Shown here in pieces: positions 1 through 39,481 of a DNA stretch of 39,481 nt (positions are counted from its first letter, which is position 1; each line of letters opens with the position of its first letter). Both the position numbers and the translations under genes were made by a program. A model generated the notes under the pieces. The model had not been told where the DNA came from and searched no databases. It was given only the letters and a program-made list of their open reading frames with translations. Source of the stretch: Methylococcaceae bacterium. Lineage in GTDB: Bacteria > Pseudomonadota > Gammaproteobacteria > Methylococcales > Methylomonadaceae. The DNA lies in the NCBI GenBank assembly GCA_013141375.1, contig JABFRC010000062.1:1-39481 (forward strand). The letters run 5' to 3'.

Positions 1-686
1 AGCTCGAAGCGCCGTTAAAACGCATTATCATTGCTGGTGGCGGTCATGTCGGTAAGCGCTTGGCGCTGGCGCTTGAAAAAGATCATCAAGTTAAAATTAT
101 TGAAAAAGACCCCAGGCGTGCTAAAAAAATCGCCAATGATTTGGATCACACCGTTGTGTTGTTAGGTGATTGCGCCAATGAGTCGCTTTTGTTGGATGAG
201 GCTGTCGATAGTACCGATTTGTTTTGCGCCATTACCGAAAATGACGGCGTTAATATAATCTCCGCCTCACTGGCTAAAAGCTTGGGTGCACGCAAGGCCA
301 TTTGTCTGCTCAATCATGTTTCTTACACCAAATTGTTGCCCAATACCGGTATTGATGTAGCTGTATTACCCAATCAAGAAACCCTCGGCAGTATTCTCAA
401 GCATGTGCGGCGGGGTGATGTGGCACAAGTCAAATCCTTATGCGGAGGTACCGCCGAAGCGATTGAAGCAGTTGCTCATAACATGGATGGCGTAAATTCA
501 GTGGTCGGACGCAGAGTTGATGCAATTGATTTTCCAGAAGGTATTGTCATGGGGGCGCTGATTCGTAACCAGCAAGTGATCTCCATTCACCATGAAACTC
601 TGTTTGAAGAAGGTGATCATGTGGTGATGTTTGCCATGGACAAAAAGCTGGTCGGTAACATCGAGAAGAAGTTTCAACCACTTTAA
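1..686 (+). CDS. trkA: Trk potassium uptake protein TrkA, 3' part (5' end outside window)
   Basis: This is the C-terminal half of the cytoplasmic NAD-binding regulator of the Trk potassium channel. The open frame runs from the first complete codon at position 3, so the gene starts before the window; the usual TrkA is about 458 residues and about 228 are present. The frame opens with a Rossmann nucleotide-binding loop (IIIAGGGHVGKRLA), which corresponds to the second TrkA-N domain of the tandem-duplicated protein. A TrkA-C (RCK-C) domain follows in the last 90 or so residues (VVGRRVDAIDFPEG, then GDHVVMFA). trkH lies 119 bases downstream on the same strand, so regulator and channel form one locus. 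The identification is firm; only the missing N-terminal half cannot be described. Confidence 0.93.
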   Translation, partial: LEAPLKRIIIAGGGHVGKRLALALEKDHQVKIIEKDPRRAKKIANDLDHTVVLLGDCANESLLLDEAVDSTDLFCAITENDGVNIISASLAKSLGARKAICLLNHVSYTKLLPNTGIDVAVLPNQETLGSILKHVRRGDVAQVKSLCGGTAEAIEAVAHNMDGVNSVVGRRVDAIDFPEGIVMGALIRNQQVISIHHETLFEEGDHVVMFAMDKKLVGNIEKKFQPL

Positions 687-805
687 CAGGGTGATTGAAA
701 TGACATATTTGAACAATCCGCAGAATATATTGTTTACCGCGATACTTATCTACGCACTGAGTTTTGTTTTTTCTCGAAAGTGTTCAATAAACTTTAAATG
801 ATTCT

Positions 806-2263
806 ATGAATGGTTTTTTTACTATTGTCCATATCTTTGGCGTAGCTGTTATGGTTTTCGGCGGCTTAATGTCGACTTGCCTGATAACTTCTAGTATCGC
901 TGACGATGGTGCGACAACTGCTTTTTATCAAGGAACTTGGATTACTTTATTGTCTGGTGCCTTAATGTTTGTTTTGACAAGACATTCACCTAAAAAAGTA
1001 TCTCGGAAAGCAGGTTTTTTGTTGGTAACGATGTGCTGGTCATTGGCTTCCGTGTTTTGTACCTTGCCTTTTTTATTGTATTTGCACGAGTTGAAGTTTG
1101 TTGATGCCTATTTTGAAGTTATTTCCGGACTTTCAACCACTGGCGCAACTGTTCTTAGTGGTTTGGATAGCTTGCCGATGTCTATTAACTTGTGGCGACA
1201 TGAATTAACTTGGTTTGGCGGCATAGGTATCATTGTTTTTGCAGTCGCAATCTTACCCATTTTAGGCATTGGTGGAATGCAGTTACTTAAGTCCGAGTCG
1301 CCGGGTGCCGTCAAAGAATCCGATTTACCTCCGCGTATTGCACAAACGGCGAAAGCCTTATGGCTGGCATATGTTGTTATTACTTTTATTTGTGTCATCT
1401 CATTACATGTCGCTGGGATGAGTTGGTTTGATGCGGTATGTCATGCCTTTGCTGCTATGAGTTTAGGCGGGTTTTCTACGCACGACGCCAGTATCGGGTA
1501 CTTCAATTCTCTACCAATTGAAATAGTACTGACAGTATTTCAATTGCTTGCTGCTATGAATTTTGGCACTCATTTTCTGGCGTTGCATAAACGTTCATTG
1601 AAGCCTTATTCCAAGGATATCGAACTGCGAGCCATGTTGATTTTGGTGCTCGGTAGTTGTGTTTTGGCGGCGTATTTACTTTGGCTAAATGGCACCTATT
1701 CAGACTTTTTTACCGCGTTAAGACATGCAACGTTTAATGTCGTCACAGTGGCTACCACGTCTGGTTTTATGACACAGGACTTTAATCTTTGGCCTATTTT
1801 TGTGCCGATGTGGATGTTGTTTCTAAGTTGTTTATCTGCTTCTTCCGGTTCTACGGGGGGCGGTATTCGCATGATCAGAACCATCATACTAATGAAGCAG
1901 GCGCGATTGGAGATGTTCAAGTTTATTCATCCAAATGCCATAAAGATTATGAAAATCGGCGGTTCGGTGATTGGCAATGATGTTGTCACCTCAGTCATGG
2001 GTTTCATTTTTCTGTATTTCATCTGCGTTGTCGCGATGGTCTTCGCGTTGCTGTTGAGCGGGCTTGATTTTATTACCTCACTGTCTGCCATCCTGGCTTG
2101 TTTTAATAACGCCGGCCCCGGCCTTAACTTGGTTGGTCCTGCGTCTAACTACAGTATTCTGAGTGATTATCAGACAGGTGTTTGCACTTTTGCGATGTTA
2201 TTAGGCCGTGTGCAAATCTTCTCGATTGTGATCTTGTTTGTGCCGGAGTTCTGGAGAAAATAA
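806..2263 (+). CDS. trkH: Trk system potassium uptake protein TrkH
   Basis: This is the membrane pore subunit of the Trk potassium transporter, gated by TrkA. The 485 residues match the family length and are strongly hydrophobic throughout. The four pore-loop repeats that form the selectivity filter can be read in order: STTGATVL, SLGGFSTHD, TTSGFMTQD and FNNAGPGLN, each with the expected glycine. The ATG at 806 has no clear Shine-Dalgarno sequence and follows a 119-base gap after trkA that contains no other credible gene. The stop codon is immediately followed by the start of thpR. E. coli-type cells often have two paralogues (TrkH and TrkG/TrkI), which sequence reading alone cannot separate. 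Confidence 0.95.
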   Translation: MNGFFTIVHIFGVAVMVFGGLMSTCLITSSIADDGATTAFYQGTWITLLSGALMFVLTRHSPKKVSRKAGFLLVTMCWSLASVFCTLPFLLYLHELKFVDAYFEVISGLSTTGATVLSGLDSLPMSINLWRHELTWFGGIGIIVFAVAILPILGIGGMQLLKSESPGAVKESDLPPRIAQTAKALWLAYVVITFICVISLHVAGMSWFDAVCHAFAAMSLGGFSTHDASIGYFNSLPIEIVLTVFQLLAAMNFGTHFLALHKRSLKPYSKDIELRAMLILVLGSCVLAAYLLWLNGTYSDFFTALRHATFNVVTVATTSGFMTQDFNLWPIFVPMWMLFLSCLSASSGSTGGGIRMIRTIILMKQARLEMFKFIHPNAIKIMKIGGSVIGNDVVTSVMGFIFLYFICVVAMVFALLLSGLDFITSLSAILACFNNAGPGLNLVGPASNYSILSDYQTGVCTFAMLLGRVQIFSIVILFVPEFWRK

Positions 2264-2821
2264 TTGGTGCAAACGCTGTCAGGCAACAATGAGGCGAAAT
2301 CCCGACTATTTTTTGCCTTGTGGCCTGATGACGCGACTCGACTGGCGTTGTCTCAATTAATTGATCACCTTGATTCAAAAATCGGCAAGCCAGTGTCCCC
2401 GCACAATTTTCATGTCACGTTGGTGTTTTTGGGTAATGTCGATCAGACGACGATAGCTGCAATCAAACAACGCGCCGCCGAGTTGAGTGTCGAACCGTTT
2501 CAATTAATTTTTGAAAGTGTGAGTTTTTGGCAGCAGCCGAAAGTGATTTGTCTTACATGCCATACTGTTCCTCAGCAGGCTTTTGATTTGGCAAGTAAGC
2601 TGGATAGGATTGCCAGACAATGCGGATTGCAAACTGATACTCGGCCTTACGTTCCTCATATTACACTGACACGACATGCGCAGGAATCATCTACTGAAAC
2701 GATCAAGCCGATTGTTTTGCGTGCAGACTCATTTTGTCTGGTTCAATCTTGCAGCGAGCCGGAAGGTGTTGTCTATAGAGTGCTTCAGAGATGGCCATTT
2801 ACTCAGTATGGCCATCAATAA
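2264..2821 (+). CDS. thpR: RNA 2',3'-cyclic phosphodiesterase (2H phosphoesterase, ThpR/LigT)
   Basis: This is a cytoplasmic 2H-family enzyme that hydrolyses 2',3'-cyclic phosphate ends of RNA and has reversible 2'-5' RNA ligase activity in vitro. The two catalytic HxTx motifs are present: HVTL in NFHVTLVFLG near residue 48 and HITL in YVPHITLTRH near residue 130. The N-terminus RLFFALWP is typical, and 185 residues is the normal length. It starts directly after the trkH stop. Either TTG 2264 or GTG 2267 may be used; the GGAG at 2252-2255 inside trkH serves either at an acceptable distance. Translation is therefore probably coupled to trkH. The link to potassium transport is positional only. 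Confidence 0.9.
   Translation: MVQTLSGNNEAKSRLFFALWPDDATRLALSQLIDHLDSKIGKPVSPHNFHVTLVFLGNVDQTTIAAIKQRAAELSVEPFQLIFESVSFWQQPKVICLTCHTVPQQAFDLASKLDRIARQCGLQTDTRPYVPHITLTRHAQESSTETIKPIVLRADSFCLVQSCSEPEGVVYRVLQRWPFTQYGHQ
2790..2816. terminator. 9-bp perfect inverted repeat at the thpR/xseA convergence
   Basis: GATGGCCAT and ATGGCCATC are separated by nine bases, inside the last codons of thpR, and a smaller hairpin (GATGG-CCATC) lies at 2829-2843. The genes on both sides converge here. There is no U-tract, so this is a candidate transcript-end hairpin rather than a classical intrinsic terminator. Confidence 0.35.
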
Positions 2822-2850
2822 AGAATCCGATGGGCAAGCCATCAGCTTTA

Positions 2851-4209
2851 CTAGCTCACAGGCTTGATGTCTTTTATCTGACTGCTAAAGCGGCCTTGGG
2901 CAAGGCGAGTTTCAATAACATCGCCAACTGCTAATTGTTTTATAGAGGTAACGACATTGCCGCTTTTCAGGTCGGTAGTCAGTGTATAGCCACGATTTAA
3001 GGTGGCTAAAGGACTTACGATATGTAATGTTTGACTGGCGGCGTTAAATTGTTGACTACATGTGCTAAGTTTTTGTTGGCTGGCGGTAATCAGTTGTTTG
3101 TTTAAATAATGCAGACGCTGTTTGTAGGCGTTGATGATGATAGCCGGATTATATTGCCAAAGTGTGGCTGATTGGGTTGCCAGAATAGCGGCTTGACGAT
3201 TCAAACGCGTCTGCATCGCTAAAGTAAGTCGGTCTTCCAGTTCTTCCAGGCGCTGTTCATTGCGTTGTAGTTTTTGTTTGGGGTGTTGTTGTATCAATCG
3301 TTTTATTAACCAGTCGCAAGCTTGTTGTTGCTGGTTAAGTTTTCGTTGCAGTTGCTGTTGTAAACGCATTTCCAATTGTAAAAAGCGAGATAGCCATTGC
3401 TGGTAATCCGGCGTTGCATGTTCTGCAGCGGCTGATGGCGTCGGGGCTCGTAAATCGGCAACAAAATCGGCAATTGTAAAATCAGTTTCATGGCCGACGG
3501 CAGATATGATTGGAATCGCACTGGCAAAAATGGCTCGGGCAACAATTTCCTCATTAAAAGCCCATAAATCTTCCAGGGAACCGCCGCCGCGTCCTACTAT
3601 CAATAAATCACACTGTTGAAGGTGATTAGCCGTCGCAATAGCGTTGGCGATGTCATATTTAGCATTCTCGCCTTGAACGGCAACCGGGTAAATTACTATG
3701 GGTATTGCGGGAAAGCGCCTTTGCAATACCGATAAAATATCGTGGACGGCCGCCCCTGTGGGGGAAGTGATGATACCTATGCAAACGGGTAGGGTGGGTA
3801 AATACAGTTTATAGGCGGCATCGAATAAGCCTTCATTTGCCAGCTTTTCTTTTAAAACATCAAAGGCACGTCTGAGTGCGCCGTCTCCGGCTTCTTCGAT
3901 ATGATCAACGATAAGTTGATAATCCCCTCTGGGCTCATAGAGACTAACCTGAGCTCTAACAATGACCTGCCTGCCATTATCCGGTTTAAAACTGAGGCGG
4001 CGCTGCTGCGAGCGGAACATCGCGCAACGCACCTGAGCATTGGCATCTTTAAGGGTAAAGTAAAAATGCCCTGACGATGGAATGCTCAAGTTGGAAATTT
4101 CACCTTCAACCAGCACCGAAAGAAAATGATCACCAAGTAGTTGGCTGGTGGCTCGATTTAGCTGGCTGACAGTCAGTACATTGCGCGCTTGGGGGGAAGA
4201 ATTGGCCAT
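2851..4209 (-). CDS. xseA: Exodeoxyribonuclease VII large subunit
   Basis: This is the large subunit of exonuclease VII, which with several copies of the small subunit XseB degrades single-stranded DNA from both ends into oligonucleotides. The 452 residues show the expected layout. An N-terminal OB-fold follows the start (LTVSQLNRATSQLL, then EGEISNLSIPSSGHFYFTLKD). The catalytic core has GIITSPTGAAVHDI, GRGGGSLEDLWAFNEE and SAVGHETDFTIADFVADLRAPTPSAAAE. A long glutamine-rich coiled coil follows (about 265-400), and the C-terminus is short. xseB is not in the window. The upstream PilZ gene ends 14 bases before this start, so the two are probably co-transcribed from the 4977-5054 divergent region. 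Confidence 0.97.
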   Translation of the reverse strand: MANSSPQARNVLTVSQLNRATSQLLGDHFLSVLVEGEISNLSIPSSGHFYFTLKDANAQVRCAMFRSQQRRLSFKPDNGRQVIVRAQVSLYEPRGDYQLIVDHIEEAGDGALRRAFDVLKEKLANEGLFDAAYKLYLPTLPVCIGIITSPTGAAVHDILSVLQRRFPAIPIVIYPVAVQGENAKYDIANAIATANHLQQCDLLIVGRGGGSLEDLWAFNEEIVARAIFASAIPIISAVGHETDFTIADFVADLRAPTPSAAAEHATPDYQQWLSRFLQLEMRLQQQLQRKLNQQQQACDWLIKRLIQQHPKQKLQRNEQRLEELEDRLTLAMQTRLNRQAAILATQSATLWQYNPAIIINAYKQRLHYLNKQLITASQQKLSTCSQQFNAASQTLHIVSPLATLNRGYTLTTDLKSGNVVTSIKQLAVGDVIETRLAQGRFSSQIKDIKPVS

Positions 4210-4223
4210 TAAGTACGGCGCTT

Positions 4224-4976
4224 TTAGTCTTTCTTTTGTAATTCTTCGCGTTGAATTTGCTGCATATAACGCTGAATATTTGATTCAAAAGCGGGTGGAA
4301 TATGCACGAATTTACAACCTAAGCGTTGAATTTTATTGACCATATTGGGGTTAATAATGTCGTTGTAACGAATTTCAAAGGAGACTTTGTCTTCTCCGTT
4401 CTGATCAAGGATAAGAGTGGCCTGTTCGCATATATAACCCGGTACAAGCAGCTGAGCTTGGGCTTCAGCAATCAGTAGTAATTCAGCTAAATCGCTGGAG
4501 TAAACCCGCACTGAAAATCCAGCAAGGCTCAGGTCATGCAGTTTGAGTTGCACGGGTTCGGTTTGTTCAGGCAGCAAGAATCGACAATAGCTTTCTTTTG
4601 ACAGTGGCGATTTAGCTCTAAAGAATTGCCGTTGTTCACGCCAAAAAATTGAATTTGGCAAAGGCATCATGAAGGCTTGTTCGCCGTCATATTTTATACG
4701 GGTGATTTTACTGCCAGTAAACGCTACCTGCATACCTTGAAATTCAGTAGTGAACTGGACTTTAGGAGCTTTTAGAACTTTTTGATTGACGGCTTCTTTT
4801 GGGCCGTAATCAAAGATTATGGCTTTGTGTTCCTTATTGATTTCTATCAGTGTAGTTAGAAAAGAATCATTGTCTTCAAGTTGAGCGGTTACTAAGCTCT
4901 TACTTTTAACTAATAATGATAAGTGGCTAATTATAGAACTGGCCGAATTAATGAAAAAAGAATCTTCGCTTGTCAT
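4224..4976 (-). CDS. YcgR-like PilZ domain c-di-GMP receptor
   Basis: This is a predicted cytoplasmic c-di-GMP receptor of 250 residues with the two-domain layout of YcgR. A beta-rich N-terminal YcgR-type domain covers about residues 20-108, and a PilZ domain covers about 112-245. The ligand-binding signature is intact: RQFFR at 116-120 (RxxxR) followed by HDLSLAGF (DxSxxG: D148, S150, G153). In enterobacteria YcgR slows the flagellar motor when c-di-GMP is bound; whether this protein touches flagella, pili or something else is unknown, because no motility gene lies nearby. It precedes xseA by 14 bases on the same strand and is divergent from the gdx operon. A second, minimal PilZ protein lies at 37791-38159. 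Confidence 0.85.
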   Translation of the reverse strand: MTSEDSFFINSASSIISHLSLLVKSKSLVTAQLEDNDSFLTTLIEINKEHKAIIFDYGPKEAVNQKVLKAPKVQFTTEFQGMQVAFTGSKITRIKYDGEQAFMMPLPNSIFWREQRQFFRAKSPLSKESYCRFLLPEQTEPVQLKLHDLSLAGFSVRVYSSDLAELLLIAEAQAQLLVPGYICEQATLILDQNGEDKVSFEIRYNDIINPNMVNKIQRLGCKFVHIPPAFESNIQRYMQQIQREELQKKD

Positions 4977-5054
4977 TGCAATGTATATAAGCGTTGTTAT
5001 GTGCGGTTATTGTAGAATGTTTGTCAACTATTACAAATAAGATGGAGTATTCAA

Positions 5055-5375
5055 TTGGCGTGGATATTATTATTTTCTGCGGGTTTAGTAGAAATTGTAT
5101 TTGCATTAAGTCTTAAATTAAATGAAGGTTTTACCAAGCTTTGGCCTAGTGTAGTCACCGCGGTGGCCGGCGCAGGCAGTTTTTACTTGTTAATGTTAGC
5201 TATTAAAACGTTGCCACTGGGCACGGCTTATGCGGTATGGACAGGCATGGGCGCGGTGGGCGTGGCTATTTTAGGCATTATCTTATTCAAAGAGTCAGCC
5301 GACTGGTATCGGTTAATATCAATATTATTGGTCATTATCGGTATTGTCGGCCTTAAATTGACGGATAGTCAGTAA
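5055..5375 (+). CDS. gdx: SMR-family guanidinium exporter Gdx/SugE-like
   Basis: This is a small four-helix inner-membrane protein of 106 residues in the SMR family. It fits the Gdx (SugE) subtype, which exports guanidinium ion in exchange for protons as an antiparallel dimer. Gdx landmarks are visible: G10, the essential proton/substrate glutamate E13, S42, and the GTAYAVWTGMGAVG signature carrying Y59 and W62. The usual W16 is phenylalanine here (EIVFALSLK). The start is TTG at 5055, chosen because it gives the conserved MAWIL N-terminus and has GATGGAG at 5041-5047. The stop overlaps the start of the next gene (TAATG). No guanidine riboswitch hairpins could be recognised in the 78-base upstream region. 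Confidence 0.85.
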   Translation: MAWILLFSAGLVEIVFALSLKLNEGFTKLWPSVVTAVAGAGSFYLLMLAIKTLPLGTAYAVWTGMGAVGVAILGIILFKESADWYRLISILLVIIGIVGLKLTDSQ

Positions 5376-5665
5376 TGCTGCATCTGGTGTTTCAATCCCC
5401 CATTGAACTTGCAATTTTACAACGCGTAAAACCTGATGACGTCGTCGTGTTTCTTGAGAACTCGGTGTTACGCATCTTAAAACAAGGCGCTCTTCAGCCA
5501 GTATTGTTACCCTTAATCCAAACTAATCGTCTGTGTGTTATGAGCGATGATATCGTTGTGCGTGGAATTTCGGTCGATGAACTTGTCTTAGGTATTGATG
5601 TTATCGATTTCGATGAGCTGGTCGCACTGACTATACAAAACGCAGTCATTCAATCCTGGACTTGA
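5375..5665 (+). CDS. tusB: TusB/DsrH-family sulfur relay protein
   Basis: This is a 96-residue protein of the DsrEFH fold, most like TusB/DsrH. In E. coli TusBCD passes persulfide sulfur from TusA to TusE for 2-thiouridine synthesis in tRNA; in sulfur oxidisers DsrEFH does the equivalent job in sulfur oxidation. The MLHLVFQSP start, the LENSVLRIL segment, the VRGI segment and the short C-terminus ending QSWT fit the family. The only cysteine is C54. The ATG overlaps the gdx stop by one base, so translation is probably coupled. The companions TusC/DsrF and TusD/DsrE, normally adjacent, are not here. Confidence 0.75.
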   Translation: MLHLVFQSPIELAILQRVKPDDVVVFLENSVLRILKQGALQPVLLPLIQTNRLCVMSDDIVVRGISVDELVLGIDVIDFDELVALTIQNAVIQSWT

Positions 5666-5667
5666 AA

Positions 5668-5988
5668 ATGTTGGAATTTTTACCACCGACAAATGACCAG
5701 GGTTTTTTGCTCAATGCCGCCGATTGGAACGAACAAGTCGCTCATTGGCTTGCAGACGCGAATCAAATCGATCTTCACGAGGCCCATTGGGAGATCATCT
5801 TGTTCATTCGATCCTATTATCAGGAATACAAGCATTTACCGAATGCCCGTGTTTTTACCAAAGCCATTGCCAAGACCTTCGGTGAAGAAAAGGGCAATAG
5901 CCGTTATTTACATCAATTGTTTCCCGATGGCCCGCTTAAATTTGCTTGTAAGTTGGCGGGCTTACCTAAACCGCCGACTTGTATGTGA
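5668..5988 (+). CDS. tusE: DsrC/TusE-family sulfur carrier with both C-terminal cysteines
   Basis: This is a small cytoplasmic sulfur carrier of the DsrC/TusE/TusE-like family, 106 residues from the ATG at 5668. The ATG lies three bases after the tusB stop codon; a TTG at 5662 would add two residues. Family hallmarks are FGEEKGNSRYL followed by LFPDGPLKFAC and the C-terminal arm ending GLPKPPTCM. The penultimate cysteine (C105) is the persulfide-carrying residue of the family. A second cysteine lies 11 residues upstream (C94). As known for the family, TusE proteins dedicated to tRNA thiolation usually lack the second cysteine, whereas true DsrC has both, so this protein is closer to DsrC. It follows tusB directly and converges on hslR seven bases later. 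Confidence 0.85.
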   Translation: MLEFLPPTNDQGFLLNAADWNEQVAHWLADANQIDLHEAHWEIILFIRSYYQEYKHLPNARVFTKAIAKTFGEEKGNSRYLHQLFPDGPLKFACKLAGLPKPPTCM

Positions 5989-5995
5989 TCTGGGT

Positions 5996-6388
5996 TTAGC
6001 CCTGTTTAAAGCGGTGAATTAAGCGTCTTTCTTTTTTGTTTGGTTTATGTTCAGGTCCGTTGTATGGCATCAATTCACGCTGTTCTTTTTGAAAGGCTTG
6101 TTGTTGCTGGCGCTTGGCAAGGCTTTCCGGCGCTTCCTCATAAAGTAAAACGGCTTCTTTGGCACCTCGGCGTTGAGCCGATAGCGCTAAAATCGTAATT
6201 TCCCAGTCCAGACCCTCTTTATTGATGCTTAATAACGTGCCTATTTTTACTTCTTTACCGGGTTTGACTCGTTGTTTGTTAACGTGGATTTTACCGCCGG
6301 ATACTGCATCGGCGGCTAGTTTTCTGGTTTTAAAAAAACGCGCAGCCCATAGCCATTTATCCAGACGAAGAATTTCAATCTCTTGCAT
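5996..6388 (-). CDS. hslR: Ribosome-associated heat shock protein Hsp15 (S4 domain)
   Basis: This is an Hsp15 homologue that in E. coli binds 50S subunits carrying stalled nascent chains and helps recycle them after heat shock. The 130 residues begin with an S4 RNA-binding domain (RLDKWLWAARFFKTRKLAADAVSGGKI, then VNKQRVKPGKEVKIG, about residues 8-68). A basic C-terminal extension follows (KKERRLIHRFKQG). The start ATG lies one base after the stop of the upstream rhodanese gene, so the two are an operon. No frame damage or unusual feature was seen. Confidence 0.92.
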   Translation of the reverse strand: MQEIEILRLDKWLWAARFFKTRKLAADAVSGGKIHVNKQRVKPGKEVKIGTLLSINKEGLDWEITILALSAQRRGAKEAVLLYEEAPESLAKRQQQQAFQKEQRELMPYNGPEHKPNKKERRLIHRFKQG

Positions 6389-6389
6389 T

Positions 6390-6749
6390 TCAAACGACTT
6401 CGTTGCCGCCCTCTGTCCAGGCTTTGAAGCCGCCAGATAAGCTTATGGCATGTCCATAACCGATTTTATTTAGCACTTCGGTAGCTAAAGCTGCCCGGCC
6501 ACCAGTTTGGCAATAAACGATAATCTGCGAGGACTGTCTATCCTGAAAATCCGGATGTGTGTCAATTTTAAACTCCAGCAAACCACGCGGGATATTAAAT
6601 GCGCCGGGCAGGTGACCAGCCGCATATTCGGAAGGTTCCCTAACATCCAATATTAGACTGTTGCCGAGTGCTTGTTTGGCAGTTGTAATATCTATTTCAA
6701 TAATGTGTTGCTTCGCTTGAGCAACTAAATCTGCGGCAGTTAAAGTCAT
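6390..6749 (-). CDS. Single-domain rhodanese-like sulfurtransferase
   Basis: This is a 119-residue single rhodanese domain. The ATG at 6749 (MTLTAADLVAQAK) is preferred over an in-frame start at 6815, which would add 22 residues reading through the upstream spacer with no family resemblance. The domain has LILDVREPSEYAAGHLPGA and the active-site loop VYCQTGGRAA, with the catalytic cysteine in CQTGGR, then a C-terminal GGFKAW. Such proteins move sulfane sulfur from donors such as thiosulfate to acceptors; the physiological partner is not shown by the sequence. It sits between ispH and hslR, and a strong hairpin at 6802-6830 separates it from ispH. Confidence 0.88.
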   Translation of the reverse strand: MTLTAADLVAQAKQHIIEIDITTAKQALGNSLILDVREPSEYAAGHLPGAFNIPRGLLEFKIDTHPDFQDRQSSQIIVYCQTGGRAALATEVLNKIGYGHAISLSGGFKAWTEGGNEVV

Positions 6750-6801
6750 AAGAATTTTTGTCTCTTTTGAAAAGTAAATAGTTACAAACAGGATGATGTG
6801 C

Positions 6802-6830
6802 GAGGGAGTCAGCATTGCTGTGACTCCCTC
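6802..6830. terminator. 10-bp perfect hairpin between ispH and the rhodanese gene
   Basis: GAGGGAGTCA and TGACTCCCTC flank a nine-base loop a few bases past the ispH stop. On the minus strand no U-run follows, so it could be a partial terminator, an RNA-stability hairpin between two operon segments, or a REP-like repeat. Confidence 0.5.
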
Positions 6831-6838
6831 ATTCGTAA

Positions 6839-7786
6839 TTATCCGACGTGTCTTTTTAATTCTTTCGGTAAAGAGAAGACAACTTTTTCTTCAATGCCTT
6901 GGATTTCAACAGTCGTTTGGCCGCCCCATTGTTTTAGTTGGCTGATGACTTCTTGAACCAATACTTCAGGTGCAGATGCGCCGGCGGTAACACCGACAGT
7001 GGCAATGCCATCAAACCAATCTTGGCGCATGTCTTTGGCCGTGTCGATCAGGTAGGAGCGTTTACCGAGTTGCTCGGCGATTTCTCTCAGACGATTTGAG
7101 TTGGAGCTGTTTGGCGAGCCAACGACCAGGATGATGTCAGCAATTTTTGCCAATTCGTGGACTGCGTCCTGACGATTTTGCGTCGCATAACAAATATCAT
7201 CTTTCTTTTGTTCCTGAATCGACGTAAAGCGGGCGCGCAAAGCATCCACCATGATTTTGGTGTCTGTCATCGACAGGGTGGTTTGAGTGACATAAGCCAG
7301 ATTATCAGGATTATTCACTTTCAAGTTTGCCACATCGTCAGGCGTTTCAACCAAGTAAATATCGCCATTTTTGGTGGCTTTTTCATATTGACCCATCGTG
7401 CCTTCGACTTCCGGATGACCGGCATGACCAATCAGGATGACTTCGCGGTCGGCTTTGGCATGTTTGGCGACTTGGATATGCACCTTGGTTACCAGCGGGC
7501 AAGTTGCATCAAATACTGTCAATTTGCGATCGTGAGCTTCTTTCTGCACTTGTTTGGAAACACCGTGAGCGCTAAAGATAAGCGTTGAGCCCACAGGCAC
7601 ATCGGTTAAGTCTTCAATAAAGATGGCGCCTTTTTCTTTGAGTCCATCGACCACAGTGCGGTTATGAACCACTTCATGACGCACATAAATCGGTGCACCG
7701 AAGGTTTCGATGGCTTGATCAACAATTTCAATGGCACGGTCGACACCGGCACAAAATCCACGGGGGTTGGCGAGTACAATTTGCAT
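6839..7786 (-). CDS. ispH: 4-hydroxy-3-methylbut-2-enyl diphosphate reductase
   Basis: This is the last enzyme of the MEP isoprenoid pathway; it reduces HMBPP to isopentenyl and dimethylallyl diphosphate using a 4Fe-4S cluster. The 315 residues match the family. The three cluster cysteines can be located in [22 protein letters not shown] and [12 protein letters not shown]. The substrate-binding histidines are in RHEVVHN, FSAHGVS and [12 protein letters not shown], and the [10 protein letters not shown] loop is intact. The gene is downstream of rraA (36-base gap) and upstream of the rhodanese gene. ispB at 25519-26532 uses the products of this pathway for the quinone side chain. Confidence 0.97.
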
Positions 7787-7822
7787 ATCTTGAGTTCTTT
7801 GGTTGGTTAATATGGAGTTATT

Positions 7823-8308
7823 CTAACTCAACATCGTTTCCGAGACGATAATTCCATCGGAATCGACATAGATGTAATGGTCTTTTTTAAAGTTCACGCC
7901 GGCAAAGCTCAAGACCAAGTCGCGGTCGCCGCGATTCTTTTTATGGCTTTTCAATGGGTGGGTGTGCAAAGCGCGGATACCGATCGGCAATTGATCGATA
8001 ATGGCCGAATCGCGAATACAGCCATACACAATGATACCTTCCCAGCCATTGTCTATTGCCAGTTGGGCGAGGTTGTCACCCAAAAGCGCGCAACGATGAG
8101 AGCCGCCACCGTCAATGACCAGCACACGATTGCTAACTTTTTCTTCCAGCACGGTTCTGACCAGGACATTGTCTTCAAATACTTTGACAGTGGTAATCTG
8201 GCCGCAAAAACTGGTCTTCGCGCCATAAACTTTGAACATCGGCTCGGCAATCTGAAAGTGGCTTTCTTCTGAATGCGCGTCGCAAAGACTGGCAGTTGTA
8301 AAGGTCAT
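7823..8308 (-). CDS. rraA: Ribonuclease E activity regulator RraA
   Basis: This is an RraA-family protein of 161 residues from the ATG at 8308 (MTFTTASLCDAHSEE). In E. coli RraA binds RNase E and inhibits it, changing global mRNA decay; more distant members of the fold are aldolases or decarboxylases. Family landmarks are AEPMFKVYGAKTSFCG, VLVIDGGGSHRCALLGDNLA, GIIVYGCIRDS and GIRALHTHPLKSHKK. A TTG five codons upstream is open but less likely: GAGG in the upstream DNA is nine bases from the ATG and overlaps that TTG. The gene follows trhP by 21 bases and probably belongs to the same transcript. Confidence 0.92.
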   Translation of the reverse strand: MTFTTASLCDAHSEESHFQIAEPMFKVYGAKTSFCGQITTVKVFEDNVLVRTVLEEKVSNRVLVIDGGGSHRCALLGDNLAQLAIDNGWEGIIVYGCIRDSAIIDQLPIGIRALHTHPLKSHKKNRGDRDLVLSFAGVNFKKDHYIYVDSDGIIVSETMLS

Positions 8309-8329
8309 GGGAACTAGCCTCAATTCAGG

Positions 8330-9673
8330 TTATTGGGTGTAACGTGCCAACAGGCCGTTGCCGCTGTGGGTTTCCGGAATCGGAATTCTAACTTCATAAC
8401 CGCCACCGGAGGCTTCCTGCATGGCATGGCCGTGCAGATCTTCCATACGTTCAATAATAATATCCTGATTGCCTTCCGGCAAAATCAGCTCCAGTTTATC
8501 ACCGACCGAGAACTTGTTTTTAACATCAATGGTGGCCAGACCGGTGGTCGCATCATAAGTTCTGATTTCACCGCAAAATTGTTGCTGATGGCTTTTCGAA
8601 TAACCGGTCAGGTAGTTTTGTTGTTCGTGTGTGTGATGGCGCTGATAAAAACCATCGGTATAGCCGCGATTGGCCAGGTTTTCCAACACGCCGATCAGTT
8701 CCGGCTGAAACTCTCTGCCGGCAAGGGCATCGTCAATTGCCTGGCGATAAGTCTGCGCGGTGCGGGCAACGTAATAATGGGACTTGGTGCGGCCTTCAAT
8801 TTTTAAACTGTCCACGCCGATTTCAACCAGACGCTGTACATGCTCAATGGCGCGCAGGTCTTTTGAATTCATTATGTAAGTGCCGTTTTCATCTTCCATT
8901 ACCGGCAATAGCTCGCCCTTGCGGCCTTCTTCTTCCAGAAAATACACATTATCTGCTAACGGATGCCGGTCAGCGCCACCGCAGCTGGCGGTACTGATAT
9001 CAGCCATGGAAAGCGCGCCGCCATCGAGCAAATAATCGCCTTCGGCATTTTCATGAGCGGGCAGAGTGTCGTATTTCCAGCGGCAGGAATTGGTGCAAGT
9101 ACCTTGGTTGGGATCGCGATGGTTAAAATAACCAGACAGCAAGCAGCGCCCCGAGTAGGCGATACATAAGGCGCCATGCACAAACACTTCCAGTTCCATA
9201 TCAGGGCATTGCTGGCGGATTTCGGCGATTTCATCCAGCGACAATTCACGCGACAAAATGATGCGGCTTACACCCATGCGCTGCCAAAATTTCACTGTGG
9301 CGTAATTAACGGTATTGGCTTGTACCGACAAATGCACCGGCATGTCCGGCCAGGCTTCCCGCGTCATCATGATTAAACCGGGGTCGGCCATAATCAACGC
9401 ATCCGGTTTCATCTCAATAATCGGCGCAATATCTTTGATAAAGGTTTTAACTTTAGCGTTGTGCGGAATGACATTGGTGGCCAGGAAGAATTTTTTGTTT
9501 AAATCGTGAGCCTCCTTGATGCCTTTAGCCAGATTGTCGGCTAGAAAATCATTATTGCGCACCCGCAGGCTGTAGCGCGGCAAGCCTGCATAAACCGCAT
9601 CGGCACCAAACGCAAAGGCGTAACGCATGTTTTTAATGGTGCCGGCAGGGGAAAGTAATTCGACGTGTTTCAT
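8330..9673 (-). CDS. trhP: tRNA hydroxylation protein TrhP (YegQ), U32 family
   Basis: This is a U32 'peptidase' family protein closest to E. coli YegQ/TrhP, which with prephenate supports 5-hydroxyuridine formation at the wobble position of certain tRNAs. From the ATG at 9673 it has 447 residues and aligns from the first residues of the family (MKHVELLSPAGT). An in-frame TTG eight codons upstream is unlikely. The motifs RYSLRVRNNDF, APHN-like IPHNAKVKTF, MPVHLSVQAN and FVHGALCIAYSGRCLLSGY are present. They are followed by a cysteine group (GTCTNSCRW) expected to hold an Fe-S cluster. The C-terminal SLKIEGRTKS and VKNKFSVGD segments match the accessory domain. It heads the cluster trhP-rraA-ispH. 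Confidence 0.92.
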   Translation of the reverse strand: MKHVELLSPAGTIKNMRYAFAFGADAVYAGLPRYSLRVRNNDFLADNLAKGIKEAHDLNKKFFLATNVIPHNAKVKTFIKDIAPIIEMKPDALIMADPGLIMMTREAWPDMPVHLSVQANTVNYATVKFWQRMGVSRIILSRELSLDEIAEIRQQCPDMELEVFVHGALCIAYSGRCLLSGYFNHRDPNQGTCTNSCRWKYDTLPAHENAEGDYLLDGGALSMADISTASCGGADRHPLADNVYFLEEEGRKGELLPVMEDENGTYIMNSKDLRAIEHVQRLVEIGVDSLKIEGRTKSHYYVARTAQTYRQAIDDALAGREFQPELIGVLENLANRGYTDGFYQRHHTHEQQNYLTGYSKSHQQQFCGEIRTYDATTGLATIDVKNKFSVGDKLELILPEGNQDIIIERMEDLHGHAMQEASGGGYEVRIPIPETHSGNGLLARYTQ

Positions 9674-9751
9674 AGTGCTTATTGGTAAAGTGCTCAATTG
9701 CGCATATTCTACCGCATTCGCCTAAGTCAAGCCAAAATCGGGGGATTTGAA

Positions 9752-9883
9752 ATGTGGATAGTCTTGCTTGTGATTGCCTTGTTATTCGTTTTAGGTGGCG
9801 CATTGATTTTGCTCAGGTCAGCCAACAGCCACAAAATACCCGAGGGGGTAAAAGCGCAGCCTTATGATGAGGATGATGATTGA
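9752..9883 (+). CDS. Small single-pass membrane protein (DUF2897-like)
   Basis: This is a 43-residue protein with one transmembrane helix (WIVLLVIALLFVLGGALILL) followed by a short polar tail ending in acidic residues (DEDDD). The ATG at 9752 is chosen over an in-frame TTG at 9698 because GGGGGA at 9740-9745 is well spaced. The layout resembles the DUF2897 family (N-terminal helix, then a KIP-type segment); this assignment is by impression only and the function is unknown. It is divergent from trhP, with 78 bases between the starts. Confidence 0.6.
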   Translation: MWIVLLVIALLFVLGGALILLRSANSHKIPEGVKAQPYDEDDD

Positions 9884-10159
9884 TGCAACAGATTTGTGTT
9901 GTTTATGGCTTGAAGCCTTGCGACTCAGATCTACAAGGGCTGACAATCATCTTGACAGTTCTTATCAAATCCAAAGTCGCTGGTATCATGAAGGTATTGA
10001 ACTAGAAATTTGCGTGTACATCTGGCCTATAAGACCGGATTTTATAAACTTAAATCTATTTGCGAGCATATCTTCATGCCTACGTTATCTATCGACAATG
10101 TAACATCAGTTAATAACTGTATCTGATCTTAGTCAATCACAAAGCAATACAATTTTTAA
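9884..10159. other. 276-base gap without a recognisable gene
   Basis: This stretch lies between the small membrane protein and the end of pycB. An 80-codon frame at 9864-10103 is open on the plus strand but overlaps the previous gene out of frame, has no Shine-Dalgarno sequence and resembles nothing known to me. A weak 5-bp hairpin (CAGTT-AACTG) lies near 10108-10120. No terminator with a U-tract was seen for either neighbour. Confidence 0.4.
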
Positions 10160-11989
10160 TCACACTGAAGACACGATTTCAATCAAGACTTCATCCGGGT
10201 TAGCCGGTTCACCTTTAACTACATGTACGGCTTTCACAATACCGGTAATGGGCGCTGTCACTTCTGTTTCCATTTTCATTGCTTCAGTGATTAACACTGC
10301 CTGTCCCGCAGTGACTGTCTGACCGACTTTGACCAGCACATCAAGAATATTACAGGGCATACTGACCACCACATCGCCTTCCGCGGAAGGTTTTGCACGT
10401 TTGCTGGAAATAGTGCTTTTAACCGCACCTTGAGTGCCGCCATCCAGAACGATTTCGTCCAGGGTTTCTACAACGATATCTTCCGGTACGCCGTCCACCA
10501 TGAAATAAAAATGCCGTAGTGTTTGATTTTTGGGACCGGCACCAGTGACTTTGACGTGGTATGACTCACCATGTAAGGCCACATTAAATTCAGTTGGGGC
10601 TGTTTTAACCGCATCAACCGCTTTTGATTCCAATTCCAAAGGTTCAGGTATCAGTGTGTTATTGGAGCGTTGTTCTAAAAATAGCTTACCCACTTCGGGG
10701 AACATGGCATAACTCAAAACATCTTCATCGTTACGTGCCAGACCACCGATTTCATGACGAAGATTTTCAAATTCCGGTTTAAGTAAATCGGCCGGGCGGC
10801 AGTCGATGACTTCTTCTTTGCCTATCGCACGTTTTTGTAAATCGCTGTCTACAGTTGCCGGGGCCTTACCGTAGCCGCCTTGTAAGTAGCGTTTCACTTC
10901 ATTGGTAATGGTGTCATAGCGTTTACCCGTTAATACATTGAGAACCGCCTGGGTACCGACAATCTGAGAAGTCGGTGTTACCAGGGGCGGATAGCCCAGA
11001 TCTTTACGAACTAGCGGAATTTCTTTATAGACTTCAGCAATGCGATCCAGAGCATTTCGTTCTTTCAATTGATTGGCTAGATTGGAAATCATGCCGCCGG
11101 GCACCTGGAATACGTGTACTTGCGTGTCGATTCCGGTAAATTCACTCTCGTAACGATGATATTTTTTCCTGACCTCGGCAAAATAACTGTTGACCGCCTG
11201 AAGCTTATCCAAATCCAGACCGGTGTCGTAAACGGTACCCCGCAATGCGGTTACCAGGCTTTCGGTGGGTGGGTGACTGGTGCCGCCTGCCCAGGATGAC
11301 AACGCCGTATCGACATATTGACAACCGGCTTCGATGGCTTTGAGTTGGCACATCTCCGCTAATCCGGATGTGGCATGAGTATGTAAATGCAAGGGCAGAG
11401 CGACGGCATCTTGTAGGGCTTTGACCAGCTCGCTTGCCACATAAGGCGTTAACAAGCCCGCCATATCCTTAATCACAAGGGAATCACAACCCATTTCAGC
11501 CAAGCCTTTACCTAGTGTGACAAAACTGGCGACATCATGTACCGGGCTGGTGGTGTAGCAAATAGTCCCTTGGGCGTGTTTGCCGGAGGCTTTGGTGGCT
11601 TCGATAGCGGTTTTAAGATTGCGGATGTCGTTAAGGGCATCAAAAATCCGAAACACGTCCATGCCGTTGTCGGCGGCCTTGGTAATAAATGCCCGCACCA
11701 CATCGTCAGAATAATGCCGATAGCCTAGTAAATTTTGCCCGCGCAACAACATTTGTAAGCGTGTTTTAGGCAGCGCAGCTTTGAGTTTTGTTAAACGTTC
11801 CCAGGGATCTTCTTTTAAGAAGCGTAAACAGGCATCAAAGGTCGCGCCGCCCCAGCATTCCAAAGACCAATAGCCAATATCATCAAGCATGGCGCAGCCC
11901 GGTAACATGTCTTCGGTGCGCAGCCGGGTCGCGATTAACGATTGATGAGCATCGCGAAGAATAACGTCAGTAATATGAACTTTTTGCAT
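10160..11989 (-). CDS. pycB: Pyruvate carboxylase subunit B (carboxyltransferase plus biotin carrier; OadA-like)
   Basis: This 609-residue protein pairs an HMGL-like carboxyltransferase domain with a biotin carrier. The carboxyltransferase domain (about 1-300) has ILRDAHQSL near residue 10, FRIFDALND, and the metal-binding LHLHTHATSG. A conserved linker domain ends near 470. The C-terminal biotinyl domain has EAMKMET, with the biotinylated lysine near residue 572. The same architecture serves in sodium-pumping oxaloacetate decarboxylase (OadA), but the neighbour upstream is a biotin carboxylase and no oadB or oadG lies nearby. Two-subunit pyruvate carboxylase (pyruvate + bicarbonate + ATP to oxaloacetate) is therefore the better call. 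The start lies 15 bases after the pycA stop, with AAGGA upstream. Confidence 0.9.
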   Translation of the reverse strand: MQKVHITDVILRDAHQSLIATRLRTEDMLPGCAMLDDIGYWSLECWGGATFDACLRFLKEDPWERLTKLKAALPKTRLQMLLRGQNLLGYRHYSDDVVRAFITKAADNGMDVFRIFDALNDIRNLKTAIEATKASGKHAQGTICYTTSPVHDVASFVTLGKGLAEMGCDSLVIKDMAGLLTPYVASELVKALQDAVALPLHLHTHATSGLAEMCQLKAIEAGCQYVDTALSSWAGGTSHPPTESLVTALRGTVYDTGLDLDKLQAVNSYFAEVRKKYHRYESEFTGIDTQVHVFQVPGGMISNLANQLKERNALDRIAEVYKEIPLVRKDLGYPPLVTPTSQIVGTQAVLNVLTGKRYDTITNEVKRYLQGGYGKAPATVDSDLQKRAIGKEEVIDCRPADLLKPEFENLRHEIGGLARNDEDVLSYAMFPEVGKLFLEQRSNNTLIPEPLELESKAVDAVKTAPTEFNVALHGESYHVKVTGAGPKNQTLRHFYFMVDGVPEDIVVETLDEIVLDGGTQGAVKSTISSKRAKPSAEGDVVVSMPCNILDVLVKVGQTVTAGQAVLITEAMKMETEVTAPITGIVKAVHVVKGEPANPDEVLIEIVSSV

Positions 11990-12004
11990 GTGATTTTCCT
12001 TTTG

Positions 12005-13423
12005 TTACAAGCCGGTATGGGCCGCCATCACAGCGGCAATAACGCTGGCCAGCACTTCGGGCCGGGGTTTATTGGAGTAATTAACAAGTTCGGGATACTT
12101 CTCGACAAAGCCGGTATTAAAGCTTGCAGCCCGAAAATCAGGGTGTTTGAGAATTTCCAGGTAATAAGGGATGGTGGTTTTAATGCCAAACAAGCCCATA
12201 TCTTTTAATGCTCGTTCGCCGCGTTTGATGACGTCTTCCCAGGTCAGTGCGCTGACAATCACTTTGGCCAGCATGGAATCGTAAAAAGGCGGAATTTCAT
12301 AACCGGTATAAATTGCAGTATCGGTACGCACACCCGGTCCGCCGGGGGCATAGTAGCGGGATATCCTGCCAAAGCTGGGTAAGAAGCTGTTTTTTGGATC
12401 TTCCGCATTGATCCGAAACTGCATGGCATAACCCCGCCGAACAATTTCGTGTTGTTTAAAGCGCAAGGTTAAACCGGCCGCCACGCGTATCTGTTCTTCG
12501 ACGATGTCTACACCTGTTACTGTTTCGGTGATGGTATGTTCGACCTGGACACGGGTATTCATTTCCATAAAATAAAAACGATCTTTATCATCCAGCAGAA
12601 ATTCGACAGTGCCCGCATTGGTATATCCCACCGCCTTGGCTGCTAATACTGCAAGCCCACCAATGTATTGGCGTTGCGCTTCATCCAGTTGCGGCGAGGG
12701 TGCAATTTCAATCAACTTTTGGTTGCGTCGTTGAATCGAACAGTCGCGTTCGTAAAGGTGAATGGTATTGCCGTGATGGTCGGCTAATACTTGAACTTCA
12801 ATATGTTTAGGATTAACCACGCATTTTTCCAAAAACACATCGGCGCTGCCAAACGCTTTGGTGGCTTCAGAAATAACGCGTTTAAAATTATTCTGCAGTT
12901 CATCAGCATTATCACAGCGTCGAATGCCGCGGCCTCCTCCGCCGGAGGTAGCTTTGAGCATAATTGGATAGCCAATTTTTTCGGCCACACTCAGAGCATG
13001 TTCAACACTGTCCAGATTACCGTCCGAACCCGGCGTTACCGGAATGCCGGCCGCAATCATGGCTTTTCTGGCTTCGGTTTTATCACCCATGCGATGGATG
13101 ACATCCGCCTCCGGCCCGATAAAAGTAATACCGCGTTCTGAACAGACTCTGGCGAATTGAGCGTTTTCTGAAAGAAAACCATAGCCAGGGTGAATGCCAT
13201 CACAGCCAGTTGCCGCCGCCAAATCCACCAAGGCATGAATGTTAAGATAGCTGGCGACAGGTTCATTGCCGATGCAATAAGACTCGTCGGCTTTTTTAAC
13301 ATGTAGACCGAACCGGTCAGCATCGGAATAAATAGCAACAGACCTTATGCCCATTTCGGCGCATGCACGAATGATACGAACCGCGATCTCACCTCGATTG
13401 GCTATTAAAATTTTACGTAACAT
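12005..13423 (-). CDS. pycA: Pyruvate carboxylase subunit A (biotin carboxylase)
   Basis: This is an ATP-grasp biotin carboxylase of 472 residues that uses ATP and bicarbonate to carboxylate the biotin on PycB. Landmarks in order are ILIANRGEIAVRIIRA at the N-terminus, IHPGYGFLSENAQFA, the glycine-rich ATP loop TSGGGGRGIR, YERDCSIQRRNQKLIE and FYFMEMNTRVQVEHT. An extra C-terminal segment beyond the 450 or so residues of AccC is typical of PycA. An AccC role in fatty acid synthesis is less likely, because AccC normally sits next to accB, which is absent here. GAGAGGG seven bases before the ATG is a good ribosome binding site. It is followed by pycB and preceded by a tetR gene 62 bases upstream. 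Confidence 0.92.
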   Translation of the reverse strand: MLRKILIANRGEIAVRIIRACAEMGIRSVAIYSDADRFGLHVKKADESYCIGNEPVASYLNIHALVDLAAATGCDGIHPGYGFLSENAQFARVCSERGITFIGPEADVIHRMGDKTEARKAMIAAGIPVTPGSDGNLDSVEHALSVAEKIGYPIMLKATSGGGGRGIRRCDNADELQNNFKRVISEATKAFGSADVFLEKCVVNPKHIEVQVLADHHGNTIHLYERDCSIQRRNQKLIEIAPSPQLDEAQRQYIGGLAVLAAKAVGYTNAGTVEFLLDDKDRFYFMEMNTRVQVEHTITETVTGVDIVEEQIRVAAGLTLRFKQHEIVRRGYAMQFRINAEDPKNSFLPSFGRISRYYAPGGPGVRTDTAIYTGYEIPPFYDSMLAKVIVSALTWEDVIKRGERALKDMGLFGIKTTIPYYLEILKHPDFRAASFNTGFVEKYPELVNYSNKPRPEVLASVIAAVMAAHTGL

Positions 13424-13452
13424 ACAGATGCCCTCTCTACAAAAATGTTGTC

Positions 13453-13482
13453 GGTATAGCCATGCGTTTTTTGTATTGCCAA
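13453..13482 (-). promoter_or_regulatory. Candidate sigma-70 promoter of pycA-pycB
   Basis: On the minus strand TTGGCA (13477-13482) and TATACC (13453-13458) are 18 bases apart, placing a start about 22-25 bases before the pycA ATG. This would allow pycAB to be transcribed independently of tetR. The -10 hexamer is only a fair match. Confidence 0.4.
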
Positions 13483-13485
13483 CAG

Positions 13486-14163
13486 CTAGGTCTTTTTTAG
13501 GCTGGAAAAAACCAAGTCTTCCAGGAACTTTACAATTTCTGCTTCATCCTTGTTGTCAGCAAAGTCAGTGAGTGACGGGAGGTTTTTCATAAAAAAATTC
13601 TGGAAATGCGCCATTTCAATAATGGTGGACGCCAACGATTTTGGATAAAGGTAGTTTGGTGAGCACTCCAAAATCATATTGCCAATAATGGCGCAAAGGT
13701 CTTTATAGGGTTTAAACAGCTGGTCTTTATTATCTTCAGATACCCGTTTCGTCAGATAGGCTTTAGTACCTTCGGTAATAATGATTTGATGAAGAATGTT
13801 TTTATCCACATGCGGTGTGCTGACATTGTCTTCTAGTGTGGTTGCCAGCAATTTAATCACCATTTTGATCTTTACCACGGGGTCTTGAATATTGTTGGTA
13901 TGGAAAGAAACCTGGTACTCAAGCCAGCTCCAATACCAGGCAGTCAGGTAGATCAGCAATCGGTGCTTGTTTTCAAAATACCGGTAAATGCCGGCTTCAG
14001 TCGAGCCAATATCAATAGCCAGCTTTTTAAACGTAAAGGCCTCAAAGCCATTTTTATAAATTAACTGAATGCTGTCCTGAATGATTTTTTTGCCCAGTTC
14101 GGATTGCTCCGGATCCCTGAGAAATAATTTTTCATTCATTTTGATTTGTAAATGTATGTCCAT
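13486..14163 (-). CDS. TetR/AcrR-family transcriptional regulator
   Basis: This is a predicted DNA-binding repressor of 225 residues. The TetR-type helix-turn-helix lies near residues 24-75 (IIQDSIQLIYKNGFEAFTFKKLA, then recognition-helix region STEAGIYRYFENKHRLL). The C-terminal ligand domain is variable and not assignable to a ligand. The ATG at 14163 has AGG five bases upstream. It is divergent from the bestrophin gene, and a 29-bp inverted repeat lies at 14269-14297 in the shared 213-base region. It is also 62 bases upstream of pycA on the same strand. From its position it may control the bestrophin/carbonic anhydrase pair, the pyruvate carboxylase genes, or both. Confidence 0.88.
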   Translation of the reverse strand: MDIHLQIKMNEKLFLRDPEQSELGKKIIQDSIQLIYKNGFEAFTFKKLAIDIGSTEAGIYRYFENKHRLLIYLTAWYWSWLEYQVSFHTNNIQDPVVKIKMVIKLLATTLEDNVSTPHVDKNILHQIIITEGTKAYLTKRVSEDNKDQLFKPYKDLCAIIGNMILECSPNYLYPKSLASTIIEMAHFQNFFMKNLPSLTDFADNKDEAEIVKFLEDLVFSSLKKT

Positions 14164-14268
14164 AGCCGCCTGATTTAGCGTTGTTATCTTAATTTAAGTC
14201 ATTAAAGTGATTGTGTTACAGGGACTAAAGCATGTCCGTGGAAAAAGAATAACAGAGAGTATTGCAAC

Positions 14269-14297
14269 CTGTAAAGATAGTGTTACTATCTTTACAG
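14269..14297. promoter_or_regulatory. 29-bp inverted repeat, probable TetR operator
   Basis: CTGTAAAGATAGT and ACTATCTTTACAG are perfect 13-bp arms around a 3-base spacer. The site lies between the divergent tetR and bestrophin genes, 79 bases before the bestrophin ATG. A possible -35 (TTGCAA, 14263-14268) abuts it and a -10-like CTATCT (14286-14291) lies inside it, so an occupied site would block that promoter. Confidence 0.7.
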
Positions 14298-14376
14298 AAT
14301 AGCACTGCTTATTTTCGCTGTGGGCGGCAACGCGCTAACAATGAACTCTAAAATTTTGCTCTTAAGGGATAGAAAT

Positions 14377-15300
14377 ATGAAAGATTCTGCACAATTACAT
14401 AGCAACAAGGATGAATCACCCGGTTTTTTGCGTGGCGCTCTCATGTGGCGCGGTTCAGTATCACCGCGCATTTTCTCCAGCCTGCTGTTAATGACTTGTT
14501 ACTGTTTGTTAATAGTTGCCTTAGATCAATACTGGCGCCCCTTACCGCATCTTGCTGTGACTCCGTTTGAATATACCGGCGTGGTACTCGGTTTGGTTCT
14601 GGTGTTTCGAACCAACACCGGTCACGAGCGTTGGTGGGAAGCCAGAAAATTATGGGGAGGTATTGTTAATCAAAGCAGAAACCTTGTTATTGGGGCATTA
14701 AATTACGGTGAGGTTTTGAATATCGGCCCGCAAGAAAGTCTATGGCGTAAAGAGATGGTGAAGTGGTCGATTGCATTTTCTTTTGCCGCTAGAGAATCCC
14801 TGCGTAATAGCAGAAACCTGGAAGAGTTAAACGATTTACTGAGCCAACAGGAGCTTGAGACTTTAAAGGCTGCTGGCCACATGCCGCTGTTTGTTGCCAG
14901 CAAAATAGCGTCACTAATACAGCAAGGACGGATTAGCCATCATATCGATGGCTTTGTTTTTGAGAAGCTGGAAGGACAACGCATTCTGCTGATTGATCAC
15001 ATTGGTGCCTGTGAAAGAATCCTTAAAACGCCTATGCCATTGGTTTATGCCATTAAAGCCAGACGGTTTATTTTGATCTTCTTATTATTGCTGCCGTTTT
15101 CGTTAATAGAAAATTTGGGATTCAGTGCAGTGTTTATTTATTTTCTAGTCGCTTATCCATTATTGTCTTTGGACAGAATTGGTATTGAACTACAAAATCC
15201 ATTCGACACCCAAAATTTAAGCCACTTACCTTTGCACACTATTTGCGACAGTATAAAACTTCATTGTCTGGCGTTGCTGGAACAGTCGCAACTTGGTTGA
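14377..15300 (+). CDS. Bestrophin-family anion channel
   Basis: This is a predicted inner-membrane protein of 307 residues of the bestrophin/UPF0187 (YneE) family, pentameric channels for anions such as chloride and, for some eukaryotic members, bicarbonate. The start ATG at 14377 is chosen because AAGGGA (14364-14369) is eight bases away; upstream in-frame starts lack this. Family signatures are RGSVSPRI near residue 25, FRTNTGHERWWEARKLWGG at 77-95 and NPFDTQNLSHLPL near the C-terminus. Four hydrophobic segments fit the fold. A beta-carbonic anhydrase gene follows 107 bases downstream, and a TetR gene is divergent upstream. Transport of bicarbonate is an inference from this context only. 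Confidence 0.88.
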   Translation: MKDSAQLHSNKDESPGFLRGALMWRGSVSPRIFSSLLLMTCYCLLIVALDQYWRPLPHLAVTPFEYTGVVLGLVLVFRTNTGHERWWEARKLWGGIVNQSRNLVIGALNYGEVLNIGPQESLWRKEMVKWSIAFSFAARESLRNSRNLEELNDLLSQQELETLKAAGHMPLFVASKIASLIQQGRISHHIDGFVFEKLEGQRILLIDHIGACERILKTPMPLVYAIKARRFILIFLLLLPFSLIENLGFSAVFIYFLVAYPLLSLDRIGIELQNPFDTQNLSHLPLHTICDSIKLHCLALLEQSQLG

Positions 15301-15407
15301 ATGCAGACAGACGATGAGAGTAATGCACAACCGAAAAAATAGACGATCAAATATGTAAATTTAATGAAACGGACTAAAAGAAAACCTCACTTCTAAGGCA
15401 CACAAAA

Positions 15408-16058
15408 ATGAAAACTTTAACCAAAGAAATGCAAGCTTCAATTACACCCGCAATGGCATTAGATTTATTAAAAGAGGGCAATAAACGCTTTGTCAATAAC
15501 CTTAAAATAAACCGCAATCTACTGCAACAGGCCAATGAAACCTCAGACGGGCAACACCCGTTTGCGGTTATTTTAAGTTGTATAGATTCCCGTACCTCCG
15601 TTGAGTTGATTTTTGATCAGGGCCTGGGCGATGTGTTTAGTGTGCGAATTGCCGGCAATATTATTAACGAAGATATTCTGGGCAGCATGGAGTTTGGATG
15701 CAAAGTCGCTGGTTCTAAAATCATCGTGGTGTTAGGCCATAGCAAATGTGGCGCGATAAAAGGCGCTTGCGACCATGTGGAAATGGGCAACCTGACAGCT
15801 CTGTTAAGCAAGATACAGCCTGCGGTTTATGATGAAAAAACCGTGACAGAAAAACGGAATTCAGACAACGGGGAATTCGTTGAAAAAGTAGCCGCCATTA
15901 ATGTAAAAAGAACCGTACATGCCATTATGGAACGCAGCCCAATTTTAAAAGAAATGATTGAAACTGGAGCCATAGGGATTGTTGGCGGCACACACGACAT
16001 AGCAACGGGTGAAGTCAGTTTTTATAATGAGACCTTGATTTTTAACAATCCTAATTAA
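15408..16058 (+). CDS. Beta-class carbonic anhydrase
   Basis: This is a zinc enzyme interconverting CO2 and bicarbonate, 216 residues. The zinc ligands and dyad of the beta class are intact: C58 and D60 in SCIDSRTS with R62, and H111 and C114 in GHSKCGAIKGA. No signal peptide is evident, so it should be cytoplasmic. AAGG lies about ten bases before the ATG. It follows the bestrophin gene on the same strand and is probably in the same operon. The pair fits supply or disposal of bicarbonate, and the nearby pyruvate carboxylase consumes bicarbonate. The 3' spacer to recD (152 bases, convergent) holds only a weak hairpin near 16078-16093. Confidence 0.93.
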   Translation: MKTLTKEMQASITPAMALDLLKEGNKRFVNNLKINRNLLQQANETSDGQHPFAVILSCIDSRTSVELIFDQGLGDVFSVRIAGNIINEDILGSMEFGCKVAGSKIIVVLGHSKCGAIKGACDHVEMGNLTALLSKIQPAVYDEKTVTEKRNSDNGEFVEKVAAINVKRTVHAIMERSPILKEMIETGAIGIVGGTHDIATGEVSFYNETLIFNNPN

Positions 16059-16210
16059 GGACGCTTACAAGGTAAAGTGGACTCCGTCGTCCAGACAAAT
16101 ATTCAGCCAGTTTAAGATAGATGCCCGCTTACAATATTCCAATGTGCAACTCGAAAGACGGGGTGGTTATTACCGATCCTATTTTTTCTTCCAGCAGGCG
16201 GGCATTTTCA

Positions 16211-18187
16211 TTACTTACAACTCGCCAAAATCCCAAGCTTAAACACATCCGCGTTACTCTCCAGCAAGGTAAAGCTTTCTTTGGCTCGGGTGATGCCGGT
16301 GTAGATCAGTTCGCGGGTGATGACGGGGCTGCGCTGTTCGGGCAATACCAGGGCGACGTGGTTAAATTCCGAGCCTTGCGATTTGTGTACCGTAATGGCA
16401 AACGCGGTTTCCACATCCGGCAGGCGCATGGGTGATATCCAGCGAATTTGTACTTCTGACAAGGGATCATCGCTGGGGAAGGCGACTCGTAGTTTGCCGG
16501 TCTGGTCTTTAAGAGCGATGCCGATATCTCCGTTCATCAAGCCCAGGTTGTAATCATTGCGGGTGATCATCACGGGGCGGCCTTCATACCAGAGACTGGG
16601 TTTTTGTTTAGGAAACAGCCAGGTTTCAATGCGCTGATTCAGGCCTTCAATGCCCCAGAAACCTCGTCGCAAAGCGCATAACACCTGAAACGAGTCAAAT
16701 GCTGTCAACACCTGCTTCGCCCAACTATCGTAATCGCCGCTTGCTGTGGGACGATGGCTTTCGATGATGTTCAGATAATAGCCATAACCCTGGCGCGGCT
16801 TCGATTTGCCGTTGTCTTCGCCATGATTAAAAATCACCAACTTGTGGAGTAGGTCGTTTGCAGCCTCTGTGTTTGGTTGCTCTCTAAACTTTAAATACGC
16901 CGAGCGTTGTTCGGGAACCAAGTCGGAATAGTGGTCGGTGTCCGATAAAATCGATAGGGCAAGCTTGGCATCTCCTCGGTTGACGGCTTTGGCCAATTGA
17001 CCGATGCCGCTATGCTCGTTAAAGCGATGGCTATAGCGAAGCATGACGGTTTGTTGATTGATGTTGGAGCCTGCAGTTTCAGGCGCCTGAATAGTTTGAC
17101 TGGCATAACGACTTATCCATGCTCTGGTGTCGTCGTCATAAGCGGCTATGTCCGCACCTTCGCATAAATCCCCCATTACCGAGCCCGCTTCGACGGAGGC
17201 CAGTTGGTCCTTGTCGCCTAATAAGATCAGCTGGGTGTTGTCCGTTAAGGCGTCCAGTAGCGATGCCATCATTTCCAGGTCGATCATTGACGCTTCATCG
17301 ACAATCACGATGTCTGCGACGAGGGGATTGTGGCGGTTATGGACAAAACTGCGCGAGCCATGACGGCTGCCGAGTAAGCGATGCAATGTGGCGGCTTTTT
17401 TGGGGATGGCTTGTTTGATGTGCTCATCGATTGCCAGCGTATTGACTGCCTTACCGATAGATTCACTTACCCTGGCTGCCGCTTTGCCGGTGGGCGCGGC
17501 GAGCAAGATAGTCAGATGTTTGCTGTGCTTGTTTTCGTGTTCGCTTAAATGAATCAACAAGGCCAGCAGCTTGGTCAGGGTTGTGGTTTTCCCTGTGCCC
17601 GGACCACCGGTGATGATAGAAAACCGGGCGCGCAATGCCAACACACAGGCGATTTTTTGCCAGTCTGGTGTTTCGATTGGCTGAGTAAACAAGTTGTCTA
17701 AGTGGCCTAACAAATCCTCGGGCAAGTCATCCCGAATTGGCTGCAAACGCTTTTTTATGCAAGAGTTGAGAATTTGTTGATATTGCCAGTAGCGCCTCAA
17801 ATAAAGCCGATTGCCTTCCAGAACCAGTGGTGTATTGCCTTCACCAGCGTTTACCAGCTTGGAGTGAGTGAGCGCCGATTGCCAGTCTGCAAGGCTGTTG
17901 TTTAGTGTCGATAGTTCGGTGTGAGCGATGTCATGCTCGGCTGACCAAGCGTCATCGCTTGGGATTGCCAGCGTTAAGCCAGGATGGGTACAGAGTTTTT
18001 TCAGGTCGAGATAGACTTCGCCTCGATCGAGTTGATGGCTGACCAGCGCGCCTGCCCAAAGCACAGTATCGGATGCGTCCTTGTTTTGATCTTGCAGGAA
18101 ACGGACAAAGGCCCGGTTTAACTGACTCAGCCAGCCACGGGCAATCCATGAATCAATCTGTTCAAGTACGGATAAGCGTCGGCTCAC
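16211..18187 (-). CDS. recD: Exodeoxyribonuclease V subunit alpha
   Basis: This is the 5'-3' helicase subunit of RecBCD, 658 residues. Superfamily 1 motifs are present: Walker A IITGGPGTGKTTTL near residue 195, Walker B IVDEASMID, motif III LLGDKDQLASVEAG, and the C-terminal TVHKSQGSEF with GITRAKE. The start is GTG at 18187, overlapping the recB stop by four bases (GTGA), which implies translational coupling. It is the last gene of recC-recB-recD and converges on the carbonic anhydrase gene. Confidence 0.96.
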   Translation of the reverse strand: MSRRLSVLEQIDSWIARGWLSQLNRAFVRFLQDQNKDASDTVLWAGALVSHQLDRGEVYLDLKKLCTHPGLTLAIPSDDAWSAEHDIAHTELSTLNNSLADWQSALTHSKLVNAGEGNTPLVLEGNRLYLRRYWQYQQILNSCIKKRLQPIRDDLPEDLLGHLDNLFTQPIETPDWQKIACVLALRARFSIITGGPGTGKTTTLTKLLALLIHLSEHENKHSKHLTILLAAPTGKAAARVSESIGKAVNTLAIDEHIKQAIPKKAATLHRLLGSRHGSRSFVHNRHNPLVADIVIVDEASMIDLEMMASLLDALTDNTQLILLGDKDQLASVEAGSVMGDLCEGADIAAYDDDTRAWISRYASQTIQAPETAGSNINQQTVMLRYSHRFNEHSGIGQLAKAVNRGDAKLALSILSDTDHYSDLVPEQRSAYLKFREQPNTEAANDLLHKLVIFNHGEDNGKSKPRQGYGYYLNIIESHRPTASGDYDSWAKQVLTAFDSFQVLCALRRGFWGIEGLNQRIETWLFPKQKPSLWYEGRPVMITRNDYNLGLMNGDIGIALKDQTGKLRVAFPSDDPLSEVQIRWISPMRLPDVETAFAITVHKSQGSEFNHVALVLPEQRSPVITRELIYTGITRAKESFTLLESNADVFKLGILASCK

Positions 18188-21100
18188 AAGACTTCTCCGT
18201 TGGTCATCGAATGCGTAAACAGTGCGTCCATGCCTTCAATGAGGGCTCGGTCGGGTTTGTTAAATAGCCGTCCGCCAACCGGGCCTTGTGCGCCCCGCAA
18301 GAATAAATACAGACTGCCGCCGATATGCCTGTCGATATCGTAGCTGTCGCCCAGCCTGGCTTTGAGCAAGCGATGTAATGCCAGTAAGTACAGACTCGCC
18401 TGCAAATCGTAACGTTTTGTCAGCATCGCGGCTGTCAGTGCGTCGGTGCTGTAAGCCGCGTCATTATTGCCCAGGCTGTTAAATTTGTAATCGACCACGA
18501 AATATTGCTGATTATGCACAAACACCAGATCGATAAAGCCTTTTAGTAAGCCGTTGACTTGTCCGGGTAATAGACTGGGCCGAGGCTGGCCTTGAAAAGT
18601 GTGTTGGGTCACCAGTCGATCCAATACCAGAGTATTCACCTTGTCCACGCCGATTAAGAATTCCAGCTCTGCCTGATAGTTATCTTTCGTCAAACTGCTC
18701 AAGCTGACGTTGGCGTTCTCCAGCAAGGGCATACTAAGCCAATAATCCAAGGCCGAATCGATAATATCCTGCTTGTTTGTCCAATCGTAGGCGCTGAAGC
18801 GCTTTTGGATTAAGTCTTTTCGTAGCGCCGGATTTGTTTGTACGCTTGCAAAGCCACTGTTGGCGCATTGTTCTAATAAATCATGAATCATCACGCCAGG
18901 GCCAGCCCCTCGGGCAAGGCTATGGATGCCGCTTAGCGCTTTGGTGGCGAGCTCCAAATCCAGTTCGGCTTCATCGTTTTGTTTATCATCCTGGGACGTT
19001 TCCGGTTCTTGCTGAAGCTGAATAGCGTTAGCTATCAACTGGTTGTCAGCTATTTGCAAGGCGCTGTAACTTGCCACCCACCAGTTGTTAGGGATGCGGG
19101 TCGATGCCACTCGGGTGCTGTCTTGTTGCTCTGAGTGTTGCGGGGCTGAGTAATAGTCATCGCTTAAGGTGGGCAATTCGGAGATGACGATAGCGTCACA
19201 ATTGCCTTTGAGTTTAGTCAGTTGCTCGGCTAATGCGTCGGCCGGCATGCCGGGTTGCCAGTCGAGCAGGGCACCGATGCCGGATTTTTCAAGTTGGCAT
19301 TGTTTGGTGGAACCGGATTTAACCGGCGCTATGCCCAGCCAGCAGGCATAGCGGGCACGGGTGATGGCGACATAGAGCAAACGAATGTCTTCCTGTAGCC
19401 GCTCATCGTCGCTTAAGGCTTTGATGCTGTCATCAAGATGCAAATCGATCAGCAGGTTTTTATTGTCATCATGATAGCGATAGTGGCTGCTGAAACGACT
19501 GGAGACTTCTCTAAAACTGCAAATAAAGGGTAGAAATACCAGCGGATATTCAAGGCCTTTGGATTTGTGGATGGTAATGATTTTTATCAGGTTGGCATCA
19601 CTTTCCAATCGGATGATGCCGTCATCGCCTGATGAGCTGCTTTGTGCGTCTATCGCTTCTGCCAGATGCCGGATTAATGCTTGTTCACCTTCGAGTTGGG
19701 TACTGGCTTGCTGGAGCAGTTCGGCCAGATGCAGCAGGTTGGTGATGCAGCGTTCGCCTTCATGGCTGTCGGTCAGTCGGGAGTGTAATTCATAATCGCT
19801 GATTAATTGTCGTAAGGTCGGCAGAATGCCCGCCTGTTGCCAGCGTTCTTGATAACCGAGAAAGCGTTCCAGGTGTTGTTCCCAGCCCGGTTCATCCTGG
19901 GCCAGTTGCTGCAGGGCTTGATAAGACCAGCCAAAGGTTACGGTACTAATTGCCGCGCGCACTTTACGTTCGTTTCTGGGGTCGGCAAGAGCTTTCAGCC
20001 AAATTAACAAATCGACGGCTTCTTGCGTGGCAAAGATAGAGTCCCGCTCGGAAAGATAGACACTACGCAAGCGGCGACTGGTCAGCGCATAGCGCATGGC
20101 TTTGGCTTCGGTGTTGCTGCGCACCAGAATGGCGATATCCGAAGGTTGTAAGGGTTTTAAGCCCGATGCCGATTTGAAACCAGTCGTACCGTTTTGGGCA
20201 GAGTTCAGCAATTTGACGATTTCGCCGGCGGTGACTTCTGCCATGGTTTGCCGATAGGCGGGCATGCCCACGGCTTCATTTTCCTGCCAATGCCAGATAT
20301 TTAATGCGGGGGATTTTTGAGTGTCGATGACCCATTCGTCATCACGCCCTTGTGCGTTAACGGCGATGAAGGGCAAAGGATTGTCTTCCCCGCGTTTAAA
20401 ACGAAATGCGCCGCTGTTTTGGCCGTCAGCCTGCTCGAATACCTGGTTGACGGCATCGACTAATGCCTTGGTGGAGCGGTAATTGGTGCCCAGCGTGTAA
20501 TGATCCTTTGTATCCTGATGGGCTTTCAGGTAGGTATAAATATCGGCGCCCCGGAACGAATAGATGGCCTGTTTGGGGTCGCCGATCATAAAACATCCGG
20601 TCTCACTGTCGGCGTGCGCCGGATACAGCGTGGAGAAAATGCGATATTGCACAGGATCGGTGTCCTGGAACTCATCGATCAAGGCAATCGGAAATTGCTG
20701 GCGAATTACGTTGATCAGTTGCGGATTGTCCTGCAGGGCTTTATCCAGACGCGTGAGCATGTCGTCAAAACTCATGCGGGCGGCACGCTGTTTTTCGCTA
20801 TCGAAACGATGGCGAATCCAGTGGATGGCGTGTTTGATCAGTTCAACTTTTAAGCTTGGGAGCTGGCCCAGTTGTTGGGGTAAATTGCCAATGGCTGCAA
20901 AGCCCGGATGCACAGGCGGTGATTGGCCGGCATTGGCCAAAGCAGTCATTCCCGAGGGTGATAAGCTTTTGAAGCCGGTGCCGATGTCCAGAGTTTCTTG
21001 GGTCTCGTCTTGACTCCAGGCGATGATTTTGTCTACCCAGTTTTTAATGTAATTTGATTTGTAGTTTATGGCCGGTAAAACTTTGTTTTTAGTCGCGGCT

Positions 21101-21867
21101 TCAAGTTGCGATCTAATCTCCTCTGCCCAGATGATCCAGGGTTTTTTCAATGCTTGTAACGTATTTTTTCTGGATGCAGCGACGGCTTTTAATAAGGTGT
21201 TAATGTCCTGGTTGGGGCACAAGCACTCGTCAATGGGCAGGCTGTCTGTCAGCAGTGAGCGAATTTCGTTGAGCAGATCGTCCGGCTGTTTAAACAATGC
21301 ATATAAACGCTGAAAATTGGCATCGTCATGGGTAACGTCATAATAAAATCTGCGCCAATAATCCCGGGCGACTTCATTGAGCAGTTCGGTGTCGTCGGTA
21401 TTCACTTCCTGGCGAAACAAGCTGCCGCTGTCAAAAGCATGCTGTTGCAGCATCCGATTACACCAGCTGTGGATGGTGTAGACCGCAGATTCGTCCATCC
21501 AGTTGGCGGCCAGTTCCAGACGGCGGGCGCAGGCGGGCCAGGTGGTTTCTTCATGAGCAGCGCGGATGGCGTCGAGAAATGGATCGCTTGTTACCGCTTG
21601 CTTCCGAAAAAAGCGCGCGGCCTGATTAAGGCGGTCGCGAATACGTTCGCGCAATTCCTTGGTGGCAGCTTCGGTGAAAGTCACTACCAAAATATCCGGC
21701 GGTAATAGCTCGCGACTTTTTGATTGATTATCCGGATCATGGCCCAGAATCAGACGCACATATAAGGCGGCTATCGTATAGGTTTTGCCTGTGCCCGCGC
21801 TGGCTTCAATCAGGCGCGTGCCTGACAGTGGAAAATCAACCGGATTGAGTGGATTGACTCCGCTCAT
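18184..21867 (-). CDS. recB: Exodeoxyribonuclease V subunit beta
   Basis: This is the 3'-5' helicase and nuclease subunit of RecBCD, 1227 residues from the ATG at 21867 (MSGVNPLNPVDFPL). A longer frame starting at 21933 lies inside recC and is not credible. The helicase begins with Walker A IEASAGTGKTYTIA. ALIDEFQDTDPVQYRIF and TIHKSKGLEYPLVFLP are the expected motifs. The C-terminal nuclease domain carries GFIDLVFVHNQQYFVVDYK, which holds the catalytic aspartate-aspartate-lysine. The ATGA overlap with recC (21864-21867) and GTGA overlap with recD tie the three genes together. No ptrA homologue is inserted between recC and recB, unlike E. coli. Confidence 0.97.
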   Translation of the reverse strand: MSGVNPLNPVDFPLSGTRLIEASAGTGKTYTIAALYVRLILGHDPDNQSKSRELLPPDILVVTFTEAATKELRERIRDRLNQAARFFRKQAVTSDPFLDAIRAAHEETTWPACARRLELAANWMDESAVYTIHSWCNRMLQQHAFDSGSLFRQEVNTDDTELLNEVARDYWRRFYYDVTHDDANFQRLYALFKQPDDLLNEIRSLLTDSLPIDECLCPNQDINTLLKAVAASRKNTLQALKKPWIIWAEEIRSQLEAATKNKVLPAINYKSNYIKNWVDKIIAWSQDETQETLDIGTGFKSLSPSGMTALANAGQSPPVHPGFAAIGNLPQQLGQLPSLKVELIKHAIHWIRHRFDSEKQRAARMSFDDMLTRLDKALQDNPQLINVIRQQFPIALIDEFQDTDPVQYRIFSTLYPAHADSETGCFMIGDPKQAIYSFRGADIYTYLKAHQDTKDHYTLGTNYRSTKALVDAVNQVFEQADGQNSGAFRFKRGEDNPLPFIAVNAQGRDDEWVIDTQKSPALNIWHWQENEAVGMPAYRQTMAEVTAGEIVKLLNSAQNGTTGFKSASGLKPLQPSDIAILVRSNTEAKAMRYALTSRRLRSVYLSERDSIFATQEAVDLLIWLKALADPRNERKVRAAISTVTFGWSYQALQQLAQDEPGWEQHLERFLGYQERWQQAGILPTLRQLISDYELHSRLTDSHEGERCITNLLHLAELLQQASTQLEGEQALIRHLAEAIDAQSSSSGDDGIIRLESDANLIKIITIHKSKGLEYPLVFLPFICSFREVSSRFSSHYRYHDDNKNLLIDLHLDDSIKALSDDERLQEDIRLLYVAITRARYACWLGIAPVKSGSTKQCQLEKSGIGALLDWQPGMPADALAEQLTKLKGNCDAIVISELPTLSDDYYSAPQHSEQQDSTRVASTRIPNNWWVASYSALQIADNQLIANAIQLQQEPETSQDDKQNDEAELDLELATKALSGIHSLARGAGPGVMIHDLLEQCANSGFASVQTNPALRKDLIQKRFSAYDWTNKQDIIDSALDYWLSMPLLENANVSLSSLTKDNYQAELEFLIGVDKVNTLVLDRLVTQHTFQGQPRPSLLPGQVNGLLKGFIDLVFVHNQQYFVVDYKFNSLGNNDAAYSTDALTAAMLTKRYDLQASLYLLALHRLLKARLGDSYDIDRHIGGSLYLFLRGAQGPVGGRLFNKPDRALIEGMDALFTHSMTNGEVL

Positions 21868-24800
21868 GACTGAGCACCTTGGTCGTCCAGCTTGAGTTGC
21901 AGGAAGACCGGTTTGTACAGCTGCTCGGCCCAATACTCAAAACTCTTGCCGTCTTCGTCTTTCATTAAGCTGGAAAAACTTGGAAACAAGCGCGTTAGAT
22001 AGGCATCGAAATTGACTTCGCCATTGTTCCAGTCATCGCCTTCGTAGGCGGCTTGAGCTTTGCCCAGGGCTTTATCTGGGGATGCAGTCAACCAGCTAAA
22101 AACCGTTTTGCTGGCAATCGGCAACGGCGCTTGCATGCCTTGAACATAAGCATCTACCAGCGTTGTTAGCAGTTGATAAGCCTCGATCGGATCAATGGCT
22201 GAGATTCTAATGACCGAGTCGGAGGCAATAATCAAGGTTGTGACAGCCAAGTTATCCGCGCACGCAGCCAGATGCTGCACCCAATAGTGCAGCAGATTCG
22301 GGTACTTGATGGTTTTGTTTTTTATCAAAGCTTGGGCACTTAGATGGATCAAGCCATGTTCTTGTGTGTGAGGGTTTAGTCGTAAATTGTGTAGATTGCC
22401 GGTCAATTGCACAGAAAGGTCATTTGCCAATTCAAAAGCCGTTAGTTGAATGACATGGGCATCGAGCGCTATCGGCCAATCGGGAAGGTAGGCTTGGTAA
22501 AGCTCCCAAGCCGCTTTGGCCGGGCCTGCTACTGCGTCAAAATTGGCCTGTGCAAAGCCGCCTAAAGGCAGTTCGCCTTTCCGGGTCATGGTGTCTTTGT
22601 GTTCGGCAAAAAAGGCCTCGGTATTTGAAGGATGAGTGTTTTTTAGATCAAGCAACAATTCATTGCTATGTAAATAAGCCTGTAAGGCGTTAAAGCCAAA
22701 GGGCTCGCTGTCTTCGCTGGTAAAGGTTTCATCCTCAAAGCTGAATTTGAGCGTTTGATTGCAAAAGGCTCTTACCGGGGCTTTTAAAAATCGTGCAAGC
22801 GCTTCAAGTGACAGTGATAGGCTGGCGGCTTCTGAAACAGTTGCCGGGCTTAACGGTGGCGCTATCGTTGTTTGGGCATACCATTCATAGGCATAAGTGA
22901 AAAGTCGTGGATCACGGTCTTTGGCAATGTACGACTGACTAAATGGCTGCAGCGGATGCTCAACGGTGATGGCAGCCAGTAAGGGACGATGGTCAGCCAA
23001 TGCCCAGCCTTGGGCGATGACATCGCGTAATTGACTAATCAATACCGAGGGCGGGCGTTCGCTGTTGTCGCGAATACTGCGCCCAACCCAGCTGACATAC
23101 AGTTGTTGCCGGGTGGATAGTAAGGCTTCCAAAAACAGATATTGGTCATCTTGCCGACGCGAGCGGTCGCCAGGGCGGTAATGTCCACGCTGACTCATCA
23201 GGTCAAAACTTTGGGCTGGTTGATTACGCGGGTAGTCGCCATCGTTCATGCCCAGTAAGCAAATCAACCGGAATGGAATGGCCCGCATCGGCATCAGGGT
23301 ACAAAAATTGACGCGGCCGGTCAGAAAACGTTGATGCAAGGTGGGTTCGTCTATTGCGCTGAGCCAGGCTTCGCGGACGACGTTGACAGGCAGTAGATCG
23401 CTGTCGCTGAGTTCGGCTTGTGTGCAGTTCTGGCTCCAGGTTATTAAGGCATTACTTAGGTTTTCCAGCGTTTTTCGTTCAATGTCGTTGTCGGCAATAA
23501 AAAAATCCGCCAGCAGTAATGTCAGTTGTTGTTGCCATGCTTCATAAGCTTGTTCTGTTGCGAGCAATCCGGCATATTGCTCAAGCGTTTCCAATAGAGA
23601 TGATAAGCCGCCAAGCCATTGCGCATCGAGTCCACCGATTTCTGCATAGGGTTCAATGTCATCAAACGCTTCGCCGGAGCCGACGGCATAGCCCAATAAC
23701 ATTCGGCGCAAACCAAATTGCCAAGTGTTTGCTTCCATGTTGGTGGGCATCTGGATTGAGCGGGCACGTTGCGCGGCATTTAATCCCCAGCGTATACCGG
23801 CTTCTTCAATCCATTGGTGTAATTTTGGAATGGCGGTTTCGTCAATGTTGAAACGCGCTCTGAGGGCGGGCACTTCAAGCAAAGCAAGCAATTCGCTGAC
23901 CGCAAAACGAGAGTCGGGCAAGTTCAGTAAGGCTTCAACGGCAACCAGAATGGGATTTTGTCCGCGTTGTTGTTGATCGCTCAGACTGTAAGGAATATGG
24001 CGCGGATCATCAGCTTGTATTTGTCCAAACACGGCGCGTATATGTGGCGCGTATTTATTGATATCCGGCACCATCACAATGATATCGCGCGGAAAAAGCG
24101 GCGAATTTTGCTGTTGCGCGACTTCAAAGCGAGCCAGCAACTGGTCATGCAATATTTCGACTTCGCGTTGCGGACTGTGGGCGATATGAAATTGAATTGA
24201 ATCATCCGCTTCAGGCAGCAGGTTCGGTTTATCAGGCAAAGGTTCCAGATCGAGAATGGATTGCTGGAGATGTTGCAATAAGCTGCGCTGATCTGCTGTG
24301 CCGTAATCTTTGAATAAGTCGATTTTGCTTTCAGGCCACTGCCAGTTGGCATAGCTTTGTGTTTCATCAAATTGATCGAGCAGTCGTATGTAATCGCGCC
24401 CCTGTTTGCCCCAGGCTGCCAATAATGGCGGCGCATGCAGGTGCAGATCATCGTCAGTCAATGCTGAGCTCATGCCTGATTTATAGGCGTGGCGACGGCG
24501 TTCGGCTTTTAAGAGTTCCTTGTCTTCAATAATGTCGGCCCAGTAATGCTGGCAGGGGTTGTGGACAAATAAGACGATCTGGCAAAACTTGCCGAGTTTG
24601 GCAAAGACTTCCAGCGATTGTTGAGGTAAAGATGATAAGCCGAATAACATGATTCGGCGCGGCATGCCTACTGGGCGTGAGGTGAGGGCGTCAATTTGGT
24701 TCATAAACCGGGTATGTACGGCCGCCCGGCTTGCGAATGGTGTGGCGTCCACACCTAAATCAGTGAGAACTGCTTGCCAAAAGGCGGCTTGCCATTTTTG

Positions 24801-25349
24801 CGTGGTCGGCATGTCTTTAAGTTCGCCGTGAGAATTACGCAATTCGGCCTGGCCTTGGGCCCAATCTGTCATCCAGTCCGAACGATATACCTGATATTGG
24901 TCAAAAAGATCAGCAAGCTGTTCGGCAAGTTGGTGGCGTTTTCGGCTGTTACTGTCATTCGTCAGAAAACTTGCCAGTATCTCAAAGCCGGGTTGGTTAA
25001 TCAGGGTGGGTAGCAAACGATATAAGCGCCAAATCAGTGGGGCTTTTGCCAGGGGTTGTTCATTAGGGATTTGCTCACCTAATACCGCGCGATAAACACT
25101 CCAAATAAACATTGAAGGCAATTGCATTTTGAAGGCAGCGGCAATGCCTAAAGAACTGTTTTGCGCCAGGTTTTGTTTTAGCCATTGCCCCATGCCATTA
25201 CTTTGTACCAGGAAGGTTTCATTTTCCAGTGGGCTCAGTGGGTGTTGTCTTAACCAATATTCAACCACATCGCGTAGTTGCTCCAATTGATTGGAATGAA
25301 TCACGGCAATGCCGCTGTCGAGCGAATTGGCATGATTGGCGTCGGTCAT
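21864..25349 (-). CDS. recC: Exodeoxyribonuclease V subunit gamma
   Basis: This is the Chi-recognising, helicase-like subunit of RecBCD, 1161 residues, close to the usual 1120-1160. It begins with IAVIHSNQLEQLRDVVEYWL and has ETFLVQSNGMGQWLKQNLA, a strong family signature. Other segments such as VNFCTLMPMRAIPFRLICLLGMNDGDYPR, RPGDRSRRQDDQYLFLEALLS and LYVSWVGRSIRDN are typical. It opens the recCBD operon; the upstream 169-base spacer separates it from ispB, which reads in the same direction. No damage was seen. Confidence 0.97.
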   Translation of the reverse strand: MTDANHANSLDSGIAVIHSNQLEQLRDVVEYWLRQHPLSPLENETFLVQSNGMGQWLKQNLAQNSSLGIAAAFKMQLPSMFIWSVYRAVLGEQIPNEQPLAKAPLIWRLYRLLPTLINQPGFEILASFLTNDSNSRKRHQLAEQLADLFDQYQVYRSDWMTDWAQGQAELRNSHGELKDMPTTQKWQAAFWQAVLTDLGVDATPFASRAAVHTRFMNQIDALTSRPVGMPRRIMLFGLSSLPQQSLEVFAKLGKFCQIVLFVHNPCQHYWADIIEDKELLKAERRRHAYKSGMSSALTDDDLHLHAPPLLAAWGKQGRDYIRLLDQFDETQSYANWQWPESKIDLFKDYGTADQRSLLQHLQQSILDLEPLPDKPNLLPEADDSIQFHIAHSPQREVEILHDQLLARFEVAQQQNSPLFPRDIIVMVPDINKYAPHIRAVFGQIQADDPRHIPYSLSDQQQRGQNPILVAVEALLNLPDSRFAVSELLALLEVPALRARFNIDETAIPKLHQWIEEAGIRWGLNAAQRARSIQMPTNMEANTWQFGLRRMLLGYAVGSGEAFDDIEPYAEIGGLDAQWLGGLSSLLETLEQYAGLLATEQAYEAWQQQLTLLLADFFIADNDIERKTLENLSNALITWSQNCTQAELSDSDLLPVNVVREAWLSAIDEPTLHQRFLTGRVNFCTLMPMRAIPFRLICLLGMNDGDYPRNQPAQSFDLMSQRGHYRPGDRSRRQDDQYLFLEALLSTRQQLYVSWVGRSIRDNSERPPSVLISQLRDVIAQGWALADHRPLLAAITVEHPLQPFSQSYIAKDRDPRLFTYAYEWYAQTTIAPPLSPATVSEAASLSLSLEALARFLKAPVRAFCNQTLKFSFEDETFTSEDSEPFGFNALQAYLHSNELLLDLKNTHPSNTEAFFAEHKDTMTRKGELPLGGFAQANFDAVAGPAKAAWELYQAYLPDWPIALDAHVIQLTAFELANDLSVQLTGNLHNLRLNPHTQEHGLIHLSAQALIKNKTIKYPNLLHYWVQHLAACADNLAVTTLIIASDSVIRISAIDPIEAYQLLTTLVDAYVQGMQAPLPIASKTVFSWLTASPDKALGKAQAAYEGDDWNNGEVNFDAYLTRLFPSFSSLMKDEDGKSFEYWAEQLYKPVFLQLKLDDQGAQS

Positions 25350-25464
25350 AGGGGTAGCCTAGGATAATTGGGATTTAGGGCAACGTTTAAGTGTTTACAT
25401 TTTGCGATCAATTAACCGGGCAATTGCTGCAAGGGTAACGCTATTTGGGAGTCTCGCGGCTTGA

Positions 25465-25493
25465 TCAGGCTGGCTTAAGACTAAGCCGCCTGA
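25465..25493. terminator. Hairpin downstream of ispB
   Basis: TCAGGC-T-GGCTTA and TAAGCC-GCCTGA form a 12-bp stem with one bulged base and a 4-base AGAC loop. It lies 26 bases past the ispB stop and before recC, both on the minus strand. There is no U-tract, so factor-dependent or partial termination is more likely than strong intrinsic termination. A GATCAGGC direct repeat borders it. Confidence 0.5.
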
Positions 25494-25518
25494 AGATCAG
25501 GCCGGTATTTATTGGGGC

Positions 25519-26532
25519 TTAGTAATTACGTTGTACTGAGAAGTTAGCCAATTGAATCAACGCGGTTTTGTATTCTGAATCTTGTAATACCGATAAGGCG
25601 TTGATGGCTTTTTCAGCCTCTTCTTCCGCGCGTTGTTCGGTGTAATCTATCGCTTTGGTGTGTTGAACGATGCTGTAAATTTCAGCAAAGGCGTCGCGGT
25701 TGCCATTTTTGATGGCATCGATGATTAATTGCGCATCGCTTTCGTTACTATTTTGAATAGCGTAAATGAGCGGGAGAGTGGGTTTGCCCTCAGCCAGATC
25801 ATCCCCCAGGTTTTTACCCAGTTCTTCTTTTGTAGCTTTGTAATCCAGTGCGTCATCAATTAATTGAAAGGCGATGCCGAGATGTTGGCCGTATTGGGCC
25901 AAGCCTTCTTCAATTTCTTTAGATGAGTTTGATATGACTGCGCTTAAACGGGTGGCAGCGCTAAAAAGAATGGCGGTTTTTCTGGCGATAACTTCCAGAT
26001 ATTTGGCTTCGGTGGTTTCAGGATTGTTGCAGTTTAATAATTGCAATACTTCGCCTTCGGCAATGGCTGTCGTGGTTTTCGACAGGATTTCCATGACCCG
26101 CATATTGTTGGTGCGAACCATCATTTCGAAAGCACTTGAATAGAGGTAATCGCCAACCAATACGCTGGCTGCATTACCCCATACTGCGTTGGCTGAGTCT
26201 TTACCGCGGCGCAAATTGGATTCATCAACCACGTCATCATGTAACAGCGTGGCGGTATGAATGAATTCGATAACTGCTGCGAGAATCAAATGACTGTCGC
26301 TGACACCGTCTAGGGCTTTGGCGGCTAATAACAACAGCATGGGGCGCAGTCGTTTGCCGCCATTGCCTACGATATAATGGCCGACTTGATTAATAAGAAT
26401 TACATCGGAACTCAACTCATTGATAATGAGTTGATCCACTGCCAGAGCCTCTACTGAGGTTAATTTCTTGATTGAATCAAAATCAATGGAGGAGGCGGGT
26501 GTACTCAAGCTATTTTCTGATTGCGATGCCAT
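25519..26532 (-). CDS. ispB: Polyprenyl (octaprenyl) diphosphate synthase
   Basis: This is a trans-prenyltransferase of 337 residues that elongates farnesyl diphosphate to the quinone side chain. Both aspartate-rich motifs are present: first LLHDDVVDES (DDxxD with FIHTATLLHDD context), second QLIDDALDYKA. GNGGKRLRPMLLLL near residue 55 is the allylic substrate region. Chain length (C40 is typical for gammaproteobacteria) cannot be proven from the sequence. It is divergent from rplU, as in many gammaproteobacteria, with 247 bases between the starts. Confidence 0.93.
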   Translation of the reverse strand: MASQSENSLSTPASSIDFDSIKKLTSVEALAVDQLIINELSSDVILINQVGHYIVGNGGKRLRPMLLLLAAKALDGVSDSHLILAAVIEFIHTATLLHDDVVDESNLRRGKDSANAVWGNAASVLVGDYLYSSAFEMMVRTNNMRVMEILSKTTTAIAEGEVLQLLNCNNPETTEAKYLEVIARKTAILFSAATRLSAVISNSSKEIEEGLAQYGQHLGIAFQLIDDALDYKATKEELGKNLGDDLAEGKPTLPLIYAIQNSNESDAQLIIDAIKNGNRDAFAEIYSIVQHTKAIDYTEQRAEEEAEKAINALSVLQDSEYKTALIQLANFSVQRNY

Positions 26533-26704
26533 TAGTTCTGCTTTGTGCTTAGGGTGTGGTTTAATGTGAAGCCGTTAATAGACTTTAATTTCGGCATTAT
26601 AACGCATATTGAACAGTTGATTGCCGATGCTATTGCTTCGATGTTGATATTCGAACTGGATAGGAGCGTAAATCTAAAATCTGCAAATTATGGGTAATTT
26701 AGAT

Positions 26705-26734
26705 TTGACTATGATTTGCCTTAAACAATATAAT
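26705..26734 (+). promoter_or_regulatory. Sigma-70 promoter of rplU-rpmA
   Basis: TTGACT (26705-26710) and a perfect TATAAT (26729-26734) are 18 bases apart. Transcription would start near 26741, leaving a leader of about 39 bases before the L21 start codon. Confidence 0.75.
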
Positions 26735-26779
26735 CCTCTATTAACTTAATTAGATTGATGCTTGATGGAGCTTACGCCG

Positions 26780-27091
26780 ATGTATGCGGTAATTCAAACA
26801 GGTGGTAAACAGTACCGAGTAGAAGAAGGTACTTATTTAAAAATTGAAAAATTAGATCTTGGTGAAGGTGACAGCGTTGAGTTTGACAAAGTGCTGTTGA
26901 TTAAATCAGGTGACGACGTCAAAGTCGGATTGCCTTTCATTGAAGGCGGAAAGGTCACTGCGACTGTTCTGTCTCAAGGAAGACACAAAAAAGTTAGAAT
27001 CGTTAAATTCAGAAGACGTAAGCACCACATGAAACAAATGGGGCATCGTCAATACTACACAGAAGTCCAGATTACTGGCATTTCTGCTTAA
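26780..27091 (+). CDS. rplU: 50S ribosomal protein L21
   Basis: This is ribosomal protein L21, 103 residues from the ATG at 26780, which gives the universal start [14 protein letters not shown]. An in-frame start at 26762 would add six residues without homology. GATGGAG at 26764-26770 is nine bases upstream. The basic segment [21 protein letters not shown] binds 23S rRNA. It is the first gene of rplU-rpmA, which ends at the terminator at 27421-27454. Confidence 0.97.
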
Positions 27092-27126
27092 GAAAATCTA
27101 TTAAATTGTAGAAAGGTTGGTTTAAT

Positions 27127-27384
27127 ATGGCTCATAAGAAAGCGGGTGGTAGTACACGCAACGGTCGTGACTCGAACGCGAAACGCTTAGGTGTAAAACG
27201 TTACGGCGGCGAAGCAGTAATCGCTGGGAATATTATTGTTCGTCAACGTGGAACTCATTTCCATGCCGGCGACAATGTAGGCATTGGCAAAGATCATACT
27301 TTGTTTGCGACTGCCGACGGTAAAGTGGTTTTTCAGGCCAAAGGCCCTAAAAGCCGTAAATTTGTCAGTATTCTTACTGCGTAA
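27127..27384 (+). CDS. rpmA: 50S ribosomal protein L27
   Basis: This is ribosomal protein L27, 85 residues. The flexible N-terminus that reaches the peptidyl transferase centre is canonical ([24 protein letters not shown]), with no Firmicutes-type cleavable extension. Its C-terminal [17 protein letters not shown] is typical. It lies 35 bases after rplU with AGAAAGG upstream of the ATG. Confidence 0.98.
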
Positions 27385-27420
27385 AACTTATCTTGTCGCT
27401 TTTCGGCGGCAGTAAGTTCG

Positions 27421-27454
27421 AAAAAAGCCTCGCCCTTCATGGTGGGGCTTTTTT
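27421..27454 (+). terminator. Intrinsic terminator of rplU-rpmA
   Basis: A 14-bp stem starting AAAAAAGCC and ending GGCTTTTTT, with two G-U wobbles and a short loop (TTCAT plus neighbouring base), is followed by a T-run. It lies 37 bases past the rpmA stop and before obgE. Confidence 0.85.
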
Positions 27455-27488
27455 GTTTGTGGTGGTTTGATTGAGTGTGGCGGTGTGA

Positions 27489-29637
<2,149 letters not shown>

Positions 29638-29648
29638 TTTTCGAGCAT

Positions 29649-29688
29649 AAAAAAGGCCGGTGTTTTATTTAAAACACCGGCCTTTTTT
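29649..29688. terminator. Strong bidirectional terminator between proB and rpsT
   Basis: A perfect 18-bp inverted repeat with a GC-rich core (GGCCGGTGTTTT / AAAACACCGGCC), an ATTT loop, and A and T runs on its two sides. It can terminate both proB (plus) and rpsT (minus). Confidence 0.93.
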
Positions 29689-29706
29689 TTTAAATCAAAC
29701 TATTGA

Positions 29707-29970
29707 TTAAGCGATAGCTTTGACTTTCAGATTTAATCTGCTTTTGCTGCGAGAAGCTTTATTCTTGTGAATAATGCCTTTGTTAACTGCTGAGTCAATG
29801 ATTGGCACTGCAGTATTGTAAGCAGCTTGTGCTTTTTCTTTATCGCCAGCTCTGACGGCAGCAATAATTTTTTTAATGAATGTCCGTAAGTTGCTACGTT
29901 GTCCTGCGTTGCGAATACGGCTTTTTTCCGCTTGTCGCGCACGCTTTTTAGCTTGTGCTGTATTAGCCAT
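29707..29970 (-). CDS. rpsT: 30S ribosomal protein S20
   Basis: This is ribosomal protein S20, 87 residues, starting MANTAQAKKRARQAEKSRIRN and ending in the basic NKASRSKSRLNLKVKAI. It is strongly basic and helical as expected. It is transcribed alone from a near-consensus promoter (30010-30038) and ends at the bidirectional terminator. The rpsT/murJ divergent arrangement is common in gammaproteobacteria. Confidence 0.98.
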   Translation of the reverse strand: MANTAQAKKRARQAEKSRIRNAGQRSNLRTFIKKIIAAVRAGDKEKAQAAYNTAVPIIDSAVNKGIIHKNKASRSKSRLNLKVKAIA

Positions 29971-30009
29971 GGTATCTCGGTAATTTGTTTTAAGTTAATC
30001 AGACTAAGA

Positions 30010-30038
30010 ATTATCTTTTCAAATGGTACTATTGTCAA
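30010..30038 (-). promoter_or_regulatory. Sigma-70 promoter of rpsT
   Basis: On the minus strand TTGACA (30033-30038) and GATAAT (30010-30015) are exactly 17 bases apart, about 40 bases upstream of the rpsT start codon. This is a near-consensus strong promoter. Confidence 0.85.
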
Positions 30039-30062
30039 ATTTTAAATCACGTTGAGGCAGTG

Positions 30063-31598
30063 TTGAGCAAACAACTATTCAAATCGACAGCCATTATTGG
30101 CTTAATGACACTAATATCCCGGATTCTGGGCTTTGTTAGAGACATGTTGATTGCGCAAATCTTTGGCGTGGGTTTGGCGACAGATGCATTTTTTGTGGCT
30201 TTCAAAATACCAAATTTCTTTAGGCGCTTATTTGCTGAAGGTGCTTTTGCGCATGCCTTTATTCCTGTTTTAGCTGATTATAAAGAAACAGGCAGCCAAC
30301 AAGAATTAAGGGATTTGATTAATAAGACGTCAGGAATATTAGCCTTGACGCTGTTATTTATTTCCTTGATTGGAATGATATCGGCTCCGTTGTTAATTAT
30401 GGTCTTGGCGCCAGGCTTTAGCTTAAATGGAACGCAGGCAGAGCTTGCTTCTCGACTATTAATGATGGTCTTCCCCTATTTGCTTTTTATCACCCTAGTG
30501 GCATTTTCTGGGGCGATATTAAATGCGCATGAAAAGTTCGCTGTTCCTGCTCTGACTCCGGCAATACTGAATATTTGCATGATAGCGGCGACAATCTGGT
30601 TGGCACCCTTAATGACTGAGCCGGTAATGGCCTTGGCCTATGGCGTATTTGCTGCGGGAATAGTGCAAGTCTTATTTCAATTGCCTGCGTTGAGTCGCCT
30701 GGGCTTGTTGCCCCGATTTAAAATCGATTTTCAGCATCCCGGCGTAAAGCGTGTTACCAGCCTCATGCTGCCCGCCATATTCAGTGTATCTGTCACGCAG
30801 ATCAATTTATTATTGGATAGCTTGTTCGCGTCATTTTTAGCGGTGGGGAGCGTCTCGTGGCTTTACTATTCCGATAGATTAGTAGAGTTTCCACTTGGAA
30901 TATTGGGCATGGCGCTGTCCACGGTGATTCTTCCACAACTGGCAAAAAATTATGTCGCAAATGATAGTCAGGCATTTTCAAATTCGCTGGATTGGGGCTT
31001 GCGTTTGATATTTTTGGTCGGGATGCCGGCCACCATTGGCTTATTCGTTTTGGCTGAGCCTATGCTGGCAACTTTATTTCAGTATGATGAATTTTCAGCA
31101 ACGGACAGAGTCTTTGCCGGTCAGAGTTTGAAAGCCTATGCGATTGGCTTGATGGGCTATTTTATGATCAAAATTCTGGTACCTGGTTTTACCTCAAGAC
31201 AGGATATGAAGACGCCATTCCGTTATGGTGTATATGCTATGGCAGTAAGTTTGGGCTTGAATTTGGTGCTGATATTTCCTTTGGCGCACGCCGGGCTTGC
31301 CTTGGCTACCTCGTTAGGGGCTTGTTTAAATGGGCTCTTGCTATTTAGAAAACTGCTGCAGGATCAAGTGTATAGGCCCACTCAAGGTCTATGGCTGTTT
31401 TTGTTTCGAATAATTCTAGCCAGTGGCGCGATGGCAGCCTGCCTAAGCTACTGGCTGGATATTGAACAATGGAATCAGTGGAACGCCACAAAGCGCGTTT
31501 TAAACTTGTGTGAGTGGATTGCGATCGGCGGCTTTGTTTATATGTCAGCGCTACTATTGCTAGGGCTTAGGCTACGACATTTAAAGATTGCCAAGTGA
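30063..31598 (+). CDS. murJ: Lipid II flippase MurJ
   Basis: This is the MOP-superfamily flippase that moves lipid II across the inner membrane for peptidoglycan synthesis; 511 residues with about 14 hydrophobic helices. Signatures include TLISRILGFVRDMLIAQIFG, ATDAFFVAFKIPNFFRRLFAEGAFAHAFIPV, and YYSDRLVEFPLGILGMALSTVILPQLA. The start may be GTG 30060 or TTG 30063. TTG is preferred because GAGG at 30054-30057 is five bases from it and only two from the GTG. It is divergent from rpsT and converges with the HDOD gene, six bases from its end. Confidence 0.96.
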   Translation: MSKQLFKSTAIIGLMTLISRILGFVRDMLIAQIFGVGLATDAFFVAFKIPNFFRRLFAEGAFAHAFIPVLADYKETGSQQELRDLINKTSGILALTLLFISLIGMISAPLLIMVLAPGFSLNGTQAELASRLLMMVFPYLLFITLVAFSGAILNAHEKFAVPALTPAILNICMIAATIWLAPLMTEPVMALAYGVFAAGIVQVLFQLPALSRLGLLPRFKIDFQHPGVKRVTSLMLPAIFSVSVTQINLLLDSLFASFLAVGSVSWLYYSDRLVEFPLGILGMALSTVILPQLAKNYVANDSQAFSNSLDWGLRLIFLVGMPATIGLFVLAEPMLATLFQYDEFSATDRVFAGQSLKAYAIGLMGYFMIKILVPGFTSRQDMKTPFRYGVYAMAVSLGLNLVLIFPLAHAGLALATSLGACLNGLLLFRKLLQDQVYRPTQGLWLFLFRIILASGAMAACLSYWLDIEQWNQWNATKRVLNLCEWIAIGGFVYMSALLLLGLRLRHLKIAK

Positions 31599-31604
31599 GT
31601 AATT

Positions 31605-32531
31605 TCATTCGCCGATTATCATATCTGCAGAGCTAATAATATTGTCGAGAAAGTCGCTTAATTTATCAACCGACTGAGTTGTGGATTCCTGGCTGATATT
31701 GAGCTGGTTGAAAACCTCGTCCGGACAAGGCTGCTGCTGACCATCGCCAATGCCCAGTTTACCCAGTAAATAGTCATTGAGATAAGTCAGTAGATTCAGT
31801 TGGTAATTTTCACCACGGTAATAGGGGTTGTGATGGTGATAGACCACATCAATGATGGGTTTAGGCATACACCAGGCGCCCATTAGCCACGCGCCAAGCA
31901 TGGTGTGATCAACACCAAAGGCAAACTTTTCCAGATTGAAAATGGTCAAAGTCGGATTTGCAAGAATAAGATTATTTAAATAACTGAACTCTTCAGGAAA
32001 CTGATCGCCCATTAAAGGGAAACCTATATTGTGCAGCAGTCCTGCCAAGAAAAATTGTGCGGGAGCAAGCCGATTTTCAACAGGAATTTGATTGTTAAGC
32101 AATTGCATAAGCCTGCTACTGGCTAATGCTTGAATCCAGAACGAACGGGTACCTGTAGGGCCGTTTTTGGGGCATTTTAAAGGTGCAAGCGCCGATAAAC
32201 CCAGGGCCAGATTAAAAACAAAATCAAAGCCTAATACCCGGCTGATGGCTTCCTGAATGCTGGTTATTTTTCCATGATATCCATACAGTGGCGAGCTTGC
32301 CCAGCGAATGATTTGAGCCGCCAATAAGGGATCAAGCTCAATGATCTCAGCCAGTTTTGCAGCATCTGCATGAGGGTCGGCGGCTAATTGCATAATTCTT
32401 AGCGCGATCCCTGGCAGTGGAGGCAGTGTTTGAATGCGGTTAATGGCCTCTCGCATGTCCTGTGGCGGCGTAAAACCATCCAACTGAGGATTGATGCTGT
32501 TGAGCGTCCAGTTAATCAGAGAAGGATCCAT
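31605..32531 (-). CDS. HDOD domain signalling protein
   Basis: This is a 308-residue cytoplasmic protein dominated by an HDOD domain (about 30-230), a relative of HD phosphohydrolases found in bacterial signalling proteins. It has the family start LPPLPGIALRIMQLAADPHADAAKLAEIIELDPLLAAQIIRWASS and the later AGLLHNIGFPL. The catalytic HD is HN at that position (LLHNIG), so hydrolase activity is doubtful, as is usual for HDOD. The start is 13 bases after the stop of the sigma-54 activator, so both probably form one operon and may act in the same pathway. Target and ligand are unknown. Confidence 0.87.
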   Translation of the reverse strand: MDPSLINWTLNSINPQLDGFTPPQDMREAINRIQTLPPLPGIALRIMQLAADPHADAAKLAEIIELDPLLAAQIIRWASSPLYGYHGKITSIQEAISRVLGFDFVFNLALGLSALAPLKCPKNGPTGTRSFWIQALASSRLMQLLNNQIPVENRLAPAQFFLAGLLHNIGFPLMGDQFPEEFSYLNNLILANPTLTIFNLEKFAFGVDHTMLGAWLMGAWCMPKPIIDVVYHHHNPYYRGENYQLNLLTYLNDYLLGKLGIGDGQQQPCPDEVFNQLNISQESTTQSVDKLSDFLDNIISSADMIIGE

Positions 32532-32544
32532 AATCGTAAAGGTA

Positions 32545-33879
32545 TTAAGTTAGGTTGAGTCGGCTCAATTTGCGATAGAGCGTTCTTTCGCTGACATTCA
32601 TTTCGGCGGCAATCAATTTACGATTGCCGCTATGTCTATCAAGTAGTTCTTTAATAAAATTGGCTTCCAGTTGATCAAGAGAACTGGCTTGAGTCTGTGG
32701 AATGGCTATGTCCGCGGCGGTGAAGGCTGCTTGTGGCGCAATTGATTGCCGCTGAATAATATTGATGTCGTGTTCTTCAATGCGGTGATCAGTGCATATG
32801 CTGCTGGCCAGATGCAGACAGTTTTTCAGTTCTCGAATGTTACCGGGCCAATCATGCTGAATGAGCTTGATTTGCGCTGGTTTGCTGATGGTGTAAGAGC
32901 AAACGTTCATTTCGCCAAACTGTTTTAATAAGTGATCACAAATAAAGGGAATATCCTGTTTTCGCTCGCGTAGCGGCGGCAACTGAACTGGAAACACCGA
33001 TAGCCGATAAAATAAGTCTTCACGAAACTCACCTGCTTTTACCATCTCAGTCAGATTTCGATGAGTCGCACACACAACCCTGACCTTTGAAGTTAGCGGT
33101 GTTGTTCCGCCTACACGACGAAATTGACCACTTTCTAACGCGCGCAATAATTTTGGTTGCTGAGACAGCGGCAATTCGCCAATTTCATCCAGAAATAAGG
33201 TGCCGTTATCGGCTAGTTCAAACAGCCCCTTTTTACCCGATGCCGCGCCGGTAAAGGCGCCTTTTTCATGACCAAATAATTCACTTTCAAACAAATTCTC
33301 CCCCAGGATGGTGCAATCCATCACAACAAAATCATGTTCAGCATTCTTAGAATGTTGGTGTATGAATTCTGAAGCAAGTTCTTTGCCAGTTCCTGTTTCT
33401 CCAAACAATAATACCGGAACTTGAGATTGCGCAGCCTGGGTTAATTTGTTTTTTAGGGTTAGAAATGACGGCGATGCACCCACCATAGGGGATTTATTGA
33501 TAGTCGATTTTAACGGTGTGGTGACAGTGATAGATTCACCAATATAAAGCGTGCCATCTGCATCAATTAATGGGTATCCGCGCACCCTGAGCTGGGTCGT
33601 CGTATCTTTAATATAATCATTGGGGAAGAGTCCGGCATAAGGTTCGAGCTTGTCAAACAAGCGTTTATGTCGACAATTTCCGGAGTTGTCACAGCATGGA
33701 CGGCCGATTTGCTGGTCACGATTAATTCCAAAACGTATTTCCCATGCCCGGTTAACGGCGGCAATTTTTAGTGAATTATCAATAATAAGGAAAGGTACAT
33801 CATGGGTTTCAAGCAATGATTCGAGAGTGATTACGTTAGTAGACATAGGTTCTTTAGGCTTGTTGGCAGCGAATGTCAT
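32545..33879 (-). CDS. Sigma-54-dependent activator with PAS sensor domain
   Basis: This is an enhancer-binding protein of 444 residues. The N-terminal PAS domain (about 20-120) has FLIIDNSLKIAAVNRAWEIRFG and an unusual cysteine group RPCCDNSGNCRH (C62, C63, C69, H71). The AAA+ domain has Walker A FGETGTGKE near 160, the sigma-54 contact loop GAFTGA at 207-212, LFLDEIGELP and the arginine region FREDLFYRLSVFPVQLPPLRER. A Fis-type helix-turn-helix ends the protein (NRKLIAAEMNVSERTLYRKL). There is no receiver domain, so it should sense its signal directly. Two starts are possible, 33879 and 33846 (MSTNVITLES); neither has a strong ribosome binding site. TGACA-type dyads lie just upstream at 33874-33925, suggesting autoregulation. 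The natural target gene is not evident. Confidence 0.9.
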   Translation of the reverse strand: MTFAANKPKEPMSTNVITLESLLETHDVPFLIIDNSLKIAAVNRAWEIRFGINRDQQIGRPCCDNSGNCRHKRLFDKLEPYAGLFPNDYIKDTTTQLRVRGYPLIDADGTLYIGESITVTTPLKSTINKSPMVGASPSFLTLKNKLTQAAQSQVPVLLFGETGTGKELASEFIHQHSKNAEHDFVVMDCTILGENLFESELFGHEKGAFTGAASGKKGLFELADNGTLFLDEIGELPLSQQPKLLRALESGQFRRVGGTTPLTSKVRVVCATHRNLTEMVKAGEFREDLFYRLSVFPVQLPPLRERKQDIPFICDHLLKQFGEMNVCSYTISKPAQIKLIQHDWPGNIRELKNCLHLASSICTDHRIEEHDINIIQRQSIAPQAAFTAADIAIPQTQASSLDQLEANFIKELLDRHSGNRKLIAAEMNVSERTLYRKLSRLNLT

Positions 33880-33925
33880 GACATATCTTGAAGTAGGCTG
33901 ACATAAGTGTCAGGTATGCTGACAG
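33874..33925. promoter_or_regulatory. Cluster of TGACA/TGTCA dyads, candidate enhancer of the sigma-54 activator
   Basis: Within 52 bases there are TGTCATGACA (33874-33883), CTGACA-TAAG-TGTCAG (33898-33913) and TGTCAG-GTATG-CTGACA (33908-33924). The last matches TGT-N11-ACA, the spacing common for enhancer-binding protein sites. They lie immediately upstream of, or on, the start of the activator gene. Confidence 0.6.
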
Positions 33926-33983
33926 TTAAGACGTAAAATTTTAATGTGTGCCAAGTATGACGTTTTTAAGCTTTTTGTCTATA

Positions 33984-33998
33984 TGGCATGTAAATTGA
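33984..33998 (+). promoter_or_regulatory. Weak sigma-54 promoter candidate directed into the decayed region
   Basis: TGGCATG-TAAA-TTGA differs from the TGGCACG-N4-TTGC consensus at two positions, including the important -12 C. The GG lies about 70 bases past the dyad cluster, a normal enhancer distance. It points away from the activator gene into sequence without an intact gene. Confidence 0.3.
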
Positions 33999-34111
33999 TC
34001 CGAATTTACAAAAGCACCCCAAACCGCACTGAAAAATTTATTTGGTTTCCCAAGCAATGTATCAAAGTGGGTAGGTAATATGCTAGGTCATCTGGAAAAG
34101 CAGCATTAACG

Positions 34112-34246
34112 ACCAATTCCAATAAGTGCTCATGCTATCTCTTCTCGGCAATTGCTCCTGCATTGCCCTACTACCTACATCTATGTAGGCATCCAATGGG
34201 AGAAGGTTGGGTTGAGGGTTTCAAATAAAAACTTATTGGGATTGGT
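34112..34246. repeat. 135-bp inverted-repeat element (MITE-like)
   Basis: The ends are ACCAATTCCAATAAGT (34112-34127) and ACTTATTGGGATTGGT (34231-34246), matching as inverted repeats at 15 of 16 positions. A perfect CCTACAT-CT-ATGTAGG hairpin lies inside (34174-34189). TAAC occurs one base outside each end, possibly a short target duplication. No transposase is encoded, so this looks like a non-autonomous mobile element, and it now supplies the end of the neighbouring cas2 frame. Confidence 0.55.
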
Positions 34247-34561
34247 ATAACTTGACTCAGTAATTGGTTAATGCCGTCTGTAAACAACATGATATCTTCG
34301 GGAAAAAATTGCTTGCCCAATAAATCGACCTCAGTTTTATCTGGCAATCGATAGCAGCGAATATCATCTTCAGCCGGTTTTATTAATGCCTGCAAACGCT
34401 CCAGCAGTTTCAATACGGCTTTTCGCTTCATTACAACAGTAAAGACCGAATACTGAATTGACAATCCTCGTTTTTTTCAAAGTCCTATGTATTTTTGACA
34501 AACGCTTTGGATTGGCAATCTCATAGGCAGCCAGATACAAACCATTATCACTGTCCGCCAT
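34171..34561 (-). pseudogene. cas2: CRISPR-associated Cas2, frameshifted orphan
   Basis: Two overlapping minus-strand frames together give one Cas2 protein. Residues from the ATG at 34561 read GLYLAAYEIANPKRLSKIHR and stay in frame up to TLKK. The rest (IQYSVFTVVMKRKAVLKLLE, then EDDIRCYRLPDKTEVDLLG) is in another frame. The switch is at a run of seven T (plus strand 34471-34477); six would restore a continuous frame through RGLSIQYSVF. The usual catalytic aspartate after the first strand (YD) is glutamate here (AAYEI). The natural C-terminus is replaced by read-through into the 135-bp repeat element, with a stop at 34171. Cas2 normally works with Cas1 in spacer acquisition, but no cas1, effector or CRISPR array is present. 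A sequencing error in the homopolymer could explain the frameshift but not the isolation. Confidence 0.72.
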
Positions 34562-34697
34562 TAACTGATGGCCAGCAGAAATTGGTGCAGCTTATTGATC
34601 GTGCTTCTCGCTGCATAAATAATTTTGCCATTGCCTCAGTGCGGTACCGGCTTCAAACTCCAAATCTGACAGCAATGCCGGATAAAAATCCCATACC
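34562..34697 (-). other. Unidentified remnant upstream of cas2
   Basis: A minus-strand frame ends with TAA at 34561-34563, overlapping the cas2 ATG as TAATG, the way an upstream operon partner would. Its last residues read STINKLHQFLLAIS, but it is interrupted by a stop about 25 codons upstream, and neighbouring frames carry other short open pieces (for example EAMAKLFMQREARS). This looks like the eroded 3' end of a gene, in the place where cas1 often sits. I cannot identify it as Cas1. Confidence 0.3.
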
Positions 34698-34937
34698 TGC
34701 AAAGGCAACTGCTGGGATAATGCGGTGTCAGAAAGTTTTTTTCATAGCTTGAAAACCGAGCTAATTCATCATCAGACTTACACAACTCGAGCGGAAGCTA
34801 GGCGGGCTGTATTTGAATATATTGAAATTTTTTACAACCGCGAGCGATTGCATTTCGCCAATGGCTATTTGTCCCCAGTAGACTACGAATTGCAGCACAA
34901 AGCTGCTTAACCATGTGTCCGGAAAAGTATTGACACA
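34698..34937 (+). mobile_element. IS3-family transposase C-terminal fragment with element end
   Basis: The frame reads [20 protein letters not shown], continues through [21 protein letters not shown] and stops at 34910. This is the conserved end of the DDE integrase core (DNA.AESFF...E...YNR.R.H..LGY.SP) of IS3-type OrfB, including the catalytic glutamate region. About 70 of some 280 residues remain; homology begins abruptly near 34698, where cas-side remnants end. TGTGTC (34914-34919) and GACACA (34932-34937) lie just past the stop, and the sequence could end in ...CA at 34937 as IS3 ends do. No left end or OrfA was found. It is a dead remnant. Confidence 0.75.
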
Positions 34938-35224
34938 TCAGATGATATTGGTGACGTAAAAAAGCACTGATTGGCTGGAAAAAATAAAGAATTATTGGAT
35001 GAATGAGACAGCTATGCCTTGAATTATAAAAAACGACGAGCTAGTGGGTAACTAACCCGAAGTAGTTCGTCACGCTTAAAAAAAACGGTTTATCAGCAGC
35101 CTTGTTTAACTTAGCCAGATTCTGGGCAATAGTTTTGCAAGTGGCTCCTTTGGCTATAAATTCCATCTTATACTCAGGTCGACAAGTTAGCTCGAACAAC
35201 GTTTATTTGTCGGAAGGAAATCAG
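34938..35224. other. 287-base stretch without an intact gene
   Basis: This lies between the IS3 remnant and the exported-protein gene. A 40-codon minus-strand piece at about 35045-35176 is open but has no start context or family resemblance. The last part supplies the ribosome binding site GGAAGGA (35212-35218) of the next gene. Nothing else was recognised. Confidence 0.4.
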
Positions 35225-35722
35225 ATGAACAAATTCGCGATAAGTTTTTTATGTATGCTGGGGATGATAATAATATCGAATGACCTTTTGGCAAATCCTC
35301 CGCTACCGTCGCAGTATCCACTGAATAAAATAAAAATTTCCATTTTGCATAAAACACCCCCTGGTATTCCAGGCGGTTACCAAATTACTATTAACGGTAG
35401 CGGTAACAGTTTTTACATCCAAGACAGCCAAGAAAAGCAAGCTCTTAATGTTTCCAAAGAGACCTTGCTTGAACTGGTTAACGACTTTTACACAATTCAT
35501 TTTTTTGAATTGCCAGACACATACGCTGTTAAAAAACAGGTGATACTTAAAAACAATGCAACCTTAGCGACAGTGGTGACAAAGCTGACCAAACAAAGCA
35601 ATAAAATGATGTGTATTCAACTCCGGTCTTTTAAAAAATGCCTGACCATTGTCGATAATCAGCCAAATGAAGCGGCACAACTCGTTAATAAAATCGAAGG
35701 GCTGTTTCTTGCCAAACAGTAA
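35225..35722 (+). CDS. Hypothetical exported protein (DUF6438-like fold suspected)
   Basis: This is a protein of 165 residues from the ATG at 35225, chosen because GGAAGGA is six bases upstream and because it begins with a signal peptide (MNKFAISFLCMLGMIIISN, then a likely cleavage near LANP). A longer open frame from 35102 lacks these features. The mature part is predicted periplasmic or secreted, with a GYQITINGSGNSFYIQ strand pair, then VSKETLLELVNDFYTIHFFELPDTY and a C-terminal helix. Two cysteines (MMCIQLRSFKKCL) could form a disulfide. The pattern recalls the DUF6438 group, but only by impression. It sits alone among mobile-element debris; a hairpin follows it. Confidence 0.7.
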   Translation: MNKFAISFLCMLGMIIISNDLLANPPLPSQYPLNKIKISILHKTPPGIPGGYQITINGSGNSFYIQDSQEKQALNVSKETLLELVNDFYTIHFFELPDTYAVKKQVILKNNATLATVVTKLTKQSNKMMCIQLRSFKKCLTIVDNQPNEAAQLVNKIEGLFLAKQ

Positions 35723-35726
35723 GCCC

Positions 35727-35753
35727 TGTCGGGCATACCGTTTATGCCCGACA
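35727..35753 (+). terminator. Hairpin after the exported-protein gene
   Basis: TGTCGGGCATA and TATGCCCGACA are perfect 11-bp arms around a 5-base loop, starting four bases after the stop codon. The following sequence is only moderately T-rich, so termination efficiency is uncertain. Confidence 0.65.
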
Positions 35754-35850
35754 TCAATTCTTCATCAAGTTCCATCCATGGTTCATTTTAATGCTACCAG
35801 CACTGATAATATTTAATCGAACCGCCGGTGTAAATCAGTTAAAACCTATA

Positions 35851-36141
35851 TCAAATCAGCTCATCGCCTGCCATAGGTTCTGCATCAGGACTGGCGTTGA
35901 GCCAGGTGTAAAACCCATTGAGTTCGCCTCGCGATTGCCGCTCACGAAAATAAGTCTCGGTCTTCAATGCGGAAACCTTTTCGGCAATGGCCATGACGAA
36001 AAACTGGTTCATTGATACATGCTCTTCCTCCGCCACTCTGCAGGCGTAAGTAAAGAGAGATAAGGCAAACGAAGCACCGTTCCGGCTTCGAGATGCGGCG
36101 ACGAGAACATTGGTATCCAAAACGACACGAGGAGTTTTCAT
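35851..36141 (-). pseudogene. Chimeric toxin-antitoxin remnant: PIN N-terminus joined to antitoxin C-terminus
   Basis: The 96-residue frame has two unrelated parts. Residues 1-27 (MKTPRVVLDTNVLVAASRSR, then NGASFA) are the start of a PIN-domain toxin with its first catalytic aspartate (D9 in LDTN). Residues 34-96 (RVAEEEHVSMNQFFVMAIAE, then KVSALKTETYFRERQSRGEL) look like the C-terminal part of an RHH/HicB-type antitoxin: EEGVSMNQF...AEKVSAL is a recurring signature there. A normal PIN toxin is 130-150 residues with further acidic residues, which are missing, so RNase activity is not expected. An in-frame deletion that fused adjacent toxin and antitoxin genes is the simplest explanation. The ORF also has an upstream in-frame ATG at 36153. 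It may still be expressed as an antitoxin-like fragment, but that is speculation. Confidence 0.6.
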
Positions 36142-36403
36142 ATCACATATCATCTTGACCCGCCTAAGAAAGTCAAGGCGACTAATTATTTGCCGTTGTT
36201 ATTCTGGCACTATCTTAAAAGGCCATTTTAATTAAGGTGAATGGCGGCAATGCATGGGACTGCTGCCGCTGGGCATGTGGGGGCAATGACGACTGTGGGT
36301 CGATTTCGACACTTTGCCACTTCCAAAAGCCATCGTTATTTTTCAGCGTGTTCTGAAGAATGCATTTAAAACAAACTAACTTTTTATTGAATTTTTCGAG
36401 TGT

Positions 36404-37783
36404 ATGAGTAAAAAAATTAAAACAGGCTTTGTTTGCGATCAGTGTGGGGCGGATTATCCGCGTTGGGGCGGGCAGTGTACGAGTTGCGGGGAATGGAATA
36501 CGATCAAGGAAGTTCGGCTGGGTTCGTCGACACCGTCACGCATCAGTAAAGCCGGAGGTTATGCCGGCAGTCGCTCGGAAGTGACCTTGCTATCTGATGT
36601 TAATCTGACCCATGCCGAACGTATTTCCAGCGGTATTTCCGAGTTTGACCGAGTTTTGGGCGGTGGTATTGTCAAAGGCAGTGTTGTGTTGATAGGCGGT
36701 GCACCGGGAGCTGGTAAGAGTACGATTTTGCTGCAGGCTATCGCTAATATTGCCGAGCGCGGCGTAAAGGTGTTGTATGTGTCCGGCGAGGAATCCATGC
36801 AGCAAATTGCCGAACGGGCATATCGACTGAAGCTGCCTGCGGGCAATATCATGATGCTGGCGGAAACGTCGGTGCAACGTATTTGTGATGTGTTGGATGA
36901 AGTAAAGCCGCAAATTCTGGTGATCGATTCCATTCAGGTGATGCATACCGATGATGCCGATTCCGCGCCGGGGTCTGTGTCGCAAGTCAGGGAATCGGCC
37001 AGTTATCTGACGCAATATGCCAAGAAGCATCTGGTGTCCGTGTTTATGGTGGGACATGTCACAAAGGATAATTCACTGGCGGGGCCGATGACCTTGAGTC
37101 ATATCGTCGATACCCAAATCATGCTGGCCTCGACCGATGATGCCCGCTTTCGAGTATTAAGAGCGGATAAAAATCGTTTCGGAAGCGTCGGTGAACTGGG
37201 TTTTTTTGCAATGGACAGCACCGGACTTAAAGAAGTTAAAAATCCGTCGGCAATGTTTCTTAATCGTCCGGATAAGCCATCTTCCGGCAGTGTGGTGACG
37301 GTGTTATGGGAAGGTACTCGGCCATTATTGGTGGAAATTCAGGCCCTGGTGACTGAGTGCCAATACGGCAATCCAAGACGATTAGCCGTCGGTTTTGATC
37401 AAAATAGGCTGGCTATGTTGTTGGCGGTGCTGTCACGGCATGGCGGTATTTTTACCGCGCAGGATGAAATTTATGCCAATGTGGTCGGCGGTATTAAGGT
37501 GACTGAAACCAGTTCTGATTTGGCGATTTTGGTGGGGATTGTTTCCAGTCTCCGGGACAAAGTGATTGCTCACGATGTGTTCTTTTTTGGTGAGATTGGC
37601 TTGAGCGGAGAGATTCGGCCGGTGGCGAACGGTTACGCTCGTTTGGGTGATGCCGCCAAACATGGCTTTAAAAAAGCAGTCATACCCAAGGCGAATGCGC
37701 CTAAAAAACCGGTGGAAGGTTTGACAATTTATCCGGTGTCAACGCTGTCGGAAGCATTGGATATTCTTGCTGAATTTGAATAG
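36404..37783 (+). CDS. radA: DNA repair protein RadA
   Basis: This is a RecA-like branch-migration ATPase (Sms) of 459 residues. The N-terminal C4 zinc finger is clear (FVCDQCGADYPRWGGQCTSCGEW). The ATPase has Walker A IGGAPGAGKST near residue 98, Walker B ILVIDSIQV and the RadA-specific KNRFG (ADKNRFGSVGELGFF). The C-terminal Lon-like domain (about 290-455) includes FGEIGLSGEIRPVANG. The ribosome binding site is weak (CGAG). The 250 bases upstream contain no gene; they hold small inverted repeats such as CTTGAC/GTCAAG near 36157. The gene converges with the PilZ gene seven bases after its stop. It marks the return to core chromosome after the decayed stretch. Confidence 0.97.
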   Translation: MSKKIKTGFVCDQCGADYPRWGGQCTSCGEWNTIKEVRLGSSTPSRISKAGGYAGSRSEVTLLSDVNLTHAERISSGISEFDRVLGGGIVKGSVVLIGGAPGAGKSTILLQAIANIAERGVKVLYVSGEESMQQIAERAYRLKLPAGNIMMLAETSVQRICDVLDEVKPQILVIDSIQVMHTDDADSAPGSVSQVRESASYLTQYAKKHLVSVFMVGHVTKDNSLAGPMTLSHIVDTQIMLASTDDARFRVLRADKNRFGSVGELGFFAMDSTGLKEVKNPSAMFLNRPDKPSSGSVVTVLWEGTRPLLVEIQALVTECQYGNPRRLAVGFDQNRLAMLLAVLSRHGGIFTAQDEIYANVVGGIKVTETSSDLAILVGIVSSLRDKVIAHDVFFFGEIGLSGEIRPVANGYARLGDAAKHGFKKAVIPKANAPKKPVEGLTIYPVSTLSEALDILAEFE

Positions 37784-37790
37784 GTAATGA

Positions 37791-38159
37791 TTAAAAGCCG
37801 GCGAGTGCCTGCAAATCTCTTTCCAGTAAGGCGTGATCACCCAAGTTAAGTTCAACCAGGCGTTTTAGTTGGGAAATACTGTCCAGGTCGATGTGGTCGC
37901 ATCTAAAACCCACTTGGTTTCCTAGCGTATGAGCGCTGCTGACTTGCATTTGAATTTGATAAAGTTCAGATAGCTCGAGATTGAGGGTGTACGATTTTTC
38001 AAGCTCTTCTTTCCAGGCAAAGTCAAAACTTAGCAAACACCCTTTGAGCGAAAGATCGACAACCTCGCATAACCAGGTTTTGGTGTCTGAGTTTAACGTG
38101 GCATCGGCTTTGTAAAGAACGCGATGGAATTGGCGGTTGTCTTTAGTTTCAGTAGGCAT
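37791..38159 (-). CDS. PilZ domain protein
   Basis: This is a 122-residue protein consisting of a single PilZ domain, predicted to bind c-di-GMP in the cytoplasm. The signature is present: RQFHR at 9-13 (RxxxR) and DLSLKGC (D35, S37, G40). The remainder forms the expected beta barrel and a C-terminal helix (LKRLVELNLGDHALLERDL). The upstream FHA gene ends three bases before this start, so the two are translated together. Output function is unknown. Confidence 0.88.
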   Translation of the reverse strand: MPTETKDNRQFHRVLYKADATLNSDTKTWLCEVVDLSLKGCLLSFDFAWKEELEKSYTLNLELSELYQIQMQVSSAHTLGNQVGFRCDHIDLDSISQLKRLVELNLGDHALLERDLQALAGF

Positions 38160-38162
38160 GGC

Positions 38163-38801
38163 TTAGCTTATAAAGAATTGCATGGAGGTATCGCCAACGA
38201 CCAGAACATCGTTGTTGTGCAATTGCGCAGAGTTGTTACCTAGCGGTTGGCTGTTTAGAGTAATTGCATGGCCGTGTTCAAGTGCCGAAACAAAATAGCC
38301 ATCTTTTCTTTTGACGATGGCAATGATACCGCTATCGGCTTTCCCTAGTTTGGTTAATGAGTTCTTCAGCGGAAGTATCTTCCCGATGTTATTTCCAGAG
38401 GTGATCTGTAAATTAGCAGAGGGAATGTGTAAGCCACTCTCAATTTCTCTGTTTAGTGCGAGGACATCTTGTTGGACCAGATTTTCCATTTGCAATGGTA
38501 AGTCGTCAACGGATTCAGAGTCAGTGAAGATGATTTTATGTTTACCAATGTTTATTGCATCGCCGTTTTGAAGCGTGGCGGTTTCAACTTTTTCGCCGTT
38601 GATTATCAGAGGAAACTCATTATTGAGTTGCTTAATAGTGGCATCAGTATCCCGAATAACGACAACGGCATGGGCTGGAGCAACTGCGAGGCTGTCAATG
38701 ATCAGGTCGTTAGTTTCATCTCTGCCGATATGCACAATGCCCTTTTCAAAAAGGCGTGAACAGATAGCCTTGTCTTTAAAAAATACAGTGAGTTTAGCCA
38801 T
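38163..38801 (-). CDS. FHA domain protein (two FHA-like modules)
   Basis: This is a 212-residue protein with an N-terminal FHA domain (GIVHIGRDETNDLIIDSLAV, then APAHAVVVI and LIINGEKVETATLQNGDAI). FHA domains usually bind phosphothreonine peptides. A second, more divergent FHA-like module covers about residues 125-212 (KLGKADSGIIAIVKRKDGYF, then LNSQPLGNNSAQLHNNDVLVVG). In the first module the usual SRxH is replaced by APAH, so phosphopeptide binding may be altered. No signal peptide or membrane helix is seen. It heads a two-gene unit with the PilZ gene. No kinase or secretion gene is nearby to suggest a partner. Confidence 0.83.
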   Translation of the reverse strand: MAKLTVFFKDKAICSRLFEKGIVHIGRDETNDLIIDSLAVAPAHAVVVIRDTDATIKQLNNEFPLIINGEKVETATLQNGDAINIGKHKIIFTDSESVDDLPLQMENLVQQDVLALNREIESGLHIPSANLQITSGNNIGKILPLKNSLTKLGKADSGIIAIVKRKDGYFVSALEHGHAITLNSQPLGNNSAQLHNNDVLVVGDTSMQFFIS

Positions 38802-38889
38802 TACGTTGGTTGAATTAGCCCAAATAGGCCTTGATTATAGACAGTATTACGGCTTGTTCAAGAAAGCTGGCGTTTATGGGCGTTGTTGG

Positions 38890-39481
38890 CTAACGCTTAT
38901 GGCTGCGTTTTTCAGATCCTTTTGGTAAAAAGCGTACTAATTTAACGGCATTGTTGTCACGCTCAATAATTTCCAATGCATGGCCGTGCAATTTGATGCC
39001 TGTGCCTGGATTGGGAATGGTTTCCATGAATTCTATAATCAGTCCATTTAGGGTTTTTGGACCTTCAGTGGGTAACGACCATTGTGTTATACGATTAAGT
39101 TCTCTCAAGTTGATATGAGCATCTACTAAATAGCTGCCATCATTTTGGGGGGTAACGCTGACATCGTCGGTGATCAACTCGCCGACAATTTCTTGTAACA
39201 AATCATCAAGCGTTACTAATCCCTGAACATCGCCATATTCATCGACAACCAGGCCGATACGCAGTTTTTCCTGCTTAAACCGTTGCATCTGGTTGTGGAC
39301 AGGCGTGTTTTCAGGGATGAAGAAGGGTTTAGCCAGGTGGCTGATAATCGTTTGCTTGTCGAAGTCATTACGATTAAGCAGCGCTAGGATATGGCGTAAA
39401 TCCAAAATGCCTATAACTCGGTCAATGTTCGTCTTGTAAACCGGTAATCGGGTATGAGGACTTGTGCCAATTATGTTGACG
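38890..39481 (-). CDS. HlyC/CorC (CNNM-like) family protein, C-terminal part
   Basis: The minus-strand frame is open to the window edge, so the 5' end lies outside. The visible 196 or so residues start within a CBS domain (TSPHTRLPVYKTNIDRVIGI). They continue through the second CBS domain (RIGLVVDEYGDVQGLVTLDDLL, QEIVGEL) and end with a CorC/HlyC-associated domain (DGSYLVDAHINLRELN to ERDNNAVKLVRFL). This is the cytoplasmic half of the DUF21-CBS-CorC_HlyC family, whose members include magnesium/cobalt efflux proteins. Whether the missing part has the membrane DUF21 domain (YfjD type) or not (CorC type) cannot be seen. An internal TTG at 39405 is not a real start. Confidence 0.85.
   Translation of the reverse strand, partial: VNIIGTSPHTRLPVYKTNIDRVIGILDLRHILALLNRNDFDKQTIISHLAKPFFIPENTPVHNQMQRFKQEKLRIGLVVDEYGDVQGLVTLDDLLQEIVGELITDDVSVTPQNDGSYLVDAHINLRELNRITQWSLPTEGPKTLNGLIIEFMETIPNPGTGIKLHGHALEIIERDNNAVKLVRFLPKGSEKRSHKR

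Follow-up and report, generated by a model that had tools for sequence, protein, structure and literature searches.

The window, a 39,481-nt stretch of a contig from a Methylococcaceae bacterium, carries five adjacent genes on two divergent arms, with a palindrome between them:

10160-11989, minus strand: pycB, pyruvate carboxylase carboxyltransferase/biotin-carrier subunit (609 aa), with PYC_OADA, HMGL-like and Biotin_lipoyl domains (NF006761, 881 bits)
12005-13423, minus strand: pycA, biotin carboxylase subunit (472 aa), with Biotin_carb_N, CPSase_L_D2 and Biotin_carb_C domains (NF005525, 893 bits; cut-off, 768)
13486-14163, minus strand: TetR-family regulator (225 aa), preceding pycAB in the same orientation (PF00440, TetR_N, E = 3.6e-7, 30.3 bits; cut-off, 24)
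14261-14289, plus strand: candidate sigma-70-like promoter of bestrophin-CA, ATTGCA and TACTAT separated by 17 bp, overlapping the operator; proposed from the sequence and the upstream regions of relatives
14269-14297, no strand assigned: candidate TetR operator, CTGTAAAGATAGT-GTT-ACTATCTTTACAG, with perfect 13-nt arms and a 3-nt spacer; core GATAGTNNNACTATC at 14276-14290
14377-15300, plus strand: bestrophin (307 aa from ATG; PF25539, E = 1.1e-71, residues 33-316); the longest ORF runs from GTG 14320
15408-16058, plus strand: beta-carbonic anhydrase (CA; 216 aa; PF00484, E = 1e-38; NF011765, 249.5 bits)

Coordinates and family matches agree with the adjacency proposed in the sequence-only reading, with pycB, pycA, and tetR on one arm and the bestrophin and CA genes on the other. 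The five gene families assigned there were likewise matched; the label "anion channel" for the bestrophin was not established, and pycB also scored above the cut-off of the model for the alpha subunit of oxaloacetate decarboxylase (oadA; TIGR01108, 840 bits). That subunit is expected to occur with beta and gamma membrane subunits and without a biotin carboxylase partner. Because the partner of pycB, separated from it by 15 bp, encodes a biotin carboxylase subunit, the pair appears to be better read as a two-subunit pyruvate carboxylase (PYC). The genes are separate, as in other PycA/PycB enzymes, and the enzyme itself shows nothing unusual. Searches of the window for tRNAs and for Rfam families (gathering cut-off) were both empty.

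The CA contains residues C58, D60, R62, H111, and C114, which we take to be the Cys-His-Cys zinc ligands and the Asp-Arg pair; the CDRHC pattern is kept in 80 of 82 matches. It is about 60% identical to the CA parts of open frames of about 745 aa, the SulP-fused type, and the window genome itself carries one SulP-CA fusion-length frame. In the window, CA is neither fused nor adjacent to a SulP protein; the adjoining membrane protein is the bestrophin.

This protein matches the Pfam bacterial/fungal bestrophin family. Its start is most likely ATG 14377, since ORFs of relatives (e.g., L031 and L028) begin at the same methionine; GTG 14320 is simply where the longest ORF (14320-15300) opens. Over residues 35 to 322, it is homologous to KpBest of Klebsiella (structures 4wd7, 4wd8, and others; E about 1e-36). 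KpBest has been described as a Na+-selective channel with an I-I-F neck, and a Phe at the middle neck position has been linked to anion selectivity. The window protein has the neck V88-L92-F96 (326-aa numbering), with Leu in the middle. With this neck, and with a Na+ channel as the nearest solved relative, neither anion selectivity in general nor bicarbonate selectivity in particular is indicated by its sequence. In an inside-negative membrane, bicarbonate would tend to be lost rather than gained through a passive anion channel, and import by that route is doubtful on energetic grounds.

A conserved palindrome between the two arms

An ortholog of the TetR regulator (E <= 1e-40) is present in 52 of 237 family genomes. 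None of the named NCBIfam families reached its cut-off with this protein. Matches to solved structures were weak and lay nearly all on the N-terminal half, the best being to a TetR-family regulator (5k7f; E = 8e-7), and an AlphaFold model (8 close homologs; mean pLDDT, 46.5) was too poor for reading the ligand pocket.

The palindrome noticed in the sequence-only reading is real and is conserved across genera. The exact core occurs at the TetR locus in 36 of the 52 TetR genomes, with a spacer that is always GTT, ATT, or GAT on either strand; among 52 of the 185 available genomes without this TetR, the exact core was found in 11 and such a spacer in none. Within 240 bp upstream of TetR, 33 of 51 loci contain the exact core and 43 contain it with at most one mismatch; over 200 shuffles, the corresponding means were 0 and 0.02 loci. 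The element is kept upstream of TetR in relatives irrespective of the next gene. This conservation suggests that it is a TetR operator. With up to three mismatches allowed, no other copy of the palindrome was found in the 3.9-Mb assembly (96% complete); the genome has one exact operator site, and its one-mismatch sites number 7 versus 7 in the control.

In one relative (G085), where TetR belongs to a SulP locus, the exact core is present at a bestrophin-CA pair not linked to it, and this pair may be a target of TetR in trans. Unlinked bestrophins in four other TetR genomes either lack the operator (three) or are cut by a contig end (one) (G110, G120, G253, and G002). We rejected a wider TetR regulon, because the three additional sites in TetR genomes that resemble the operator and have a permitted spacer (G116 C231, G024 C8, and G253 C19) lie near no module gene searched for and were treated as background.

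The arrangement of ATTGCA and TACTAT over the operator, with 17 bp between them, recurs upstream in relatives. A generic promoter scan of positions 13400 to 16230 did not predict this candidate; it gave five promoters versus 6.9 expected from shuffles and thus provides no numerical support. One scan promoter (minus strand, 14275-14246) overlaps the left arm of the operator and would read towards tetR. A terminator scan of the same interval gave seven sites versus 2.8 in shuffles, six of them inside genes. A second half-site, TRCTAT, falls at +28/29 from the operator start in 23 of the 25 cases located at +8 to +45 and could be either a second binding site or a -10 element.

Exchange of transporters and carboxylases around TetR

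Conservation of the five-gene adjacency, which the sequence-only reading had made a test of its proposal, proved to be limited to certain lineages; in a close relative (G003), SulP replaces the bestrophin and pyc is not adjacent. Across the 52 TetR loci, the next gene behind the operator encodes a bestrophin in 10, SulP in 20, CA directly in 10, and an ABC-HlyD-OMF exporter in 6; the remaining six have DUF6671-cysDN (one) or no gene or a contig end (five). CA, sometimes partial, follows SulP in 17 of the 20 SulP-slot relatives, and five loci have a transporter with no adjoining CA (L190, L191, L192, L198, and L215). The cultured relative Methylobacter tundripaludum OWC-G53F (L031) likewise carries pycAB, TetR, and the bestrophin with no CA next to them. 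In G206, a fragment of a bestrophin separates TetR from CA, and G183 has a 75-aa SulP fragment; both may be decay intermediates of exchange in this slot. We also considered, and rejected, the slot SulP proteins as the nearest kin of the SulP-CA fusions: the next-best matches listed, about 50 to 57% identical, mix fusion-length and unfused frames.

PYC and phosphoenolpyruvate (PEP) carboxylase (PEPC, encoded by ppc) both convert bicarbonate into oxaloacetate. At the 52 loci, pycAB adjoins TetR in 16 (six genus groups), and ppc directly follows CA in 7 (two genus groups) with gaps of 54 to 58 bp; 29 have neither arrangement, some owing to contig ends. One genome without TetR (G231) has ppc 31 bp after CA. 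Other orders in relatives include SulP-CA-pycA-pycB, CA-pycA-pycB, pycA-pycB-CA, ppc-CA, and ppc-bestrophin, and all six pairings of a bestrophin, SulP, or CA-only slot with PYC or PEPC were found, two of them only once. The two carboxylases do not strictly exclude each other between genomes: in a set of 65 genomes, pycB matches of at least 84% and PEPC matches of at least 62% were each found in 27, and both together in 7.

With the window itself left out, TetR has a carboxylase within 5 kb in 27 of 51 relatives (22 in tight arrangements), CA in 27 of 74, and the bestrophin in 17 of 34. The corresponding counts for any of five control genes from the window flanks were 0 of 51, 1 of 74, and 1 of 34. 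The association with TetR spans ten genus groups, or eight for the tight arrangements alone. Shared ancestry means that the loci cannot be counted as independent events, and the TetR tree, itself weakly resolved, requires 14 changes of slot and 12 of carboxylase label. The linkage of TetR, CA, and the transporter to PYC or PEPC, not shared by the control genes, supports a regulated bicarbonate module tied to oxaloacetate formation. The swaps of transporter and carboxylase around one TetR switch suggest, from comparison of loci, a dedicated bicarbonate-handling unit. What was strengthened is the theme proposed earlier, a bicarbonate supply for oxaloacetate formation, and not a fixed set of five genes.

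Proposed role in bicarbonate handling

We propose, with a probability of roughly 0.6, that the locus is a regulated bicarbonate-handling module serving anaplerotic oxaloacetate synthesis in a Methylobacter-like methanotroph. TetR would bind the palindrome, which overlaps the candidate divergent promoters, and would repress both bestrophin-CA and its own tetR-pycA-pycB unit. A signal of inorganic-carbon or C4-acid shortage would release it. CA would then turn CO2 released by metabolism into bicarbonate by hydration. The slot protein, a bestrophin in the window and SulP in many relatives, would carry either bicarbonate or a balancing ion through the membrane. The linked carboxylase, PYC in the window and PEPC in some relatives, would fix bicarbonate into oxaloacetate by its established chemistry. 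We hold more tentatively, at somewhat short of even odds, to the stronger version, in which TetR and its operator form a regulon dedicated to managing bicarbonate for oxaloacetate synthesis, with bestrophin and SulP as functionally interchangeable bicarbonate carriers and PYC and PEPC as interchangeable consumers. The bicarbonate model does not predict the exporter in 6 of 52 slots or the presence, in 7 of 51 relatives, of the sulfate activation gene cysD no more than 5 kb from TetR.

Alternatively, the module might serve acid-base balance and CO2 disposal, with CA making bicarbonate that the bestrophin or SulP exports or exchanges, maintaining pH and anion balance during methane oxidation, and with carboxylase proximity being secondary. 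A passive channel would suit export better than import, human bestrophins have been described as passing bicarbonate, a bestrophin mutation in Methylobacterium is reported to be beneficial where chloride export limits growth, and several TetR-SulP-CA sets have no detected carboxylase nearby (e.g., L060, L061, L206, and L210). We nevertheless consider this explanation unlikely; it does not account for the finding that, in several gene orders, CA repeatedly lies close to and points the same way as one or the other of two unrelated carboxylases that form oxaloacetate.

It is quite improbable that the unit instead belongs with cysDN sulfate activation, with SulP as a sulfate permease and the bestrophin as an alternative oxyanion path. 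The neighboring cysD genes suit this idea, as do the arrays SulP-CA-cysD-cysN (L057), bestrophin-CA-cysD (L224), and ppc-cysD-bestrophin (L241-L244). The SulP of L057, the only slot SulP tested, scored 121 bits against the BicA model NF050096 (cut-off, 880) and was also below the cut-offs of the sulP and DauA models. Against it, cysD occurs near TetR in three genus groups only (g1, g13, and g15) versus ten for a carboxylase, no cysD or cysN match was found beside the module in the window, and CA would be left without a role. Least probable of all is a reading in which the bestrophin takes no part in bicarbonate traffic, acting as a sodium channel like KpBest, in an inherited neighborhood of little common function. 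Its homology to KpBest and its hydrophobic neck, which lacks the middle Phe, fit this idea. Against it, the bestrophin is exchanged with SulP behind the same operator, the control genes do not travel with the bestrophin, and in 11 of 25 loci outside the family (L032-L056) a different CA stands immediately upstream of the bestrophin.

Relation to known systems

If the stronger version of the proposal holds, a bacterial bestrophin would have bicarbonate handling as one of its natural functions, and TetR would be a sensor of inorganic carbon or C4-acid demand. Little is known of what bacterial bestrophins do (a 2014 paper called the bacterial homologs uncharacterized), and the exchange of bestrophin and SulP behind one operator is a direct, testable hint. 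Carbonic anhydrases are reported to affect growth and carbon yield in Methylococcus capsulatus (PMC11423575); a regulator tying CA, transporter, and carboxylase together would therefore offer a useful point of control in efforts to understand and engineer the conversion of methane to biomass.

Fusion or pairing of CA with SulP has been described (Felce and Saier 2004, as cited in PMC11423575), and M. capsulatus Bath has a beta-CA3-SulP operon (PMC11423575). These systems and the window alike place a beta-CA next to a membrane transport protein. They differ in that the partner in the window is a bestrophin, accompanied by a candidate TetR operator and an adjoining pyruvate carboxylase; a text search of PMC11423575 found none of the terms bestrophin, pyruvate carboxylase, and PEP carboxylase. 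No description of this gene set appeared among the matches listed in a search of titles and abstract openings, a scope outside which most subscription papers fall. In algae, the thylakoid bestrophins BST1-3 have been put forward as the route by which bicarbonate reaches a CA-based system with CAH3 (PMC6708349). That system serves Rubisco via the thylakoid lumen, whereas the bestrophin of the window is bacterial, belongs to a methanotroph, and is linked to carboxylases that form oxaloacetate. The coupling of CA to a transporter is thus already known, and the arrangement in the window appears to be a fresh variant of it.

Gene order and operator candidate in the window

The sequence-only reading had placed five genes here, with a palindromic operator candidate between their two arms. 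Profile searches recovered each gene at its position, matching its own family, and the palindrome is present.

10160-11989, minus strand: pycB, pyruvate carboxylase (PYC)
12005-13423, minus strand: pycA, pyruvate carboxylase
13486-14163, minus strand: tetR, regulator
14269-14297: operator candidate, palindrome CTGTAAAGATAGT-GTT-ACTATCTTTACAG with 13-nt perfect arms
overlapping the palindrome: candidate promoter ATTGCA-17 bp-TACTAT, an arrangement seen again in relatives
14377-15300, plus strand: bestrophin
15408-16058, plus strand: beta-carbonic anhydrase (CA)

Contig C204, which makes up the window, belongs to a 3.9-Mb genome in 373 contigs. On one strand, tetR is followed by pycA and then pycB. 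Between tetR and pycA lie 65 bp by alignment (62 bp from stop codon to start codon); the 15 loci measured span 24 to 68 bp. CA follows bestrophin by 107 bp on the strand opposite to tetR. The bestrophin probably starts at the ATG at 14377, because the frames of relatives open at that methionine (307-aa ORFs at loci L031 and L028); its nearest loci in named records are mostly from Methylobacter and uncultured Methylococcaceae, which points to a Methylobacter-like methanotroph as the probable host. From the centre of the palindrome it is 120 bp to the tetR start and 94 bp to this ATG. Divergent promoters presumably overlap the operator. A generic scan did not list ATTGCA-17 bp-TACTAT among its sites, and its site total was no higher than in shuffles; one of its candidates, on the minus strand at 14275-14246, overlaps the left operator arm and would read towards tetR.

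The operator is conserved while the genes beside it are swapped

At up to 3 mismatches, the palindrome has no second match in the window genome assembly, and shuffled window sequences gave 0 matches. A TetR orthologue occurs in 52 of 237 family genomes (E<=1e-40). In the 240 bp upstream of TetR, 33 of 51 loci carry the core GATAGTNNNACTATC without mismatch and 43 of 51 carry it with one at most (L063, without upstream sequence, was left out); 200 rounds of shuffling gave means of 0 and 0.02 loci, respectively. Only two-mismatch versions occur at L203, L214, L216, and L218, and L199 has none upstream of TetR. When whole genomes were searched, 36 of the 52 TetR genomes had the exact core at the TetR locus, always with GTT, ATT, or GAT as spacer on either strand (36/36). 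Counting any exact site raises this to 37 of 52; the extra genome, G085, has its TetR at a SulP locus and bears the exact core at an unlinked bestrophin-CA pair (L224 = L023). Among 52 genomes sampled from the 185 family members without this TetR, 11 contain the exact core, and none (0/52) combines it with one of the three spacers. G085 is also the sole exception among the fetched bestrophin loci without TetR, which otherwise have no core at up to one mismatch. In three further TetR genomes whose bestrophin is unlinked (G110, G120, and G253), that bestrophin has no operator; in a fourth, G002, the contig ends at the expected place. A second TRCTAT half-site lies 21 to 22 bp downstream of the operator's own, both in the window (14269-14330) and in relatives, with one spacing shared by 23 of 25; it may represent either a tandem site or a -10 element.

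Across the operator from TetR, the 52 loci carry SulP (20), bestrophin (10), CA directly (10), an ABC-HlyD-outer membrane factor export set (6), DUF6671-cysD-cysN (1), or nothing or a contig end (5). CA is present somewhere in the fetched stretch at 39 of 52. A quick TetR tree of 49 rows needs 14 changes of slot label, a rough figure because 16 of its 45 inner branches are open. Remnants mark losses: G206 retains a piece of bestrophin between TetR and CA, and G183 a 75-aa SulP fragment. The slot SulP of L057 belongs to Sulfate_transp (PF00916) and falls under the NCBIfam cut-offs of the sulP, DauA, and BicA models; past the slot type, the closest family frames among the matches listed are ~50 to 57% identical and mix unfused with fusion-length ones. 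The window CA is ~60% identical to the CA part of ~745-aa frames. Elsewhere in the window genome (contig C38, L251) are two adjacent SulP genes, the second extended by a CA domain to a 746-aa open frame of the SulP-CA fusion type.

The linked carboxylase is also exchanged. pycA adjoins TetR at 16 of 52 loci in 6 genus groups, counting L199, where only a 60-aa remnant is left. PEP carboxylase (PEPC, gene ppc; PF00311) follows CA by 54 to 58 bp on the same strand at 7 of 52, in 2 genus groups; 29 of 52 have neither tight arrangement. All six combinations of slot and carboxylase occur at TetR loci: bestrophin with pyc (6) or ppc (3), SulP with pyc (4) or ppc (1), and CA only with pyc (1) or ppc (3). 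G231, without TetR, has the order SulP-bestrophin-160-aa ORF-CA-ppc, with ppc 31 bp after CA. Further orders are as follows.

Gene orders joining a carboxylase to CA or bestrophin
SulP-CA-pycA-pycB: L248
CA-pycA-pycB: L257
pycA-pycB-CA: L214, L218, L325; in part L328, L321
ppc-CA: L319
ppc-bestrophin: L230, L245, L246
ppc-cysD-bestrophin: L241-L244

With the window left out, a carboxylase lies within 5 kb of TetR at 27 of 51 loci (10 genus groups; 22 tight arrangements and 5 looser or resting on fragments or paralogues, L186, L194, L197, L201, and L202), of CA at 27 of 74, and of bestrophin at 17 of 34. Five other genes flanking the module in the window served as controls (ispH, rraA, U32 peptidase, recB, and recD); any of them lies within 5 kb at 0 of 51, 1 of 74, and 1 of 34, respectively. 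These counts are not independent trials, because the loci share ancestry, and the variety of gene orders argues more strongly than they do. At L231 (956-4411, genome G012), a bestrophin lies ~1 kb upstream of rraA and ispH, two genes that border the module in the window too (6839-8323). PYC is present in the window genome, where no PEPC match reaches E<=1e-60; at this threshold no PEPC was found in 14 of 16 genomes with pyc in the module, and no pycB of at least 84% identity in 6 of 7 with ppc.

A proposed common purpose in bicarbonate handling

PYC and PEPC, two unrelated enzymes, both consume bicarbonate and produce oxaloacetate, and CA converts CO2 to bicarbonate. Of 82 CA matches, 80 retain the active-site residues. 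Bicarbonate handling for oxaloacetate synthesis is the simplest common purpose for a CA together with an exchangeable membrane protein and an exchangeable carboxylase at one operator. The comparison shows the gene content, the conservation of the operator, and the swaps. In the proposed mechanism, TetR would bind the operator and repress, tetR-pycAB would be co-transcribed, and the membrane protein in the slot would move bicarbonate; we infer the direction of flux and the signal likewise.

The bestrophin had been proposed to be an anion channel. Its family membership holds, but its selectivity is another matter. The nearest solved structure is KpBest, in passages of a review a Na+ channel with neck I-I-F; there, a middle Phe favours chloride. 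In the window bestrophin, the neck reads V-L-F. All 46 bestrophin matches with 54% identity or more have Leu or Met in the middle, some places being counted twice. With no middle Phe and KpBest nearest, the sequence therefore gives no argument for an anion channel. Bicarbonate export or charge balance, instead of import, is a live alternative, since across an inside-negative membrane a passive anion path favours bicarbonate exit.

Two features are not predicted by bicarbonate handling: sulfate-activation genes, with cysD no more than 5 kb from TetR in 7 of 51 relatives, and the ABC exporter slot (6/52). cysD, in many cases accompanied by cysN and a DUF6671 gene, stands after the module or between ppc and bestrophin (L057 8845-12237, L180, L182, L187, L189, L190, L194, L195, L224, and L241-L244). 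The export set faces TetR at L208 (G135), L209 (G207), and L212 (G201), where CA follows by 528 to 637 bp, and also at L062, L207, and L219; Pfam was run on L208 only.

Relation to known systems

Outside the family, in 11 of 25 loci (L032-L056), by record title mostly from Planctomycetota and Obscuribacterales- or Melainabacteria-type bacteria, the gene immediately upstream of bestrophin, and co-directional with it, is a different beta-CA, 26 to 32% identical to that of the window. Pairing of bestrophin with CA therefore extends beyond the TetR module. On a contig labelled Candidatus Nitrotoga sp. 1052 (L028, 5157-9912), TetR-bestrophin-CA, 82 to 89% identical, is followed by a Usp-family gene and SulP; this may reflect horizontal transfer or contamination.

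Among the matches listed in the literature searched, no report described the TetR-operator arrangement. For algal bestrophins, a role in a CO2-concentrating mechanism based on CA has been proposed (passages of PMC6708349). According to passages of PMC11423575, Methylococcus capsulatus has five CAs, all induced by CO2 limitation and one in an operon with SulP, and SulP-CA fusions were described by Felce and Saier (2004, as cited there); a text find in that paper gave no mention of bestrophin, pyruvate carboxylase, or PEP carboxylase. SulP-CA coupling is thus already known, and the window module likewise couples CA to a membrane protein. What is known is a CA coupled to an anion transporter; the new elements are the TetR operator and the linked carboxylase.
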